Shown here one piece after another: positions 1 to 64,000 of a DNA stretch of 64,000 bases. Position 1 is the first letter of the stretch, and each line of letters starts with the position of its first letter. Source of the DNA: Candidatus Leucobacter sulfamidivorax. GTDB taxonomy: Bacteria > Actinomycetota > Actinomycetes > Actinomycetales > Microbacteriaceae. The translations under genes and the position numbers were made by a program. The stretch spans positions 806,001 to 870,000 of the forward strand of contig QZLF01000002.1 of NCBI GenBank assembly GCA_016771945.1, read 5' to 3'. Below the pieces are notes generated by a model. It was not told the origin of the DNA. It did no database searches and worked only from the letters and a program-made list of their open reading frames with translations.

Positions 1-21
1 CCCGGCACACCGGGATCCAGC

Positions 22-288
22 CTATCGGGCCTTGCGCTCCGCCTTTGCGAGGGCCTTCGACCGGGCCTTCTCCAGGCGCTCGGTCTCCTTGACCCGCTCC
101 TCGTGCTCCTCGTCCTCGGGCTGCTTCGCGACGCTCACGATCGCCAGCACCAGGCCGGCGGCCCAGACGCCCCAGATGAGGTAGCGGCGCCAGTCCTTCG
201 GCATGGCCTGGGTCTGGCGCAGCGTGCCCAGAGCTCCGAGCAGCGCGCCGATCACCCCGAAGTTCGTCAGGTACTTGCCGATCGACAT
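22..288 (-). CDS. small membrane protein of unknown function
   Basis: An 88-residue protein. Residues about 5-25 and 37-54 are hydrophobic and would form two membrane segments. The C-terminal 30 residues are almost entirely charged (Glu, Lys, Arg) and probably form a cytoplasmic helix. The ATG is preceded by GGAGGAGG, which supports the start. It is divergent from ilvD, with about 140 nt between them. I recognise no family, so no function is proposed; the charged tail could be a coiled-coil or nucleic-acid-contacting helix, but that is a guess. Confidence 0.7.
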
Positions 289-419
289 ACGGCCTCCTCC
301 GCGCTCTCCGCCGGCCGCGCTCGCCGCCGGCCGGGCTCGCGATCAAGACTATCGGGTGCGCGGATTCCGGCAGGTGAGACCGGTGCGGCGGCGGGAGGAG
401 CGCCCCCCCTGCTCGGGGT

Positions 420-425
420 TAGACT
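420..425 (+). promoter_or_regulatory. ilvD -10 element (leaderless type)
   Basis: TAGACT lies 7 nt before the ATG of ilvD, so transcription would begin at or next to the start codon. No convincing -35 is visible, which is common for actinobacterial housekeeping promoters. Confidence 0.5.
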
Positions 426-432
426 GGAAGGT

Positions 433-2124
433 ATGGCAGACATCGACATGAAGCCGCGCAGCCGCGACGTCACCGACGGAATCGAGAAGGCCGCGGCACG
501 CGGCATGCTCCGCGCCGTCGGCATGGGCGACGACGACTGGGACAAGCCCCAGATCGGCATCGCGAGCTCCTGGAACGAGATCACGCCCTGCAATCTGAGC
601 CTCGACCGGCTCGCCCAGGGCGCGAAGGAGGGCGTGCACGCCGGCGGCGGCTACCCGCTCGAGTTCGGCACGATCTCCGTCAGCGACGGCATCTCGATGG
701 GCCACGAGGGCATGCACTTCTCGCTCGTCTCGCGCGAGGTCATCGCGGACTCGGTCGAGACCGTCGTCATGGCCGAGCGCCTCGACGGCACGGTCGTGCT
801 CGCCGGCTGCGACAAGTCGCTGCCCGGCATGCTCATGGCCGCCGCCCGGCTCGACCTCGCCTCGGTGTTCCTCTACGCGGGCTCGATCGCGCCGGGCTGG
901 GTGAAGCTCTCCGACGGCACGGAGAAGCAGCTCACCATCATCGACGCCTTCGAGGCCGTGGGAGCCTGCAAGGCGGGCACCATGAGCGAGGAGGACCTGA
1001 AGCGGATCGAGTGCGCCATCGCCCCGGGCGAGGGCGCCTGCGGCGGCATGTACACCGCGAACACCATGGCCTGCGTGGCCGAGGCCCTCGGCATGAGCCT
1101 GCCCGGCTCGGCGGCCCCGCCCAGCGCCGACCGCCGCCGCGACTACTTCGCCCATCGCTCGGGCGAGGCCGTGGTGAACATGCTGCGCCAGGGCATCACG
1201 GCGCGCGACATCATGACGAAGAAGGCCTTCGAGAACGCGATCGCGGTCGCGATGGTGCTCGGCGGATCGACGAACGCCGTGCTGCACCTGCTCGCCATCG
1301 CGCGCGAGGCCGAGGTCGAGCTCACCCTCGACGACTTCACGCGCATCGGCCAGCGGACCCCGCACCTCGCCGACATGAAGCCCTTCGGGCGCTACGTGGC
1401 GGAGGACTTCGACCGGGTCGGCGGCATGCCCGTCATCATGAAGGCGATGCTCGACGCCGGCCTCCTGCACGGCGACGCGCTCACCGTCACCGGCAAGACG
1501 GTCGCCGAGAACCTCGCCGACGTCAACACCCCGCTCGACGGCAAGGTGATCCGCACCCTCGACGATCCGCTGCACGCCAACGGCGGGCTCTCCATCCTGC
1601 AGGGCACCCTCGCCCCCGAGGGCGCCGTCGTGAAGACCGCCGGCTTCGACGCCGAGCTCTTCGAGGGACCCGCCCGCGTCTTCGAGCGCGAGCGCGCGGC
1701 CATGGACGCCCTCACCGAGGGGGCGATCTCCGCCGGCGACATCGTCGTGATCCGCTACGAGGGCCCCAAGGGCGGCCCCGGCATGCGCGAGATGCTCGCC
1801 ATCACCGCGGCGATCAAGGGCGCGGGGCTCGGCAAAGATGTACTACTATTGACCGACGGCAGATTCTCGGGCGGCACAACCGGCCTGTGCATCGGCCACA
1901 TTGCACCGGAGGCGACGGACGGGGGTCCGATCGCCCTGGTGCGCGACGGAGACCTGATTCGGGTCGATATCGCCGCACGAACGCTCGACCTTCTGGTAGA
2001 TCCCGCCGAGCTCGAGGCCCGCAGAGCAGACTGGGCCCCGCTTCCCCCGCGGTATACGCGCGGCGTGCTGGCCAAGTACGCGAAGCTCGTGCATTCGGCC
2101 TCCGAGGGCGCGATCACGGGCTGA
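433..2124 (+). CDS. ilvD: dihydroxy-acid dehydratase
   Basis: A 563-residue dehydratase of the IlvD/Edd family. It converts 2,3-dihydroxy-3-methylbutanoate or -pentanoate to the 2-keto acid precursors of valine, leucine and isoleucine. Likely iron-sulfur cysteines are Cys53 (NEITPC), Cys126 (GCDKSLPG) and Cys203 ([12 protein letters not shown]). The C-terminal substrate motif TDGRFSGGT is intact. The ATG at 433 was chosen over upstream in-frame codons because [16 protein letters not shown] matches the usual family start and a -10 sits 7 nt upstream. The last 90 or so codons (from about 1833) use A/T-ending codons such as GTA, CTA, CTA, TTG and AGA that are rare in the rest of the gene, suggesting a recombinant patch. 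It heads the ilvD-B-N-C cluster. Confidence 0.97.
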
Positions 2125-2182
2125 GCCCGATCCGCCGCCGCGCGATCCGCGTCACACACTCACCGTCTACAGAAAGTACGAA

Positions 2183-3988
2183 ATGAACTCGGAACCGAGT
2201 GCAGACCCCATTGGAGCGCGCGCGGACGCCGCGAGTCGCGGCGAGCGGATGACCGGCGCCCAGGCCGTCGTCCGCAGCCTCGAGCTGCTCGGCGTCGAGG
2301 ACGTCTTCGGGCTCCCCGGCGGCGCGATCCTGCCGCTCTACGACACGCTCATGGACGCGAACGAGCTGCGCCACATCCTCGTGCGCCACGAGCAGGGCGC
2401 CGGCCACGCGGCCGAGGGCTACGCCGCCGCGAGCGGGCGGGTGGGCGTGTGCATCGCCACCTCCGGCCCCGGCGCCACGAACCTCGTCACCGCCATCGCC
2501 GACGCCTACATGGACTCGGTGCCGATGGTCGCGATCACCGGCCAGGTCTTCTCGCATCTGATGGGCTCCGACGCCTTCCAGGAGGTGGACATCGTCGGCA
2601 TCACGATGCCGATCACGAAGCACTCCTTCCTCGTGAAGCGCAGCGAGGACATCCCGGGCGCGCTCGCCGCGGCCTACGCGCTCGCCTCGAGCGGCCGCCC
2701 CGGCCCGGTGCTCGTCGACATCACGAAGGACGCGCAGGAGGGCGAGCTCGACTTCGTCTGGGACCCGCGCGTGGAGCTGCCCGGCTACCGCCCCATCACG
2801 AAGGCCAACAGCAAGCAGATCCAGGCCGCGGCCGAGCTCATCGGAGCCGCCGAGCGGCCCGTGTTCTACGTGGGCGGCGGCGTCGTGCGCGCCGGGGCCG
2901 CGGCGGAGCTGTTGCAGCTCGCCGAGCTCGTGGGAGCGCCGGTCGTGACCACGCTGATGGCGCGCGGGGCGTTCCCGGACTCGCACCCGCAGCACCTCGG
3001 CATGCCCGGCATGCACGGCACGGTGCCCGCCGTGCTGGCGCTGCAGGAGGCGGACCTGCTCATCACCCTCGGCGCCCGCTTCGACGACCGCGTCACCGGC
3101 AAGGCAGCGCTCTTCGCCCCCGAGGCGAAGGTCATCCACGCCGACATCGACCCGGCCGAGATCGGCAAGATCCGCCACGCCGACGTGCCCATCGTGGGCG
3201 ACGCGGGCGAGGTGATCTCCGACCTCATCGCGGCGGTCTCGGGCGCCAAGCGCAGCCACGAGTTCGCGGATATCGGCCCCTGGTGGGCGCGGCTGAACGA
3301 GCTGCGCGAGCGCTTCCCGCTCGGCTACCAGCAGACGAGCGACGGGCTGCTCTCGCCGCAGCACGTGATCCAGCGCATCGGCGAGCTGACCGGACCCGAG
3401 GGCGTCTACGTCGCGGGTGTGGGGCAGCATCAGATGTGGGCCGCGCAGTTCATCGGCTACGAGCGGCCGAACGCCTGGGCGAACTCGGGCGGGGCCGGCA
3501 CCATGGGCTACGCCGTGCCCGCGGCCATGGGCGCCAAGGTCGCCCAGCCCGAGCGCGTCGTGTGGGCGATCGACGGCGACGGCTGCTTCCAGATGACGAA
3601 CCAGGAGCTCGCCACCTGCGTCGTCAACGACATCCCCATCAAGGTCGCGGTCATCAACAACTCGTCGCTCGGCATGATCCGCCAGTGGCAGACGCTCATC
3701 TACGACGGCCGCTACTCGAACTCCGAGCTCAACACCGGCCACGGCAGCGCCCGCATCCCCGACTTCGTGAAGCTCGGCGACGCCTACGGCTGCCTGTCGA
3801 TCCGCGTGGAGCAGGAGGATCAGGTCGACGAGGCCATCAGGCTCGCGCTCGAGACGAACGACCGCCCCGTGCTCATCGAGTTCGTGGTGAGCGCCGACGC
3901 GATGGTGTGGCCGATGGTGCGCCAGGGCACCTCCAACAGCGACATCCAGTACGCCCTCGAGCACAGCCCCGAGTGGGGGGAGGAGTAA
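2183..3988 (+). CDS. ilvB: acetolactate synthase large (catalytic) subunit
   Basis: A 601-residue TPP enzyme that makes 2-acetolactate or 2-aceto-2-hydroxybutyrate, the first common step of branched-chain amino acid synthesis. The N-terminal Pyr domain carries the catalytic Glu70 in [13 protein letters not shown]. The FAD/central domain follows. The C-terminal PP domain has the TPP motif starting [12 protein letters not shown] and ending NN near residues 455-485. About 24 N-terminal residues precede the first conserved segment; the ATG at 2183 is kept, with an internal ATG near 2249 as the alternative. It lies 58 nt after ilvD and 3 nt before ilvN, so the two subunits are translationally coupled. 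Confidence 0.97.
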
Positions 3989-3991
3989 ACC

Positions 3992-4501
3992 ATGGGACGC
4001 CACGTTCTGAGCCTCCTCGTCGAGGACAAGCCGGGCCTCTTGACCCGCGTCGCCGGCCTCTTCGCGCGCCGCGCGTTCAACATCGAATCGCTCGCGGTCG
4101 GCCCGACCGAGGTCGCCGGCCTCTCCCGCATCACCGTGGTGGTGGATCAGGAGGACCTGCCCCTCGAGCAGGTGACGAAGCAGCTCAACAAGCTCGTCAA
4201 CGTCATCAAGATCGTCGAGCTCGAGCCCGACTCCTCGGTGCAGCGCGAGCACATGCTCATCAAGGTGCGGGTCGACAACCAGAACCGCTCCCACGTGCTC
4301 GAGGCGGTCAACCTCTTCCGCGCCCGCGTCGTCGACGTCGTGCCCGACGCGCTCGTGATCGAGGTCACGGGCGACTCCGGCAAGATCCAGGCCTTCCTGC
4401 GCGTGCTCGAGCCCTTCGGCATCAAGGAGATCGCGCAGTCCGGCCTCATCGCGGTGGGGCGCGGATCCAAGTCGATCACCGAGCGCGTCTACAAGAATTG
4501 A
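3992..4501 (+). CDS. ilvN: acetolactate synthase small (regulatory) subunit
   Basis: A 169-residue subunit with an N-terminal ACT domain (about residues 1-80, LSLLVEDKPGLLTRVAGLF) and the C-terminal ALS_ss_C domain. It stimulates IlvB and mediates valine feedback inhibition. The GGAGG ribosome binding site lies within the last codons of ilvB and the ATG follows the ilvB stop by 3 nt, so the two subunits should be made together. A hairpin begins on the stop codon. Confidence 0.96.
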   Translation: MGRHVLSLLVEDKPGLLTRVAGLFARRAFNIESLAVGPTEVAGLSRITVVVDQEDLPLEQVTKQLNKLVNVIKIVELEPDSSVQREHMLIKVRVDNQNRSHVLEAVNLFRARVVDVVPDALVIEVTGDSGKIQAFLRVLEPFGIKEIAQSGLIAVGRGSKSITERVYKN

Positions 4502-4523
4502 GGGGATCGCGAGCGATCCTCTC
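4500..4523 (+). repeat. hairpin with shared 16-nt core, after ilvN
   Basis: An 11-bp stem with a 2-nt GA loop and one G-U pair, starting on the ilvN stop codon. Its core GGATCGCGAGCGATCC occurs again at 5650-5673 after ilvC, so the two copies bracket ilvC. No U-tract follows. It may be an attenuating or mRNA-processing hairpin, or a dispersed palindromic repeat. Confidence 0.6.
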
Positions 4524-4591
4524 CGAAGCACCGACATCCGCACGCACCCACGAGTTTCACGAACGAGAACACACGATTAAGGAGAACCCCC

Positions 4592-5617
4592 GTGGCTGAA
4601 ATGTACTACGAAGGCGACGCCGACCTGTCGATCATCCAGAGCAAGAAGGTGGCCATCGTCGGCTACGGCTCGCAGGGCCACGCCCACGCCATGAACCTGC
4701 GCGACTCGGGCGTCGACGTGGTCATCGCGCTCAAGGAGGGCTCGAAGTCGACCCAGAAGGCGGAGGAGGCCGGCTTCAAGGTGCTCTCCGTGAGCGACGC
4801 CGCCGAGTGGGCCGACCTCATCATGATCCTCGCGCCGGATCAGCACCAGCGCACGATCTACGCCGAGTCGATCGCGCAGCACATGAAGCCGGGCAAGACG
4901 CTCGCCTTCGCACACGGCTTCAACGTCCGCTTCGGCTACATCCAGCTGCCCGAGGGCGTCGACGTCATCCTCGTCGCCCCCAAGGCCCCGGGCCACACCG
5001 TGCGCCGCGAGTTCGTCGCAGGCCGCGGCATCCCCGACATCATCGCCGTCGAGCAGGACGCCTCGGGCACCGCCTGGGAGACCGCGAAGTCCTACGCCAA
5101 GGCGATCGGCGGCACCCGCGCCGGCGTCATCAAGACGACCTTCACCGAGGAGACCGAGACCGATCTCTTCGGCGAGCAGTCGGTGCTCTGCGGCGGCGTC
5201 TCGCAGCTCATCCAGTACGGCTTCGAGACCCTCACCGAGGCCGGCTACCAGCCCGAGATCGCCTACTTCGAGGTGCTGCACGAGCTCAAGCTCATCGTCG
5301 ACCTCATGTGGGAGGGCGGCATCGCCAAGCAGCGCTGGTCGGTCAGCGACACCGCCGAGTACGGCGACTACGTCTCGGGCCCGCGCGTCATCGACCCGCG
5401 CGTCAAGGAGAACATGCAGGGCGTGCTCGCCGACATCCAGTCGGGCGCCTTCGCGAAGCGCTTCATCGACGACCAGGACAACGGCGGCAAGGAGTTCCTG
5501 GAGCTCCGCGCCAAGGCCGAGCAGCACCCCATCGAGGTGACGGGTCGCGAGCTGCGGAAGCTCTTCGCCTGGAAGCAGGCGGACGAGGATTACGTCGACG
5601 GCAGCGCCGCGCGCTGA
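4592..5617 (+). CDS. ilvC: ketol-acid reductoisomerase (class I, NADP-dependent)
   Basis: A 341-residue class I enzyme that isomerises and reduces acetolactate to the dihydroxy acid used by IlvD. The N-terminal Rossmann motif is [13 protein letters not shown] (about residues 24-36). HGFNVRFG and [12 protein letters not shown] follow. The metal-binding knot contains [12 protein letters not shown] and [17 protein letters not shown]. The GTG start has AAGGAG 7 nt upstream. A 91-nt gap holding a hairpin separates it from ilvN, so it may have its own promoter or a processed message. Its 3' end is duplicated just downstream. Confidence 0.97.
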
Positions 5618-5631
5618 CGTCGACGTAATCC
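5587..5631 (+). repeat. 14-bp perfect inverted repeat spanning the ilvC stop
   Basis: GGATTACGTCGACG at 5587-5600 is exactly complementary to 5618-5631. The 17-nt loop contains the ilvC stop codon. The left arm codes for the last residues of IlvC; the right arm is non-coding and looks like a foldback copy. Confidence 0.75.
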
Positions 5632-5699
5632 TACAGACAGCGCCGCTTTGTGAGGATCGCGAGCGATCCTCACGCGTCGACGGCAGCGCCGCGCGCTGA
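5593..5699 (+). repeat. 25-bp direct duplication of the ilvC 3' end
   Basis: The 25 nt ending at the ilvC TGA (5593-5617) recur exactly at 5675-5699, again ending in TGA. The 57 nt between the copies include the 24-nt palindrome at 5650-5673. The second copy has no reading frame leading into it. Confidence 0.8.
5650..5673 (+). repeat. 11-bp palindrome with 2-nt loop, second copy of the core
   Basis: Two perfectly complementary 11-nt arms are separated by GA, with the same GGATCGCGAGCGATCC core as the hairpin after ilvN. It sits inside the insert bounded by the 25-bp direct repeats. Confidence 0.65.
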
Positions 5700-5717
5700 T
5701 CGCCGATCCGCGAAACT

Positions 5718-5748
5718 GAACGCCCGCAGGGAGTACCTGCGGGCGTTC
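5718..5748 (+). terminator. terminator of the ilv cluster
   Basis: GAACGCCCGCAGG (5718-5730) pairs perfectly with 5736-5748 around a 5-nt GAGTA loop. CGCTTT follows shortly after. It separates ilvC from the downstream P-type ATPase, whose start is 27 nt further on. Confidence 0.8.
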
Positions 5749-5763
5749 GGCGCTTTCCGGGCG

Positions 5764-5769
5764 TAGGAT
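5764..5769 (+). promoter_or_regulatory. -10 element of the MgtA-like gene (leaderless type)
   Basis: TAGGAT lies 6 nt before the GTG start. The lack of a leader rules out an mgtA-type leader riboswitch here. Confidence 0.45.
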
Positions 5770-5775
5770 CCGACC

Positions 5776-8376
5776 GTGAGCGAAGCCACGGGCTACTGGG
5801 CGAGGACCGCGGACGAGGTCGCGGCGTCGCTCGGATCCGGATCCGGCGGCCTGAGCGCGGACCTCGCCGCCGAGCGCCTGCCCGCCGCGCGGGCCCGCGC
5901 CGTCGCGAGCGGATCGCGCACCGGCGCGCTCAGGCTGCTCGCGCGCCAGTTCACGAGCCCGATCATCCTGATCCTCGTCGGCGCGACGATCCTCTCCGGG
6001 ATCCTCGGCGACTGGACCGACGCGATCATCATCCTCGTCATCGTGCTGCTCTCGGGGCTGCTCGACTTCGCGCAGGAGCGCGGCGCCGAGAACGCGATGG
6101 GCTCCCTGCTCGCCGCGATCCGCCTCACCGCGAAGGTGCGGCGCGACGGACGGATCCTCGCGGTCCCCTTCGAGGAGGTCGTGCCCGGCGACGTCGTCGA
6201 GGTCTCCGGCGGCGACATCCTGCCGGCCGATGCGCTCGTGCTGGAGGCGCACGAGCTGCAGCTCGACCAGTCGAGCCTCACGGGGGAGACGTTCCCCGCG
6301 CAGAAGACGCCCGATCCGGTGCCCGCGGTGGCGGCGCTCGGTGAGCGATCCGACGTGCTCTACATGGGCACCCACGTCGCGAGCGGATCGGGCCTGGCGA
6401 TCGTCGTCGCGACCGGCCGCGACACCGAGTTCGGCCAGGTGGTGGAGTCGGTGCGCAGCCGCCGCCGGCCGACCGGCTTCGAGCGCGGCATGACCCGCTT
6501 CGGCCTGCTGCTCGCCCGCGTCATGACCGTGCTCGTGGTGCTGATCTTCGCGGCGAACCTGCTGCTGCAGCGCCCGCCCGTCGACTCCGCGCTGTTCTCG
6601 CTGTCGCTCGCGGTCGGGCTGACGCCGCAGCTGCTCCCCGCGATCGTCGGCATCGGTCTCGCGCGCGGCGCGCGGACCATCGCGAAGCACCGCGTCATCG
6701 TGAAGCGGCTGAACGCGATCGAGGACTTCGGCGCGATGACCGTGCTCTGCACGGACAAGACCGGCACGATGACCCAGGGCTCGATCCACCTCGACGCGGC
6801 GCTCGCGGTCGACGGCTCGCCGTCTCCGTCGCTGCTGCGCACGGCCGCGCTGAACGCGACCCTGCAGCACGGCCTCGAGAACGCGATGGACGCGGCCATC
6901 GCGGAGTCGGCGGAGCGGGCCGGGATCGAGCTGACGGGAGCGCGGAACGTCGACGAGCTCTCCTACGACTTCAACCGCAAATGCCTGAGCGTGCTGGTCG
7001 ACGACCCGGCCGGCCCCGACGGCGCGATGCGGGTGATCATCACGAAGGGCGCGGTGGATCCCGTGCTCTCGCGCTGCGCCGACGTCCGCGCGGCCGACGG
7101 CGCCGTGCGCCCCATCGCGGAGGCCCGGGCCGGGGTGGCCGCGGTCGTCGAGGGGCTCGCCGGGAAGGGCATGCGCGTGCTCGCGGTCGCGTCGAAGCCC
7201 ATGCCCGGCGTCGACGAGGTCGGGCCGGACGACGAGCGCGGATTGACTCTGCTCGGGCTGCTCGCCTTCGCGGATCCGGTGAAGCCCGACGCGGCGTCGA
7301 CGGTCGCGGACTTCGCGGCGGCGGGCGTCTCGGTGCGCATGATCACGGGCGACTCGCGCCCCGCCGCGGCGTACATCGCAGGCGAGCTCGGGCTCGACCC
7401 GGCGGCGGTGGTCACCGGGGCCGAGCTCGACGCCCTCACCGACGACGCGCTGAGGAACCATGTGGCGGGCATCGAGGTGTTCTGCGAGACGACCCCGCGG
7501 CACAAGGAGCGGATCGTCCGCGCGCTGTCGCGCGCGGGGGAGACGGTCGGCTACATGGGCGACGGCATCAACGACGTCCCGGCCCTGCGCGCCGCCGACG
7601 TCGGCGTCTCCGTGCGGGGCGCCGCCGATGTCGCCGCCGACTCGGCGTCGATCGTGATGCTCGAGAACGATCTGCGCTCGCTGCTCGACGGCATGGGCCA
7701 GGGGCGCCGCACCTTCGCGAACACGATGAAGTACATCCAGATGACGACGAGCGCCAACTTCGGCAACATGATCTCGATGGCGATCGCCTCGATCGTGCTG
7801 CCCTTCCTGCCGCTGCTCGCGAGCCAGATCCTCCTGATCAACCTGCTCACGGACCTGCCCGCGACCGCGATCGCGACGGATCGCGTGGACCCGGGGCGGC
7901 TCGAGCGCCCGCAGCGGTGGAACATGCGGCTGATCCGCAACTACATGATCGTCTTCGGCCTCATCAGCTCGGCCTTCGACATCGTGACGTTCCTCGTGCT
8001 GCGGCTCGTGTTCCACGCCGAGGAGAGCGAGTTCCAGAGCGCCTGGTTCCTCGGCTCGATCCTCACCGAGGTGCTCGTGCTCTTCGTGCTGCGCACGCGC
8101 GGGCCGTTCTGGCGCAGCAGGCCCGGCGGGGTGCTGACGCTGCTGAGCGCGCTCGTGATCGTGGTCACCTTCGGGATCGTGCTCACCCCGCTCGGCGGGC
8201 TGTTCCGGCTCACGCCGCCGCCCGCGGAGCTCGTGGGGCTCGTCGTCGTGATCGCGCTCGCCTACTGCGCCGCGACGGAACTCGCGAAGCGGGGGTTCTG
8301 GCGGCCCCGGCCCGCTAGCGGGACGGCGCGGCCGGATCGGCGGGCTCTCCGGCGGGACGCCGCCGGGCGTCCATAG
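5776..8376 (+). CDS. mgtA: magnesium-translocating P-type ATPase
   Basis: An 866-residue P-type ATPase of the MgtA/MgtB subgroup, predicted to import Mg2+ across the membrane at the cost of ATP. In order: N-terminal segment, two membrane helices (about 55-100), an actuator domain with the SLTGE motif, membrane helices with LTPQLLPAIVGIGLARGA, and the phosphorylation site TDKTGTMTQ with Asp327. The preceding HRVIVKRLNAIEDFGAM is characteristic of MgtA. The hinge motif GDGINDVPALRAADVG is followed by about six C-terminal helices. The length is typical. It is a single-gene unit between the ilv terminator and a convergent secreted-protein gene. Ca2+ or another divalent cation is the alternative substrate. 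Confidence 0.88.
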   Translation: MSEATGYWARTADEVAASLGSGSGGLSADLAAERLPAARARAVASGSRTGALRLLARQFTSPIILILVGATILSGILGDWTDAIIILVIVLLSGLLDFAQERGAENAMGSLLAAIRLTAKVRRDGRILAVPFEEVVPGDVVEVSGGDILPADALVLEAHELQLDQSSLTGETFPAQKTPDPVPAVAALGERSDVLYMGTHVASGSGLAIVVATGRDTEFGQVVESVRSRRRPTGFERGMTRFGLLLARVMTVLVVLIFAANLLLQRPPVDSALFSLSLAVGLTPQLLPAIVGIGLARGARTIAKHRVIVKRLNAIEDFGAMTVLCTDKTGTMTQGSIHLDAALAVDGSPSPSLLRTAALNATLQHGLENAMDAAIAESAERAGIELTGARNVDELSYDFNRKCLSVLVDDPAGPDGAMRVIITKGAVDPVLSRCADVRAADGAVRPIAEARAGVAAVVEGLAGKGMRVLAVASKPMPGVDEVGPDDERGLTLLGLLAFADPVKPDAASTVADFAAAGVSVRMITGDSRPAAAYIAGELGLDPAAVVTGAELDALTDDALRNHVAGIEVFCETTPRHKERIVRALSRAGETVGYMGDGINDVPALRAADVGVSVRGAADVAADSASIVMLENDLRSLLDGMGQGRRTFANTMKYIQMTTSANFGNMISMAIASIVLPFLPLLASQILLINLLTDLPATAIATDRVDPGRLERPQRWNMRLIRNYMIVFGLISSAFDIVTFLVLRLVFHAEESEFQSAWFLGSILTEVLVLFVLRTRGPFWRSRPGGVLTLLSALVIVVTFGIVLTPLGGLFRLTPPPAELVGLVVVIALAYCAATELAKRGFWRPRPASGTARPDRRALRRDAAGRP

Positions 8377-8419
8377 GCGGCGGGATGGACCAGATGGGCC
8401 GGATCCCGGATCGGCCTCC

Positions 8420-9580
8420 TCAGGCCGCGGCGGTGTCGACCTTCGCGGGCGGGGTCGGTGCCGGAGGGTTCGGTCCCGGCGGCTCGGGCGCCGCGCGCAG
8501 CCAGGTCAGGGTGACCTCGTTCCCGGTCTGTCCGTAGCGGTAGACCTGACCGGCGGAGACGAACTCGTCGCCGTCGGCCAGCGGCGCGCCGTCGGGGGCG
8601 AGGAACCCGCCCGAGATCCCCACATCCGAGCTGAGCACGGTGAAGGTGGTCTCGACGCTCGGCGCGGTCGAGCCCAGCACGTACGGCATGAGGTGGGTGC
8701 CGCTCACGGAGATCGCCTGGCCGACGCCTCTCACGAGGTCCGCGTCGCCGGTCGTCGGATCCCAGTCCGCCTCGTAGGAGCCGCCGGACCAGGTCGAAGT
8801 GCCCCAGAGGTCGAGCGCCCCGATGGCCAGGCCGAAGTTCCCGCCCGGGCTGACGACCCCGTCGCCGAGATTCAGCTGTCGCACGATGCCGGGAGCGCCG
8901 GGGGCGCCTCCGATGAGGGTGCCGTTCGTCACGTTGAAGGACTTGCCGCCGAGGGAGGCGCCGGGCGCGATGTCGACGTATCCCTCTCCGACGTCCAGCC
9001 CCTCGGGCTCGCCGGCGCAGGCGCCGACGCCGCCTCCGCCGCCTTCGATGCGGAGCACCCCGAACCCGGTCTTCACGACGCAGGCGGCGGATCCGCCGTC
9101 GAGATTGCCGGTGCTCGTGATCGTCAGGCTCCCGTCCACCTCGAGCGTCAGGGTCGCTGCGGGATCGGCGTTCACCTGCGACGGCAGCGTGAGCGCGCCG
9201 CCCGCCTCGATCGTCCACTGCTGCGATCCGGTCGTCGTGAGCATCAGCTCGATCGCCGCCTCCGCGCCGTCCGCGACGGTGATGCCGTCGGTGAGCCCGA
9301 TCGACCCGCCGCCGTTCGCGATCGTGTGCGTGTTCGTGAACTCGAACGAGCTGAAGCCGACGTCGCCGAGGTTGTAGGTGGATCGCGGTCCGCCGGCGAA
9401 CACGACATCGTCCCCCGCGGCGGGAACCGTGCCGCTCCACGTGGCGCTGGACCACCAGGAGTCGGTCGGCGATATCCAGGTGGTGGTCAGCGCGAAGGCC
9501 GGAGCCGAGGCGGCGAGCGCGAGGGCGGCGCCTCCGGCCATGGCGATGGGAAGCAGGGTGCGGGTGCGACTGCGGCGCAT
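8420..9580 (-). CDS. secreted beta-strand-rich protein with Pro-rich C-terminus
   Basis: A 386-residue exported protein. The chosen ATG at 9580 begins a clear Sec signal peptide (MRRSRTRTLLPIAMAGG, cleavage after about ASAPAFA); the longer frame adds an unlikely leader. The mature part is rich in Gly, Thr, Ser and Val with short repeating strands (for example GSLTITSTGNLDGG), resembling solenoid surface proteins. It ends PGPNPPAPTPPAKVDTAAA without a membrane anchor. The same PTPPAKV(S/D)TA motif occurs in the secreted protein at 12367-13173 and, frameshifted, in the one at 13146-13856. A promoter with good spacing lies upstream. Function unknown; cell-surface adhesion or matrix is a guess. 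Confidence 0.75.
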   Translation of the reverse strand: MRRSRTRTLLPIAMAGGAALALAASAPAFALTTTWISPTDSWWSSATWSGTVPAAGDDVVFAGGPRSTYNLGDVGFSSFEFTNTHTIANGGGSIGLTDGITVADGAEAAIELMLTTTGSQQWTIEAGGALTLPSQVNADPAATLTLEVDGSLTITSTGNLDGGSAACVVKTGFGVLRIEGGGGGVGACAGEPEGLDVGEGYVDIAPGASLGGKSFNVTNGTLIGGAPGAPGIVRQLNLGDGVVSPGGNFGLAIGALDLWGTSTWSGGSYEADWDPTTGDADLVRGVGQAISVSGTHLMPYVLGSTAPSVETTFTVLSSDVGISGGFLAPDGAPLADGDEFVSAGQVYRYGQTGNEVTLTWLRAAPEPPGPNPPAPTPPAKVDTAAA

Positions 9581-9626
9581 GAGCGTCCTCGTTTCTGCGG
9601 GCAGCACTGACGCCCCCGACGATGAA

Positions 9627-9655
9627 AATGTAAGTTGTTTTCCCTCCCAGGTCAA
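9627..9655 (-). promoter_or_regulatory. promoter of the secreted-protein gene
   Basis: On the minus strand, TTGACC (9650-9655) and TACATT (9627-9632) are separated by exactly 17 nt. This is close to the primary sigma-factor consensus and lies 46 nt upstream of the ATG at 9580. Confidence 0.6.
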
Positions 9656-9761
9656 TGGGGGTCCGCGCGCATTTCCGCCCGCCTCGCGCCGGACCGTCCG
9701 GGGCTCGGCGCGAAGCCGGGCTCCCAGCGCCCGCCCCGGACGCGTTCGCTAGGGTGGGCGT

Positions 9762-10274
9762 ATGACCAGGAAGTCCGAGCGCGGCGCGCGCGAGAGCTCG
9801 CTCGCGCAGGGCTGGGTCGTCGAGGACGGGTCGCAGGCGGAGGAGGCGGCCCCGTCCGCCGGTCTCGTCCCGCCCGCCGCGGCAGACCCCGCGGAAGGCC
9901 CGGGGGAGCCGCAGGATCCGGCGGATCGGCAGGACCCGGCGGATTCGCCGGCCGCCGCGCGCGGGCAGTTCTCGAACGGCGCCATGGTGCTGCTCGGGGT
10001 GCTCGGCGGCCTCTACCTGGTCTACACCTGGATCTGGTTCACCTGGGCGAAGTTCTACGTGGACATGGTGGGGGCGAGCCTGTCGCTGAGTTCCGGTTCG
10101 TTCGGCGCCGTGCTGCAGCTGATCATCTACTGGGCGGCCGTCTTCGCGCCCGGGCTCTGGTTCATCTCGGTGATGCTGCTGAACCGCGGAGCGAGACTCT
10201 GGAGACTCGCGCTGTGGCTGTTCGCCGGCGCCGTGCTGCTCGTTCCGCTGCCCTACTTCATGTGGGGGGCGTGA
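9762..10274 (+). CDS. membrane protein with disordered N-terminus
   Basis: A 170-residue protein. Residues 1-70 are polar, Pro/Ala/Asp-rich and probably disordered, including PADRQDPADSPA. Three hydrophobic helices follow (about 75-95, 110-135 and 145-165). TAGGGT sits 6 nt before the ATG (leaderless pattern). The stop overlaps the ATG of the next small membrane gene, so the two are co-translated and may work together. No known family is recognised. Confidence 0.7.
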   Translation: MTRKSERGARESSLAQGWVVEDGSQAEEAAPSAGLVPPAAADPAEGPGEPQDPADRQDPADSPAAARGQFSNGAMVLLGVLGGLYLVYTWIWFTWAKFYVDMVGASLSLSSGSFGAVLQLIIYWAAVFAPGLWFISVMLLNRGARLWRLALWLFAGAVLLVPLPYFMWGA

Positions 10275-10582
10275 TGGCGCGCCGCATCGTGCCCTGGGTG
10301 ATCGGGGCCCTCCTCGTCGGGCTCTACGGCTACGCGCTCGTGGCGCCCATCGGCAACCTCGTCTTCCTGCCGCAGCTCGGACTCGAGATCGCGCCGATCG
10401 GCTGGTTCTGGCTCGTCGCGGGGGTCGTCGTGCCGGTCGTCGGCTTCGCCCTCGCGCTCTGGGCCGGCCGCGGCCGGAGCGCGCCGCGGCGGCTCACCGT
10501 GCTCGCCGCCGGCCTCGCGGTCGTCGCCCTGCTGCAGCTCGAGCTGCTGCTGCTCGTCGACACCGCGAGCTACTTCGCCTAG
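10274..10582 (+). CDS. small three-helix membrane protein
   Basis: A 102-residue, highly hydrophobic protein with about three membrane segments (residues 5-25, 35-62, 72-97). Its ATG overlaps the upstream TGA (TGATG), indicating translational coupling with the 170-residue membrane protein. No conserved motif is recognised. It ends 126 nt before serA. Confidence 0.65.
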   Translation: MARRIVPWVIGALLVGLYGYALVAPIGNLVFLPQLGLEIAPIGWFWLVAGVVVPVVGFALALWAGRGRSAPRRLTVLAAGLAVVALLQLELLLLVDTASYFA

Positions 10583-10610
10583 CGCGGACCGCGGGGTTCC
10601 GTCTGCGCCC

Positions 10611-10645
10611 GTGTTGCAGAAGCCGCAACACGACTGGCGTAGACT
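10611..10645 (+). promoter_or_regulatory. serA promoter with overlapping inverted repeat
   Basis: GTGTTGC (10611-10617) and GCAACAC (10625-10631) form a perfect 7-bp inverted repeat with a 7-nt spacer. TAGACT at 10640-10645 is the likely -10. The repeat covers the -35 region, so a bound factor would control serA. Confidence 0.5.
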
Positions 10646-10708
10646 TGATCGGTGGCTCATCTCCGAGCCCGAATGACCTCGCTCCGAAGCCCCGAAGGAT
10701 ACCGCCTG

Positions 10709-12301
10709 ATGTCTGCGCCGGTCGTGCTGATCGCTGAACAACTCTCGCCCGCCACGATCGCCGCGCTCGGCCCCGACTTCGAGGTCGTGCACGTCGACGG
10801 CACCGATCGCGCCGCGCTGCGCGACGCGCTCGCGGGCGCCGACGCGATCCTCGTGCGCTCGGCGACGCAGGTCGACGCCGAGGCGATCTCCTGGGCGCCG
10901 AAGCTCAAGGTCATCGCGCGCGCCGGCGTCGGCCTCGACAACGTCGACATCAAGGCCGCGACGCAGGCCGGCGTCATGGTCGTCAACGCGCCCACCTCGA
11001 ACGTCATCAGCGCGGCCGAGCTCACGGTCTCGCACATCCTCGGCCTCGCCCGCCACCTGCAGCGCGCGCACGCCTCGATCTCGGCGGGGGAGTGGAAGCG
11101 CTCCGCCTTCACCGGCACCGAGCTCTACGAGAAGACCGTCGGCATCGTCGGGCTCGGACGCATCGGCGCGCTCGTCGCCGAGCGCCTGCGCGGCTTCGAC
11201 GTGGAGCTCATCGCCTACGATCCCTACGTGACCGCCGCGCGCGCGGCCCAGCTCGGGGTGCAGCTCGTCGAGCTCGACGAGCTCGTCGCGCGCGCCGACT
11301 TCCTCACGATCCACATGCCCCGCACCCCGGAGACCCTCGGCATGATCGGCGAGGCCCAGCTGAAGGCCATGAAGCCCACCGCCTACGTCGTGAACGTCGC
11401 CCGCGGCGGCCTCATCGACGAGGCCGCGCTCCTCGCCGCGCTCGACGCGGGCGAGATCGCGGGCGCCGCGCTCGACGTGTTCTCGCAGGAGCCCCCGGCA
11501 GACGCCTCGCTCACCGGCCACCCGAAGGTGAGCGCGACCCCGCACCTCGGCGCCTCGACCGACGAGGCCCAGGAGAAGGCGGGCGTGGCGGTCGCGAAGT
11601 CCGTGCGGCTCGCCCTCGCCGGCGAGCTCGTGCCCGACGCGGTCAATGTCGCCGGCGGCGCGATCGACGAGTACGTGAAGCCGGGCCTGCCGCTCACCGA
11701 GAAGCTCGGGCAGATCTTCGCGGGTCTCGCCGCGGGCCCCGTCACCTCCCTCGACGTCGAGGTGCACGGCGAGCTCAGCGAGTACAACGTGGAGGTGCTG
11801 AAGCTCGCCGCGCTCAAGGGCCTGTTCATGCAGGTCGTGAGCGAGCCGGTGTCCTACGTCAACGCGCCGCTGCTCGCCGAGCAGCGCGGTCTCGAGGTGC
11901 GCTTCTCGGCGGACACCGCGGCCGAGAGCTTCCGCAACGTCGTCACCCTGCGCGGCACGACCGCCGACGGCGTGCAGCTCTCGGTCTCGGGAACGCTCAC
12001 CGGCCCGAAGCAGGTCGAGAAGATCGTCGGGATCAACGGCTACGAGCTCGAGCTGCCGATCAGCGAGCACCTGATCGTCTTCAGCTACACCGACCGCCCC
12101 GGCATCGTCGCGACCTACGGCAAGCTGCTCGGCGAGGCCGGCGTCAACATCGCGGGCCTGCAGATCGCCCGCGACGAGAAGCAGGGCACCGCGCTCTCCG
12201 TGCTGTCGATCGACGCGCCCGTGTCGGCCGAGCTCGTGGCCGAGCTGGGCGAGGCGATCGGCGCCGAGGTGCTGCGCGCCATCGACCTCGTCACCGACTG
12301 A
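10709..12301 (+). CDS. serA: D-3-phosphoglycerate dehydrogenase
   Basis: A 530-residue type I enzyme that oxidises 3-phosphoglycerate in the first step of serine synthesis. Substrate-binding parts flank a Rossmann domain (VGIVGLGRIGALVAERL, about residues 146-162). Catalytic motifs include HMPRTPET, NVARGGLIDEAAL and PHLGASTDEAQ. An intervening ASB domain and a C-terminal ACT domain (about 455-530, YTDRPGIVATYGKLLGEAG) give serine feedback control, as is usual for the long actinobacterial form. The ATG at 10709 with GAAGGA upstream fits the family start MSAPVVLIAEQ; the in-frame extension upstream overlaps the promoter. Confidence 0.96.
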   Translation: MSAPVVLIAEQLSPATIAALGPDFEVVHVDGTDRAALRDALAGADAILVRSATQVDAEAISWAPKLKVIARAGVGLDNVDIKAATQAGVMVVNAPTSNVISAAELTVSHILGLARHLQRAHASISAGEWKRSAFTGTELYEKTVGIVGLGRIGALVAERLRGFDVELIAYDPYVTAARAAQLGVQLVELDELVARADFLTIHMPRTPETLGMIGEAQLKAMKPTAYVVNVARGGLIDEAALLAALDAGEIAGAALDVFSQEPPADASLTGHPKVSATPHLGASTDEAQEKAGVAVAKSVRLALAGELVPDAVNVAGGAIDEYVKPGLPLTEKLGQIFAGLAAGPVTSLDVEVHGELSEYNVEVLKLAALKGLFMQVVSEPVSYVNAPLLAEQRGLEVRFSADTAAESFRNVVTLRGTTADGVQLSVSGTLTGPKQVEKIVGINGYELELPISEHLIVFSYTDRPGIVATYGKLLGEAGVNIAGLQIARDEKQGTALSVLSIDAPVSAELVAELGEAIGAEVLRAIDLVTD

Positions 12302-12308
12302 CGGGTGC

Positions 12309-12352
12309 AACGGAAGCGGGGCCGGTGGTCTTCCACCGGCCCCGCTTCCGTT
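12309..12352 (+). terminator. strong bidirectional terminator between serA and a secreted-protein gene
   Basis: A perfect 20-bp stem (12309-12328 with 12333-12352) encloses a 4-nt TCTT loop. It begins 7 nt after the serA stop and lies just before the 3' end of the convergent gene, so it can serve both. Confidence 0.88.
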
Positions 12353-12366
12353 CGTTCGCGTGAGTG

Positions 12367-13173
12367 CTACTCGGCCTGACGGCGGCGCAGCGTGAGCACG
12401 CCTGCCGCGGCGATCGCGCCGAGGACGGCCAGTCCCGCGGCGCCGATCCAGGCGCCCTCGATGGTGCCGGCCGCTGCGGTCGAGACCTTCGCGGGCGGGG
12501 TGGGAGTGGCGGGACCGTAGCTGAAGACCGCGGCTCCTCCGAGGTCCTCGGTGTTGATGCCGTCCCCCGCGCCGGTCTGGTCGACGCGCCAGCTCGCGGT
12601 GAGCTGCGGGGCGGTGAAGGCCCAGTCGAGCACCGCGAGGGAGCCCGGCGCGGCCATCGGCACGATGCGGGCGGTCGACAGGACGGCCCCGCCGGAACCA
12701 CCCCTGGCGAGAACGGGAACCTCGCCCTCGCCCTCGTCCTCGCCCTCGCCCTCGTCCTCGCCCTCGTCCTCGCCGTCGGGCCACAGCAGTTCGTCCGAGA
12801 CGAGGATGACGGAGCCGAACTCCGGCGAGGAGACCCAGAGCTTCACATCGCTGAAGTTGCAGGTCTGATCCGGGGAGACGGTGATGGTCTTGGCGGCGGG
12901 ATCGACATCGACCTGGAGGCTGCCGCACCATCCGCTCGGGTTGGCGATGATGTTGGCACTGGTGAGCTCGGGGCCGTCGGTGATCGCCGCGTTCGTGACC
13001 TCGAAGACCGCCGGGCCGCTGCCGTAAGGGCTGCCGTCGCCGTAGACGAGGTCGAGTTCGACGCGGATGTCGACGTGGCCGGCGTCGGCGGCCATGGCCG
13101 GGGTGGCGACGAGCAGGCTGCCGCCCGCTCCGAGCGCGAGCGCCGTCACAGCGGCGAGTGAGCGTTTACGCAT
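12367..13173 (-). CDS. secreted, membrane-anchored surface protein with acidic repeat
   Basis: A 268-residue protein. The signal peptide MRKRSLAAVTALALGAGG...PAMAA is nearly the same as that of the gene upstream. An ectodomain with two Cys (GWCGS, QTCNF) is followed by an acidic low-complexity stretch of Gly-Glu-Asp repeats. A Pro-rich motif ATPTPPAKVSTAAA leads into a C-terminal helix (GAWIGAAGLAVLGAIAAAGV) and a basic tail LRRRQAE. The helix plus tail looks like a surface anchor; LPXTG itself is absent. It is the second gene of a pair with the P-domain protein. Function unknown. Confidence 0.75.
   Translation of the reverse strand: MRKRSLAAVTALALGAGGSLLVATPAMAADAGHVDIRVELDLVYGDGSPYGSGPAVFEVTNAAITDGPELTSANIIANPSGWCGSLQVDVDPAAKTITVSPDQTCNFSDVKLWVSSPEFGSVILVSDELLWPDGEDEGEDEGEGEDEGEGEVPVLARGGSGGAVLSTARIVPMAAPGSLAVLDWAFTAPQLTASWRVDQTGAGDGINTEDLGGAAVFSYGPATPTPPAKVSTAAAGTIEGAWIGAAGLAVLGAIAAAGVLTLRRRQAE
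12721..12773. repeat. hexanucleotide tandem repeat in the surface-protein gene
   Basis: About nine imperfect copies of CTCGCC or CTCGTC, encoding the alternating GE and DE pairs on the minus strand. The unit is six bases, so slippage changes the length of the acidic stretch without breaking the frame. Confidence 0.75.
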
Positions 13174-13856
13174 AGTCGGATCCTGTTTCTCTTAGTGGCG
13201 GATTGCGCCGGGGAGTGCGGTGGAGACCTCGCCGGCGGCGTCGGTGCGGGCGGGTTCGGTGCGGGCGGGTTCGGGCCGGGCGGCGTGGCCTCGTCCGAGA
13301 TCGTCAGGGTCGCGCCGTAGTAGCACAGCGGATCGGCGCCGACTGAGTCGGTGACGTTCAGCGTCCAGGTGCCGTTCGCGTCCTCGCCGGCGAAGGCGCT
13401 GAGCGCCTGGGCGGGCAGGAAGACGCCGGTTTCGGGGTACGCGCCGAGCGGGGTCGCTGCGCTGTCGCTCAGAGTGACCTGGGTCCGGTCCGGTCGCGCC
13501 TGCCAATCGGGGTAGCTCGGCTGGTCCGGGTAGGTCAGGACGAGCGGAACGACCGTGCCGGCCGGGGAGGCGAGCGAGAAGCCGATCTCGTCGCTGTAGG
13601 CCGCCCCCTGACCCGGAGCATCGCAGCTCCCGTCCACCTTGTGGAAATCGAGGGTGATGACCACGTCGGCGATGGTGCTTGCCACGCCGCTCACCTCGAT
13701 CGCGCGGGAGACCGTGGACCCGTCGATGCTGGTCGGCGCCGGATCGGGCGTATCGACGAAGTCGAAGTCGGCGGCCGTGGCCGGCGAGGCGAAGAGCAGG
13801 CTGCCACCGGCTCCGAGTGCGAGCGTCGCCAGAGCGGCGAGCGTGCGTTTGCGCAT
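13146..13856 (-). CDS. secreted P/Homo B-like domain protein with probable C-terminal frameshift
   Basis: A 236-residue product as encoded. The Sec signal peptide MRKRTLAALATLALGAGG...PATAA precedes a domain (about residues 40-185) resembling the proprotein-convertase P domain: ADVVITLDF, SLASPAGTVVPLVLTYP, a beta-strand series, then AFAGEDANGTWTLNVTDS and LCYYGATLTISD. Such domains usually sit beside a protease, but none is here. The Pro-rich tail reads PAPTPPA then RSPPHSPAQSAT, running into the start of the next gene. One added base near 13233 would give PTPPAKVSTALPGAIRH and a stop at 13192, matching the neighbouring genes, so a 1-nt deletion (or sequencing error) is likely. Confidence 0.72.
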   Translation of the reverse strand: MRKRTLAALATLALGAGGSLLFASPATAADFDFVDTPDPAPTSIDGSTVSRAIEVSGVASTIADVVITLDFHKVDGSCDAPGQGAAYSDEIGFSLASPAGTVVPLVLTYPDQPSYPDWQARPDRTQVTLSDSAATPLGAYPETGVFLPAQALSAFAGEDANGTWTLNVTDSVGADPLCYYGATLTISDEATPPGPNPPAPNPPAPTPPARSPPHSPAQSATKRNRIRLCVNAHSPL

Positions 13857-13904
13857 GCGAGTATCCCCATAAAAGTCGTGAAAAATCGACGTACCCCCCG
13901 GCAC

Positions 13905-13936
13905 ATTGTACGCATGGAATGTTGCGGGCGTGCAAC
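13905..13936 (-). promoter_or_regulatory. candidate promoter and inverted repeat for the P-domain gene
   Basis: On the minus strand TACAAT (13905-13910) is a good -10, with TTGCAC (13930-13935) as a possible -35 at 19 nt. GTTGC-N6-GCAAC (13921-13936) overlaps the -35 and resembles the repeat in front of serA. Confidence 0.4.
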
Positions 13937-14038
13937 GATTCTCCGATGCCCATGAGCCCGGTATGAGGATCTTCAGACGGCGGTCGGGCCCCGGTGAGGT
14001 CACGGTCTGATTCCGGTCAGACTCCGGTCTGACTCCGG

Positions 14039-14776
14039 TCAGATGCTGGTCGGGCCCGCCAGGAGGGACGCTGCGCCCTCGCCATGGACCGCGAGCCGGT
14101 CGTGCGGCACCCGTCCCCAGAGCCCGAGGTAGAGATCGACGGCGGATCCGCCGATGGTCGCGGCGGCCGGCGCATCGCCGGCGAGCAGCTCCGGCGGCTC
14201 CCCGGGACCGAGCACCCAGGCGTCGCCGGTGTCGACCGCCCGGATGAGGATGTTCTCGGTGACGACGGGCGGGGTCCCCTTGCCCGCGAGACGTCGGAAG
14301 AACGCGGTGATCAGCTCGTCCACGCCGTCCGACGCGAGCCCGGCGTCGATGGTCCCGTCGCCGAGTCCCAGCGCCCGCCGCAGGTCCACGGTGTGGACGA
14401 CGGTCTCGTGCAGCTGCCGCCGGCGCCAGAACGCGGCCGTCTCGTCCGTGCGCGCGAAGTTCGGGGCGTACTCCGCCGGATCCACCGCGCGCAGCGCGGC
14501 GGCGAGCGCCTCCGCCGTGCCCGAGTACCACGCCGCGAGCGAATCGCCGATGATCGGCTCGGGCCGATCCGCCATCCTCACGGTGAGGACGACGCCCGCC
14601 GCCCAGCGGTGCACCATGCCCAGGTGCACGGCCAGATCCCTGACGGTCCAGCCGGGGCAGCTCGGCACGGGCTCCTCGCCGCTCGCCTGCGCGAGCAGCT
14701 CGGCGAAGTTCGCGGTCGACCGGTCGAGCAGGGAAAGGTGGTCGAGCGGGGGCGGGCCGTCCACGGGCTGTTCCAT
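14039..14776 (-). CDS. maleylpyruvate isomerase family mycothiol-dependent enzyme
   Basis: A 245-residue protein of the MDMPI/DinB-like fold. The N-terminal signature VPSCPGWTVRDLAVHLGMVH is typical, and the second conserved His cluster is in RRRQLHETVVHTVDLRRALG; together these would bind a divalent metal near mycothiol. The C-terminal MDMPI_C segment contains ATIGGSAVDLYLGLWGR. Substrates of this family are mostly unknown, so the reaction is not assigned. The ATG at 14776 is preceded by TACTGT 7 nt upstream (leaderless type); a GTG 9 nt upstream is less likely. It stands alone between the P-domain gene and an IS element. Confidence 0.82.
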   Translation of the reverse strand: MEQPVDGPPPLDHLSLLDRSTANFAELLAQASGEEPVPSCPGWTVRDLAVHLGMVHRWAAGVVLTVRMADRPEPIIGDSLAAWYSGTAEALAAALRAVDPAEYAPNFARTDETAAFWRRRQLHETVVHTVDLRRALGLGDGTIDAGLASDGVDELITAFFRRLAGKGTPPVVTENILIRAVDTGDAWVLGPGEPPELLAGDAPAAATIGGSAVDLYLGLWGRVPHDRLAVHGEGAASLLAGPTSI

Positions 14777-14818
14777 GAGCACCACAGTAGTCTCGAGGGC
14801 CCGGGGTGGGATCCGTGT

Positions 14819-16177
14819 CTTGCCTCACGTCAAGATGTCCGGGAGTGATTGAAACGTGCCTCACGAAAAATGTCCGCGTCGCTCAGGCGGCGGGACGTGT
14901 GCCCTGTGTGCGGGCTGAGGCCAGCTCGATCAGCTGCTGCTGGATCTGATTGATCCGGCGAGTGATGCGCGCCGGGTTCAGCTTCGCATGCTCGCGCTCC
15001 AGTCGGGCGCGGGTCTTCTTGTCGAGGACGCCGGCATCGAGGAGCCGCTGGTACGGGGTGCGGGGTTTGTCATAGACCCGCTTCTTCCGGCCCGCGCTGG
15101 TGTGGGTCCAGCCGATCGCTTTCACGCAGGGCAGCAGGTGATTCTTGCGGTCCATCACGAGGACCCAGAGCTCGTTGAGCAGCGTCATCTCCGCTTCGGT
15201 CTCGTAGCGGTAGCGGAACGCGTGGCGGCGGACCCAGTCGCCGTTGCGCTGCTCAACGTGCGCGTTGTCGTTGTGCTGGTAGGGTCGTCCCCGGGTGACG
15301 GGGATCTCGTGCTTGTCGGCCCACGCGATCACGCCCCAGTTCATGAACTCGCTTCCGTTGTCGAAGTCGACCCCCGCGACCGGGACCGGCGCGTGGGCGC
15401 GCATCCATTCCAGTGCGCCGTGGACGTGCACGTAAGCGTTGTTGCGGATCGTGCGCAGCATCGTCCACCCCGCGACCGGGTCGGTGCCGGTCAGTGTGCG
15501 CAGGAACTCGCCCTTGAGGGTGTGGCCGCAGTGCGCGACGGTGTCCAGCTCCAAGAACCCCGGGACGGTCAGCGGTGCGTCCATGCTGGTGCGCGTCGGG
15601 ATCGAGGATCGCAGAATATGGCTCGGTTTGGTGCCCGACAGGGCGACCGGGTAGGCGGCATCCTTGTGGGGCTTCAGGTACCGGTCGATTGTCGCCGGCG
15701 ACATCGCTCGCAGCTCATCGAGTACCTGATCGGTGACGCGCGGGGCCACCTTGCCAAGTTCACGGAACCGGACCAGGCGTTCCAGCGTGTCGTCCATGAC
15801 TGCGGCGAGGTACTTCCCCGATGGCTGACCGGCCAGCCGCCACACCTCCTGCAGCACGACGAGCGCGTCGTACGAGTACTTCCGCGGCCGAGGCTTCCGT
15901 TCCTGTGCTCCCACGGACCCCTTCCGGGCGTTCGCGGCGCGGATCGCGCGGCGAGCGTGGTCCCGGGTCCACCCCGTTGATGCGACCAGCGCGTCGAGGA
16001 TCTCGCCCTTGCCCGCCTTGTCTGCTTTCGCGTACTCGCGGGCGAACTTCTTCGTCAGATCACGGCGCGCGGCCATCGGTAGCTCCCTGCTCACATGGTC
16101 AGGGAACCCGAATCGCTACGCGGACATTCTTATGTGAGGCACGCGCAGGCCTTCCCGGACCTCTTAGGTGAGTCAAG
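14819..16177 (-). mobile_element. DDE-transposase insertion sequence with doubled terminal repeats
   Basis: One transposase gene lies between inverted repeats. Inner pair: 14855-14878 and 16119-16143, both reading CGTGCCTCAC at the outer edge followed by an AATGTCCGCG block. A second, more diverged pair lies outside: 14819-14842 and 16155-16177 (CTTGCCTCAC and, inverted, CTTGACTCAC, each followed by a GTCCGG block). Each end therefore carries two copies, as in elements whose transposase binds tandem end sites. No certain target duplication was found. The family is not resolved. Confidence 0.78.
14883..16076 (-). CDS. DDE (rve-core) transposase
   Basis: A 397-residue integrase-core transposase. 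The N-terminal part is helical and DNA-binding in character. The catalytic triad can be read as Asp178 (LELDTVAHCG), Asp239 (GVDFDNGSEF) and Glu275 (HVEQRNGD), with typical RNase H-fold spacing. The C-terminal third is basic and helical. The ATG at 16076 has GGGAG 7 nt upstream; a GTG at 16094 is also in frame. The gene is intact, so the element may still be active. It has separated pnp from whatever preceded it. Confidence 0.85.
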   Translation of the reverse strand: MAARRDLTKKFAREYAKADKAGKGEILDALVASTGWTRDHARRAIRAANARKGSVGAQERKPRPRKYSYDALVVLQEVWRLAGQPSGKYLAAVMDDTLERLVRFRELGKVAPRVTDQVLDELRAMSPATIDRYLKPHKDAAYPVALSGTKPSHILRSSIPTRTSMDAPLTVPGFLELDTVAHCGHTLKGEFLRTLTGTDPVAGWTMLRTIRNNAYVHVHGALEWMRAHAPVPVAGVDFDNGSEFMNWGVIAWADKHEIPVTRGRPYQHNDNAHVEQRNGDWVRRHAFRYRYETEAEMTLLNELWVLVMDRKNHLLPCVKAIGWTHTSAGRKKRVYDKPRTPYQRLLDAGVLDKKTRARLEREHAKLNPARITRRINQIQQQLIELASARTQGTRPAA

Positions 16178-16208
16178 TCGATCCGGGGCGTTTCCGGGCG
16201 CCTGATGG

Positions 16209-16237
16209 TAGTATGAAACCGCAGGCATGTGCCTGCG
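16209..16237 (+). promoter_or_regulatory. pnp promoter -10 and 5'-terminal hairpin
   Basis: TAGTAT at 16209-16214 is a -10 candidate just outside the IS element. CGCAGGCA (16220-16227) pairs perfectly with 16230-16237 around a TG loop, which would put a stable hairpin at the very 5' end of the pnp message. A hairpin near the 5' end is the usual site of pnp autoregulation in other bacteria. Confidence 0.45.
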
Positions 16238-16306
16238 ATCAACGAAGAATCGAGCACGCCGGCCGGGCGGGCTGGTCTTCGGTGGTGAGTTTCCGCGATC
16301 CGCACC

Positions 16307-16325
16307 CTTCGACAAGCTCAGGGTA
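16307..16325. repeat. copy of the dispersed CCCTTCGACAAGCTCAGGG element
   Basis: CCCTTCGACAAGCTCAGGG in the pnp leader, with CCCT and AGGG as complementary ends and GAGCTTGTCGAAGGG on the other strand. From general knowledge this sequence is scattered through intergenic regions of many high-GC genomes. Only this copy is in the window. Confidence 0.55.
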
Positions 16326-16434
16326 CGGCCTGCGGCGGCCTTCTACTGAACATCAGCATCCGCGGTCGCATGCAGCTTCAGCTCCGAGCGTTCCGGGCTG
16401 CCCGCCGCGTGCTCACGCACGCAAAGGAGTACCC

Positions 16435-18744
16435 GTGGAGGGTCCTGAAATCAAGTTCGCCGAGACCGTTCTCGACAACGGCCGCTTCGGCAAGCGCACC
16501 ATCCGCTTCGAGACCGGTCGTCTCGCCCAGCAGGCGCAGGGCGCGGTCGCCGCGTACCTCGACGAGGAGACGATGCTCCTCTCGGCGACCAGCGCCTCCA
16601 AGCAGCCGAAGGAGCACTTCGACTTCTTCCCCCTGACCGTCGACGTCGAGGAGCGCTCGTACGCCGCCGGCAAGATCCCCGGCTCGTTCTTCCGCCGCGA
16701 GGGCCGCCCCTCGACCGAGGCGATCCTCGTCTGCCGTCTCATCGACCGCCCGCTGCGCCCGTCGTTCGTCGACGGCCTGCGCAACGAGGTGCAGATCGTC
16801 GTGACCGTGCTGTCGATCGCCCCGGGCGAGTTCTACGACGCCCTCGCGATCAACGCGGCCTCGGCGTCCACGCAGATCTCGGGCCTGCCCTTCTCGGGCC
16901 CCATCGCCGGCGTGCGCCTCGCGTTCATCCCCGGCACGGCGGGCAACGCCGATCAGTGGGTCGCGTTCCCGAACGTCGCCCAGCTCGAGGAGGCCGTCTT
17001 CGACCTCATGGTCGCCGGTCGCGTCGTCACCAAGGCCGACGGCTCCGAGGACGTCGCCATCATGATGGTCGAGGCCGAGGCGACCGAGGGTTCGTGGAAC
17101 CTCATCAAGGCCGGCGCCACGAAGCCCGACGAGGCCGTCGTGGCCCAGGGCCTCGAGGCTGCGAAGCCCTTCATCTCGCAGCTCGTGAAGGCCCAGGAGC
17201 AGCTCGCCGCGCAGTCGGCGAAGGAGATCCAGGCCTACCCGGTCTTCCTGCCCTACACCGACGAGGTCTACGCCGCGGTCGCGGCGCTCGCCGAGGGCGA
17301 GCTCACCGGCATCTACCAGATCGCCGACAAGCAGGAGCGCCAGGACGCCGACGACGCGCTGAAGGCGCGCGTCAAGGAGGCCGTGGCCGCCAAGGTCGAG
17401 GCGGGCGAGCTGCCGGCCGAGGCCGAGGGCCAGGTCTCCGCGGCTTACAAGTCGGTCACGAAGAAGATCGTGCGCGGCCGGATCCTCACCGAGGGCGCCC
17501 GCATCGACGGCCGTGGCCTGCGCGACATCCGTGCGCTCGACGCCGAGGTCCAGGTGATCCCGCGCGTGCACGGCTCGGCGATCTTCCAGCGCGGCGAGAC
17601 CCAGATCCTCGGAATCTCGACGCTCAACATGCTGAAGATGGAGCAGCAGATCGACTCGCTGTCGCCCGTGACCAGCAAGCGCTACCTGCACCACTACAAT
17701 TTCCCGCCCTACTCGACCGGTGAGACCGGCCGCGTGGGCAGCCCGAAGCGTCGCGAGATCGGCCATGGCTTCCTGGCCGAGCGAGCGCTCGTGCCGGTGC
17801 TGCCGGCCCGCGACGAGTTCCCGTACGCGATCCGTCAGGTCAGCGAGGCGCTGAGCTCGAACGGCTCGACCTCGATGGGCTCGGTCTGCGCCTCGACCCT
17901 GTCGCTGCTGAACGCGGGCGTGCCGCTGCGCGCGCCGGTCGCGGGCATCGCGATGGGCCTCGTCAGCGACGAGGTGAACGGTGAGACCCGCTACGCGACC
18001 CTGACCGATATCCTGGGCGCCGAGGATGCGCTCGGCGACATGGACTTCAAGGTCGCCGGCACCAGCGAGTTCGTCACCGCGCTGCAGCTCGACACCAAGC
18101 TCGACGGCATCCCCTCGGATGTGCTCGCGGGTGCGCTGTCGCAGGCGAAGGAGGCGCGCGCCACGATCCTCTCGGTCATGAACCAGGCGATCGACGCCCC
18201 CGACGAGATGGCGCCCACCGCGCCCCGGGTCATCAGCGTGCAGATCCCGGTCGACAAGATCGGCGAGCTCATCGGCCCGAAGGGCAAGACGATCAACGGC
18301 ATCCAGGACGAGACGGGCGCCGACATCTCGATCGACGACGACGGCACCGTGTACATCGGCGCGGTCGACGGACCTTCGGCAGAGGCGGCCCGCGCGCAGG
18401 TGAACGCGATCGCGAACCCGCAGAACCCCGAGGTCGGCGAGCAGTACCTCGGCACCGTCGTGAAGAACGCCGCCTTCGGCGCCTTCGTGTCGCTGCTGCC
18501 AGGCAAGGACGGTCTGCTGCACATCAGCGAGGTGCGCAAGCTCGCCGGCGGCAAGCGGATCGACTCGGTCGACGACGTGCTCTCGATCGGTCAGAAGATC
18601 CTCGTGAAGATCACGAAGGTCGACGACCGCGGGAAGCTCTCGCTCGAGCCCGTGCTCGAGGACGCCGCGGCGGAGGGCGCCGAGGCACCCGCCGAGGCCG
18701 AGGCCCCTGCCGAGGCTCCCGTCGAGGCCGCCGCAGCCGAGTAG
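16435..18744 (+). CDS. pnp: polyribonucleotide nucleotidyltransferase (PNPase)
   Basis: A 769-residue 3'-to-5' phosphorolytic exoribonuclease. The order is RNase PH domain 1, alpha-helical linker, RNase PH domain 2 ([27 protein letters not shown]-like active region), KH domain ([20 protein letters not shown]) and S1 domain ([24 protein letters not shown]). An Ala/Glu-rich tail of about 25 residues ends the protein. The GTG at 16435 has AAAGGAG upstream and gives the usual actinobacterial start [16 protein letters not shown]; earlier in-frame codons lie in the leader. The upstream partner rpsO, often adjacent, is not seen; an IS element lies there instead. Confidence 0.95.
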
Positions 18745-18762
18745 TCGACAGCGGATCCGCGA

Positions 18763-18800
18763 GCGCCCGTCGCCCCACCTCGTGTGGAGGCGGCGGGCGC
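18763..18800 (+). terminator. pnp terminator
   Basis: GCGCCCGTCGCC (18763-18774) pairs with 18789-18800 with one G-U, and the inner CCAC/GTGG extends the stem. TTCGGCGTTCCCCTTT follows. Confidence 0.7.
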
Positions 18801-18945
18801 TTCGGCGTTCCCCTTTCCTCGCGTGCCGCTTCACCTCTCACACCTCTTACCCTGACCTCGCCCGCATCGAGAGTAGGGTTTCGCAGGTTCTTCCACGAGA
18901 AAACGTGCATTCTCCTTCTTTCGACGCACTCGCTCGGGGCGCCGA

Positions 18946-18951
18946 TAGGGT
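18946..18951 (+). promoter_or_regulatory. -10 element of the M16 peptidase gene (leaderless type)
   Basis: TAGGGT lies 6 nt before the GTG at 18958. Confidence 0.45.
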
Positions 18952-18957
18952 AGACCC

Positions 18958-20325
18958 GTGCCAGAGCCCCTGATCCTGCCCCTCGACCTGCCCGAACTCG
19001 AAGCCGATCTCGGCGGCGGCCTCATGCGCCGCACCGTGCATCCGAGCGGTCTGCGCGTGCTGACCGAGCGGATGCCGGGCGCGCGATCCGCCACCATCGG
19101 ATTCTGGGTGGGCGTCGGCTCCCGCGACGAGCAGGCCGAGCGCGACGACGCTCCCGGCAGCCTGGGGTCCACCCACTTCCTCGAGCATCTGCTCTTCAAG
19201 GGCACGGGCACCCGCGACGCCTACGAGATCGCGACGAGCTTCGACCGGATCGGGGCCGAGCACAACGCGCTCACCGCCAAGGAGTACACCTGCTACTACG
19301 CGAAGGTGCGCGACGCGGACGTCGAGGGCGCGGTGACCGTGCTCGCCGACATGGTCACGGGGTCGGTGATCGACGAGGGCGAGTTCGAGACCGAGCGGGG
19401 CGTGATCCTCGAGGAGCTCGCGATGGCCGCCGACGACCTCGCCGACGTCGCCAACGAGCGCTTCTTCGAGGCGGTGCTGGGCGAGCATCCGCTCGGCCGC
19501 CCGATCGGCGGCAACCCGGACACGATCCGCGCGGCGCGGCGCGGCGACGTCGTCGCGCACTACCTGGCCGAGTACGACCCGTCGACCCTCGTGGTGGCGG
19601 CGGCGGGCGCCGTGGATCACGACCGCCTGGTGGAGCAGGTGCTCGGGGCGCTGGGACTCGCGGGCGAGCGCTGGAGCACGACGGCGGATCGCGCGCCGCG
19701 GCGGCGCGCGGCGGGGGGTGCGCCTCCGCTCCAGCCGCTCACGGCGGTTGCGGATCCCGCGCTCAACGTCACCGAGCGCGAGAGCGAGCAGATCAACCTC
19801 ATGATCGGCGCGCCGGGGCTCCGGGCCGGCGACGACCGCCGCTTCGCCTTCGGCCTCATGAACTCGGTGCTCGGCGGGGGCATGTCGAGCCGGCTCTTCC
19901 AGGAGATCCGCGAGAAGCGCGGCCTCGCCTACACGGCCTACTCCTTCGGCGCGAGCTACAGCGACGGCGGCGTCTTCGGCATGTACGCGGGGACGTCGCC
20001 GGAGAAGGCGGCGGAGGTCGTCGAGCTCGCCCGTGCGGAGCTGGCGAAGGTGGCGGAGGCGGGCATCACCGAGGAGGAGCACGAGCGCGCGCTCGGCCAG
20101 GTCGCGGGATCCATGGCCCTCGCCCTCGAGGACAGCGACACCCGCATGGGCCGTCTCGCCCGGGCCGAGCTGGGCACGGGCGAGCTGCTGACCCTCGACG
20201 CCTCGCTCGAGCGCTTCCAGTCGGTCACGTCGGCGGAGATCCGCGAGATCGCGGCGACGATCGCGGCGCTGCCGCAGACCGTGGTCGCGGTCGGCGACGT
20301 CGCGCACAGCAGCCTCGCGGTGTAG
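18958..20325 (+). CDS. M16 family zinc metallopeptidase (PepR-like)
   Basis: A 455-residue pitrilysin-type protease. The inverted zinc motif HxxEH is HFLEH (His73, Glu76, His77), and the third ligand lies in the ERGVILEELAMAADD segment about 75 residues later. The second half is the usual inactive M16_C domain with FQEIREKRGLAYTAYSF. The location directly after pnp is the standard actinobacterial pnp-pepR arrangement. Substrate unknown; probably a cytoplasmic or processing peptidase. Confidence 0.9.
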   Translation: MPEPLILPLDLPELEADLGGGLMRRTVHPSGLRVLTERMPGARSATIGFWVGVGSRDEQAERDDAPGSLGSTHFLEHLLFKGTGTRDAYEIATSFDRIGAEHNALTAKEYTCYYAKVRDADVEGAVTVLADMVTGSVIDEGEFETERGVILEELAMAADDLADVANERFFEAVLGEHPLGRPIGGNPDTIRAARRGDVVAHYLAEYDPSTLVVAAAGAVDHDRLVEQVLGALGLAGERWSTTADRAPRRRAAGGAPPLQPLTAVADPALNVTERESEQINLMIGAPGLRAGDDRRFAFGLMNSVLGGGMSSRLFQEIREKRGLAYTAYSFGASYSDGGVFGMYAGTSPEKAAEVVELARAELAKVAEAGITEEEHERALGQVAGSMALALEDSDTRMGRLARAELGTGELLTLDASLERFQSVTSAEIREIAATIAALPQTVVAVGDVAHSSLAV

Positions 20326-20341
20326 GCGGAACCCGCCCCGG

Positions 20342-20347
20342 TACGCT
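20342..20347 (+). promoter_or_regulatory. dapB -10 element (leaderless type)
   Basis: TACGCT lies 6 nt before the ATG at 20354. Confidence 0.4.
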
Positions 20348-20353
20348 GGAGGC

Positions 20354-21118
20354 ATGTCGCTCATCGCCGTCTCAGGAGCCCGGGGCCGCCTCGGCTCGCT
20401 CGTCTGCCAGGTGATCGAGGATCACCCGGCATTCACGCTCGGGGCGCAGCTCTCGAGCGCGTCCGGGCCCGACGCGGGGGCCGACGCGGCGATCCTCTTC
20501 GACGTGAGTCACCCCGACGCCTCGCCCGGCATCGTCGAACGGGCGCTGCGCCGCGGCCAGCGGGTGATCGTCGGCACGAGCGGCTGGTCCGCCGAGCGAC
20601 TCGCGTCCTTGCGCGTGCTGATGGACGAGCTGCCGGGCAGCGCCGCCATCGTCGTGCCGAACTTCTCGCTCGGATCGGTGATCGGCACGACGCTCGCGCG
20701 GGTCGCCGCCCCCTATTTCGACGGCGTCGAGATCGTCGAGGCCCACCACCCGGGCAAGGTCGACTCGCCGAGCGGCACGGCCGTGCGCACCGCCGAGCTC
20801 ATCGCCGAGGCCAGGGGAGGGGAGGCCCTCGACGCGCCCTTCGCCGATCAGCCGGCGCGCGGGCAGCTGGTCGCGGGCGTGCCCGTGCACAGCCTGCGGC
20901 TCGCGGGCGTCATCGCCCGTCAGGAGGTGCGCTTCGGCGGCAGCGGCGAGGTGCTCACGATCACGCACGACACGCACTCGAACGACTCGTACCGCGCGGG
21001 CATCCGCGCCGCCATCGAGGCGATCGGATCGGCCTCCGGGCTGACGGTCGGCCTCGACCGGGTGCTGGGCATCGACCGGGTGCCGGGCGCCGACCCGGGG
21101 CGCGGCGGCGCCGCATGA
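20354..21118 (+). CDS. dapB: 4-hydroxy-tetrahydrodipicolinate reductase
   Basis: A 254-residue NAD(P)H-dependent reductase of the lysine/diaminopimelate pathway, acting after DapA (26244-27221). The nucleotide-binding motif is VSGARGRLG (residues 6-14), and the catalytic signature EAHHPGKVDSPSGTA carries the conserved His-His and Lys. The C-terminal substrate-binding domain is complete. It overlaps the next gene by ATGA. dapB and dapA are in the same block but separated by eight other genes. Confidence 0.96.
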   Translation: MSLIAVSGARGRLGSLVCQVIEDHPAFTLGAQLSSASGPDAGADAAILFDVSHPDASPGIVERALRRGQRVIVGTSGWSAERLASLRVLMDELPGSAAIVVPNFSLGSVIGTTLARVAAPYFDGVEIVEAHHPGKVDSPSGTAVRTAELIAEARGGEALDAPFADQPARGQLVAGVPVHSLRLAGVIARQEVRFGGSGEVLTITHDTHSNDSYRAGIRAAIEAIGSASGLTVGLDRVLGIDRVPGADPGRGGAA

Positions 21119-21579
21119 GCGCGCGGACCCGCGCGATCGTCGGCGTCGCGGTCATGAGCGTGCTGCTCGTGCTCTACTTCGTCTTCGCCGGGGTGCGGGC
21201 GGTCGCCCTGCTCGCCTCGGGCACGCCCGTGGCCATCGCGATGGGGGTCGCGCTCATCGTGCTGCCGCTCATCGGCGCCTGGGCGCTCGCGCGCGAGCTG
21301 ATCTTCGGCATGCGCTCCACCGCGCTGGTCGACGAGCTCGATCGGCAGGACCTGCTGCCCGACGACCTCGGCGAGGCCACCCCGACGGGCCGCGCCGACC
21401 GCGACACCGCGGACGCGGTCTTCGCCCGCTACCGGGAGGAGACGGAGGCCGAGCCCGACGACTGGCGCTCCTGGGCGCGGCTCGGCATCGTCTACGACGC
21501 CTGCTGCGATCGGAAGCGCGCTCGCGCGGCGATGCGAGAGGCGATCTCCCGCAGGCGCGGCGGTCCGGAGCGCCCATGA
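21115..21579 (+). CDS. membrane protein with C-terminal TPR-like helix pair
   Basis: A 154-residue protein. Two membrane segments (about residues 8-28 and 40-62) precede a soluble tail. The tail contains [31 protein letters not shown], with the spacing of one TPR unit. It is coupled to dapB by ATGA and to the GGDEF gene by another short overlap, so the three form one operon. Similar proteins often follow dapB in this family of bacteria, but their function is unknown to me. Confidence 0.72.
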
Positions 21580-22523
21580 AGCGGCTCCTGGAGCGCCAAT
21601 CGGATCTCTCGATCGCCTCGGCGCTGTTCTACCTGGCGGGCGGCGTCCTCTCGGTGCTGTCGATCACGGTCTTCCACGACGGCACGCACCGGCCGAACCC
21701 GGTCCGGCCCTTCGTCGCGGTCGCCTCGTTCGGGCTCGCCGTCGCGTTCATCGTGCGCGGGCGCGCCTTCAACCGCACTCTGGCGCTCGTGCTGCTCTGC
21801 GTGAGCGCGATGTTCGTGCTCGGACTCGTGTTCATCGCGTCGACCGAGCTGCGCGCGATGAACTCGGGGCTGCTGTTCTACACGATCCTCGTCTACCTCG
21901 TCTGGTTCGGGCCCATGTGGCTCGCCCGGGTGTTCGGATACGGCTGGCTCGCCGTCTACTGCACGGTGGTGGCGATCAGGTTCAGCGAGGAGGCCCCGCT
22001 CTTCCTCTCGACGCTCGTCATCACCACGGTGATCCTCGGCGAGCTCGTCGGCATCTACAAGAACCGCCTCGAGGCGTCGAGCCTCACCGATCCGCTCTGC
22101 GAGGTCTGGAACAAGCGGACCTTCGAGGCGGCGCTCGCGAAGACCGTCGCGTCGGCGCATCGGGGCGGCCGGCCGCTCAGCCTCATGTACCTCGACCTCG
22201 ACGGCTTCAAAGAGGTGAACGACAGCCTCGGTCACGCGGAGGGCGACAGGATCCTGCGCGACTTCGCGCGGACGATCGAGGCGAACGTCCGCACGCAGGA
22301 CGTCTTCGGCCGACTCGGCGGCGACGAGTTCGCGCTGCTGCTGCCGGACACGACGCTCGAGGAGGCGGAGCGGATCGGCCGGCGCCTGCAGAGCGTCGCG
22401 ACCCTGACCGCATGGTCGTTCGGCGCGGCTCAGCTGCTGCGACGCGAGAGCGTGGAGCAGTTCACTGCCCGCGCGGACGCGCTCATGCTCGCGCGCAAGC
22501 GCCTGCGCCGGGCGGCCGGATAG
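21576..22523 (+). CDS. membrane-bound GGDEF protein (probable diguanylate cyclase)
   Basis: A 315-residue protein. Five or six membrane helices fill residues 10-165 (a MASE-like sensor of unknown ligand). A GGDEF domain follows, with the intact signature GGDEF at 248-252 and the substrate segment [18 protein letters not shown] sits five residues before the signature and fits the RxxD product-inhibition site. It should make cyclic di-GMP and be feedback-inhibited. No EAL or HD-GYP phosphodiesterase is nearby. It overlaps the upstream gene and precedes thyA, which has its own -10. Confidence 0.88.
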
Positions 22524-22536
22524 CCCGGGCGGCCGG

Positions 22537-22542
22537 TAGTCT
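22537..22542 (+). promoter_or_regulatory. thyA -10 element (leaderless type)
   Basis: TAGTCT lies 7 nt before the ATG at 22550. Confidence 0.45.
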
Positions 22543-22549
22543 GGACTGC

Positions 22550-23362
22550 ATGGCCGAGACCCCAGCGATTCCCACCCCGTACGAGGACCTGCTGCGCGAG
22601 GTCTTCGAGCACGGCACCCCGAAGGCGGATCGCACGGGCACCGGGACGCGGAGCCTCTTCGGCAAGCAGATCCGCTTCGACCTGGCCGACGCCTTCCCGC
22701 TCATCACGACCAAGCGCGTGCACTTCAAATCGGTGGCCTACGAGCTGCTGTGGTTCCTGCGGGGCGAGGGCAACACCGCCTATCTGCGCGAGCACGGCGT
22801 CACGATCTGGGACGAGTGGGCCGACGAGCACGGCGATCTCGGGCCGGTCTACGGCGTGCAGTGGCGCTCCTGGCCGACGCCCGACGGGGGGCACATCGAC
22901 CAGATCGCGCAGGTGGTCGAGCAGATCCGCGCGAACCCCGATTCCCGCCGCCACCTCGTCTCGGCCTGGAACGTCGCCGAGCTCGACGAGATGGCGCTCA
23001 TGCCGTGCCACGCCTTCTTCCAGTTCTACGTCGCCGACGGCCGGCTCAGCTGCCAGCTGTACCAGCGCTCGGCGGACATGTTCCTCGGCGTGCCCTTCAA
23101 CATCGCCTCCTACGCGCTGCTCACGCTCATGATCGCGCAGCAGACCGGCCTCGAGCCGGGCGAGTTCATCTGGACCGGCGGCGACTGCCACATCTACGAC
23201 AACCACGTCGAGCAGGTGCGCGAGCAGCTCTCGCGGGAGCCCTACCCGTACCCCCGCATCGAGATCGCGAGGCGCGACTCGATCTTCGACTACGAGTTCG
23301 AGGACTTCACCCTGCTGGGCTACGAGCACCACCCGGGCATCAAGGCCCCCGTCGCCGTCTGA
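22550..23362 (+). CDS. thyA: thymidylate synthase (ThyA type)
   Basis: A 270-residue enzyme that methylates dUMP to dTMP with methylenetetrahydrofolate, producing dihydrofolate. The catalytic Cys153 is in [11 protein letters not shown], and the dUMP-binding segment [20 protein letters not shown] and [14 protein letters not shown] follow. The length is normal. It is close to folA (24192-24689), which recycles the dihydrofolate it makes. Confidence 0.97.
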
Positions 23363-23369
23363 GGGCGAC

Positions 23370-24173
23370 GTGCCCCGCACCATGTCCTCCGAGGTGTTCG
23401 TCGACGAGCACCTGGATCTGCCGCGGCGGAAGCGGAAGCCGATGCCCGCCGGGCTGGAGTTCGCCGTCACCCGGCTCATGCTGATCCCGATCGCCCTCCC
23501 CGCCCTGTGGGCGATCTTCTGGGCGAGGTCGCTGACCGAGCGGGCGGTATGCCTGCTGCTCGTCGCGGCGCTCCTCGTGCCGTACTTCCGATTCGGATCG
23601 AGCGGGACGTTCGACCCCGCGCGCACCGTGCGCTACGCCCGCGACGAGCCGCGGCTGCGCTTCGTCTTCCGGCGGCGGGGCGATCTGATCGGGCTGCTCG
23701 GCGCGGCGATCGCCTGCGGTCTGCTCGGCGGGGCCATGCTGATCGATGCGTGGCCGCGCGCCGGCGCCGCGGCGGGTGCAGGTGCGGGTGCGGAAGCCGG
23801 CACCGCCCTGCTCTGGGCGGGGGCGGTGATCCTCTGCCTCGGCGTCGTCCTGGCCGTCTGCGCGCTGGTCCGCGTGCGCGTGCCGCGGGGGCTCGCGCTG
23901 GATCCCGGCGGGATCGCGGCGCGGCGCGGCGGGCGCGAGGAGCGATGGGGCTGGGGGCAGGTGGCCGGGGCCGCGGCGGTGCGCCGCCGGGGCCGGCGCG
24001 CGATCCGCATCGAGGTCGGGGAGGACCGCCCGGTCGTGGTCTCCGCGGCCGAGATGGGCTCGTCGGCGGAGCTCGTGGCGGCGATCATCGGCTTCTACCG
24101 GGAGCGCCGGGAGCTGCGCCGCAGCCTCGACGACCCCTTCGATGCGATCGAGACGTTCGAGATGAAGGACTGA
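23370..24173 (+). CDS. membrane protein with PH-like C-terminal region
   Basis: A 267-residue protein. A basic N-terminal stretch (LPRRKRKPMPAG) is followed by about four hydrophobic segments: two near 30-68 and two near 105-170, with an Ala/Gly-rich loop between the last two. The cytoplasmic tail alternates short strands (RAIRIEVGEDRPVVVSAAEMG) and ends in a helix with the acidic terminus DDPFDAIETFEMKD. The layout resembles bacterial PH-domain membrane proteins but I cannot assign it firmly. It sits 7 nt after thyA and 18 nt before folA, so it is likely co-transcribed with them. Confidence 0.65.
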   Translation: MPRTMSSEVFVDEHLDLPRRKRKPMPAGLEFAVTRLMLIPIALPALWAIFWARSLTERAVCLLLVAALLVPYFRFGSSGTFDPARTVRYARDEPRLRFVFRRRGDLIGLLGAAIACGLLGGAMLIDAWPRAGAAAGAGAGAEAGTALLWAGAVILCLGVVLAVCALVRVRVPRGLALDPGGIAARRGGREERWGWGQVAGAAAVRRRGRRAIRIEVGEDRPVVVSAAEMGSSAELVAAIIGFYRERRELRRSLDDPFDAIETFEMKD

Positions 24174-24191
24174 ACGGTGCATAGTGGAAGC

Positions 24192-24689
24192 ATGCGCATC
24201 GGGATGATCTGGGCCGAGGCCCGCGGCGGAGCGATCGGGCGGGCCGGGGTCATGCCCTGGCACCTGCCCGAGGACCTGGCCCACTTCAAGGAGGTCACGC
24301 TCGGCTCGCCCGTGGTGATGGGCCGCCGCACCTGGGAGTCGCTGCCCGAGCGATTCAGGCCGCTGCCCGGCCGGGAGAACGTCGTCGTGACGCGGGATCG
24401 CTCCTACGCGGCGTCCGGGGCGACGGTCGTGTCGTCGCTCGACGAGGTGATGGGAGCGGCGGCGGATCCCGCGCTCGACCTCCTGTGGGTGATCGGCGGC
24501 GGCGAGCTCTACCGCGCGGCGATGCCCTACGCCTCCGAGCTCGTCGTGACGCGGATCGAGCTCGACGTGCCCGATGCCGACACCTTCGCACCCGAGATCG
24601 GCCCCGAGTGGAGACTCGTCGACGCGGGGGAGCCCCGGGTGTCGAAGACCGGGCTCGGCTACCGCTTCGAACGGTGGGCGCGGGCCTGA
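24192..24689 (+). CDS. folA: dihydrofolate reductase
   Basis: A 165-residue enzyme that reduces dihydrofolate to tetrahydrofolate with NADPH, closing the cycle with ThyA. Recognisable parts are MIWAEARGGAIGRAGVMPWHLPEDLAHFKEVT (Trp and Asp/Glu region of the active site), VVMGRRTWESLP (cofactor binding) and VIGGGELYRAAM. The ATG at 24192 is preferred over the GTG at 24177 because MRIGMIWAEARG fits the family and CATAGT lies 6 nt upstream. Confidence 0.95.
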   Translation: MRIGMIWAEARGGAIGRAGVMPWHLPEDLAHFKEVTLGSPVVMGRRTWESLPERFRPLPGRENVVVTRDRSYAASGATVVSSLDEVMGAAADPALDLLWVIGGGELYRAAMPYASELVVTRIELDVPDADTFAPEIGPEWRLVDAGEPRVSKTGLGYRFERWARA

Positions 24690-24692
24690 GCC

Positions 24693-25571
24693 GTGCGGTA
24701 CATCGAGCTCTCCGCGCCGTCCTCGTTCCCGGGCTCGGACGCGGTGCTCGCCCTCTGGTATCTCGAGACCCCGCGGAGCCACCCGTTCGAGCGGGTGCTG
24801 CCCCTGCCGTCCACCGAGCTGATCGTCAACCTCTCCGATCCCTACGAGGTGATCGCACCCGAGTCGCCGCCCGCGCCGACGCCGCAGGTGTTCCTGACGG
24901 GGGTGCGCGATCGGATCATCGGTTTCCGCAATCCGCGTCGCCTCCGGCATTTCGGCATGCGCTTCTCCCTCGAGGGCGTCTCGAGAATCGGCGTCGTGCC
25001 GGGCGACGGGGTATCGGCCGTCCCCGACGGACTCGCGCAGCGACTGCTCGCCGAGATCCCCCGGAGCATGCGGCGAGGCCCGCTGCAGAGCGGTTCCCCC
25101 GACGATGACGCCGTTCGACAGTGCCTGGAGGCGCTGGCGCGAGTGCTCGCCGCTGCGCTCGAGCCGGAGTCCGAGGCCCACCGCACCGTGCGCGCCGCGC
25201 TCGGAATCCTCACGCAGGATCCCACGACCGGGCTCGGAGGGATCGCCGACGGGCTCGGCATCTCCCACAAGACCCTGATCTCCAGGTTCCGGTCGACCAC
25301 CGGGAGCACGCCCTCGCGCATCGCGCGCCTGCTCATGGTGCATCGCCTGCTCGGCGGTCTTCCCGCGCGCAGCGAGCCGTGGACCTGGACCGAGGTCGTC
25401 GCCGAGAGCCCGTTCGCCGATCAGTCGCACTTCATCCGCGCCTTCAGGCGAGCGACCGGGCTCAGTCCCCGCGAATATCTCGCCGCGCTCTCGGAGTCGA
25501 GCTACGACACCCCGTACTTCATCGGGTCCTCAGCCGAAGAGGCCGAGCCGGAGGGAGCCGCGCCGAGGTAA
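24693..25571 (+). CDS. AraC family transcriptional regulator
   Basis: A 292-residue regulator. The N-terminal domain (about 1-110) has the PLPSTELIVNLSDPYEV pattern seen in AraC proteins with a DUF6597-type sensor. The C-terminal region (about 170-280) has two helix-turn-helix motifs, ending GLGGIADGLGISHKTLISRF and FADQSHFIRAFRRATGLSPREYL. The GTG start is 3 nt after folA. A/T-ending codons are somewhat more common than in folA, which fits later acquisition. The ligand and targets are unknown. Confidence 0.88.
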   Translation: MRYIELSAPSSFPGSDAVLALWYLETPRSHPFERVLPLPSTELIVNLSDPYEVIAPESPPAPTPQVFLTGVRDRIIGFRNPRRLRHFGMRFSLEGVSRIGVVPGDGVSAVPDGLAQRLLAEIPRSMRRGPLQSGSPDDDAVRQCLEALARVLAAALEPESEAHRTVRAALGILTQDPTTGLGGIADGLGISHKTLISRFRSTTGSTPSRIARLLMVHRLLGGLPARSEPWTWTEVVAESPFADQSHFIRAFRRATGLSPREYLAALSESSYDTPYFIGSSAEEAEPEGAAPR

Positions 25572-25604
25572 AACGCGTTCAATCGGGGCGGGCCTCGCCG
25601 ACGG

Positions 25605-25610
25605 CATACT
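25605..25610 (+). promoter_or_regulatory. -10 candidate for the DUF4287/DUF5655 gene
   Basis: CATACT lies 23 nt before the ATG at 25634; GAGGAGAGG follows as ribosome binding site. Confidence 0.35.
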
Positions 25611-25633
25611 TGCCGCCGAGGAGAGGAACGCCC

Positions 25634-26194
25634 ATGGACATCGATCGAGCCGTCGAAACGCAGCTGCAGAACATCGAACGAGCGACCGGGACGAGCAGAG
25701 CCCAATGGTTCGAGCGGATCCGCGGGCAACGCGCGCAGGGTCTCACGCACGGCCGGCTCGTCGGCTGGCTGAAGTCGGAGCACGGGCTCACCCACGGCAA
25801 TGCGAACCTGCTCGTCCGGCTCTCCGCGGAGGACGGCGATCCGGATCCCTCGGCGCTCGTGGAGCAGCAGTACCGGGGAGCGAAGGCGGGACTCAGACCG
25901 ATCTACGAGTCGCTCGTGCAGTTCGCGCGCTCGCTCGGCCCGGACGTCGTCGTCGATCCCAAGAAGACCGGCGTCGCCCTGCGGCGCAACCGGGTGTTCG
26001 CCGTCATCACCCCCGCCGCGAGGGATCGCATCGACCTCGGGTTGAAACTCGACGACCGGGCGGGCGGAGGAAGGCTGGAGGCCGACGGCGGCATGTGCAC
26101 GCATCGGGTGCGCATCGCATCGCCCGATCAATTCGACGACGAGCTCCGGGGCTGGATCGGGGAGGCCTACGGACTGGCGGGACTGAGAGGGTGA
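25634..26194 (+). CDS. DUF4287 plus DUF5655 domain protein
   Basis: A 186-residue soluble protein. The N-terminal DUF4287 part contains GTSRAQWFERIRGQ and THGRLVGWLKSEHGLTHGNANLL. The C-terminal DUF5655 part contains RPIYESLVQFARSLG, VDPKKTGVALRRNRVFAVITP and a final Trp-containing helix. The domain pair is common in actinobacteria and has no established function. GAGGAGAGG precedes the ATG. It stands alone between the AraC gene and dapA. Confidence 0.85.
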   Translation: MDIDRAVETQLQNIERATGTSRAQWFERIRGQRAQGLTHGRLVGWLKSEHGLTHGNANLLVRLSAEDGDPDPSALVEQQYRGAKAGLRPIYESLVQFARSLGPDVVVDPKKTGVALRRNRVFAVITPAARDRIDLGLKLDDRAGGGRLEADGGMCTHRVRIASPDQFDDELRGWIGEAYGLAGLRG

Positions 26195-26231
26195 GACGGC
26201 CCCTCGTCTCGTCGCCCGTCGCGCCGTCGGA

Positions 26232-26237
26232 TACCCT
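26232..26237 (+). promoter_or_regulatory. dapA -10 element (leaderless type)
   Basis: TACCCT lies 6 nt before the GTG at 26244; TATAGG overlaps the next few bases and is a weaker alternative. Confidence 0.35.
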
Positions 26238-26243
26238 GTATAG

Positions 26244-27221
26244 GTGACGACCGTAGAGAATCCATTCGGCCAGGTGCTGGTCGCGCTGGTCACCCCGTTC
26301 CACGCCGACGGCGAGGTCGACTGGGAGGCCACCGAGCAGCACATCGAGAACTGCATCGCGAGCGGTGCCGACGGCATCGTGGTCACCGGGACCACGGGCG
26401 AGACGTCGACGCTCACGGACCCCGAGAAGATCAAGCTCGTCGAGGTCGCGAAGTCGGTGAGCTCGGGCCGGGCCAAGATCATCACGGGCGGCGGATCGAA
26501 CGAGACCGCCCACGCCATCGAGCTCTACCGGGCCAGCGAGAAGGCCGGAGCCGACGGCGTCATGATCGTGACGCCGTACTACAACAAGCCCACCCAGGCG
26601 GGCATCCTCACGCACTTCCGCCTGGTGGCCGACGCCACGAAACTGCCGGTGATCCTCTACGACATCCCCGGCCGCACGGGCGTGCCCATCAAGTACGAGA
26701 CGATCCTGCGCCTCGCGAAGCATCCGAACATCCTCGCGATCAAAGACGCCAAGGGCGACTTCAGCGAGGTCAGCCGCGTGCTCAACCAGACCGACCTGAT
26801 GTACTTCTCGGGCGACGACGCGAACGTGCTGCCGCACCTCTCGATCGGGGCCACCGGCCTCATCGGCGTGACCGCGAACGTCACCGCGGCGCCCTACCGC
26901 ACCATCGTCGACGCGGTGAACCGCGGCGATCTGAAGGCCGCGACCGCCGAGCACCGGCGCCTCGAGCCGCTCGTGCGCGCGATCATGACCCACGTGCCCG
27001 GTACGGTCGCGGCGAAGTACGTGCTGCACGGCCTCGGCCGCATCGGCAGCCCGCGCGTGCGCCTGCCGCTCGTCGGACCCGAGGAGTGGGAGGCCGCGCT
27101 CATCGAGGACGAGCTCGCCCTCGTCACGGACGTGGCCGGCGTCGACCTCTCGAACTTCCGCCCCGATCGCAACGCCGCCGCCGGCGGCGCGCTGCCCAAG
27201 ATCGCCGGCACCACCCGCTAG
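26244..27221 (+). CDS. dapA: 4-hydroxy-tetrahydrodipicolinate synthase
   Basis: A 325-residue TIM-barrel aldolase that condenses pyruvate with aspartate semialdehyde, the entry step to diaminopimelate and lysine. The Schiff-base Lys167 is in AIKDAKGDF, the catalytic Tyr is in ILYDIPGRTG, and GTTGETSTLTDPEK and YYNKPTQ complete the signature. dapA followed closely by rnj is a common actinobacterial order. Confidence 0.96.
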   Translation: MTTVENPFGQVLVALVTPFHADGEVDWEATEQHIENCIASGADGIVVTGTTGETSTLTDPEKIKLVEVAKSVSSGRAKIITGGGSNETAHAIELYRASEKAGADGVMIVTPYYNKPTQAGILTHFRLVADATKLPVILYDIPGRTGVPIKYETILRLAKHPNILAIKDAKGDFSEVSRVLNQTDLMYFSGDDANVLPHLSIGATGLIGVTANVTAAPYRTIVDAVNRGDLKAATAEHRRLEPLVRAIMTHVPGTVAAKYVLHGLGRIGSPRVRLPLVGPEEWEAALIEDELALVTDVAGVDLSNFRPDRNAAAGGALPKIAGTTR

Positions 27222-27241
27222 GCCCGAGGAGGCCCGATCCA

Positions 27242-28918
27242 GTGACCACCCTGCACTACGCCCCGCCCGAGCTCGAACCCGGCACCCTGCGCATCACCCC
27301 GCTCGGCGGACTCGGCGAGGTCGGCCGCAACATGACCGTGTACGAGATCGACGGCAAGCTGCTCGTGGTCGACTGCGGGGTGCTCTTCCCCGAGGAGACG
27401 CACCCCGGCGTCGACCTGATCCTGCCCGACATCTCGAAGATCGACGATCGCCTCGGCGACATCGTGGCCATCGTGCTGACGCACGGCCACGAGGATCACA
27501 TCGGCGGCGTGCCCTACCTGCTGAAGCGGCGCGAGGACATCCCGCTCGTCGGCTCCAAGCTCACGCTCGCCTTCGTCGCGGCGAAGCTGAAGGAGCACCG
27601 GATCCGCCCCGTGCTCGACGAGGTCGCCGAGGGCGACCGCGTCGAGTACGGCCCCTTCGACCTCGAGTTCATCGCGGTCAACCACTCGATCCCCGACGCG
27701 CTCGCCGTCGCGATCCGCACGAGCGCCGGCCTCGTCATCGGCACGGGCGACTTCAAGATGGACCAGCTGCCGCTCGACGGCCGCATCACCGATCTGCGCG
27801 CCTTCGCCCGCCTGGGCGAGGAGGGCGTGGACCTCTTCATGACCGACTCGACGAACGCCGACGTGCCGGGCTTCACCCCGCTCGAGAAGGACATCGGACC
27901 GGTGCTCGAGCGGGTGATCCACCAGGCGCCCGGCAAGGTCGTCGTGGCGAGCTTCTCGAGCCACGTGCACCGAGTGCAGCAGGTGCTCGACGCAGCCCAG
28001 GCGAGCGGCCGCCGCGTCGTGCTGCTCGGCCGCTCGATGGTGCGCAACATGAAGATCGCCGCCGACCTCGGCTACCTCGAGGTGCCCGAGGGGCTGCTCG
28101 TCGACCTGAAGAAGAGCGGCGACATCCCGGACGACCGCATCGTCTACATGTCGACCGGCTCGCAGGGCGAGCCCATGGCGGTGCTCAGCCGCATGGCGAA
28201 CCGCGAGCACCAGGTAGAGATCGGCACGGGCGACACGGTGATCCTCGCCTCCTCGCTCATCCCCGGCAACGAGAACTCGGTGTACCGCGTCATCAACGGG
28301 CTCATGAAGCTCGGCGCGAACGTGGTGCACAAGGGCAACGCGAAGGTGCACGTCTCGGGCCACGCCGCGGCCGGCGAGCTGCTCTACGCCTACAACATCG
28401 TGCAGCCGAAGAACGTCATGCCGATCCACGGCGAGTACCGGCATCTCATCGCGAACGCGGCGCTCGCCATCGAGACGGGCGTGCCGCAGAACCGCACCAT
28501 CATCGGCGAGAACGGCACGGTCGTCGACCTCGTGGACGGCGTCGCGCGCCAGGTGGGCCAGCTCGACATCGACTTCATCTACGTCGACGGGTCGTCGGTC
28601 GGCAAGGTCACCGACGACGACCTGCGCGATCGCCGGGTGCTCGCGGAGGAGGGCTTCATCTCGGTGATCACGGTCGTCGAGACGAGCCTCGGGCAGATCG
28701 TCTCGGGCCCCGAGATCCACGCGAAGGGCGTCGCCGAGGCCGATCACGTCTTCGACAAGATCAAGCCCCAGATCGCCGACGCGCTCGAGCAGGCGATGAA
28801 GGAGGGCGTCGTGGACCACCACCAGCTGCAGCAGATCGTGCGTCGCACGATCGGCCGCTGGGTGGGCACGAAGCTGCGCCGCAAGGCGATGATCGTGCCC
28901 GTGGTCGTGGTCGTATGA
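27242..28918 (+). CDS. rnj: ribonuclease J
   Basis: A 558-residue metallo-beta-lactamase/beta-CASP ribonuclease with endonuclease and 5'-to-3' exonuclease activity in mRNA decay and rRNA maturation. Metal-binding motif THGHEDHIGG is near residue 80, with further motifs VNHSIPDA, GTGDFKMD, SSHVHRVQQ and SGHAAAGELL. The GTG has GAGGAGG upstream and lies 20 nt after dapA. In related genomes ftsK normally follows soon after; here it is about 20.9 kb away. Confidence 0.95.
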   Translation: MTTLHYAPPELEPGTLRITPLGGLGEVGRNMTVYEIDGKLLVVDCGVLFPEETHPGVDLILPDISKIDDRLGDIVAIVLTHGHEDHIGGVPYLLKRREDIPLVGSKLTLAFVAAKLKEHRIRPVLDEVAEGDRVEYGPFDLEFIAVNHSIPDALAVAIRTSAGLVIGTGDFKMDQLPLDGRITDLRAFARLGEEGVDLFMTDSTNADVPGFTPLEKDIGPVLERVIHQAPGKVVVASFSSHVHRVQQVLDAAQASGRRVVLLGRSMVRNMKIAADLGYLEVPEGLLVDLKKSGDIPDDRIVYMSTGSQGEPMAVLSRMANREHQVEIGTGDTVILASSLIPGNENSVYRVINGLMKLGANVVHKGNAKVHVSGHAAAGELLYAYNIVQPKNVMPIHGEYRHLIANAALAIETGVPQNRTIIGENGTVVDLVDGVARQVGQLDIDFIYVDGSSVGKVTDDDLRDRRVLAEEGFISVITVVETSLGQIVSGPEIHAKGVAEADHVFDKIKPQIADALEQAMKEGVVDHHQLQQIVRRTIGRWVGTKLRRKAMIVPVVVVV

Positions 28919-28935
28919 GCATGGCGGCCTAGCCG

Positions 28936-30027
28936 GTGGGCGGATCCGCCGAACCGGGTGACGCCCCGGCCGTGACCGCGCGGCCGGCGACCGCCGCCGA
29001 GGTCGCCGACTGGGACGCGCTCGTCGCCGCGAACCCGGGCGGCGGCGAGGTGTGGGCCGGCGAGGAGTACCTCGAGGCGAAGCGCCACGGGCGCTACCGC
29101 CCGCGTCGCGTCATGGTGGATCGGCCCGGCCGCTCCGCGCTCGCCGTCGGCGTGCTCGCGAAGCGCGTGCCCCTGCTCGGTGAGTGGTGGCACCTGCCGG
29201 CGGGGCCTCCGGGGGAGGGGGTGCGCGAGGTGCTCGAGGCCGTCGCGGCGGTCGCCGCGCTGGCGCGGTCGCACGGCGCGTTCATGCTGAAGATCGAGCC
29301 GCGGCTGCCCGCGGGCGCGGCGGCGGACCGCCTGCTGCGCGCGGCGGGGGCGATCCCCTCGGTGCGGATCGTGCCGAATCCCTCGACCGTGCTCGTCGAC
29401 GTCTCCGGCGACGAGGACGAGCTGTTCGCGCGTCTCGGCAAGAAGGCGCGCAACTCGATCACGCGGGCCGCGCGCGACGGCATCGAGGTGCGGCGCGTGC
29501 CCGCCACCGACGAGAACTGCGCGGCCTTCTACGGGCTGCTGCGCGAGACCGCGGAGGGGCGCTTCGTGCTGCGCGGGGAGCGCTACTACCGCGAGTTCTG
29601 GCAGCGCTTCGAGCAGGCCGGCGATGGGCGGCTGTTCTTCGCCTATCGCGACGACCAGCTGCTCGCCGGTGCCTTCGCGATGGCCCTCGGCGAGAAGACG
29701 ACCTACAAGGACGGGGCCTCGCTGCGCGAGAAGCAGGCGTACGGCGCCTCGCACGCCGTGCAGTGGGAGGTGCTGCGCTGGGCGAACGAGCGGGGCGCCC
29801 TGGTGCACGACCTCTGCGGCGCACCGCCGTCGGATCGCACGGACGACGAGACGCACGACCTGCACGGCGTGGGCCGCTTCAAGCGATCCTTCCAGCCCGA
29901 GACCACCGACTACGCGGGGGCGTTCGACGTGCCGCTAAAGCCGTGGGCCTACCGCGTGTGGGCCGCGGCGGGGGAGCGGATCGCGCGCCGCTGGTCCCTC
30001 GCGGTGCACAGGGACCCGTACTACTGA
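28936..30027 (+). CDS. FemAB-like peptidyltransferase (GNAT fold)
   Basis: A 363-residue protein of the FemABX family, which adds amino acids from aminoacyl-tRNA (or in some cases other donors) to lipid-linked peptidoglycan precursors. Two GNAT-like halves are recognisable. Family-type segments are ARLGKKARNSITRAARDGIEV, FYGLLRETAEGRF, YKDGASLREKQAYGASHAVQWEVLRWA and GRFKRSFQPETTDYAGAFD. GTG at 28972 (VTARPATAAEVADW) is an alternative start. It resembles the gene at 45947-47131 in order of motifs. It runs convergent to the left direct repeat of the island. Confidence 0.85.
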   Translation: MGGSAEPGDAPAVTARPATAAEVADWDALVAANPGGGEVWAGEEYLEAKRHGRYRPRRVMVDRPGRSALAVGVLAKRVPLLGEWWHLPAGPPGEGVREVLEAVAAVAALARSHGAFMLKIEPRLPAGAAADRLLRAAGAIPSVRIVPNPSTVLVDVSGDEDELFARLGKKARNSITRAARDGIEVRRVPATDENCAAFYGLLRETAEGRFVLRGERYYREFWQRFEQAGDGRLFFAYRDDQLLAGAFAMALGEKTTYKDGASLREKQAYGASHAVQWEVLRWANERGALVHDLCGAPPSDRTDDETHDLHGVGRFKRSFQPETTDYAGAFDVPLKPWAYRVWAAAGERIARRWSLAVHRDPYY

Positions 30028-30357
30028 TCCGGGCCGCGGCGGGCTGCTGCTGTGCTCGCACTCGCATTCGCATTCGCGAGGGGACGCGAAATGCTGTCCG
30101 AGCCCGTGGGTGACGACGATTCGCGTCCCATTGCGGCCGGCGGCAGGCGCCAGTCGGGCGCAGCTCGCAGGCGGCTCAGCCGGTTCCGGGCGCTCTGCCG
30201 GACGAACCTGGCGTATTCCGTCCGGCAGAGCGCCCAGAACCGGCCGAGCGTCACCCCGCGAAGCGGCGGGCGGCCCGGTGGGCGGCGCACGCGAACGGCC
30301 TACGCGAGCTCTTCGAGGGCGTCGACGTCGCGATCCGCGGGCGGCGGGCAGCCCGGC
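30028..30357. other. 330-nt gene-free junction at the left edge of the island
   Basis: This holds no credible gene. It contains a 10-bp inverted repeat (30081-30090 with 30120-30129), then the left copy of the 106-bp direct repeat with its long hairpin. About 15 codons of a minus-strand FemAB C-terminus remain, ending HRAARRFAG and stop, with the body of that gene missing. A further minus-strand frame near 30300-30345 reads DRDVDALEELA before a stop and could be the tail of another lost gene. Confidence 0.7.
30174..30279. repeat. left copy of 106-bp direct repeat (femAB tail and terminator)
   Basis: Matches 44910-45015 at 102 of 106 positions in the same orientation. It includes a hairpin with 25-nt arms (30180-30204 and 30219-30243, one mismatch) and, on the minus strand, the last codons of a femAB gene. 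The two copies bound the catabolic island. Confidence 0.88.
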
Positions 30358-32019
30358 TCAGGCCGCGCCGCCCGCTTCCTCGGCCGCGCGTCGGCGCAGG
30401 GGGAAGCGCAGCAGCTTGCCGCTGGCGTTGCGGGGCAGGGAGTCCACGAAGTCGATGCGGCGAGGAACCTTGTACCGGGCGAGGCGCTCGGCGACGGCCC
30501 GCTTGATCGACTCGCGGGCCGCGTCGTCCGCGGGCACCCCGGGGACGAGCACGACGAAGGCGTTGACGATGGCGCCCTTCTCAGGGTCCGGCCTGGCCAC
30601 GACGACCGATTCCAGGACGCTCGGGTGCGCGTCGATTGCGGCCTCGACCTCGGGCGCGCCGATGTTGTACCCGGCCGCGACGATCATGTCGTCGGAGCGC
30701 GCCTGATAGTAGAAGTATCCCCGCTCGTCGCGCAGGTAGGTGTCGCCGGTCACGTTCCAGCCGTTCTGCACGTAGACCGTCTGCCGCGCATCGTCCAGGT
30801 AGCGGCAGCCGGTCGGGCCGATCACCGCCAGGCGCCCGAGCCGCCCCGGAGGGAGCTCCCGCCCGTCGTCGTCGAGGACGGCGGCGCGGTACCCGGGAAC
30901 CGCCCGCCCGGTCGCCCCGGGAACGACGTCCTCGCCGGCTGCCGAGATGAACACGTGGAGCATCTCGGTCGAGCCGATGCCGTTCACCAGGCGCAGCCCG
31001 GAGGCGGCCTCCACCGCCTCGAAGGTCTCCTTCGGGAGGTGCTCGCCGGCGGAGACCCCGAGGCGCAGCCGTCGCAGCGCGTCCGCCCGCCCCTCCTTGA
31101 GCATCGTCCGATAGCCGGTCGGAGCGGTGACGGCGATCGTCGCGCCGTGCGTCTCGATCGCGTCGGCCAGCGCTCGCGGGCTGGGCCTCTCCAGCAGCAG
31201 GCTGGAGGCCCCGAAGCGGAGCGGGAACACCATGAGGCCGCCGAGCCCGAACGTGAACGCGAGCGGCGGTGAGCCAACGACCACGTCGTCCGGCCGCATG
31301 CGCAGGGTGTGGCGGGCGAACGTGTCCGCGATCGCCAGCACGTCGCGGTGGAAGTGCACGGTGATCTTCGGCTCGCCCGTGGTGCCCGAGGTCGGCCCGA
31401 GCAGCACCACGTCGTCGGCCGCGGTGGCGACGGCCTCGAAGTCGGCGGGCTTCGCCGCGGACGCGGCGATGACCTCGTCGTCCGGGCCGGCGAGGGTCAG
31501 CACGCGCACGTGCGCGTCGACCGCCCCGTCGAGGGCCTCGGCGTAGCGATGATCGACGATGACGAGATCGGGTCGGGTCCGGGCGGCGATCTTCGTCAGC
31601 TCGCCGGCCTGCCAGGCGACCATGGTCGTGACCGCTATGGCGCCGGCCTTCACCGCGGCCAGCCAGCAGATCACCGCCCACGGGCTGTTGGGGATGCGCA
31701 GCAGCACGCGGTTGCCGGGCACCAGGCCGTGATCCTCGGTCAGCAGTCGCGCGAGCTGGTTCACCCGATCCCGCAGCCGCCCGTACGTCCAGATCTCGGG
31801 GGCCTCGTGGGAGTCCTCGGCCTCGCCGTCGACGGCGCGCATCGCGACCCGGTCGGAGCCCAATCTGGCGATGGTCCCGTCGAGCAGTTCGTGCGCCGCG
31901 TTCAGCCGCTCCGGGTATTGCAGCTCCGGCAGCGCGAACTCCAGCGCCGGCCACTGCTCCGGCGGCGGCAGCTGGTCGCGCGCGAAGGTGTCTCGGTGGG
32001 CGGATCGGGTGAGCTCCAT
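30358..32019 (-). CDS. aryl-CoA ligase (2-aminobenzoate/benzoate-CoA ligase-like)
   Basis: A 553-residue ANL-superfamily enzyme that would activate a carboxylic acid to its CoA thioester through an acyl-adenylate. The P-loop is LLGPTSGTTGEPK, followed by the HFHRDVLAIADTF segment typical of 2-aminobenzoate-CoA ligases. GSTEMLHVF, GWNVTGDTYLRDERG, SDDMIVAAGYNIGAPEVE and the C-terminal PRNASGKLLRFPL (catalytic Lys) are all present. The ATG at 32019 gives MELTRSAHRDTF; the longer frame is not needed. It is the last gene of the leftward operon after the transporter, so its substrate is probably what the transporter brings in. The exact acid is not determined. Confidence 0.85.
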   Translation of the reverse strand: MELTRSAHRDTFARDQLPPPEQWPALEFALPELQYPERLNAAHELLDGTIARLGSDRVAMRAVDGEAEDSHEAPEIWTYGRLRDRVNQLARLLTEDHGLVPGNRVLLRIPNSPWAVICWLAAVKAGAIAVTTMVAWQAGELTKIAARTRPDLVIVDHRYAEALDGAVDAHVRVLTLAGPDDEVIAASAAKPADFEAVATAADDVVLLGPTSGTTGEPKITVHFHRDVLAIADTFARHTLRMRPDDVVVGSPPLAFTFGLGGLMVFPLRFGASSLLLERPSPRALADAIETHGATIAVTAPTGYRTMLKEGRADALRRLRLGVSAGEHLPKETFEAVEAASGLRLVNGIGSTEMLHVFISAAGEDVVPGATGRAVPGYRAAVLDDDGRELPPGRLGRLAVIGPTGCRYLDDARQTVYVQNGWNVTGDTYLRDERGYFYYQARSDDMIVAAGYNIGAPEVEAAIDAHPSVLESVVVARPDPEKGAIVNAFVVLVPGVPADDAARESIKRAVAERLARYKVPRRIDFVDSLPRNASGKLLRFPLRRRAAEEAGGAA

Positions 32020-32109
32020 CTGCGGGGCCTTTCGTCGTCGGTGCTCGGTGCTGCTCGGGGCCCGGTCCCGAGGGGTGCGCGGTGCTCGGTGGGCGGTGGA
32101 TCGCGGCGC

Positions 32110-32137
32110 GGCGCCCGGGCGCTCAGGCCCGGGCGCC
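32110..32137 (-). terminator. hairpin between the binding-protein and CoA-ligase genes
   Basis: GGCGCCCGGGC (32110-32120) pairs perfectly with 32127-32137 around GCTCAG. It follows the binding-protein stop on the minus strand. No U-tract is seen, so partial termination or 3'-end protection of the binding-protein message is more likely than a full stop. Confidence 0.55.
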
Positions 32138-32144
32138 GCTCGCG

Positions 32145-33176
32145 TCACTCGGCGAGGTGGGCGGTCTTCAGGATCGACTCCGGCACGGTGACGCCCATCG
32201 CCTGGGCCGAGGCGGTGTTCACCCACATGGTCACGTTGCCGGCCGGCTCGGGCGCGATGTCGTTCGCCGAGGTCCCCGTGAGGATCTTCACGAGCATGGC
32301 CGCGGTCTGCTTGCCCTGCTCGTAGGTGTTGGTCGCGACGGTCGCGAGCGCCCCCTCCTCGACCGAGCTCGTGTCCGAGGAGTACAGCGGCAGCTGGTTG
32401 TCGGACGCGATCTTGACCAGGGTCTGCAGGCCGGTCATCACCGTGTTGTCCTGCGGGAGGAGGACGGCGTCGACCTGGCCGACCAGCGCGTCCATCGCCG
32501 CCGAGACGTAGTTGCTCGAGGTGACCGTCGAGTCGACGAGCGTCCAGCCGCGCTGCTGCGCCGCGGCCTCGACGAGGCCTCGTGAGGCGACGGAGTTCGG
32601 CTCCCCGGGATTGTAGATGAACCCGAGGCGCTCCAGATCCGGCGTCAGCTCGGCGAAGAGATCGAGCTGCTCCTCGATGGTGTCGGGGGTGTAGACGCCG
32701 GTGACCAGGCGGCCCAGCGGCTCGTTCCCGGGCTTGGCGAGCCCGGCCTCAGCCGGATCCGCAGAGACGCCGCTGAAGACGACCGGGATCTCGGTGTTCT
32801 CCGTCGCCTTGACCGCCGCCTGCGAACTGGGCGTGCTGACGCCGACGATGGCGTCGACGCCGTCGGCGACGAACTTCTGCGCGATGGCGGTGGTGAGCGC
32901 GATGTCGCCCTGAGCGTTCTGGACGTCGACGATGACGTCCTCGCCCTCGACGTATCCCTGCTCCGCCAGGCCGTCCTGGATTCCCTCGATCAGGCTGTCG
33001 AGGTCGGGGTGCGAGACGATGGTGCTGATGCCGATCGTCGGCACCTTCGCGCCGTCGCCGGAGTCGCCGCCGGCGTTCGCGTCGCCCGACGGGCTCTGCC
33101 CGCAGGCCGACACCGTGGCGGTCAGGGCGAGCGCGAGCGTCGCGATCGATGCCCTGCGCAACATGGATTTCTTCAT
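32145..33176 (-). CDS. ABC transporter substrate-binding lipoprotein (TrpX-like, PF04392)
   Basis: A 343-residue extracellular lipoprotein. The signal ends in a lipobox (ATVSAC, about residue 25). The mature part starts with a Gly/Asp/Ser linker. It has the PF04392 features VPTIGISTIVSHPDLDSL, VDVQNAQGDIALTTAIAQKFV, IVGVSTPSSQAAVKAT, PVVFSGVSADP and LPQDNTVMTGLQTLV. Some members of this family bind tryptophan. It is separated from its permease and ATPase by the IS110 element, which may reduce its expression by polarity. Confidence 0.88.
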   Translation of the reverse strand: MKKSMLRRASIATLALALTATVSACGQSPSGDANAGGDSGDGAKVPTIGISTIVSHPDLDSLIEGIQDGLAEQGYVEGEDVIVDVQNAQGDIALTTAIAQKFVADGVDAIVGVSTPSSQAAVKATENTEIPVVFSGVSADPAEAGLAKPGNEPLGRLVTGVYTPDTIEEQLDLFAELTPDLERLGFIYNPGEPNSVASRGLVEAAAQQRGWTLVDSTVTSSNYVSAAMDALVGQVDAVLLPQDNTVMTGLQTLVKIASDNQLPLYSSDTSSVEEGALATVATNTYEQGKQTAAMLVKILTGTSANDIAPEPAGNVTMWVNTASAQAMGVTVPESILKTAHLAE

Positions 33177-33272
33177 GGGTGTTCCAATCTTGACGGAGAC
33201 CGTCGATAGGGGGTACTGCGGGAATCGCTGGTGAAGGGTGAAGTAGGGCGGGGGGTGCCCCTATAACTTTTG

Positions 33273-34493
33273 TCAAGCCGCGAGAGCGGTGTCTGACCAG
33301 GTTCGGGGCTGGTAGAGACTGCCGGTGCGGAGCATGGCATAGAGCACGTCGCAGCGACGGCGGGCGAGCGCGATGAGGGCTTGGTTATGACGTTTGCCTT
33401 GGCTGATTTTGCGGTCGTAATAGGCGCGGGATTCGGGATCCCGGAGCGCTGCGAACGCGGAGAGAAACATCGCCCGCTTCAAGACCTTGTTCCCGCGCCG
33501 GGACGGTGACTCGCCTCGGATCGAGGTGCCTGAGCGCCTCGTGACAGGCGCAAGACCAGCGTAGGCGGCGAGGTGTCCTGCGGTTGGGAAGTGTTTCCCA
33601 ACAATCTCAGTGAGGAGTCTGGCGGCGGTCCTGACGCCGACTCCCGGCATGCTCGTCAGGACCGGGTGAAGAGGGTGCGCCTCAACGAGACGTTCGACCT
33701 CAGCCGCGATCTCATCGCGCTGTTTCCTCAGTTCGGTGAGCTGCTTCGCGAGGCGCGGGAGCACGATCCCGGCCGCATTTGTACCGACCACGGTTACGGT
33801 CTGCTGATCGAGGGCATCGAAAATCTCTTGCGCCCACACTCCGCCCTTGCGCGGGGCGCGCTTCAGCAGCCGGGCAGCCACGCGCTTCTGCCCGGCTCGT
33901 TGCAGCTCGGTCGGCGAAGGGTAGCGTTCGAGCAGATCGAGGATCGCGGGGTGATCCAGACGCGGCCCGAGTACCCGCTCCAAAGTGGGGTGGATCTGCG
34001 TGAGCAGGCCTCGCACCCGGTTAGAGACCTGGGTGATCTGCGCGGCGAGATCGTCATCGAAGCCGCAGAGCATCGAGAGTTCCGCGAGTTGCTCATCGGC
34101 CACCTTGATCGATCGTAATGTTGCAGGCATGGTGCGGGCGGTCTCCGCGATGATAAATGCGTCCCTGGCGTCGGTCTTCGCCTCACCCGGGTGAAGATCA
34201 GCAACTCGGCGCATCGTGAGACCGGGCAGGTATCCCACGAGCACGTCTGCAGCCTGGGCGACGGCGACCGGGAGTGCGCCGATCGTGGCGGGCTGATCGA
34301 CGACCAGCAGGGCGGGGCCGTGCTCAGCGAGTTGATCCAGCACCGATACGATCTTGGCTTCGGTGTTCGGGAGTGGCTTGTCGTAGAGCTTCTTTCCGTC
34401 ACGGGTGAGCGCGACCGCGTGATGCTCGCTCTTGCCGACATCGAGGCCGATGAAGACCGCGACGTCGTCGTAGTGTTTGATACTGCTGACCAA
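33273..34493 (-). CDS. IS110 family transposase (bridge-RNA-type recombinase)
   Basis: A 406-residue recombinase. The N-terminal RuvC-like DEDD domain shows FIGLDVGKSEHHAVAL, LLVVDQPATIGALPV and KTDARDAFIIAETAR. A coiled region near residues 235-260 precedes the C-terminal Transposase_20 domain with TSMPGVGVRTAARLLTEI and SPSRRGNKVLKRAMFLSAFA, which contains the presumed catalytic Ser. The TTG start is preceded by GGAGGA. The long upstream non-coding region places it in the group whose guide RNA comes from the left end. Confidence 0.93.
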   Translation of the reverse strand: MVSSIKHYDDVAVFIGLDVGKSEHHAVALTRDGKKLYDKPLPNTEAKIVSVLDQLAEHGPALLVVDQPATIGALPVAVAQAADVLVGYLPGLTMRRVADLHPGEAKTDARDAFIIAETARTMPATLRSIKVADEQLAELSMLCGFDDDLAAQITQVSNRVRGLLTQIHPTLERVLGPRLDHPAILDLLERYPSPTELQRAGQKRVAARLLKRAPRKGGVWAQEIFDALDQQTVTVVGTNAAGIVLPRLAKQLTELRKQRDEIAAEVERLVEAHPLHPVLTSMPGVGVRTAARLLTEIVGKHFPTAGHLAAYAGLAPVTRRSGTSIRGESPSRRGNKVLKRAMFLSAFAALRDPESRAYYDRKISQGKRHNQALIALARRRCDVLYAMLRTGSLYQPRTWSDTALAA

Positions 34494-34711
34494 AGGTGGT
34501 TCCTCCGTCCTGCTCGTGGTGTTCGGCAGTCAGGTGGCGGTGGGCGTCGGCATCCACGTTACGAACGACCCTGCCCCGGTATGCGCGGCTGTGGTCTTGC
34601 CCCTATCAGCGATCACTCACCGCCAGACCAGGCCCGGTGACAACACCCCCCAGATCATTCCTGCGACAGGGGGCAACAATCATGCCGGACCCGGCTGGCT
34701 GCCTTGCCCCT
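34494..34711 (-). ncRNA. candidate IS110 bridge RNA region
   Basis: This is the non-coding left end of the IS110 element. On the minus strand, TGGTCT (at 34625-34630) pairs with AGACCA (at 34592-34597) to close a loop. At its 3' side the loop carries ATAGGGGCAAG, the sequence expected at the circular donor junction. About 40 nt upstream, GGGGGGTG (34644-34651) is complementary to the right half of the inferred target (33250-33257). These are the expected donor and target guides. Exact RNA ends are not known. Confidence 0.6.
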
Positions 34712-34750
34712 CATCCTCGCGGATCAGGAGCTACGAACAAAGTAACGGGG

Positions 34751-35563
34751 CTACGGGGCGAGCAGGCTCCGGTCGCTCGAGAAGGACTCACCCGAGACCT
34801 CGTGGAACCGATCGACAAGCCGCCCGACGGTGAGCTGCGACTTCGCCGGGTTCCTCATATCGAGCACGATCTGACCGCGGTGCATCATCACCAGGCGATC
34901 GCCGTAGTCGATGGCGTGCTGCATGTTGTGGGTGACCATGAGCGTCGCGAGGCGGTGCTCGCGGATCTGACGCTCGGTGAGTGTCATCACCTGCGCCGCG
35001 GCCTTCGGGTCGAGTGCCGCCGTGTGCTCGTCGAGCAGGAGCACCTGGGGCGCGTTGAGAGTCGCCATGACGAGGCCGAGCGCCTGGCGCTGGCCGCCCG
35101 AGAGATTTCCGACCGGCGTCTGCAGCCGATCCTCGAGGCCGAGATCGCAGACCGCCAGCGCGTCGCGGAAGGCGCGGCGGCGGGCGGCGGTGACGCCCAG
35201 CCGGAACAGGCGGCGCTTCCCCCGCATCGCGGCGATGGCCAGGTTCTCCTCGATCGTCAGGGTCGGGGCGGTGCTGGCCCCGGGATCCTGGTCGATGCGA
35301 GCGACGATGCCGGCCCTGCGGTACTCGGGCCACGAGGTGACGTCGCGGCCCGCGAGCTCCACGCCGCCCCGCACCGGGCGCTCCAGCCCGGCGACGGTGC
35401 GCAGTAGCGTCGATTTGCCGGCGCCGTTGCTGCCGATCACCGCGACCCACTCGGTGGGGGCGATCTCCAGGGTCAGATGGCGCAGTGCGCGAACCTGGTT
35501 CGCCGTGCCGGGGAAGTAGACCTGGGAGACGTCGTCGACGCGGACGGCCGGTACCTGGTTCAC
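34751..35563 (-). CDS. ABC transporter ATP-binding protein
   Basis: A 270-residue ATPase. Walker A is GSNGAGKST, the signature is LSGGQRQALGL, Walker B is VLLLDEHTAALDP, and the switch His is in MVTHNMQHAI. It powers uptake by the adjacent permease. The GTG start overlaps the permease stop (GTGA). Its stop lies only 40 nt from the inferred end of the IS110 element. Type matches COG1101, the usual partner of the PF04392 binding protein. Confidence 0.92.
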   Translation of the reverse strand: MNQVPAVRVDDVSQVYFPGTANQVRALRHLTLEIAPTEWVAVIGSNGAGKSTLLRTVAGLERPVRGGVELAGRDVTSWPEYRRAGIVARIDQDPGASTAPTLTIEENLAIAAMRGKRRLFRLGVTAARRRAFRDALAVCDLGLEDRLQTPVGNLSGGQRQALGLVMATLNAPQVLLLDEHTAALDPKAAAQVMTLTERQIREHRLATLMVTHNMQHAIDYGDRLVMMHRGQIVLDMRNPAKSQLTVGRLVDRFHEVSGESFSSDRSLLAP

Positions 35564-36492
35564 TGGTCACTCACTTTCAACGGGCGGGTCTCGAGATCCT
35601 CTTCGTGGAAGGGCCGGTGCCGCTGGCGGTACAGTGAGATCGCGCTCGGAATGTAGAGGGCGAGCACCATGAGCACCGCGGTGGCGCCCTTGAAGTAGTA
35701 GGCGGGCATGCCGAGTCGCAGGGCGATGTTCAGGAGCGCCTGGTAGATCAGCGCGCCGGCGATGGCGCCCGAGCACCAGACCAGCAGGCTCCGCTTGCCG
35801 AAGATCGTCTCGCCGATGACCACCGATGCCGCGGCCGCGACGAGCGTGCCGATGCCCATGTTCACGTCGGCGAAGCCCTGGGCCTGCGAGAGCAGCGCGC
35901 CCGAGGCGGCGACGAAGCCGTTGCCGATCATCATGGCCACGATGAGGCTGATGCTGGTGTTCATGCCCAGTGCTCGCACCATGCGCTGATTCGCTCCGGC
36001 GGCGCGGATGGTCAGGCCGAGGTCGGTGTGGAGGAACCAGATGAGCACCGCCACCGCGATCGCGAGCAGCCCGAGGGTGACCGCCGCGCGGCTGAGACTG
36101 CCCTCGGCGACGCCGAACAGGTCGAGAACGGAGGTGTAGATCGTCTCGTGCCCGATGAGGTTCTTGTTCGGCGCGCCCATGATCACCAGGTTGACCGAGT
36201 ACATCCCAGCGGCGACCACGATGCCCGAGATGATCTCGTTGATGCGCAGCGCGGTGATGAGGAATCCGGTCAGCGCACCGGCGAGCGCGCCCGCGATCAC
36301 TGCCACGAACAGGCTGAGCCACGGGTTCATGTTCGCGACCAGGAAGGTCGAGAGGACGGCCGCGCCGAGCGGGAACGAGCCCTCGACCGTGAGGTCCGGG
36401 AAGTCGAGGATGCGGAACGTGAGGAGCACCCCGATGACCGCGAAGGCGAGGATGAGGCCTTGGTCGAGGGTGTTGAGCAGGGCGCTATCCAT
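35560..36492 (-). CDS. ABC transporter permease
   Basis: A 310-residue integral membrane protein with about nine hydrophobic segments of the BPD_transp_2 type (COG4120). Conserved loops are FPDLTVEGSFPLGAA near the start and GLTIRAAGANQRMVRALGM in the cytoplasmic coupling region. The ATG at 36492 (MDSALLNTLDQGL) was chosen because residues upstream in the longer frame are Pro/Arg-rich and non-membrane. It is first in the leftward operon, about 200 nt from the operator-like repeat shared with the divergent regulator. Confidence 0.9.
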   Translation of the reverse strand: MDSALLNTLDQGLILAFAVIGVLLTFRILDFPDLTVEGSFPLGAAVLSTFLVANMNPWLSLFVAVIAGALAGALTGFLITALRINEIISGIVVAAGMYSVNLVIMGAPNKNLIGHETIYTSVLDLFGVAEGSLSRAAVTLGLLAIAVAVLIWFLHTDLGLTIRAAGANQRMVRALGMNTSISLIVAMMIGNGFVAASGALLSQAQGFADVNMGIGTLVAAAASVVIGETIFGKRSLLVWCSGAIAGALIYQALLNIALRLGMPAYYFKGATAVLMVLALYIPSAISLYRQRHRPFHEEDLETRPLKVSDQ

Positions 36493-36751
36493 GTGCGTTG
36501 ACCGCCATTCTTCGGAGTCCTCCAACGGGAGTCGCCACTCGTCGAGTGGTCGCGGGGGAGCGGTGAGATCGCCCGGGACCGGGCGCGGGATGAGACAACA
36601 GGATCTGCTCCTCACTCGGGCGACGGGGCGCTTTCAGACGGTAACTCCCTCGTCCCGTCGCACCCCGGTCGCGGTGGATACGTCGACCATAATGCAAGTG
36701 GTTCACTGATGCAACCACTTTGGTTGACATTGGTTGAGAACTGGTGCGATC
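36493..36751. promoter_or_regulatory. divergent control region with inverted-repeat operator
   Basis: AAGTGGTT (36696-36703) and AACCACTT (36713-36720) form a perfect 8-bp inverted repeat with a 9-nt spacer. Further GGTT half-sites occur at 36722-36736. Leftward, TTGCAT and TTATGG are 16 nt apart across the repeat. Rightward, TTGACA is at 36724-36729. This is the likely binding site of the regulator encoded at 36752. Confidence 0.55.
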
Positions 36752-38674
36752 ATGTCTGACATGCGAAAAGTAGCGAGTGACCTTCTCGGAGAAACGGTCG
36801 TCGACGACCAGCTCGAGCCCGTGTCCCGGCGGCCGCTGTACCAGCAGGTCAAGGATCGGATCACCCAGCTGATCGACGACGGCATGCTGAAGGTCGGCGA
36901 CCAGCTCCCCTCCGAGCGGGCCCTGTCGGCGCGGCTGGGGGTGAGCCGCCACTCGCTGCGCCAGGCCATGTCTGCGATGGAGGCGCAGGGACTCATCGAG
37001 ATCCGGCACGGCTCCGGCGCCTACCTGGTCGACCGGGAGCCGGGGCAGGTCGCCTCCGACATCGCCGACGCGCTCATCGACTCCAGCGAGAAGCTGCCCT
37101 ACGTCATGGAGGCGCGGTTCGCGATCGAGCCGTTCCTCACGAGCCTCGCGGCGGATCGGCGCACGCCGGCTGACATCCGCGCCATTCGCGCCGCGCTGAC
37201 CATGATGGAGCGGGAGATCGCGGCGGGGGAGTCGGGGGAGAAGGGCGACATCGCGTTCCACGCGGCAGTGCTCGCGGCGGCGCACAACCCGATCTTCGTC
37301 GACTTCATGACCCGCCTGCAGCCCGACATGACGCGGCTGCGCGAGGAGGCGCTGGCGCAGCCGACCACGCCGCGGCTCGCGATCGAGGCCCACCACGCCA
37401 TTCTCGACGCGATCGAGGCCGGCGACCGGGAGCGCGCATTCCGCGCCGCGCACCAGCACCTGGTGGACGCGGCGGAGGCGCTCCTGGTGTCCGAGCTCGG
37501 CACCCCCTCGTACGCCTTCCTCGCCGAGATGCTCGCGAATGCGACCGGCGACCAGGACGACGCCGACCCCGCAGGCCAGGGCGGCGGCGTCCTCGGCGCG
37601 ACCCCTGCCGCCCTGGCGGCCGCGCTGGCCCCGCGCCACATCGAGGAGACGATCGAGGCGGTGCAGGAGGAGACTGGGCTCGAGATCGTGCACAAGCTGG
37701 ACTCGACGGAGAACCCGTACGGCTGCTCGCCCCGGGCCTCCGAGGCCGTGATCACCGCCGCGACGCAGCTCTCCGCCTATCCCGACGCCGAGGCGAGCGC
37801 CCTGCGCTCCGCCCTGTCGGAGCTGCACGGGGTCGCCGAGGAGCAGCTGATCTTCGGCAGCGGTTCCGACGAGATGCTGCTGCTCGCCGCGCGCACCTTC
37901 CTCTCCTCCGGGCGCTTCGCGGCGGCCTGCGAGCCGACCTCCGCCCGGTACCGCGCGCACACGCTCTCGACCGGCGCGAACTACCAGCCGGTGGCGCTGG
38001 ATCGGGGGCGGCCCGATCTCGTCGGGCTCGCCGCGGCAGCCTCGACCGCCTCCCTGCTCTGGGTGTGCAACCCGAACACGCCCACGGGCGGCTACCTCGG
38101 CGCGGAGGGCCTCGAGCGCCTCATGTCGAACGTGCCGCAGAACGTGGTGGTGGTGGTCGACGAGTCCTACGCCGACTACGCGACCGCCCCGGACTTCCCC
38201 GACAGCGTCGCGCTGATCCGGTCGTTCCCCAACCTGATGGTGACGAGAACCTTCTCGACGATTCACGGCCTCGCGGGGCTGCGCATCGGGTACGGGATCG
38301 CCGACGCCCGTGTGGCGAACCTCGTCAACGCGGTGCGACGCCCGTTCAACACCTCGAACCTGGCGCAGGCCGCGGCCCGCGCCTCGGTGCGGGACGAGGA
38401 CTTCATCCGGCGGAGTCGCGAGCGGAACGCGCAGGGGCGGGACGCCATCGAGGCGTTCTGCCGCTCGCGCGGCATCGGGTACTTCCCGTCCCAGGCGAAC
38501 TTCGTGCTGCTCGACGCCCCGGGCGGGGCCGAGAACGCCTACGAGGCGCTCAAGGAGCGCGGCTTCCTGGTGAAGCCGGGCGCCCACCTGGGGTACCCCG
38601 CGAAGATCCGCGTGTCCGTCGGCACGGACGATCAGGTCGAGGGCGCGCTCGCGGTCCTCGACGACCTGCTCTGA
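36752..38674 (+). CDS. GntR-FCD regulator fused to a PLP-lysine-less aminotransferase domain
   Basis: A 640-residue fusion. Residues about 25-90 are a GntR winged helix (RPLYQQVKDRITQLIDDGML, LPSERALSARLGVSRHSLRQAM). Residues about 100-235 form a FadR-type FCD ligand domain (YVMEARFAIEPFL, FHAAVLAAAHNPIF, EAHHAILDAI). Residues about 290-640 resemble histidinol-phosphate aminotransferase (STENPYG, FGSGSDEMLL, CNPNTPTGG, VVVVDESYADY, KIRVSVGT). The PLP lysine, normally in SKxxGLAGLR, is Thr503 in FSTIHGLAGLRIGY. Other cofactor contacts remain. It may sense PLP or an amino acid adduct rather than catalyse. MocR regulators differ: they lack FCD and keep the lysine. ATG 36752 or 36761. Confidence 0.85.
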   Translation: MSDMRKVASDLLGETVVDDQLEPVSRRPLYQQVKDRITQLIDDGMLKVGDQLPSERALSARLGVSRHSLRQAMSAMEAQGLIEIRHGSGAYLVDREPGQVASDIADALIDSSEKLPYVMEARFAIEPFLTSLAADRRTPADIRAIRAALTMMEREIAAGESGEKGDIAFHAAVLAAAHNPIFVDFMTRLQPDMTRLREEALAQPTTPRLAIEAHHAILDAIEAGDRERAFRAAHQHLVDAAEALLVSELGTPSYAFLAEMLANATGDQDDADPAGQGGGVLGATPAALAAALAPRHIEETIEAVQEETGLEIVHKLDSTENPYGCSPRASEAVITAATQLSAYPDAEASALRSALSELHGVAEEQLIFGSGSDEMLLLAARTFLSSGRFAAACEPTSARYRAHTLSTGANYQPVALDRGRPDLVGLAAAASTASLLWVCNPNTPTGGYLGAEGLERLMSNVPQNVVVVVDESYADYATAPDFPDSVALIRSFPNLMVTRTFSTIHGLAGLRIGYGIADARVANLVNAVRRPFNTSNLAQAAARASVRDEDFIRRSRERNAQGRDAIEAFCRSRGIGYFPSQANFVLLDAPGGAENAYEALKERGFLVKPGAHLGYPAKIRVSVGTDDQVEGALAVLDDLL

Positions 38675-38761
38675 GCCAGATGACCCGAACCGGCTGATCT
38701 GAGCCGGCTGATCGATCCGAGCCGACCCGACCACGACCACCGTCAACCCGAAAGAGCCTTC

Positions 38762-39952
38762 ATGAATCAGACTGCCACCGCGACCGTCCCCACCCACTCC
38801 GAGATCGTGGCGTCGGCCCGTGCCATCGTCGAGCGGCTGCGCGCGAATGCGCGCGAGTCGGATCGGCTGGGGCGACTGAGCGACGATTCGTTCCGGGCGC
38901 TGCAGGAGGCGGGGCTGCTGCAGATCATGGTGCCGCGGCGCTGCGGGGGCTGGGAGGGAGACATCGCCACTGTCGTCGAGGCCACGAGCACCGTGGCGGA
39001 GGGCTGCCCGGGCGCGGCCTGGCACGTCATGATCGCGAACGGCAACGCCTGGCAGCTCGGCCACCTCGATGAGCGCGTTCAGGACGAGCTCTTCGGCGAC
39101 GGCCCCGGCACGCTCGTCTCCGGGGCCATCATGCCGAGCGGGTCGGCGCGGAAGGTGCCGGGCGGGTGGCGGGTCACCGGCCGCTTCAACTTCGTGAGCG
39201 GCATCCAGCACGCCTCGTGGCTGACCTTCCTCACCTTCGCCGAGAACGAGGGCGGCAGCCGGGGCGAGACCCTGATGATGTACTGCCCGGCCTCCGAGGT
39301 CACGCAGCTCGGCAACTGGGACACCCTCGGAATGCGCGGTTCGGGATCGCCGGATGTCGAACTGAACGACGTCTTCGTGCCGGAGAGCCGCGTGCTGCCC
39401 CCCTCCGATCGCAGCGTCGTCTCCGAGGCGGCGATGCGGCAGGCGACGAACCTGTATAGGATGCCGACGGTGGCCGGGTTCCCGCTGCTCATCGCCGGCA
39501 CCGTGCTCGGCCCCGCCAAGCGGGCGCTGGAGCTCTACGTCGAGCGCCTCCGCGAGCGCACCGAGCGGTACACCGAGCGCGCGAAGTCGGAGTCCCAGGC
39601 CCAGCTCATCCGCGTCGCGAACGCGTCGGCGGCGATCATGTCGGCGGAGATGCTGCTCGCGGATGCCGCCGCGAGGTTCGACGCGGCCGTGCGGAGCGGC
39701 GGGAAGCCGACGCTCGAAGACCGGGCCGCGATCAAGTGGCAGGCCGTCTACGCCATCGACGTGCTGCGCAAGGCGGTGACCGCCCTCTACGACGCGGCCG
39801 GGGGCAGCGCGATCTACGCCGAGGGCGAGTTCCTCTCGACCTTCCGCAACGTGCACGTCGGATCGCACCACGCCGCCTGCGATTTCGACCCGGCGGCCGA
39901 GATGTTCGGGCGGCTCCTGATCGGGCTCGACGTCGACGTGCGAGCGGTGTGA
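38762..39952 (+). CDS. group D flavin-dependent monooxygenase (acyl-CoA dehydrogenase fold)
   Basis: A 396-residue protein of the acyl-CoA dehydrogenase superfamily, closest in character to the two-component monooxygenases (HsaA/HpaB/DszC type). LLQIMVPRRCGGWEGD, AAWHVMIANGNAWQLGHL, GWRVTGRFNFVSGI, WDTLGMRGSGSPDVELNDVFVP and GGSAIYAEGEFLSTFRNVHVGSHH follow the order in that group. The acyl-CoA dehydrogenase catalytic Glu is not evident. It would hydroxylate an aromatic or N-containing substrate using reduced flavin; no flavin reductase gene is next to it. Confidence 0.8.
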   Translation: MNQTATATVPTHSEIVASARAIVERLRANARESDRLGRLSDDSFRALQEAGLLQIMVPRRCGGWEGDIATVVEATSTVAEGCPGAAWHVMIANGNAWQLGHLDERVQDELFGDGPGTLVSGAIMPSGSARKVPGGWRVTGRFNFVSGIQHASWLTFLTFAENEGGSRGETLMMYCPASEVTQLGNWDTLGMRGSGSPDVELNDVFVPESRVLPPSDRSVVSEAAMRQATNLYRMPTVAGFPLLIAGTVLGPAKRALELYVERLRERTERYTERAKSESQAQLIRVANASAAIMSAEMLLADAAARFDAAVRSGGKPTLEDRAAIKWQAVYAIDVLRKAVTALYDAAGGSAIYAEGEFLSTFRNVHVGSHHAACDFDPAAEMFGRLLIGLDVDVRAV

Positions 39953-41154
39953 TCGTGCGGGCCGACATGCTCAATACGCGACTGAGCCGCTTCAGGGGCG
40001 GGCTCTTCGAGCCCTCGGGGAAGTCCGACATCGGGGAGGCGACCGATGTGCTCCGCCGCAACGGCACCGACATCCTGGCCTGGGCCGATCCCTTCCTGCC
40101 CGATCGGAGCCTTCCGCAGAGCATCCGTGCCGCCCTGCACGAGGCCGCTGAGGAGGAGGCGATCGAGCACTACGCGCTCCCGATCGGCACGCGGGAGCTC
40201 AGAGAGGCGCTCGCGCGCAAGGTGGCGTCGAAGAACGGCATCGCGGCGGATCCCTCGCGCAACATCCTGGTGACGCCCGGCGCGGACTCCGGCCTGTTCC
40301 TCTGCATGATGGCGCTGCTCAACCCCGGCGACGAGGTCCTGATCCCCGAGCCGGGCTTCCCCGCGGCGTTCTCGAACTGCGAGATCCTCGGCGCCACGCC
40401 GGTGCCCGTGCGCATGACGGCGGAGAGCGGCTACCAGATCGACGTCGCCGACCTCGAGCGCGCGCTGACCCCCCGGACCAAGATGGTCTTCATCGCCCAC
40501 CCCAACAACCCGACCGGCACGGTGTTCAGAGAGTCGGTGCTGCGCGACCTCGCGCGCTTCGTCGTCGAGCATGACCTGCTGCTGCTGTGCGACCAGGCGT
40601 TCGAGGACCACATCTTCGACGGCATCGAGTTCGTCTCCCCGGCCGCCCTGCCGGGCATGGGCGATCGGACGGTCACGGTGTTCTCCCTCTCGAAGGGCTA
40701 CGGCTTCAGCGGGTTCCGTGTGGCCTACGTGCACGCCTGCGCCGAGATCATGGACGTGCTCTACGGCAACGTCACCACGGTGTGCGGGGCGACCTCGACG
40801 CTCGCGCAGAGGCTCGCCCTCGCCGCCCTCGCCGACGACGGACTGCTGAGGGAGTACGGGGAGAAGCACGAGCGGCGGCGGCGCCTCCTGCACGACGCGC
40901 TCTCCGACGTGCCGGGAGTGCGGATGCGCCTCTCCGAGAGCGGCATCCTGAGCTGGGTCGACGTCTCTGCGCTGGGCACCTCGGCCGAGGTCGTGCGGCA
41001 TCTCGTCGAGCAGGCGAACGTACTGGTCAACGACGGCGCCGCGTACGGCCCGCACGGCGCCGGGCACCTCCGCGTGGTGCACGGATGCCTCCTCGAAGAC
41101 GACTACGCGGCCGAGGTGTACGGGCGCATCCGATCCGCGCTCATGCGGCTCTAG
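39949..41154 (+). CDS. PLP-dependent aminotransferase (class I/II)
   Basis: A 401-residue aspartate-aminotransferase-fold enzyme. It keeps the PLP lysine in SLSKGYGFSGFRVAY, with AHPNNPTGTVF, LLLCDQAFEDHIFD and VTPGADSGLFLCMMALL. The GTG at 39949 overlaps the upstream TGA; GTG 39955 and ATG 39967 are alternatives. It contrasts with the lysine-less aminotransferase domain of the regulator in the same operon. It probably acts on an amino acid made or taken up by the pathway; the specificity cannot be read. Confidence 0.85.
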   Translation: MIVRADMLNTRLSRFRGGLFEPSGKSDIGEATDVLRRNGTDILAWADPFLPDRSLPQSIRAALHEAAEEEAIEHYALPIGTRELREALARKVASKNGIAADPSRNILVTPGADSGLFLCMMALLNPGDEVLIPEPGFPAAFSNCEILGATPVPVRMTAESGYQIDVADLERALTPRTKMVFIAHPNNPTGTVFRESVLRDLARFVVEHDLLLLCDQAFEDHIFDGIEFVSPAALPGMGDRTVTVFSLSKGYGFSGFRVAYVHACAEIMDVLYGNVTTVCGATSTLAQRLALAALADDGLLREYGEKHERRRRLLHDALSDVPGVRMRLSESGILSWVDVSALGTSAEVVRHLVEQANVLVNDGAAYGPHGAGHLRVVHGCLLEDDYAAEVYGRIRSALMRL

Positions 41155-41248
41155 ACGCGCGCGTCGCCGACGGTGCCGATGTCGCGGCGCGAGGTCGGCC
41201 GATCGATTCCGAACACGAGTCCTGAACACGAAGCAGTGAGGAGCAGCA

Positions 41249-41776
41249 ATGCCCGTCGAACAATCCGTCCATCGGGCGGGCCGTATCAAGGTGGTGCGGG
41301 AATCGGAGCGGGAGTCGCTCTGGTTCCTGGGCGACAACGTGCAGCTCATCGTGGACAGTGCCGACACCGAGGGCCGCCTCGTGATGGCCGTGCACCACGC
41401 GGCGGCGAGCTCGCAGCCGCCCCTGCACGAGCACGACAACGAGGACGAGATCTTCTTCATCCTCCAGGGGGAGATCAAGTTCTGGTCGGTCGACACCGTG
41501 GTGAACGCCGGAGTCGGCGACTGCGTGCTGCTGCCGAAGGACGTGCCGCACACCTTCCAGGTCTCGCCGAACAGCGAGGCGAAGTGGCTCGTCATCCTGA
41601 CCCCGGGCGGCTTCGACCGCTTCTTCCGCGCCGTGGGAACGCCCGCGGGGTATCCCGGTCCCCAGCAGGGCTGGAGCATGGACGACGAGACCGCGAAGCG
41701 GCTCGAGACCGCGGCCGAGGAGTGCGGCATCAGGCTGCTCGGCCCTCCCGGCACGCTGCCCGAGCCGACGGCCTGA
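41249..41776 (+). CDS. cupin domain protein
   Basis: A 175-residue single-domain cupin. The metal-binding motifs are PPLHEHDNEDEIFFILQGE and the second-strand segment GDCVLLPKDVPHTFQ. Such proteins can be dioxygenases, isomerases or binding proteins. GAGGAG precedes the ATG. It lies in the rightward catabolic operon, 3 nt before the esterase gene. Confidence 0.85.
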   Translation: MPVEQSVHRAGRIKVVRESERESLWFLGDNVQLIVDSADTEGRLVMAVHHAAASSQPPLHEHDNEDEIFFILQGEIKFWSVDTVVNAGVGDCVLLPKDVPHTFQVSPNSEAKWLVILTPGGFDRFFRAVGTPAGYPGPQQGWSMDDETAKRLETAAEECGIRLLGPPGTLPEPTA

Positions 41777-41779
41777 GCC

Positions 41780-43153
41780 ATGGCGATCAGGCGATCCGGG
41801 TACGCGGGGCAGGTCGTCGACGGGGTCGAGCGCTACCTCGGCATCCAATACGCCGAGCCCGGCCCCTCCGGGCGCTTCTCCGCGTCGGCGGTCATCGGTG
41901 GCCGCCGGCAGGCGGCGGCGGACTCGCTCGACGACGTTCCCGTCTTCCCGCAGCTGCCGAGCCGGCTGTCGGCGGCGATGGGTCGCCGCGTCGAACGCAA
42001 CCCGCAGGTCGAATCGGCGTTCTTCCTCAACGTCTGGACGCCGGTCCGGGGTTCGCGGCTGCCGGTCCTGTTCTTCATCCACGGCGGGGCCTGGATGACC
42101 GGGGGCGGATCCGCCTCCTGGTACGACGGGCGCGCGCTGAGCGCGCGCGGCATGGTGGTGGTCACCTGCAACTACCGGCTCGGACCGCTGGCCCATCTGA
42201 CCGAGCCGGGCTCCGGCGGGAGCCGGAATCCCGCGCTCTCCGACCTCCTCGCCGCGCTGCGGTGGGTGCGCGAGAACATCGCGCGATTCGGCGGCGACCC
42301 CGAGGCGGTCACCGTCGCCGGTCAGTCGGCGGGGAGCTGGTACGCCCACCTGCTCTGCGTCTCGGATGCGGCACGCGGGTTGCTCGGCCGAGTCGCGCAC
42401 CTGAGCCACGCGAGCAATCGGCCCTGGACCCCCGCGCGCCAGGACCGGCTCTGCGAAGAGGTCCGGCGGGAGCTGGGCCTCGGCTCGTTGCGGGACGCGG
42501 GGGTGCCCGAACTGCTCGAGGCGGGGAGACGCGCGGCGACCCGGACCGAGCCGGGGCTCGGAGCGGTCCCGACCCCGTACCTCCCGACGACGGACGCCGC
42601 GACCGCCGATCTTCTCTGCAGCGCGCCCGAGAGCGCGCGGGCGTCGCACGCGCGGGCCGTCTACCTCCGCACCACTGGCACCGAGACGTCGGCGTTCTTC
42701 TTCGACTCGCCGCGCGAGCGGCAGGTCGACGCGGATGCCGTCGCGCGCCTCCGCGCGTCGACGGCGGGCGGCGCCGCCGCCGCGGGCGGGTCTGCGCGCA
42801 CGCCCTACGAGGAGCTCGTGGCCATCACCTCCGAGCACTTCTTCGACGGCCCGTCGCGGGCGCTGGCCGACGCGTATGCCGATCGGGGCATACCGACCTA
42901 TCTGCGCGCCTTCGAGGCGCGGAGCGAGCTCGACGGGTTCCTCAGCGGCCACTGCTTCGACCTGCCGTTCCAGTTCGGCTCGAGGGACGGCTGGCCGGAC
43001 GCGCCGATGCTGCGCGGGATCTCCCGCGAGCGATTCGACCGCGTCTCCGCCGGGCTGGTCTCCGAACTCGCGGACTTCGTCGCCTCGCCGGACTCGGGTT
43101 GCGGCCTGGAACGCCACCTCGGGGGTGCGGGCGCGGTGCCGATACCGCCGTAG
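41780..43153 (+). CDS. type B carboxylesterase
   Basis: A 457-residue alpha/beta hydrolase of the carboxylesterase type B family. The oxyanion-hole segment is FFIHGGAWMTGG, and the nucleophile elbow is AGQSAGSW, with Gln instead of the more usual Glu before Ser. A family-type acidic segment AFFFDSPRER and the final catalytic region SGHCFDLPFQFGSRDG follow. No signal peptide, so it is cytoplasmic. In this operon it could release an acid or alcohol from an ester for the CoA ligase or the dehydrogenase. Confidence 0.85.
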   Translation: MAIRRSGYAGQVVDGVERYLGIQYAEPGPSGRFSASAVIGGRRQAAADSLDDVPVFPQLPSRLSAAMGRRVERNPQVESAFFLNVWTPVRGSRLPVLFFIHGGAWMTGGGSASWYDGRALSARGMVVVTCNYRLGPLAHLTEPGSGGSRNPALSDLLAALRWVRENIARFGGDPEAVTVAGQSAGSWYAHLLCVSDAARGLLGRVAHLSHASNRPWTPARQDRLCEEVRRELGLGSLRDAGVPELLEAGRRAATRTEPGLGAVPTPYLPTTDAATADLLCSAPESARASHARAVYLRTTGTETSAFFFDSPRERQVDADAVARLRASTAGGAAAAGGSARTPYEELVAITSEHFFDGPSRALADAYADRGIPTYLRAFEARSELDGFLSGHCFDLPFQFGSRDGWPDAPMLRGISRERFDRVSAGLVSELADFVASPDSGCGLERHLGGAGAVPIPP

Positions 43154-43282
43154 GGCGGGCCGCTGGCGGGCGTCGTCCGCTCCCGTCCGACGAGAACGAA
43201 CGCGCCCACCCAGCAGCCGCAGAAGGGCGATCGCGCGGAAGCGGCCGCTGTCACGCAGGAGAAACGTAGAGAGGATTCCACC

Positions 43283-44431
43283 ATGACGACGGTCTCGCTT
43301 CCCGAGACGATGAAAGCCGCGGTCTGGCCGGGCGACTCGGCGTCGCTGACGGTCGAGCGGATACCGGTTCCGCGACCGCTCGCGGGCGAGGTGCTGGTGC
43401 GGGTCGCCGCCTGCGGTGTCTGCCACACCGATCTGCACGTGATGAAGGGCGAGGTCGCATTCCCCGGCCCCGCCGTCGTCGGCCACGAGATCAGCGGCAC
43501 GGTCGCCGAGGTCGGCCCCGGCGTCGTCGGGTACGCGCCCGGCGACCGGGTCGTCGGCGCGTTCATCATGCCGTGCGGCGAGTGCGCCCAGTGCTCCAAG
43601 GGCCGCGACGACCTGTGCCTCACCTTCTTCGGCGAGAACCGGCTCAAGGGCAACCTGCTCGACGGCACAAGCCGTCTCGCCCGCGCGGACGGCACGCGGC
43701 TGTCGATGTACTCGATGGGAGGGATGGCGGAGTACGCGGTGGTGCCCGTCAACGCGCTGGCGCATCTCGATGCGTCGCTGCCGCTGGAGGAGTCGTGCAT
43801 CCTCGGCTGCGCGGTGTTCACCGCCTACGGCGCTCTCGCCGCCGCCGGGCTCCGGGCGGGGGAGTCGATGGCGGTGGTCGCGACCGGGGGCGTCGGCTCG
43901 AGCATCGTGCAGCTCGGAGTGCACCTCGGTGCGACTCCGGTCGTCGCGGTCGACGTCTCCGACGAGAAGCTCGCGGGCGCGCGTGCGCTGGGCGCGACCG
44001 TGACGGTGAACAGCCTGGCGGAGGACGCGGTCGCCGCGGTACGGGAGGCGGTGCCCGGCGGGGTCGACGTCGTCTTCGAGGCGCTCGGCCGCGCGGAGAC
44101 CTTCGAGCTCGCCCACGCCCTGCTCGCCGACGGCGGCCGGATGGTCGCGGTCGGCATCGCCGCCGGCGCCACCGCGGCGTCCGTGCCGATCACCCAGCTC
44201 GTGCGGCGAGGCCAGACCATCCGGGGGTCCTTCGGGGCCCGGACCCGGCAGGATCTTCCGGAGGTGGTGGCGCTCGCAGCCGACGGCGGCATCGACGCGC
44301 GCGCCTCCATCACGAGGAGGTACCCGATCGACCGGGCCGACGACGCGTACCGGGATCTCGCCGACGGCGCGGTCGTCGGGCGCGCGATCGTGGTGATGGC
44401 CGGCGGGCGAGAGGCGGTGTCGGAACGGTGA
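43283..44431 (+). CDS. zinc-dependent alcohol dehydrogenase (MDR family)
   Basis: A 382-residue medium-chain dehydrogenase. Catalytic zinc ligands are in AACGVCHTDLH and VVGHEISG. The structural zinc lobe is MPCGECAQCSKGRDDLC. The NAD(P) fold has VVATGGVGSSIVQLGVHLGA with a GGVGSS variant of the usual motif. It likely interconverts an alcohol and aldehyde in the pathway. GAGAGGA precedes the ATG. Its stop overlaps the GTG of the next small gene. Confidence 0.9.
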   Translation: MTTVSLPETMKAAVWPGDSASLTVERIPVPRPLAGEVLVRVAACGVCHTDLHVMKGEVAFPGPAVVGHEISGTVAEVGPGVVGYAPGDRVVGAFIMPCGECAQCSKGRDDLCLTFFGENRLKGNLLDGTSRLARADGTRLSMYSMGGMAEYAVVPVNALAHLDASLPLEESCILGCAVFTAYGALAAAGLRAGESMAVVATGGVGSSIVQLGVHLGATPVVAVDVSDEKLAGARALGATVTVNSLAEDAVAAVREAVPGGVDVVFEALGRAETFELAHALLADGGRMVAVGIAAGATAASVPITQLVRRGQTIRGSFGARTRQDLPEVVALAADGGIDARASITRRYPIDRADDAYRDLADGAVVGRAIVVMAGGREAVSER

Positions 44432-44856
44432 CGAGGGAGGGAGCCGAGGGAGTGACGGCGGCAGGCAGAAGCGGGCACCCGATGTACGAGAGCGTCGTGC
44501 CCGAGGCGATCCGAATGCTCGTGCTCGGCTCGGCCGAGCCGAGCTTCTACGGAGCCCCGGCCGAGCTCAAGCGGGAGATCCACGCAGCGCTGCGGCGGCT
44601 GTTCGCGGTCTGGCAGGAGTGGGGCGCGAGGTATCTGGGCTCCTTCGACGACGACCTGCTGATGGTGGGCATGCCGCGGGCGCGGAAGCACCACTTCACC
44701 ATCATCTACGAGGTCGAGAGCCTCGAGATGGCGGGCGCGATGATGAACCTGTTCCGCACCGAGGTCGAGGGCGTCCTCCTGAACGGCTACGTGCGCTTCG
44801 AGGCGATGCTCGGCCGGGGCTTCTTCCCGGCCGACGAGGCCGCAGGCGCGGCCTAG
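44428..44856 (+). CDS. 142-residue protein of unknown function, last gene of the catabolic operon
   Basis: The GTG at 44428 overlaps the dehydrogenase stop (GTGA); ATG 44482 (MYESVVPEAIRM) is a plausible later start. The sequence is soluble, with a helix around LKREIHAALRRLFAVW and a strand-helix section HHFTIIYEVESLEMAGAMMNLF that suggests a ferredoxin-like alpha/beta fold. I do not recognise the family. Coupling to the dehydrogenase implies a role in the same pathway. Confidence 0.6.
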   Translation: MTREGAEGVTAAGRSGHPMYESVVPEAIRMLVLGSAEPSFYGAPAELKREIHAALRRLFAVWQEWGARYLGSFDDDLLMVGMPRARKHHFTIIYEVESLEMAGAMMNLFRTEVEGVLLNGYVRFEAMLGRGFFPADEAAGAA

Positions 44857-44909
44857 CGACCCGTGCCGCGCGGGCTCGGCTCGGCCTCGCCCGGGTCGGG
44901 GCGCGCGCC

Positions 44910-45015
44910 GCTCAGCCGGTTCGGGGCGCTCTGCCGGACGAACCCCGCGTATTCCGTCCGGCAGAGCGCCCTGAACCGGCCGAGCGTCACCCCGCGAAGC
45001 GGCGGGCGGCCCGGT
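44910..45015. repeat. right copy of 106-bp direct repeat (femAB tail and terminator)
   Basis: Direct partner of 30174-30279. Here the minus-strand part is the real end of the femAB gene at 44987-45919. The hairpin (44916-44940 with 44955-44979, one G-T pair) is its terminator and can also end the rightward catabolic operon. Confidence 0.88.
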
Positions 45016-45919
45016 AGACGGCGTAGGAGAGCGGCTTCACCGGCAGCTCCCACGTGCCCGAGAAGTCGACCTGGCGCCCGCCGAAGGAGCGCTTGAAGTC
45101 GCTGAAGCCCGACCAGGCGTGATCCTTCACCTCGGGCGGCACGACGCCGTAGAGGTCGAACTCCGCGAGCCCGCGCTCGTGCGCGTCCCGCATCATCGAG
45201 GTGACGAGGATCACCCCGGGGGAGAGGGCGCGGTGCGAGGTGGCGGCCGCGGCGTGGCCGTAGTAGCGGCGCTCGGCGTCGTCGTAGACCATGGCCGCGG
45301 CGACGGGCAGATCCGCCCCCTCGAGCTCGACGAGGAAGATCCGCGCGTCGCCGCCCGGCACGAGCGTCTGCGCCTGCGCGCGCAGGTAGTCGCCCGCGTG
45401 CGCGTGCATGCCGGTGCGGTCGCTGACCTCGCCGAGGAGGCGGATCAGGTGCTCGATATCCGCGGGGTCGTCGCTCTCGCGCACCGAGAGCCCCTTCTTC
45501 GCGAAGTTGCGGTGCAGGTTGCGGTTCGACTTGCGCATGTCGGCGAGCACCTCGTCGAAGGGACGCGCGAGATCGACGCGCTGCGTGTGCTCGGGCTGCT
45601 CGCGGCCCACGCGGCGCAGCCCTGCGGCCTCGAGCGCCGTCGCCGGAAGCGCCGGGCCGTCGGGCCCCGCGAGCGTCGGCTCGACGCGCAGGAACGCCGC
45701 GCCCAGGCGCCGCACCTCGGCGGTGAGCGCCGCGAGCGCGGGCTCCAGCGCCTCGGGCCGCTCGAGCTCGGGCCCGTAGGGCGCGTAGAGGCGCGAGTTG
45801 AGGCGCCCCTTCTGCAGCACGGCGAACGCCCGCCAGCCGTCGCCCTCGAGGCGCACCGCGGGGCGGTTCAGCGCGCCCTGCAGCCGCTCCCAGGCCGGGC
45901 CCTGCAGAAAGTGTGACAT
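44987..45919 (-). CDS. FemAB-like peptidyltransferase
   Basis: A 310-residue FemABX-family protein. It has DEVLADMRKSNRNLHRNFAKKGL, IRLLGEVSDRTGMHAHAGDYLRA, a GNAT-like core (IFLVELEGADLPVAAAMVYDD), MMRDAHERGLAEFDLYGV and FSDFKRSFGGRQVDFSGTWELPV. It would add an amino acid to a peptidoglycan precursor stem or bridge. TAGACT lies upstream on the minus strand at about the usual distance, with GAAGGAG as ribosome binding site. It is downstream of murJ and another femAB in the same direction. Confidence 0.88.
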   Translation of the reverse strand: MSHFLQGPAWERLQGALNRPAVRLEGDGWRAFAVLQKGRLNSRLYAPYGPELERPEALEPALAALTAEVRRLGAAFLRVEPTLAGPDGPALPATALEAAGLRRVGREQPEHTQRVDLARPFDEVLADMRKSNRNLHRNFAKKGLSVRESDDPADIEHLIRLLGEVSDRTGMHAHAGDYLRAQAQTLVPGGDARIFLVELEGADLPVAAAMVYDDAERRYYGHAAAATSHRALSPGVILVTSMMRDAHERGLAEFDLYGVVPPEVKDHAWSGFSDFKRSFGGRQVDFSGTWELPVKPLSYAVYRAARRFAG

Positions 45920-45946
45920 GGGGGTCTGCTCCTTCGAGGGGCGAGT

Positions 45947-47131
45947 CTAGTAGAGGTCGAGATCGCGGTACCTGCGGCGGTGCGCGCGCTGGGCGAGCGG
46001 CAGCCCCGCGCGCGTCCAGAGGCGATAGGCGCGCGGGCGCAGCACCAGGTCGAACGCGCCGACGAGCTCCGTGACCTCGTTCGCGAACGAGAGCTTGAAC
46101 GCAGCGAGCGTGTGGTTCGGCGAGCTCGGGTCGTCGAGGCGATCCCTGGGCGGCGTGCCCATCAGGTCGTAACTCGTCGCGCCCGCGTCGCGCGCGTCGC
46201 GCATCATCCGCCACTGCAGGAGGTTCGACATGCCGGGGGAGGTGCGGGGGCGCTCGGATCCGCCGTCCTTGTAGTAGGCGCGCTCGCCGACGCGGATGAC
46301 GTAGGCGAGCAGGGCGGGGGAGCCACCGGCGTCGGTGCCGCCGCCTGCGGTGCCGCTGCCCTCGCCGCCGCCCTCGATGCCGCTGCTCTCAATGCCGTAG
46401 AAGCGGCCGAGGCCGGCCTCGCTGAAGCCGCGCCAGAAGCGCTCGGCATAGTCCTCGGAGCGCAGCCTCAGCGTCTGCCCGCCGCCGCCGACGAGCCGCA
46501 TGAGGCGGTGCATATGCGCGAAGGTCTCGGCGTCGGCGGGGTACTCGCGCACCTCCACGCCGTCGCGGATCGCCCGGTTGATCGAGTTGCGGCACCGCTT
46601 CTGGAAGCTCGACAGCAGCTCGGCGTCCGTGCGGGGTCCGTCCTCGCCCGCGAGGTCGACGATCGCGGTCGAGACGTTCGACTGGATGCCGGGCCGCCAG
46701 CGGGCGCCCAGCGGCGCGAGGGCGCGCGCGGCCTCGCTCTCGGACGCCGGCGCGTCGCCGATCCGCTCGATCGGCGGTTCGACGGTCGCCGCGAAGACCC
46801 TGGGCTCGCGTTCGCGCAGGAAGTCGCGCAACGCCTCGACGTGCGCGCGGGCCTCCTCGGCCGTCGCCACCGCGGGTCCGTGCGGCAGATACCAATAAGA
46901 CCCGAGCAGCGGGATCCGTCGTTCCAGCGCCAGCGAGACGGACGCGTGCTCGTCGCCGCGCTCGCCGCCGTGCTCGAAGACCAGGAAGCGCGGGATCCAC
47001 CCGACCGCCGCCTTGGTGTCGGCGTAGGGACGCGCCTGCACGAAATCGCCACCGGCCGGGTTCCGCGCGACGAGGGCGTCCCACCCGTCGATCTCGGCGG
47101 CCTCCGCGTAGCGCACGGTGATGCCGGTCAT
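45947..47131 (-). CDS. FemAB-like peptidyltransferase with Gly-rich insert
   Basis: A 394-residue FemABX-family protein. Conserved parts are SSFQKRCRNSINRAIRDGVEV, MHRLMRLVGGGGQTL, AYYKDGGSERPRTSPGMSNLLQW, MMRDARDAGATSYDLMG and FKLSFANEVTELVGAFDLVL. A low-complexity insert GGGEGSGTAGGGTDAGG interrupts the second domain and is probably a surface loop. The start overlaps the murJ stop by 4 nt. Motif order is closest to the plus-strand copy at 28936-30027. Confidence 0.88.
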   Translation of the reverse strand: MTGITVRYAEAAEIDGWDALVARNPAGGDFVQARPYADTKAAVGWIPRFLVFEHGGERGDEHASVSLALERRIPLLGSYWYLPHGPAVATAEEARAHVEALRDFLREREPRVFAATVEPPIERIGDAPASESEAARALAPLGARWRPGIQSNVSTAIVDLAGEDGPRTDAELLSSFQKRCRNSINRAIRDGVEVREYPADAETFAHMHRLMRLVGGGGQTLRLRSEDYAERFWRGFSEAGLGRFYGIESSGIEGGGEGSGTAGGGTDAGGSPALLAYVIRVGERAYYKDGGSERPRTSPGMSNLLQWRMMRDARDAGATSYDLMGTPPRDRLDDPSSPNHTLAAFKLSFANEVTELVGAFDLVLRPRAYRLWTRAGLPLAQRAHRRRYRDLDLY

Positions 47132-48780
47132 GGTCGGTCCTCCTCGAGGCTTTCGGGATCCGCCCCGCGCCCCCTGCCTGTGAGGCGTCGGATCAGCCCC
47201 AGCGCCTCGCGGTTGCGCAGCGCGACGAGCGCGAGCCCGTAGACGATGGCCATCGCGGCGGTGACGGCGGCGGAGGCGAGGATCGCCCCGAAGAAGCCCT
47301 GCACCGCGAAGGCCCCCTCGCCGGTGCCGCCCATGAGCGCGAGCAGCCCGAAGCCCGCGAGGCCCGCCACCGCGCCCGCCACGAGGAACTGGACGAGGGC
47401 CGTGCCGATCCCGCGCCCGACGGCGGGCCCGATCCGCCCCCGCAGCAGCAGGAAGGTCGTGATCGCCTGCAGCAGGATCAGCACCGAGACCGCGAGCGTG
47501 AGCACCACCGCGATGCGGTCGCTCGGCAGGGTGCTGCAGTACCACGCGGCGGCGAGCGTGAGCGCGGACTGGCCCACCGCGACGAAGAACGGCGTGCGGG
47601 TGTCGCTGTGCGCGAAGAAGCCGCGGTTGAAGACGAAGAGCAGGCTGAACGGGGCGAGCGCGACGAGGTTCGCGACGAGCACCGGGGCGACGGTCGCGAG
47701 CACCTCGTAGGAGGCGCCGGGCTGCACGATGCGGATCAGCGGCATCGCGAGCACGGCCATCGCCGCGGTGAAGAAGGCCATGGCGAAGGCGGCCTGGCGC
47801 GTCGAGGCGCGGAGGTCTGCCGAGAAGGCCTCCTCGTCGCCCGCGTGCACGCTCTCGCTCATGCGGGTGAAGCGCGCGGTGACGAGCGAGATGGTGATGA
47901 TCGCGTGCGGCAGCACGAAGATGAGGCCCGCGAGCTCGGTCGCGGCGAGGCCGGCGTCGTTCGGCGCGGCGAGGTTGAGCACGCGCGTGTTGACGAGTCC
48001 GATGACCTGGGTGAGCAGCACCGTGAGGAAGGTCCAGCTGGCGACCCTGCCCATGGTGCCGAGGCCGATGCCGCGGAAGCGGAAGTCGAGTCGGAAGCGC
48101 AGCCCCGCGCGGCGCCAGAACCCGAAGAGTGCGAGCGCCTGCACCGCCACGCCAAGGGTCGCCGATCCGGCCACGAGCGCGATCGCCAGCGGATCCCAGA
48201 CGTCGCCGCCGCGCACGCCGTTCGGATCCGCGCCGAAGAGCAGCACGAAGGCCACGAGGCCGGCCATGTTCAGCACGTTGTTGAGCACCGGCGACCAGGC
48301 GTAGGGCCCGAAGAGGCTGCGCGCGTTCAGCACCTCGCCCAGCACGGTGTAGAGCGAGTAGAAGAGGATCTGGGGCAGCAGCCAGTAGGCGAAGACCGTC
48401 GTCAGCCGCACCTGGTCCTCGGGCCAGCCCGCGGTGAGCCAGCCGATGAGCGCGGGGGTGAGGAGCGCGGCGGCCGCCATGATCCCGGCCGAGCCGACGA
48501 TCGCGAGCGTGATGAGCTTGTTGATGTACCTGGCGCCGCCGTCGTGGGCGAGCGCGGCCTTCGTGATCTGCGGCACGATCACCGCGGTCAGCGCGCCGGT
48601 CGCGATGAGCGTGTAGACCGTGTTCGGCACCCGGCCTGCCGTCGCGAAGGACTCGGCCGCGAAGCCGAGGCTGCTGATCGCGTAGACGAGCACCATCGCC
48701 CGCACGAGGCCCAGCACGCGGGAAACGAGCGTGCCGGCCGCGATCACCGCGCCCGCGCGCCCCGTGCTGAGCCGTGCCAT
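47128..48780 (-). CDS. murJ: lipid II flippase MurJ (MVF family)
   Basis: A 550-residue integral membrane protein with about 14 transmembrane helices. It flips lipid II across the membrane for peptidoglycan synthesis. Family features are [15 protein letters not shown] at the N-terminus, [23 protein letters not shown], and [16 protein letters not shown]. It is translationally coupled to one femAB gene and flanked by two more, so modified lipid II peptides and their export are encoded together. Confidence 0.9.
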
Positions 48781-48821
48781 GCTGTGCCTTCTCGCGCTTT
48801 CCGTGCCCGTGCCTGTGCCCG

Positions 48822-49748
48822 CTAGCCGCGCACCGCGCGCTTGGCGGCCTGGGCGGCGCGCCAGGCGCGGTACTTGAGGGGCGAGACGGCGATCTCCCAG
48901 GTGCCCGCGAAGGGGACGGTCTCGCCGCCGAAGGTGCGCTTGAAGACGGTGTACCCGGTGGTCTCGTCCTCGACCTCGTCGCAGTCGGAGATGCCGAAGA
49001 GGTCGAAGACCCGGAAGCCCCGCTCGTGCGCGTCGCGGATCATCCAGGTGATGAAGGGCGAGGAGATCTGCAGGCTGTTGTTGCCGAGCTGCCGCCCCAC
49101 GTAGAGGTAGTAGCGCGTCTTCGACGCCTCGTCGTCGATCGTGATGCCCACGACCTCGATCTCGCCGTGCTGGCGCGCGACGAACATGCTCGCAGCGTCC
49201 TTCAGGACGAGCTCCTCGTAGAAGCGGCCGAAGTAGTCGGCGTCGCGGACCTCGAAGCCGGCCGCCTCGCCCTGGCCGTGGTAGAGCTCGACGAAGACGT
49301 CGAAGTCCTCGCGGCTCGTGCTCCGCTCGAAGGTCATGCCGCGCTTCTCGGCGCCGCGGAACTGCTTGCGGCGGCTGGTGCTGAGATCGGCGAAGACCTC
49401 GTCCCAGGGCCGGGTGAGGTCGATCGCCTGCGTGCGGGAGTGACGGAAGCCGCGCACCCGGCGCTCGGCGAGCGGCTCGACGTCGGCCGCGGTGATCGGC
49501 GGCGGCGGCTCGACGATCGCCCGGTAGGCGCCCTCGGCCTTCGCCTCGCGCTTCAGGTGGTCGACGGCCTCGGCGAGCGCCCTCGGGTCGTCCGCGACCG
49601 GGCCGCCCGGCGCGTAGACGTAGGGTCCGAAGGCGTCGCGCTGCACCCGCGCGAAGTAGCGCCAGCCCTCGCCCTCGCCCGAGATGAGCCGGGCACCGAG
49701 TTCGCGCTGGAACCGCTGCCACGCGGCGCTCTGATAGAAGTCGCTCAT
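48822..49748 (-). CDS. FemAB-like peptidyltransferase
   Basis: A 308-residue FemABX-family protein. Key segments are [68 protein letters not shown] and [23 protein letters not shown]. It heads the leftward cell-wall operon with murJ. AGTCTA at 49756-49761 (TAGACT on the minus strand) lies 7 nt before the ATG, the leaderless pattern. It is divergent from ftsK. Confidence 0.88.
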
Positions 49749-49755
49749 CGGATCG

Positions 49756-49834
49756 AGTCTACCTGTCCGGGCGGAAGCGGATTCGTCACTCGCCGAGAGC
49801 GATCCCGGCGCATGTCGTGGGTCGCCTGTACCGT
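49756..49834. promoter_or_regulatory. divergent leaderless promoters of femAB and ftsK
   Basis: Minus strand: TAGACT (49756-49761), 7 nt before the femAB ATG. Plus strand: TACCGT (49829-49834), 7 nt before the ftsK ATG at 49842. Confidence 0.5.
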
Positions 49835-49841
49835 GAGTGCC

Positions 49842-52763
49842 ATGGTCAGCAAGGCGTCGACACGCTCGAAATCGCGCGCGTCCAGCGGCTCCCGCACGAG
49901 CGCGCGCACCAAGGTGCTCGAACCGGAGCCCAAGGGCGGGCTGCTCAGCCGCGCCTGGATGGGGCTCGCGCACGCCGTCGGCGGCGCGGCGCGGGTCTTC
50001 CGCGGCGAGCCGATGGCGCGGGAGGACCGCCGCGACGGCATCCCGATGGCGCTCGTGCTGCTGGCGGTCGCCGGCGCGGTCGTCGAGTGGTTCCTGATCG
50101 GGAACCCCGTCGCGACCCAGATCAGCGCCTGGAGCTTCGGCGCCCTGTTCGGGCGGATCGCCTTCGGCCTGCCCATCATCATGGTGGGCTTCGCGCTGTG
50201 GCTCTTCAACCATCCCTCGGGCACGCACGACAACCGCCGCATCGCGATCGGGCTGTTCATCGCGCTGCTGAGCGCCTCCGGGCTCGCGCACGTCTTCGGG
50301 GGACAGCCGAGCCCGAACGACGGCATCCTCGCGCTCGCGGCTGCCGGCGGGCTGCTCGGCTGGCTGATCGGCGCGCCCCTCTCGCTGCTCACCGCGTGGG
50401 TGGCGGTGCCCGTGCTCGTGCTGCTGCTCGCGCTCTCCGTGCTCATCGTCACGAAGACCCCGCCGGGCCGCATCGCGGCGCGGCTGCGCGAGGCCTACGC
50501 CTACCTGTTCGGCGCGGCTGCGCCCGAGGCCGTGGAGCAGGCGGATCCGGCCGCCCCCGCTCCCGCCGCTTCGCGGCGCGGCTCACGGCGGCGGGGCGAC
50601 GAGGCGTTGTTCGACATCGAGGACCAGCAGGCCACCGGCGAGCTGCCCTGGTGGCGGCGCAACTCCTCCGAACGCGAGGAGGATCCGGGGTACGGCGGCG
50701 GCGCTGCCGGGATGGACGCGGTCGACGACCTGCTCGGCGGCGATCCCTCGGCGCGCGACCGGGGCTTCGACTCGGCGTTCGAGGGAGGGGACGCCTCCGA
50801 GCAGGCGACGGCCGAGGTCGCCGCCGCGGCGTCCGTCGCGCCGGCAGCCGCCGTGGTGCAGGAGGTCGAGGCCGAGGAGCTCCGCCGGCTGCACGACGAG
50901 GCCGCCGCCACCTCCACCTTCGAGGTCGCGCCCGCCCCCGACTCGCAGGCGCACCCCTACGTGCTGCCCGACCAGAGCGCGCTCTCGGCGGGGGATCCGC
51001 CCAAGGCCCGCACGCAGGCCAACGACGACATCATGGCCGCCATCAGCGAGGTGCTCGCCCAGTTCTCGGTCGACGCGAAGGTCACCGGCTTCTCGCGGGG
51101 CCCCACGGTCACGCAGTACGAGGTCGAGCTGGGCCCCGGCGTGAAGGTCGAGAAGGTCACGGCGCTGTCGCGCAACCTCGCCTACGCCGTCGCCTCGAAC
51201 GAGATCCGCATCCTCTCGCCGATCCCGGGCAAGAGCGCCATCGGCATCGAGATCCCCAACAAGGATCGCGAGAACGTCGCGCTCGGCGACGTGCTGCGCT
51301 CGGCCAAGGCGCGGAACAGCAAGCACCCCATGACGATCGGCATCGGCAAGGACGTGCGGGGCGGCTTCGTCGTCGCGAACCTCGCCAAGATGCCGCACCT
51401 GCTCGTCGCGGGCGCCACGGGCTCGGGCAAGTCGAGCTTCATCAACTCGATGATCACGAGCCTGCTCATGCGCGCGACGCCGGCGGAGGTGCGCATGGTG
51501 CTCGTCGACCCCAAGCGCGTCGAGCTCACCGCCTACCAGGGCGTGCCGCATCTCATCACCCCCATCATCACCAACCCCAAGAAGGCGGCCGAGGCGCTGC
51601 AGTGGGTGGTGAAGGAGATGGACATGCGCTACGACGACCTCGAGAGCTTCGGCTTCCGCCACGTCGACGACTTCAACGAGGCCGTGCGCTCGGGCACGCT
51701 GACCCTGCCCGAGGGCAGCGAGCGGAAGCTCAAGCCCTACCCCTACCTGCTCGTCGTGGTCGACGAGCTGGCGGACCTCATGCTCGTCGCCCCCCGCGAC
51801 GTCGAGGAGTCGATCCAGCGCATCACGCAGCTCGCCCGCGCCGCGGGCATCCACCTCGTCCTCGCGACGCAGCGCCCCTCGGTCAACGTCGTCACGGGCG
51901 TCATCAAGGCCAACGTGCCGAGCCGCTACGCCTTCGCGGTCTCCTCGGGCACCGATTCGCGGGTCATCCTCGACGACGTGGGTGCCGAGCGCCTCATCGG
52001 CCAGGGCGACGGCCTGCTGCTGCTCAACGGCGAGTCGACGCCGCTGCGCGTGCAGGGCGCCTGGGTGAACGAGTCCGAGATCGCGCGCGTGGTCGCGCAC
52101 GTCAAGGAGCAGGCGCGGCCCGAGTACCGCGCCGACGTCGCCCAGGCCGCGGAGAAGAAGGAGATCGACGCCGACATCGGGGACGATCTCGACGTGCTGC
52201 TGCAGGCGATCGAGCTCGTGGTCACCTCGCAGTTCGGCTCCACCTCGATGCTGCAGCGCAAGCTGCGCGTCGGCTTCGCGAAGGCCGGCCGGCTCATGGA
52301 CCTCATGGAGTCGCGCGACATCGTGGGACCCTCCGAGGGCTCCAAGGCGCGCGACGTGCTCGTGAGCCCCGAGCAGCTGCCCGAGGTGCTCGCCGCGATC
52401 AACGGCGGCGGGCCGGCGCCCGCTGCGGCCGCTCCGTCCCCGGCTCCGGCCGCGCCCGCCGTGGTGCCCGCCGCACCGGCTGCGGTGCCCGCCTCGCCTG
52501 CTCCCGCGGACCGGGGTGCGCCGCCCCGGTCGGCCGATCCGGTCGCCGCATCCGCGCCGGTCCTGGAGTCCGACGGCCCGGCCGCCGAGGCCGAGACCGA
52601 GGCGCTGGGGCCCTTCGACCCCTTCGCGCCCGAACCCGGCGCGGTCGACGATCGCTACGACGACCCCATCGAGCGCCACCGCTCCGAGCTCAGGGAGGTC
52701 GACTCCTACGGCGATGACGGCGACGGCGACGAAGACGCCTGGCAGCTCACCGGCAGGGACTGA
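49842..52763 (+). CDS. ftsK: DNA translocase FtsK
   Basis: A 973-residue translocase that pumps chromosome termini across the division septum. Four membrane helices lie at about residues 65-205. A long acidic linker follows (about 220-390). The alpha/beta motor has Walker [11 protein letters not shown] at about 524, [17 protein letters not shown] as Walker B, and [21 protein letters not shown]. The gamma winged helix is [23 protein letters not shown]. About 120 Pro/Ala/Asp-rich residues extend past gamma, more than usual. The basic Ser/Arg-rich N-terminus precedes the membrane domain. Its own leaderless promoter is present. Confidence 0.95.
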
Positions 52764-52800
52764 ATCGTGACGGGAAGCGGGCAGTGACGGGGGTCGGGAG

Positions 52801-53424
52801 ATGACGGGGCAGCCGGCGGGCGCCAAGCCCTCGAACTGGAACGCGCCGAACGTCATCACGGGCGTGCGCATCGTCGCGACGCCCTTCTTCATCTGGATGC
52901 TGCTCGCCGACGGCGGCAGCATGGGACCGCTGCGCTGGGCGGCGGCGGTGTTCTTCGTGCTGGCCATCGCGACCGACGCGTGGGACGGGTACCTCGCCCG
53001 CTCGCGGGGCCTCGTCACCGACCTCGGCAAGCTGCTCGACCCGATCGCCGACAAGTTCCTGACGGGCGGCGCCCTCGTCGGGCTCTCGATCCTCGCCGAG
53101 CTGCCCTGGTGGGTCACGATCGTCGTGCTCGTGCGCGAGATCGGGGTCACCGTGCACCGCCTCTTCGAGGCGCGGAGCGTGGTGCTCGCCGCGGCCTGGA
53201 TGGGCAAGCTCAAGACGGTGGCGCAGTCCGTGGCCATCGCGCTCGCGCTCTTCCCCTTCCCGGCCCTGCTCGGCGATTGGATGAACTGGGTCAACGGCGT
53301 CGCGATGACGATCGCCGTGATCCTCACGATCGCCAGCGGCATCGACTACGTCATCACCTACGCGCGCCTGGGTCGGGCCGCGGGCGGGGATGGCCATACG
53401 AGCGCCGCGGAGGACCGGCCGTGA
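52801..53424 (+). CDS. pgsA: CDP-diacylglycerol-glycerol-3-phosphate 3-phosphatidyltransferase
   Basis: A 207-residue membrane enzyme making phosphatidylglycerophosphate. The CDP-alcohol phosphatidyltransferase motif is complete: DAWDGYLARSRG followed by LVTDLGKLLDPIADK. About five membrane helices are present. It lies 37 nt after ftsK, and its stop overlaps the cinA start (GTGA). Confidence 0.93.
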   Translation: MTGQPAGAKPSNWNAPNVITGVRIVATPFFIWMLLADGGSMGPLRWAAAVFFVLAIATDAWDGYLARSRGLVTDLGKLLDPIADKFLTGGALVGLSILAELPWWVTIVVLVREIGVTVHRLFEARSVVLAAAWMGKLKTVAQSVAIALALFPFPALLGDWMNWVNGVAMTIAVILTIASGIDYVITYARLGRAAGGDGHTSAAEDRP

Positions 53425-53933
53425 CGACCGACCCCCACCTGTCCTCCGCCACGGCCTTCATCGCCGCAGCCGCGGAGCGGGGTCTGCGCCTCGCCGTCGC
53501 CGAGTCGCTGACGGGCGGCCTCCTCGCCTCGGAGTTCGTGGCGGTGCCCGGCTCCTCGCGCGTCTTCTCCGGGGGAGTGGTCGCCTACGACACGGCGCTC
53601 AAGCGCTCGGTGCTGGGGGTCGACGCCGAATTGCTGCGCGCGCGGGGCCCCGTCGACGCCGAGGTCGCCCGGCAGATGGCTCGCGGCGTGCGCCGGGCCT
53701 GCGCAGTCGACGGGCGCGAGGCCGACATCGGCATCGCCACGACCGGCGTCGCGGGCCCCGAGCCCGATCCGCAGACCGGGCAGCCCCCGGGCACGGTCTG
53801 GGTGGCGGTGAGCGGCCCGAAAGGGGATCATGCGACCCTGCTCGACGGACTCTCCGGCCTCGACCGGGTCGGCGTCCGCCTGGCCACGGTGCGGGCCGCG
53901 ATCGAGTTCGCGATCCGCGAATCGGGCATGTGA
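53421..53933 (+). CDS. cinA: CinA C-terminal domain protein (nicotinamide-nucleotide amidase type)
   Basis: A 170-residue protein consisting only of the CinA_C domain, as is common in actinobacteria. AVAESLTGGLLASEFVAVPGSSRVFSGGVVAY and IGIATTGVAGPEPDPQTGQPPGTVWVAV are diagnostic. It probably deamidates NMN to nicotinate mononucleotide. The GTG start overlaps pgsA. Confidence 0.92.
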   Translation: MTTDPHLSSATAFIAAAAERGLRLAVAESLTGGLLASEFVAVPGSSRVFSGGVVAYDTALKRSVLGVDAELLRARGPVDAEVARQMARGVRRACAVDGREADIGIATTGVAGPEPDPQTGQPPGTVWVAVSGPKGDHATLLDGLSGLDRVGVRLATVRAAIEFAIRESGM

Positions 53934-53951
53934 AGCCGCCCCTTTCGCAAA

Positions 53952-53972
53952 CTTGAGTCCACTCGGCTCAAA
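53952..53972. promoter_or_regulatory. HAIR-like HspR site
   Basis: CTTGAGT-N7-GCTCAAA matches the HspR consensus CTTGAGT-N7-ACTCAAG at 12 of 14 defined positions. It lies about 150 nt upstream of clgR in an unusually AT-rich stretch. Confidence 0.5.
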
Positions 53973-54020
53973 TTCAGCTAAATTTCAGGAATACCCGGGC
54001 TAATCTCACGGTTACTCCCA

Positions 54021-54049
54021 GTGACACCCCTCAGACTGAATGGTGTCAC
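54021..54049. promoter_or_regulatory. 8-bp inverted repeat upstream of clgR
   Basis: GTGACACC (54021-54028) and GGTGTCAC (54042-54049) are perfectly complementary with a 13-nt spacer. It lies 28 nt upstream of the -10 TAGTGT (54077-54082), a position suited to an activator or repressor. Confidence 0.45.
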
Positions 54050-54122
54050 CGCCCGACGCCGAAGCGTCGGAGCGGGTAGTGTGGAAGCGCAGCCCCGGTT
54101 GCGCGGAGAAAAGGAGGACGCC

Positions 54123-54449
54123 ATGGTGCTGGTTCGTCAGGAGATCGGCGATGTGCTCCGCGACTTCCGCCTGCAGAAGGGGCGCACCCTGCGCCAGGTG
54201 GCGGGCGACGCCAGCGTCGCCCTCGGCTACCTGAGCGAGGTCGAGCGAGGCCAGAAGGAGGCGTCGAGCGAGATTCTCGCCGCCGTCGCCGATGCGCTCG
54301 ACACGCCGCTGTCGGTGATCATGAGCGAGGTGAGCGATCGCCTCGCCGTCATCGAGGGACTCAGCGTTCCGCTGTCCGGGCATGTGCCGGATACGGTTCC
54401 CGCCGAGCTCGTCTCGGGGTACCGCTCCGAGCTGCTCGCGCAGCGCTAG
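54123..54449 (+). CDS. clgR: XRE-family regulator ClgR
   Basis: A 108-residue regulator with an N-terminal Cro/CI helix-turn-helix (IGDVLRDFRLQKGRTLRQVAGDASVALGYLSEVERGQKEAS) and a short tail ending SGYRSELLAQR. Its position after pgsA-cinA and its length identify it as ClgR, the activator of clp protease genes. AAAGGAGG precedes the ATG. A TAGTGT -10 and two candidate operators lie upstream. A strong terminator follows. Confidence 0.88.
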   Translation: MVLVRQEIGDVLRDFRLQKGRTLRQVAGDASVALGYLSEVERGQKEASSEILAAVADALDTPLSVIMSEVSDRLAVIEGLSVPLSGHVPDTVPAELVSGYRSELLAQR

Positions 54450-54465
54450 TGGAGGATCGGACCGA

Positions 54466-54491
54466 GCGCTCGGCCCTTCGGGGCCGGGCGC
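54466..54491 (+). terminator. clgR terminator
   Basis: GCGCTCGGCCC (54466-54476) pairs with 54481-54491 with one G-U around a TTCG tetraloop. It is 17 nt after the clgR stop. Confidence 0.75.
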
Positions 54492-54534
54492 TTCGCCGTT
54501 CTCCGGCACGACGCCGCGCGTCGGGGAGTCCGTC

Positions 54535-54756
54535 GTGCGCCTGAGCGAGTTCCAGCGCGCCATGCGCGAGGAGTTCGGCGACGTCTACGCCGGGGTGCTC
54601 ATGCGGGAGCACTGGCTCGCCGCACTCGGCGGCACCGCCACCGAGGCGCTGGATCGCGGCGTGCCGGCCCGCGAGGTCTGGCAGGCGCTGTGCGTCGACC
54701 TGCAGGTGCCCGAGGCGCGCCGCCACGGTCGCGGCCTCATCGATCCGCGAGGCTGA
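54535..54756 (+). CDS. DUF3046 protein
   Basis: A 73-residue protein from a GTG start (VRLSEFQRAMREEFGDVYAG). The pattern MREHWLAALGGTATEALDRGVPAREVWQALCVDLQVPEARRHGR is typical of DUF3046, an actinobacterial family usually located just before recA. Function unknown. Here recA is 2.7 kb further on because two other genes lie between. Confidence 0.9.
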   Translation: MRLSEFQRAMREEFGDVYAGVLMREHWLAALGGTATEALDRGVPAREVWQALCVDLQVPEARRHGRGLIDPRG

Positions 54757-54789
54757 CGCCTTCCCGCCTCGTGCGGGGGCGGGGAAGCG
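54757..54789 (+). terminator. hairpin after DUF3046
   Basis: CGCCTTCCCGCC (54757-54768) pairs with 54778-54789 at 10 of 12 positions. It begins at the base after the DUF3046 stop. Confidence 0.45.
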
Positions 54790-54902
54790 CCGGGCCGCCG
54801 AACCCGGGTTTCCGTAATATCCCGGATGATCGTGATCCTGCGGTGCGAGATCCTGTCTTGGAGATGGGGCGACGGAGCCCCGCCACGACGAGGAGCAGCG
54901 AC

Positions 54903-56045
54903 ATGACCGACACGACGAAGCGCACCGGCTATCTGTGGAACACGCTCTACGGCTGGGTCGACACCGGCTCCGGCGGGCTCACCCCCTCGAGCGTCTCGGC
55001 CGGGCTGCAGCCGATCTCCCACCATGTCGCTCATCCCGACACCAAGCGCCGCCTGCACGAGCTGGTGGTCGCCTCCGGGCTCATCGACCACCTCGTCGAA
55101 CTGCGCGCCGCGCCGGCGTCCCGGGAGGACGTGCTGCGGGTCCACGATGCGGCCCACGTGGACCGCATCGTCGCGGAAGGCGCGCTGCCAAAGGGGGGAG
55201 ACGCCGGCGACGGGGTCTCGCCGTTCGGCCAGGGCGGCGACCAGATCGCCTTCCTCGCCGCCGGCGGGGCGATCGAGGCGACTCGGGCCGTGGTGAGCGG
55301 TGAGGTGGATCGGGCCTATGCGCTCATCAACCCTCCCGGGCATCATGCCGAGCGGGCGCTCGGGCGCGGCTTCTGCATCTTCAACAACACCGCCGTCGCC
55401 GCGGCCTACGCGCTGGACGTGCTCGGGGTGGAGCGAGTGGCGATCGTCGACTGGGACGTCCATCACGGAAACGGGGCCCAGGACATCTTCTGGGAGTCTT
55501 CGCGGGTGTTGAACATCTCGCTGCACCAGAACCGCTGCTTCCCCTCCGACTCGGGTTTCGTGGAGGAGAACGGCGCGGGCGAGGGCGCCGGCTTCTCGGT
55601 GAACGTGCCCCTGCCGCCCGGGGGCGGAAACGGCGTGTACGAGTACGCTCTCGAGACGGTGGTGATCCCGGCGCTGGAGGCCTACCGGCCGCAGCTGATC
55701 CTCGTGCCCTGCGGCTTCGACGCGGCCATCATGGATCCGCTCGCCAGGATGATGGTGCGCGCCGACGGCTTCCGCCGCATGACGCGGCTCATCGTCGATG
55801 CCGCCGAGCGCATCTCGGAGGGGCGGATCGTGTTCCTGCAGGAGGGCGGATACAGCCCCTACTACGTGCCGTTCTGCGGTCTGGGCGTCATCGAGGAGCT
55901 CGCGGGGGTCTCGACGGGAACGGCCGACGCCTATGCGCCGATCGTCGGGGCGATGGGCGGTGACGAGGTGCTCGACCACGAGCGCGCCGCGGTGGACGCG
56001 GCGGGCGCGGCGGTGAGCCGGATCACGGTGCCTCCGGGGGCCTGA
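54903..56045 (+). CDS. class II histone-deacetylase-like amidohydrolase
   Basis: A 380-residue zinc amidohydrolase of the arginase/deacetylase fold. The active-site motifs are INPPGHHAE, VAIVDWDVHHGNG (Asp183-His188; Asp185 and His187 as zinc ligands) and LVPCGFDAAIMDPL, with a final QEGGYSPYYVPFC. Bacterial members deacetylate acetylpolyamines or other acylamines; the substrate here is not known. TAATAT upstream and GAGGAG before the ATG support independent expression. It and the convergent LuxR gene lie between DUF3046 and recA, an unusual place. Confidence 0.88.
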   Translation: MTDTTKRTGYLWNTLYGWVDTGSGGLTPSSVSAGLQPISHHVAHPDTKRRLHELVVASGLIDHLVELRAAPASREDVLRVHDAAHVDRIVAEGALPKGGDAGDGVSPFGQGGDQIAFLAAGGAIEATRAVVSGEVDRAYALINPPGHHAERALGRGFCIFNNTAVAAAYALDVLGVERVAIVDWDVHHGNGAQDIFWESSRVLNISLHQNRCFPSDSGFVEENGAGEGAGFSVNVPLPPGGGNGVYEYALETVVIPALEAYRPQLILVPCGFDAAIMDPLARMMVRADGFRRMTRLIVDAAERISEGRIVFLQEGGYSPYYVPFCGLGVIEELAGVSTGTADAYAPIVGAMGGDEVLDHERAAVDAAGAAVSRITVPPGA

Positions 56046-56092
56046 GCGGACCCGCTCCCGGCGGCGTCACGGGCCCCGGCGAGGCGCCGTGC

Positions 56093-57148
56093 TCAGCTCG
56101 CCGGTGCCGAGGGCGCCGCGAAGGTGCGCAGCACGGAGTGCACCGGGCACAGCACCGGATCGGGAAGGTAGGAGGCCGTGACGATCGCGCGCACCGCGGC
56201 TTCCACCCGATTGCTCGCACCCAGCTTGCGGCGCGCGTTGAGCAGGTGCGACTCGACGGTGCGGCGGCTCAGCTGCAGCCGGCGACCGATCGCGGCATCG
56301 TCGTTCCCGGCGCAGAGGAGGCTCAGCACCCTCAGCTCCTGTAGCGAGAGCCGGTGGTGGTCGGAGGGCTCCGCCGGGGCGACGCCCACGAGGATCTCGC
56401 GCGGATCGGCGAGGACCCTGATCTCCACCTGGAAGAGGCGCCTGTCCGATGCCCAGAGGTGACGCGTCGACTGCAATCCCGTCGCCCGGAACTGCTCGAG
56501 ATGCTCGTGGAACGCAGGGCTCTCGAGGAAGGCGGGCGCGTCTGCCTGCTCGGCACTCAGCGGCGCGGCTCCGGGGGAGCCGGGGAAGGCGTACCAGACC
56601 CAGCCGGGCCTCGCCTCGGCGTCCGGTTCGAGGGGGCCGCCGCGCCGCTCCATGACGAGCGCGGCGAGCAGGCCGCGAACGGACGCGGCCGCGCGACGGC
56701 TCTCCTCGGTGAAGCTCGGGCTCTGCCTCGCGGAGAAGTGGGCGATTCCGACGTACTCCCCGCGGAGGAACAGCTCCATGCTCATCCCGTCGCGATAGCC
56801 GCCCGCGCGCAGGTGGTCGCGGAAGATGCTCGACTCCACGAAGTCGTCGCGGAACTCGGGTCGCACCGAGCTGATGGCCGGCGGGAGGCCGTCGTCGGGG
56901 CTCAGCGCACGGGTGAAGCCCAACCGGTACTTCTGCACGAAGAGGTGCTGCAACGCCCAGGCGGATGCCGGATCGTAGCCGATGCGGAGCACCTCCCGGA
57001 TCTCCGAGCGCCGGGGCTCGTGGCGGAGCAGCTGCACGGCGTCGAACGGGAGAACGGAGCGCAGTTCCGACACCGCCGAGACGGCGATGTCATGGTCGTG
57101 ACCGTGGCGAAGCCGCTCCTCGTGCGGCGGCGTTCCGACGGCGACCAT
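56093..57148 (-). CDS. LuxR-type regulator with GAF-like sensor
   Basis: A 351-residue regulator. Residues about 20-165 resemble a GAF sensor (LPFDAVQLLRHE, DDFVESSIFRDHLRAGGYRDGMSMELFLRGEYVGIAHFS). The C-terminus is a LuxR helix-turn-helix: LSLQELRVLSLLCAGNDDAAIG, RRLQLSRRTVESHLLNARRKLGASNRVEAAVRAI. More A/T-ending codons than in recA. It is convergent to the amidohydrolase gene and divergent from recA. It may control the amidohydrolase; this is inferred only from position. Confidence 0.85.
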   Translation of the reverse strand: MVAVGTPPHEERLRHGHDHDIAVSAVSELRSVLPFDAVQLLRHEPRRSEIREVLRIGYDPASAWALQHLFVQKYRLGFTRALSPDDGLPPAISSVRPEFRDDFVESSIFRDHLRAGGYRDGMSMELFLRGEYVGIAHFSARQSPSFTEESRRAAASVRGLLAALVMERRGGPLEPDAEARPGWVWYAFPGSPGAAPLSAEQADAPAFLESPAFHEHLEQFRATGLQSTRHLWASDRRLFQVEIRVLADPREILVGVAPAEPSDHHRLSLQELRVLSLLCAGNDDAAIGRRLQLSRRTVESHLLNARRKLGASNRVEAAVRAIVTASYLPDPVLCPVHSVLRTFAAPSAPAS

Positions 57149-57459
57149 GGTGTCACGCTAACCGGGAGGAGAGGGCCCGTCAAGGCGCGAGCTGCGGGCG
57201 TGCGAGCCCGGCCCGGGAGCGGATTTCCGCGACACGCAGGACTTCCTTCGAATATGTGTTCGAACTCGCGTATGCTCGCTCACAGGTGGCGAGGTGCCCG
57301 GTTCTCCACAGATTCGAGGATCCGACCGTGAATGTCGGTGGTGCGATCTAGTGTCGAACTCACCAGCCACTCACGCCTTGCCGATCGGGTTCGCGCCCGG
57401 CGACGGCAGCAGGTAGGCGGCACCGACCGGCGATCATCGCCACGAGCAGAGGAACGAAG
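57149..57459 (+). promoter_or_regulatory. recA control region with SOS box
   Basis: A gene-free stretch of 311 nt. TCGAATATGTGTTCGA at 57248-57263 fits the actinobacterial LexA site CGAACNNNNGTTCG with one mismatch. TATGCT (57271-57276) is the -10, with TTCGAA overlapping the LexA site as -35 at 18 nt. The message would have a leader of about 180 nt containing a small CCGAC/GTCGG hairpin near 57326. No gene is seen in the leader. Confidence 0.8.
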
Positions 57460-58542
57460 ATGGCAGCACCCCAGGATCGTGAGAAGGCACTCGAAGCGGC
57501 ACTCGCGAACATCGACAAGCAGTTCGGCAAGGGCGCCATCATGCGCCTCGGCAGCACCGAGCGCCCCCCGGTGGAGGTCATTCCGACCGGATCGATCGCG
57601 CTCGACATCGCGCTCGGCATCGGCGGGCTCCCGCGCGGCCGCATCATCGAGATCTACGGCCCCGAGTCCTCGGGCAAGACGACGCTCACCCTGCACGCGA
57701 TCGCGAACGCGCAGCGCGCGGGCGGCATCGCCGCCTTCATCGACGCCGAGCACGCCCTCGATCCCGAGTACGCGCAGAAGCTGGGCGTCGACATCGACCA
57801 GCTGCTGGTCTCGCAGCCGGACACCGGTGAGCAGGCGCTCGAGATCGCCGACATGCTGATCCGCTCGGGCTCGGTCGACCTCGTGGTGATCGACTCCGTC
57901 GCGGCGCTCGTGCCCAAGGCCGAGATCGAGGGCGAGATGGGCGACAGCCATGTCGGCCTGCAGGCCCGTCTCATGTCGCAGGCGCTGCGCAAGATCACCG
58001 GCGGGCTCAACCAGACGAAGACGACCGCGATCTTCATCAATCAGCTGCGCGAGAAGATCGGCGTGTTCTTCGGCAGCCCCGAGACCACGGCCGGAGGCAA
58101 GGCGCTGAAGTTCTACGCCTCGGTCCGTCTCGACATCCGCCGCATCCAGACCCTGAAGGACGGCGCCGACGCGGTCGGCAACCGGACGCGCGTCAAGGTC
58201 GTCAAGAACAAGATGGCGCCGCCCTTCAAGCAGGCCGAGTTCGACATCCTCTACGGCACGGGCATCTCGCGCGAGGGCTCGCTCATCGACTTCGGCGTCG
58301 AGCACGGCCTCATCAAGAAGAGCGGGGCCTGGTACACCTACGACGGCGACCAGCTCGGGCAGGGCATGGAGAACTCCCGCCGCTTCCTGCTGGAGAATCC
58401 CGACGTTGCCGCCGAGATCGAGGAGAAGCTGCTCGTGAAGCTCGGAGTGAAGAGCGACCCGAACGCGCCTCTCACAGCCGTCGACGGCGGCGGTGCGGTC
58501 GGCGCCATGGACGAGCCGATCGAGCAGCGGCTGGGCGCGTAG
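57460..58542 (+). CDS. recA: recombinase RecA
   Basis: A 360-residue protein for homologous recombination and SOS induction. Walker A is GPESSGKTT (residues 67-75), Walker B is VDLVVIDSV, and the DNA-binding loops are in the segment containing [46 protein letters not shown] is typical. The C-terminal tail is acidic. It is followed at 12 nt by recX. Confidence 0.98.
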
Positions 58543-58554
58543 GCGGAGGCAGCC

Positions 58555-59268
58555 GTGGCGGTGCGATTCCTTCCCGAGCGCGAAGCGCCCGAGAACGTCC
58601 CGGAGCGCGACCGGGGCGATCTCGCCGAGGTCATCGACCTGAGGTCCCGGTTGACGCGCGCACCGGAGCAGGCCGCGATCGAGCGGAGCGCCTCCGGCCG
58701 GGGTTCAGCTGACCAGAGTGCAGCTGAGCAGAGTGCCGCCGATAGTCAGGGTGCCGCCGAGGCGGATGGCGGCCCGGCTCGCACCGCTGCCGAGGACGGG
58801 GTGCGCCTGCTCGCGCGCAAGTCGCGCTCGAGCGGCGAGCTGCGCCGAGAGCTGAGCGCGCTGGGGCACGACACCCCCGACGTCGAGGCGGTGCTGCTCG
58901 AGTTCGAGGGGAACCTCTACCTCGACGATCTCGGGCTCGCCAGGGTGCTCGCAGAGGGGCTCCGCGAGCGCAAGCGGGCGAGCCGCGCGCAGATCCGGGC
59001 GAAGCTGCGCGAGCGTCTGCTGCCCGACGGCGTGATCGAGACGGTGCTCGTCGAGCTGGACGACGAGCAGGAGGACGAGCTGCTGCGGGCCGCGGCCGAG
59101 GAGCGGGCGCGGCGGCTGCGCGGGCTCGATCGGCAGACGGCCGAGCGCCGGCTGCTCGGTTTCCTGGCACGCAGGGGCTGGTCCGGAGAGCCGGCCATCC
59201 GGGCCTGTCGCGAGGCGCTCGCGGGCATCGATCCCACCGGGGAACGCGCGCGAGTGCGGTTCGAGTAG
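58555..59268 (+). CDS. recX: RecA regulator RecX
   Basis: A 237-residue protein from a GTG start. The first 80 residues are low-complexity (Ser/Ala/Gln-rich) and probably disordered. The RecX repeats follow: VRLLARKSRSSGELRRELSALGH, DDLGLARVLAEGLRERKRASRAQIRAKLRERLL, and AERRLLGFLARRGWSGEPAIRAC. It inhibits RecA filament growth. It is co-transcribed with recA and convergent to the methyltransferase gene. Confidence 0.93.
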   Translation: MAVRFLPEREAPENVPERDRGDLAEVIDLRSRLTRAPEQAAIERSASGRGSADQSAAEQSAADSQGAAEADGGPARTAAEDGVRLLARKSRSSGELRRELSALGHDTPDVEAVLLEFEGNLYLDDLGLARVLAEGLRERKRASRAQIRAKLRERLLPDGVIETVLVELDDEQEDELLRAAAEERARRLRGLDRQTAERRLLGFLARRGWSGEPAIRACREALAGIDPTGERARVRFE

Positions 59269-59293
59269 GGCGAGGGAAGCCCGGAGCGGCGTG

Positions 59294-60154
59294 TCAGGCC
59301 CGGAGCGCGAGGCGCAGCACGATGGTCTGGCCGTCATCCCCGCGAACGGCCTCCGATGAGAACCCGGCCAGGTCGGCGACCCCTTCCGCGGTCTCGGCCT
59401 GAGTGCGGTGCATCTCGACGAGCAGCACGCCGCCCGGGGCGAGCCACGCGGGCGATTGCGCGATCAGCTCGCGCACGCGATCGAGGCCGTCCTCCCCGGC
59501 GATGAGCGCTTCCGGGGGCTCGTAGTCGACGGCCTCGCGAGGCAGTTCCGCGAGTTCGCCGCGAGGCACGTACGGCGGCACCGCGGCGATCACGTCGATC
59601 CCGCCCGCGAGGGAGTCGGGCAGGCCCGCGAGCACCTCTCCGCCGAAGAGCCGCGCCCCCGGTCCGAGGTTCGCGCGGGCGGCCTCCCGGGCGCGATCGT
59701 CGCGCTCGCAGGCGAGGATCGCGGTGCCCGGGGTCCCGGTCTCGGTCGCCGGCGCGGCCTCGACCGAGGCCGCGATCGGCGCGACTCCCGCGAAGGCCTC
59801 GAGGAAGACGACGGTTCGATCGCCCGGCGTCCCGTGCCCGCCGTCGCGCGCCGCACGGGCGGCGCGGATCCGGCGCACCTCGCGGATCGCGGTGTCCGCG
59901 AGCAGCAGGCTCCGCTGCCGCGGCACGAAGCACCCGGGATCGACGCGCAGTCGCCTGCCGCCGAAGTCGACCCAGCCGATGAGCGGCTCGAGCGGCTCGC
60001 CCCCGATCCGGCGTCGGGCGAGCCGCTCGAGGAGCTCGTCGTCGCCCGCGGCGCGCTCGCGCAGCAGCCGGGCCTCGTCCTCGGCGAACACGCAGCCGGC
60101 CGCCCGGAGCCGCTCGACGAGCGGATCCTCGGGGGCAGCTTCGAGGTCTCGCAT
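59294..60154 (-). CDS. PrmC-related methyltransferase with altered catalytic motif
   Basis: A 286-residue protein of the HemK/PrmC type. The N-terminal helical region with [16 protein letters not shown] and a SAM-binding fold ([34 protein letters not shown]) are recognisable. The catalytic motif, normally NPPY, reads AVPPYVP: Val replaces the Asn that holds the glutamine substrate. [23 protein letters not shown] and [13 protein letters not shown] follow. It matches the PrmC-related group of actinobacteria better than true PrmC. TAGGAT lies 8 nt before the ATG. Activity is doubtful without the Asn. Confidence 0.8.
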
Positions 60155-60162
60155 ACGGGGGA

Positions 60163-60186
60163 ATCCTATTCGTGCGCCGGTAGAAT
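60163..60186. promoter_or_regulatory. divergent -10 elements of the methyltransferase gene and miaB
   Basis: Minus strand TAGGAT at 60163-60168, 8 nt before its ATG; plus strand TAGAAT at 60181-60186, 7 nt before the miaB ATG. Both are leaderless-type and only 12 nt apart. Confidence 0.5.
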
Positions 60187-60193
60187 CGTCACC

Positions 60194-61780
60194 ATGCCGA
60201 CCGCCGAAGCCCTCGCCGAAGCCGCTACAGGAACAGGCACCGTCATCGATCCGTCGCCTGCGGCCCTGCGCGCCGACGGCTCGCCGCGCAGCTACGCCGT
60301 CCGCACGCTCGGCTGCCAGATGAACGTGCACGACTCCGAGCGGCTCTCGGGCTCCCTCGAGGCCGCGGGGTACGTCGCCGCCGAGAACCCCGAGCAGGCC
60401 GATGTGGTCGTGATCAACACCTGCGCGGTGCGGGAGAATGCCGCGAACAAGCTCTACGGCAACCTGGGCCACCTCGCGGGCGTGAAGCGCCAGCACGAGG
60501 GCATGCAGATCGCCGTCGGCGGCTGCCTCGCGCAGAAGGACCAGGGCGCGATCGTCGAGAAGGCGCCGTGGGTCGACGTCGTCTTCGGCACGCACAACAT
60601 GGGCTCGCTCCCCGCGCTGCTCGAACGCGCCCGCCACAACGCCGAGGCGCAGGTCGAGATCCTCGAATCCCTCGAGGTGTTCCCCTCGACGCTGCCGACC
60701 AAGCGCGAGTCGGCCTCGAGCGGCTGGGTGTCGATCTCGGTGGGGTGCAACAACACCTGCACCTTCTGCATCGTGCCCGCGCTCCGCGGCAAGGAGAAGG
60801 ATCGCCGGCCCGGCGACATCCTCGCCGAGGTGCAGGCCCTCGTCGACGACGGCGCCGTCGAGGTGACCCTGCTCGGCCAGAACGTCAACAGCTACGGCGT
60901 CGAGTTCGGCGACCGGCAGGCGTTCGGCAAGCTGCTGCGCGCCATGGGCGGCATCGGCGGCCTCGAGCGGGTGCGCTTCACGAGCCCGCATCCGGCCGCC
61001 TTCACGGAGGACGTCATCGCGGCCATGGCCGAGACGCCGAACGTCATGCCCTCCCTGCACATGCCGCTGCAGTCGGGCAGCGACGCGATCCTCAAGGCCA
61101 TGCGCCGCAGCTACCGCAGCACGCGCTTCCTCGGCATCCTCGACGCCGTGCGCGAGCGCATCCCGCACGCGGCCATCACGACCGACATCATCGTCGGCTT
61201 CCCGGGCGAGACCGACGAGGACTTCGAGGACACGATGCGCGTCGTCGAGGAATCCCGCTTCTCGAGCGCCTTCACCTTCCAGTACTCGATCCGCCCCGGC
61301 ACCCCCGCCGCGACCATGGAGGGGCAGCTGCCCAAGGCCGTCGTGCAGGAGCGCTACGACCGGCTGATCGCCCTCCAGGAGCGCGTCTCGCTCGAGGAGA
61401 ACGAGGCGCAGGTCGGCCGCGAGCTCGAAGTGCTCGTCGCCGAGCACGAGGGGAAGAAGGACGACGCGACGCGCAGGCTCTCCGGCCGCGCGCGGGACAA
61501 CCGGCTCGTGCACTTCGCGGTGCCCGAGGGCGCCGAGACGCCGCGCCCCGGCGACGCGGTCACGGTGCGCGCGACCTCGGCCGCCCCGCACTTCCTGATC
61601 GCCGACGACCCGGCCGTCTACGCGGTGCGTCGCACCCGTTCGGGCGACGCCTGGGATCGCCGGCAGGCCGAGAGCTGCGGCGTGCCGGCGATCGGGGCCG
61701 GGGCGTCCGGGACAGCCGGCGCGGGAGCCGCACCGGCCGGCGCGGTCGGCCTCGGCATGCCCGCGCTGCGGGTGCGGTGA
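60194..61780 (+). CDS. miaB: tRNA-2-methylthio-N6-dimethylallyladenosine synthase
   Basis: A 528-residue radical-SAM methylthiotransferase that modifies A37 of tRNAs after MiaA. The N-terminal UPF0004 cluster cysteines are in [16 protein letters not shown] and GGCLAQK. The radical-SAM motif CNNTCTFC holds Cys185, Cys189 and Cys192. A TRAM domain closes the conserved part. An Ala/Gly-rich tail of about 40 residues follows. The stop overlaps the miaA start. Confidence 0.95.
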
Positions 61781-62733
61781 CGGCGCCCCGGGGGGCGGCG
61801 CCGCGAGAGACGGCGCCGCGGGCGGCGCCCGAGAGTCCCGTGCTCTGGGCCGTCGTCGGCGCCACGGGCACCGGCAAGACGGCGCTCTCGCTCGACCTCG
61901 CCGAGCGCCTCGCCCGCGAGGGCAGGGGCGCCGAGATCGTGAACGCCGACGCCATGCAGCTCTATCGCGGCATGGACATCGGCACCGCGAAGCTTCCGGA
62001 GGAAGAGCGCCGGGGCGTTCCGCACCACCTCTTCGACGCGGTCGAGCCGAGCGAGGAGGCGACCGTCGCCTGGTACCAGCCGCGGGCGCGCGCCGTCGTC
62101 GACGAGATCCGGGCCCGGGGGAACGATGCGATCCTCGTCGGCGGATCGGGCCTCTACGTCTCGAGCGTCGTCTTCGACTTCCGCTTCCCCCCGCGCGACG
62201 AGCGGCTGCGTGCCGGGCTTGAGCGCGAGGCCGAGGAGCACGGCGCGGCCCCGCTGCTCGAGCGCCTGCGCGCCCTCGACCCCGCCGCCGCGGCGGCAGT
62301 CGACGCCCGCAACCCGCGCCGCGTGGTGCGCGCGCTCGAGGTGGCGATGCTCGGCGGCGAGGCGCAGGTGGTCCTGCCCGAGACGCCCGAGCTCTGGTGG
62401 CCTGCGACGCGCATCCTCGGCGTCGGCGCGCCCCGCGCCGAGCTCGTCGAGCGCCTCGAGGCCAGAGTCGAGAACATGTGGGCCGCCGGGCTCCTGGAAG
62501 AGGTCGAGGCCCTGATCGCTCGTGGCATCGAACGCGGCCGCACCGCGAGCCGGGCCATCGGCTACGCGCAGGCGCTCGCGCAGCTGCGCGGCGAGCTGGG
62601 CGAGGCCGAGGCGATCGCCGAGACGCAGTCCCTCACGCGACGCTACGCCCGCCGCCAGGTCAGCTGGTTCAAGCGCTATCCGGCTGTCGAATGGCTGGGT
62701 GCGGGCGAGCTCTCCGCGATCCGCCCCGCGTGA
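61777..62733 (+). CDS. miaA: tRNA dimethylallyltransferase
   Basis: A 318-residue enzyme that prenylates A37 of tRNAs reading U-starting codons. The P-loop is [37 protein letters not shown] and [12 protein letters not shown] are family signatures, and [13 protein letters not shown] closes the protein. The GTG start overlaps the miaB stop (GTGA), with about 20 extra N-terminal residues before the P-loop. It supplies the substrate for MiaB. Confidence 0.95.
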
Positions 62734-62767
62734 GCTGAGAAGCGTGCGAACTGAGAGGATGGAGCCC

Positions 62768-64000
62768 ATGGACCCGAGCCCCTCCCAGCCCGGCACCGAC
62801 TCCGCACCGCGCTGGCACCCGCTGACCGCGGACGAGGTCGCCGAGCGGATCGCGCGCGGCGAGACGAACGCGGTCGAGGCGAAGACCAGCCGCAGCTTCG
62901 GCGAGATCCTCCGCGCGAACGCCCTGACCCGGGTGAACGCGATCTACGCGGTGCTCTTCCTCATGATCCTCGGCACCGGCTACTTCATCGACGGGATCTT
63001 CGGCCTGCTGATCGTCGTGAACACGGTCGTCGGCATGGTGCAGGAGGTACGGGCGAAGCGCACGCTCGACCGCCTCGCGCTGCTCAGCAAAGCGCCCGCC
63101 CGCGTCGAGCGGGCCGAGGGCGTGATCGAGATCGAGCCCGAGCGGATCGTGCTGGACGACATCGTGCTCGTTGCCGCGGGCGACCAGCTGCCGGTCGACG
63201 GCGAGGTCGTGGAGGCGGTCGGCTTCGAGGCCGACGAGTCGCTGCTCACGGGCGAGTCGGAGCCGGTGCTCCCGGGCATCGGCGACCGGGTGATGTCGGG
63301 CAGCTTCGTGGCCGCCGGATCCGCCCGCTACCGCGCCACCGCGGTCGGCGAGCACGCGTACGCCGCCCGGCTCGCCAAGGAGGCCTCCGAGTTCCGCAAG
63401 CCCTCCTCGCAGCTGCGGGCGGGCATCGACCAGATCCTCAAGTACGTGACGTGGCTGCTGATCCCCGTGGGCGCCCTCACGATCTGGAACCAGGTCTCCG
63501 GCGGCCAGGAGTGGCAGGACGCCGTGCGAGGCCTCGTCGCCGCGCTCGTGCCGATGGTGCCCGAGGGACTGGTGCTCATGACGAGCGTCGCGATGGCGGT
63601 CGGCGTGATCCGGCTCGGCCGGCGCGACTGCCTGGTGCAGGATCTGCCGGCCATCGAGCAGCTGGCGCGCGTCGACACGGTCTGCACCGACAAGACCGGC
63701 ACGCTCACCGAGGACGGCATGCGGGTGAGCGGCATCGAGGTCTACGGAGGGGCGGATCGGGCAGCGGCGGATCCGGCCGCGCCGCCCGCGGGCCCCGCGA
63801 TCGAGGCGGTGCTCGCCACCATCGGCCGGGCCGAGGGCAAGCCGAACGGCAGCATGCTCGCGATCCTGGAGCACGTGGGGAAGACCTCGGAGCTCGCGGC
63901 GGATCGGCGCGTCGCCTTCTCCTCCGCCCGCAAATGGGCCGCCGTGCAGCTGCCGGGCGGCGAGTCGTGGGTGCTCGGCGCCCCCGATGTCCTGCTCGAC
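62768..64000 (+). CDS. CtpE-like P-type ATPase (truncated by window end)
   Basis: The first 411 codons of a P-type ATPase that runs past the end of the window. Membrane helices near residues 60-100 precede an actuator domain with SLLTGESEPVLPG. LVPMVPEGLVLMTSVAMAVGVIRLGRR and the phosphorylation site CTDKTGTLTEDGM follow. The combination resembles CtpE, a calcium-type or general cation pump of actinobacteria. ATG 62768 has GGATGGAG before it; ATG 62759 is 9 nt upstream. It differs from the MgtA-like ATPase at 5776. Confidence 0.85.
   Translation, partial: MDPSPSQPGTDSAPRWHPLTADEVAERIARGETNAVEAKTSRSFGEILRANALTRVNAIYAVLFLMILGTGYFIDGIFGLLIVVNTVVGMVQEVRAKRTLDRLALLSKAPARVERAEGVIEIEPERIVLDDIVLVAAGDQLPVDGEVVEAVGFEADESLLTGESEPVLPGIGDRVMSGSFVAAGSARYRATAVGEHAYAARLAKEASEFRKPSSQLRAGIDQILKYVTWLLIPVGALTIWNQVSGGQEWQDAVRGLVAALVPMVPEGLVLMTSVAMAVGVIRLGRRDCLVQDLPAIEQLARVDTVCTDKTGTLTEDGMRVSGIEVYGGADRAAADPAAPPAGPAIEAVLATIGRAEGKPNGSMLAILEHVGKTSELAADRRVAFSSARKWAAVQLPGGESWVLGAPDVLLD

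Follow-up and report, generated by a model that had tools for sequence, protein, structure and literature searches.

The window, by which we mean the whole 64,000-nucleotide stretch of DNA analysed here, carries at 36752-38674 on the forward strand a regulator gene that forms a single open frame from ATG to TGA and encodes a protein of 640 residues, in which a GntR helix, an FCD effector domain and a HisC-like aminotransferase fold lacking the PLP lysine follow one another. Downstream and on the same strand lies a catabolic gene run, namely an HsaA-like, acyl-CoA-dehydrogenase-like flavin monooxygenase (38762-39952; 219 bits, cut-off 450), an ordinary aminotransferase with the lysine in the motif SLSKGYGFSG (39967-41154, identified by family matches, start at the ATG at 39967), a cupin protein (41249-41776, Pfam), a carboxylesterase-family protein (41780-43153, Pfam), a zinc alcohol dehydrogenase (43283-44431, Pfam and NCBIfam) and a small frame that ends the run (44482-44856) and has no Pfam or NCBIfam match. 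The earlier note, made from the letters of the window and its open reading frames, had already placed a normal, lysine-containing aminotransferase in this run, and this is what we find. Divergently, on the reverse strand, lie genes for an ABC permease of the BPD_transp_2 family (35560-36492, family match, start placed at the ATG at 36492), an ABC ATPase (34751-35563, Pfam), a TrpX-like ABC substrate-binding protein (32145-33176; 249 bits, cut-off 390) and a benzoate-CoA-ligase-like acyl-CoA ligase (30358-32019; 319 bits, cut-off 375), with an IS110-family (RNA-guided) transposase gene (33273-34493, reverse strand) between those for the ATPase and the substrate-binding protein. An aromatic or heteroaromatic amine as the pathway substrate is a guess from this gene mix, in which the substrate-binding protein, the CoA ligase and the monooxygenase all fall below their family cut-offs.

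These genes form a catabolic block of about 14.7 kb, at whose ends lie two 106-bp direct repeats that share 96.2% identity (30174-30279 and 44910-45015, both forward strand), the right copy overlapping the 3' end of femX2. The repeat holds an internal inverted repeat. Ten genus genomes, G000 included, match the right-hand femX gene, and stretches of 18.5-19 kb were taken from three high-identity ones (G011, G040 and G048). In all three the flanking femX genes are adjacent and convergent and the sequence to either side runs colinear with that of the window, the left femX being just 45-47% identical in two of them, and the block proteins found no match at E 1e-20 within the fetched stretches. 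Because these three congeners lack the block between the corresponding genes and repeats bound it in the window, the regulator arrived with, or was built inside, a gained catabolic block. The latter looks like an attL/attR-type island, and no integrase was seen among the block genes scanned, a set that leaves out small frames. Plasmid searches aimed at the pathway returned only relatives of less than 60% identity, and the lysine-containing aminotransferase had one other match in 248 order genomes (51% identity, in G639), in a different gene setting.

Between the divergent genes, an intergenic word cluster at 36696-36735 (no strand assigned) could act as an operator, the candidate consisting of AAGTGGTT-N9-AACCACTT plus two TGGTT repeats. 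Four TGGTT/AACCA words lie within 50 bp (36699-36735), as many as in none of 2000 dinucleotide shuffles, for a word that was picked after viewing the sequence. The perfect 8-bp inverted repeat with its 9-bp spacer (36696-36720) carries no significance by itself, being present in 147 of 2000 shuffles. Within the window, no second operator-like site was found at up to 3 mismatches. A sigma-70-like site at 36724-36753 was set aside, as it would overlie the start codon. Repeat operators have a precedent in the FCD group, since NanR, according to the accessible part of PMC8012715, binds three direct GGTATA repeats.

The three-part layout that had been read from the letters is borne out by Pfam families along the forward strand. 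The GntR winged helix-turn-helix occupies residues 29-91 (36836-37024; PF00392, 4.7e-20) and the FCD domain residues 118-237 (37103-37462; PF07729, 1.1e-25), each backed by conservation and scoring above its Pfam gathering score (71.4 bits against 27 and 90.9 bits against 24.3), and this PF00392-then-PF07729 order is the one that defines FadR/FCD-type GntR regulators. A linker of approximately residues 250-286 (37499-37609), predicted at low confidence (pLDDT below 50 at 254-261 and 263-286) and probably flexible, leads to the HisC-like aminotransferase domain at residues 313-635 (37688-38656; PF00155, Aminotran_1_2, 3.1e-49). All three families clear their gathering scores by a wide margin. 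This third domain reaches 278.1 bits with the NCBIfam hisC model TIGR01141, narrowly over its curated cut-off of 276.55, and its best solved relative is HisC of Listeria innocua, 3ffh (1.6e-70 by sequence, TMt 0.86-0.88 by fold). Among the best 25 of 70 matches, the 278 bits of hisC compare with 88 for YczR, 74 for PdxR and 54 for the rhizopine MocR, in agreement with the earlier view of a HisC-type rather than MocR-type domain, and the best regulator-type NCBIfam model for the N-terminal half, again among the best 25 of 70, is that of NanR (PRK03837) with 133 bits, under the cut-off of 260. The structure model of the whole regulator, whose input alignment held 76 partial relatives, some of the partial rows with misplaced end residues, has a mean pLDDT of 86.9, with blocks at 92-98 from residue 321 onward; because its pTM is 0.63, the relative placement of the domains in it is unreliable.

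An assembly or sequencing error might have fused two genes or made the threonine codon at the lysine site, given that the regulator comes from only one genome (94.19% complete, 4.84% contamination). Lys and Thr codons are separated by one base, so that Thr503 by itself could be such an error, and an in-frame ATG at codon 260, where an internal start is conceivable, might begin a separate gene. Against this, from codon 41 onward GC3 amounts to 0.93-1.00 in each block of 40 codons and does not break at the junction, the frame is open throughout, and four other sites that are invariant in relatives are altered as well, which together make a fusion by sequencing error unlikely. The joining of two genes by error, which the earlier note had named as grounds for giving up its reading, has left no sign here; we rejected a fusion artefact and give error of either kind hardly any weight.

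The regulator half of the protein is intact. Compared with 31 relatives, it keeps all 8 columns that are identical in 31 of 31, and among the columns conserved to at least 80% it departs solely at M76 and T130. In the FCD domain, D166, H170, H214 and H236 share their letter with 30, 31, 25 and 27 of the 31 relatives, respectively, and likely form a metal site; by the residues present, the protein thus has the Asp/His metal set that is common, not universal, in FadR/FCD regulators. The spacing of the His residues, 44 and 22 residues, is the same as in Ps5454 (H148, H192 and H214), and, as in DgoR (D146/H150), the Asp precedes the first His by four residues, both as described in the available portion of PMC7674646. 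With this half intact, the FCD domain, which would be the main sensor, looks functional on its own.

The third domain tells a different story. Residues 285-640 of the query were aligned with 45 HisC-type sequences, comprising 42 of the 44 loci from a pattern scan (L051 and L052 left out) and three from the source genome (L002, L003 and L004). Thr503 (ACG, 38258-38260, forward strand) occupies the site of the PLP lysine, which is Lys in all 45 relatives and corresponds to Lys217 of mArAT, so that the reported loss of the lysine stands, and the catalytic PLP lysine that characterises a TIGR01141 HisC enzyme is missing from the query. The conserved Asn of the NPTG motif, present in 45 of 45 relatives and equivalent to Asn157 of mArAT, is likewise replaced, by Thr443 (ACG, 38078-38080, forward strand). 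As this threonine stands for the Asn preceding Pro, NPNTPTGG is not an intact motif, and the earlier note was mistaken in counting it among the residues retained. In total, the query carries five changes at columns invariant in the HisC relatives (Y>R295, N>T319, N>T443, A>S472 and K>T503). When each relative was compared with the other relatives and the query with all 45, 41 of the relatives had no such private change and 4 had one. Low identity is not the cause of the five changes in the query, because L004 is even less identical on average (0.29, against 0.35 for the query) and yet has none. Further departures, at columns conserved to at least 85%, are N>S370 (42/45), T>A433 (42/45), E>D475 (39/45), Y>H505 (42/45), A>S545 (40/45) and R>K608 (43/45). 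The Arg295 site is probably that of the lid Tyr of the relatives, in the N-terminal part of the domain where the alignment is least sure.

Much of the pocket is nevertheless preserved, the query keeping Y343, G371, D373, Y400, D470, Y473, S502, R511 and R620. Asn194 of aspartate aminotransferase touches the O3' side of the cofactor, a contact that we take to be shared by the NPTG Asn replaced here by Thr443, and Y343, D373 and S502 presumably have phosphate roles. With the Lys and the NPTG Asn lost and Y343, G371, D373, Y400, S502, R511 and R620 kept, the sequence rules out catalysis by way of the usual lysine and still makes a pocket for a phosphate-bearing ligand plausible. Of the set conserved in subfamily Ibeta as listed in the accessible text of PMC4703992 (Gly84, Asn157, Pro158, Asp184, Tyr187, Lys217, Arg225, Gly227 and Arg330 in mArAT numbering), seven of nine are kept, as G371, P444, D470, Y473, R511, G513 and R620, and two, Asn157 (Thr443) and Lys217 (Thr503), are lost; chain 4r2n served to check the numbering of Asn157, Asp184, Tyr187, Lys217 and Arg225, the others being placed by motifs and alignment. 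The same part of that source describes for mHspAT a salt bridge between Arg240 and the phosphate and stacking by Tyr127. As worded, the assertion that the ring-binding residues remain is thus not supported: D470, Y473, R511 and R620 are kept, but the NPTG Asn is lost, and so is the invariant Tyr replaced by Arg295.

Whether another lysine could take over bears on the possibility of an active enzyme-regulator. The protein has nine lysines, and the aminotransferase part contains only K315, K601, K608 and K618, none of which is near position 503 in sequence. K608 could substitute from elsewhere in the pocket, its column being Arg in 43 of 45 relatives and aligning with Arg322 of mArAT, the 'arginine switch' residue according to the available part of PMC4703992. 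However, the NPTG Asn is lost too and the sequence bears no sign of a rebuilt centre, and we regard a catalytic role of K608 as very improbable.

The architecture has so far been seen once. In searches for a second GntR-FCD-aminotransferase protein, only G000 matched among 54 genus genomes (E up to 1e-60), 398 family genomes (1e-75), and 396 order and 394 class genomes (1e-60), in draws that overlap and include G000. Candidates scored per listed genome numbered 3 in the family, order and class draws and up to 23 in the genus; with such strict E limits and 3 candidates per genome, a diverged fusion may escape notice. The pattern scan, which covered 84,980 species genomes and required an exact 8-residue word, gave 44 loci and no GntR-FCD-aminotransferase fusion, 41 of the loci being stand-alone HisC-type frames of 325-444 residues, L051 a 177-residue fragment and L052 a GntR-type match only. 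The remaining locus (L049, 7131-9005, forward strand, Acidimicrobiales) is a HisC-type frame of 625 residues in which some 290 residues without a Pfam family match precede the aminotransferase part, a stretch that may be a mere upstream extension of the open frame. Among plasmids, 286 records matched and none reached 80% coverage, and IMG/VR held no relative. The GntR-FCD part matched in 22 of 198 phylum genomes, with 33 matches of which one is the query itself; judged by length, the 29 non-self loci include no aminotransferase fusion and one HAD fusion, and the three matches that lack a locus have open frames of just 244-253 residues. That one fusion (L071, 399-2096, reverse strand, genome G1338 of the same phylum) is a GntR-FCD-HAD (Hydrolase_3) protein with an open frame of 566 residues, from which it follows that FCD regulators do gain enzyme folds C-terminally. 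Among open-licence PMC papers, judged by title and the opening of the abstract, no description of a GntR-FCD-aminotransferase fusion came up. The family search put forward in the earlier note thus ended with a single member among the sampled genomes.

As to its origin, a maximum-likelihood tree places the third domain in a group of 19 rows with 18 Bacillota HisC sequences (support 100/99), apart from L002-L004, on a branch of 2.35, the median end branch being 0.16 and only that of L004 (3.97) being longer. Descent from Bacillota HisC is a lead only, because of the long branch, the deviating letter make-up and the pattern-biased sampling. An origin from the host's own HisC was rejected, weakly, on the strength of this grouping.

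On the basis of sequence, predicted fold, residue conservation and gene setting, which places the regulator between a divergent ABC importer and the catabolic run, we put at about even chances that the protein is a local repressor of the FCD type and carries as its third domain a pseudoenzyme derived from HisC, which serves as a non-covalent ligand pocket, a dimer scaffold or both. Such a GntR-FCD repressor would act in the divergent promoter region ahead of the gained catabolic block and thereby govern that block. The FCD domain, with its probable metal site, would be the main sensor and bind a small acid of the pathway, and could still supply induction despite the loss of the lysine. The HisC fold would have turned into a pseudoenzyme that gave up the lysine of the Schiff base along with the NPTG Asn but kept its carboxylate arginine and the side that takes the phosphate. 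It would offer a second, non-covalent pocket, whose likeliest ligand is PMP or an amine bearing PLP or a phosphate. In addition, it might serve as a dimer scaffold that aids placement of the winged helices.

Alternatively, the GntR-FCD part might regulate alone, the third domain being a passive dimerisation body or a passenger decaying since the fusion. The branch of 2.35 is long and may reflect relaxed constraint, the cofactor Lys and Asn are gone, and the nearest GntR-FCD relatives (41-45% identical) terminate after the FCD domain. Yet the frame contains no stop or frameshift and its GC3 remains unbroken from codon 41, the fold is predicted at high confidence, and the five private changes, too few to test for a pattern of decay, spare S502, R511, Y343 and G371. 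Constraint on the third domain is not measurable from the one sequence of this architecture known here, and we consider a mere passenger or passive body possible, though on the unlikely side.

The same degree of doubt applies to the proposal of the earlier note that PLP, or an adduct of PLP with an amino acid, is a second signal which the domain would bind non-covalently, following a MocR-like logic. Since seven of the nine subfamily-conserved residues remain, the domain may bind PLP or a PLP-amine adduct without a covalent bond; D470, Y473, Y343, Y400, S502, R511 and R620 are all in place, and the gene run includes a lysine-containing aminotransferase. Speaking against it are the concomitant loss of the NPTG Asn (T443) and the lack of any PLP-metabolism gene among the scanned block genes, and the loss of both Lys and Asn is equally well compatible with a total loss of cofactor binding. 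A further counterargument comes from EnuR, in which, according to the accessible text of PMC8739950, the exchange Lys302His leads to the loss of PLP, abolishes induction and yields a constitutive repressor, a warning by analogy that loss of the lysine can abolish sensing in a MocR-type sensor. The pseudoenzyme, passenger and PLP-sensing readings overlap, and the probabilities that we attach to the readings therefore do not add up to one.

We advance rather tentatively a more specific reading, a regulator with two sensors, in which the metal-containing FCD pocket would sense one metabolite and the lysine-less HisC fold, taken up independently of MocR, would sense a second one non-covalently, namely a B6-amine adduct or a phosphorylated amine. 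If true, this would be, to our knowledge, the first aminotransferase-fold sensor in gene regulation to operate without the Schiff-base lysine. A HisC fold that was separately recruited behind a complete FCD regulator and has lost the Lys and the NPTG Asn with its pocket mostly kept would offer a natural test of sensing without Schiff-base chemistry, and also of the way in which fusion can hand a regulator a second input.

The MocR regulators are the standard example of an aminotransferase fold made into a sensor with its lysine chemistry retained. Like MocR, GabR and EnuR, the present protein combines a GntR winged helix and a fold-type-I aminotransferase domain on one chain; unlike in MocR, an FCD domain (118-237) intervenes and the Lys and the NPTG Asn are lost. 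In the available portion of PMC6677901, a MocR regulator consists of a winged helix that a linker connects to an AAT domain. From 1331 MocR AAT domains (50% identity filter), that survey reports that every cluster conserves Asp279 and Lys312, and it makes a case for at least three independent fusions. Of the PLP Lys and Asp so defined, the former is replaced by Thr503 and the latter kept as Asp470; membership of MocR was rejected on account of the intervening FCD domain and the missing Lys. With the FadR/FCD regulators NanR, PdhR, LldR and DgoR the protein shares a winged helix plus FCD domain with the D/H/H/H set and a place beside catabolic genes, but the relatives examined, L071 excepted, stop soon after the FCD domain, whereas here some 390 residues follow. 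With HisC (TIGR01141; 3ffh) it shares a score above the curated cut-off, the best structure match and the grouping with Bacillota HisC, but it is fused to a regulator, lacks the PLP Lys and the NPTG Asn and carries Arg295 where the relatives have an invariant Tyr. The closest parallel in construction is L071, in which an enzyme fold is likewise appended C-terminally to a GntR-FCD regulator, the appended fold being a HAD hydrolase and not an aminotransferase. Seen once, the protein would be a further recruitment of the aminotransferase fold, one that contains an FCD domain and does without the lysine.
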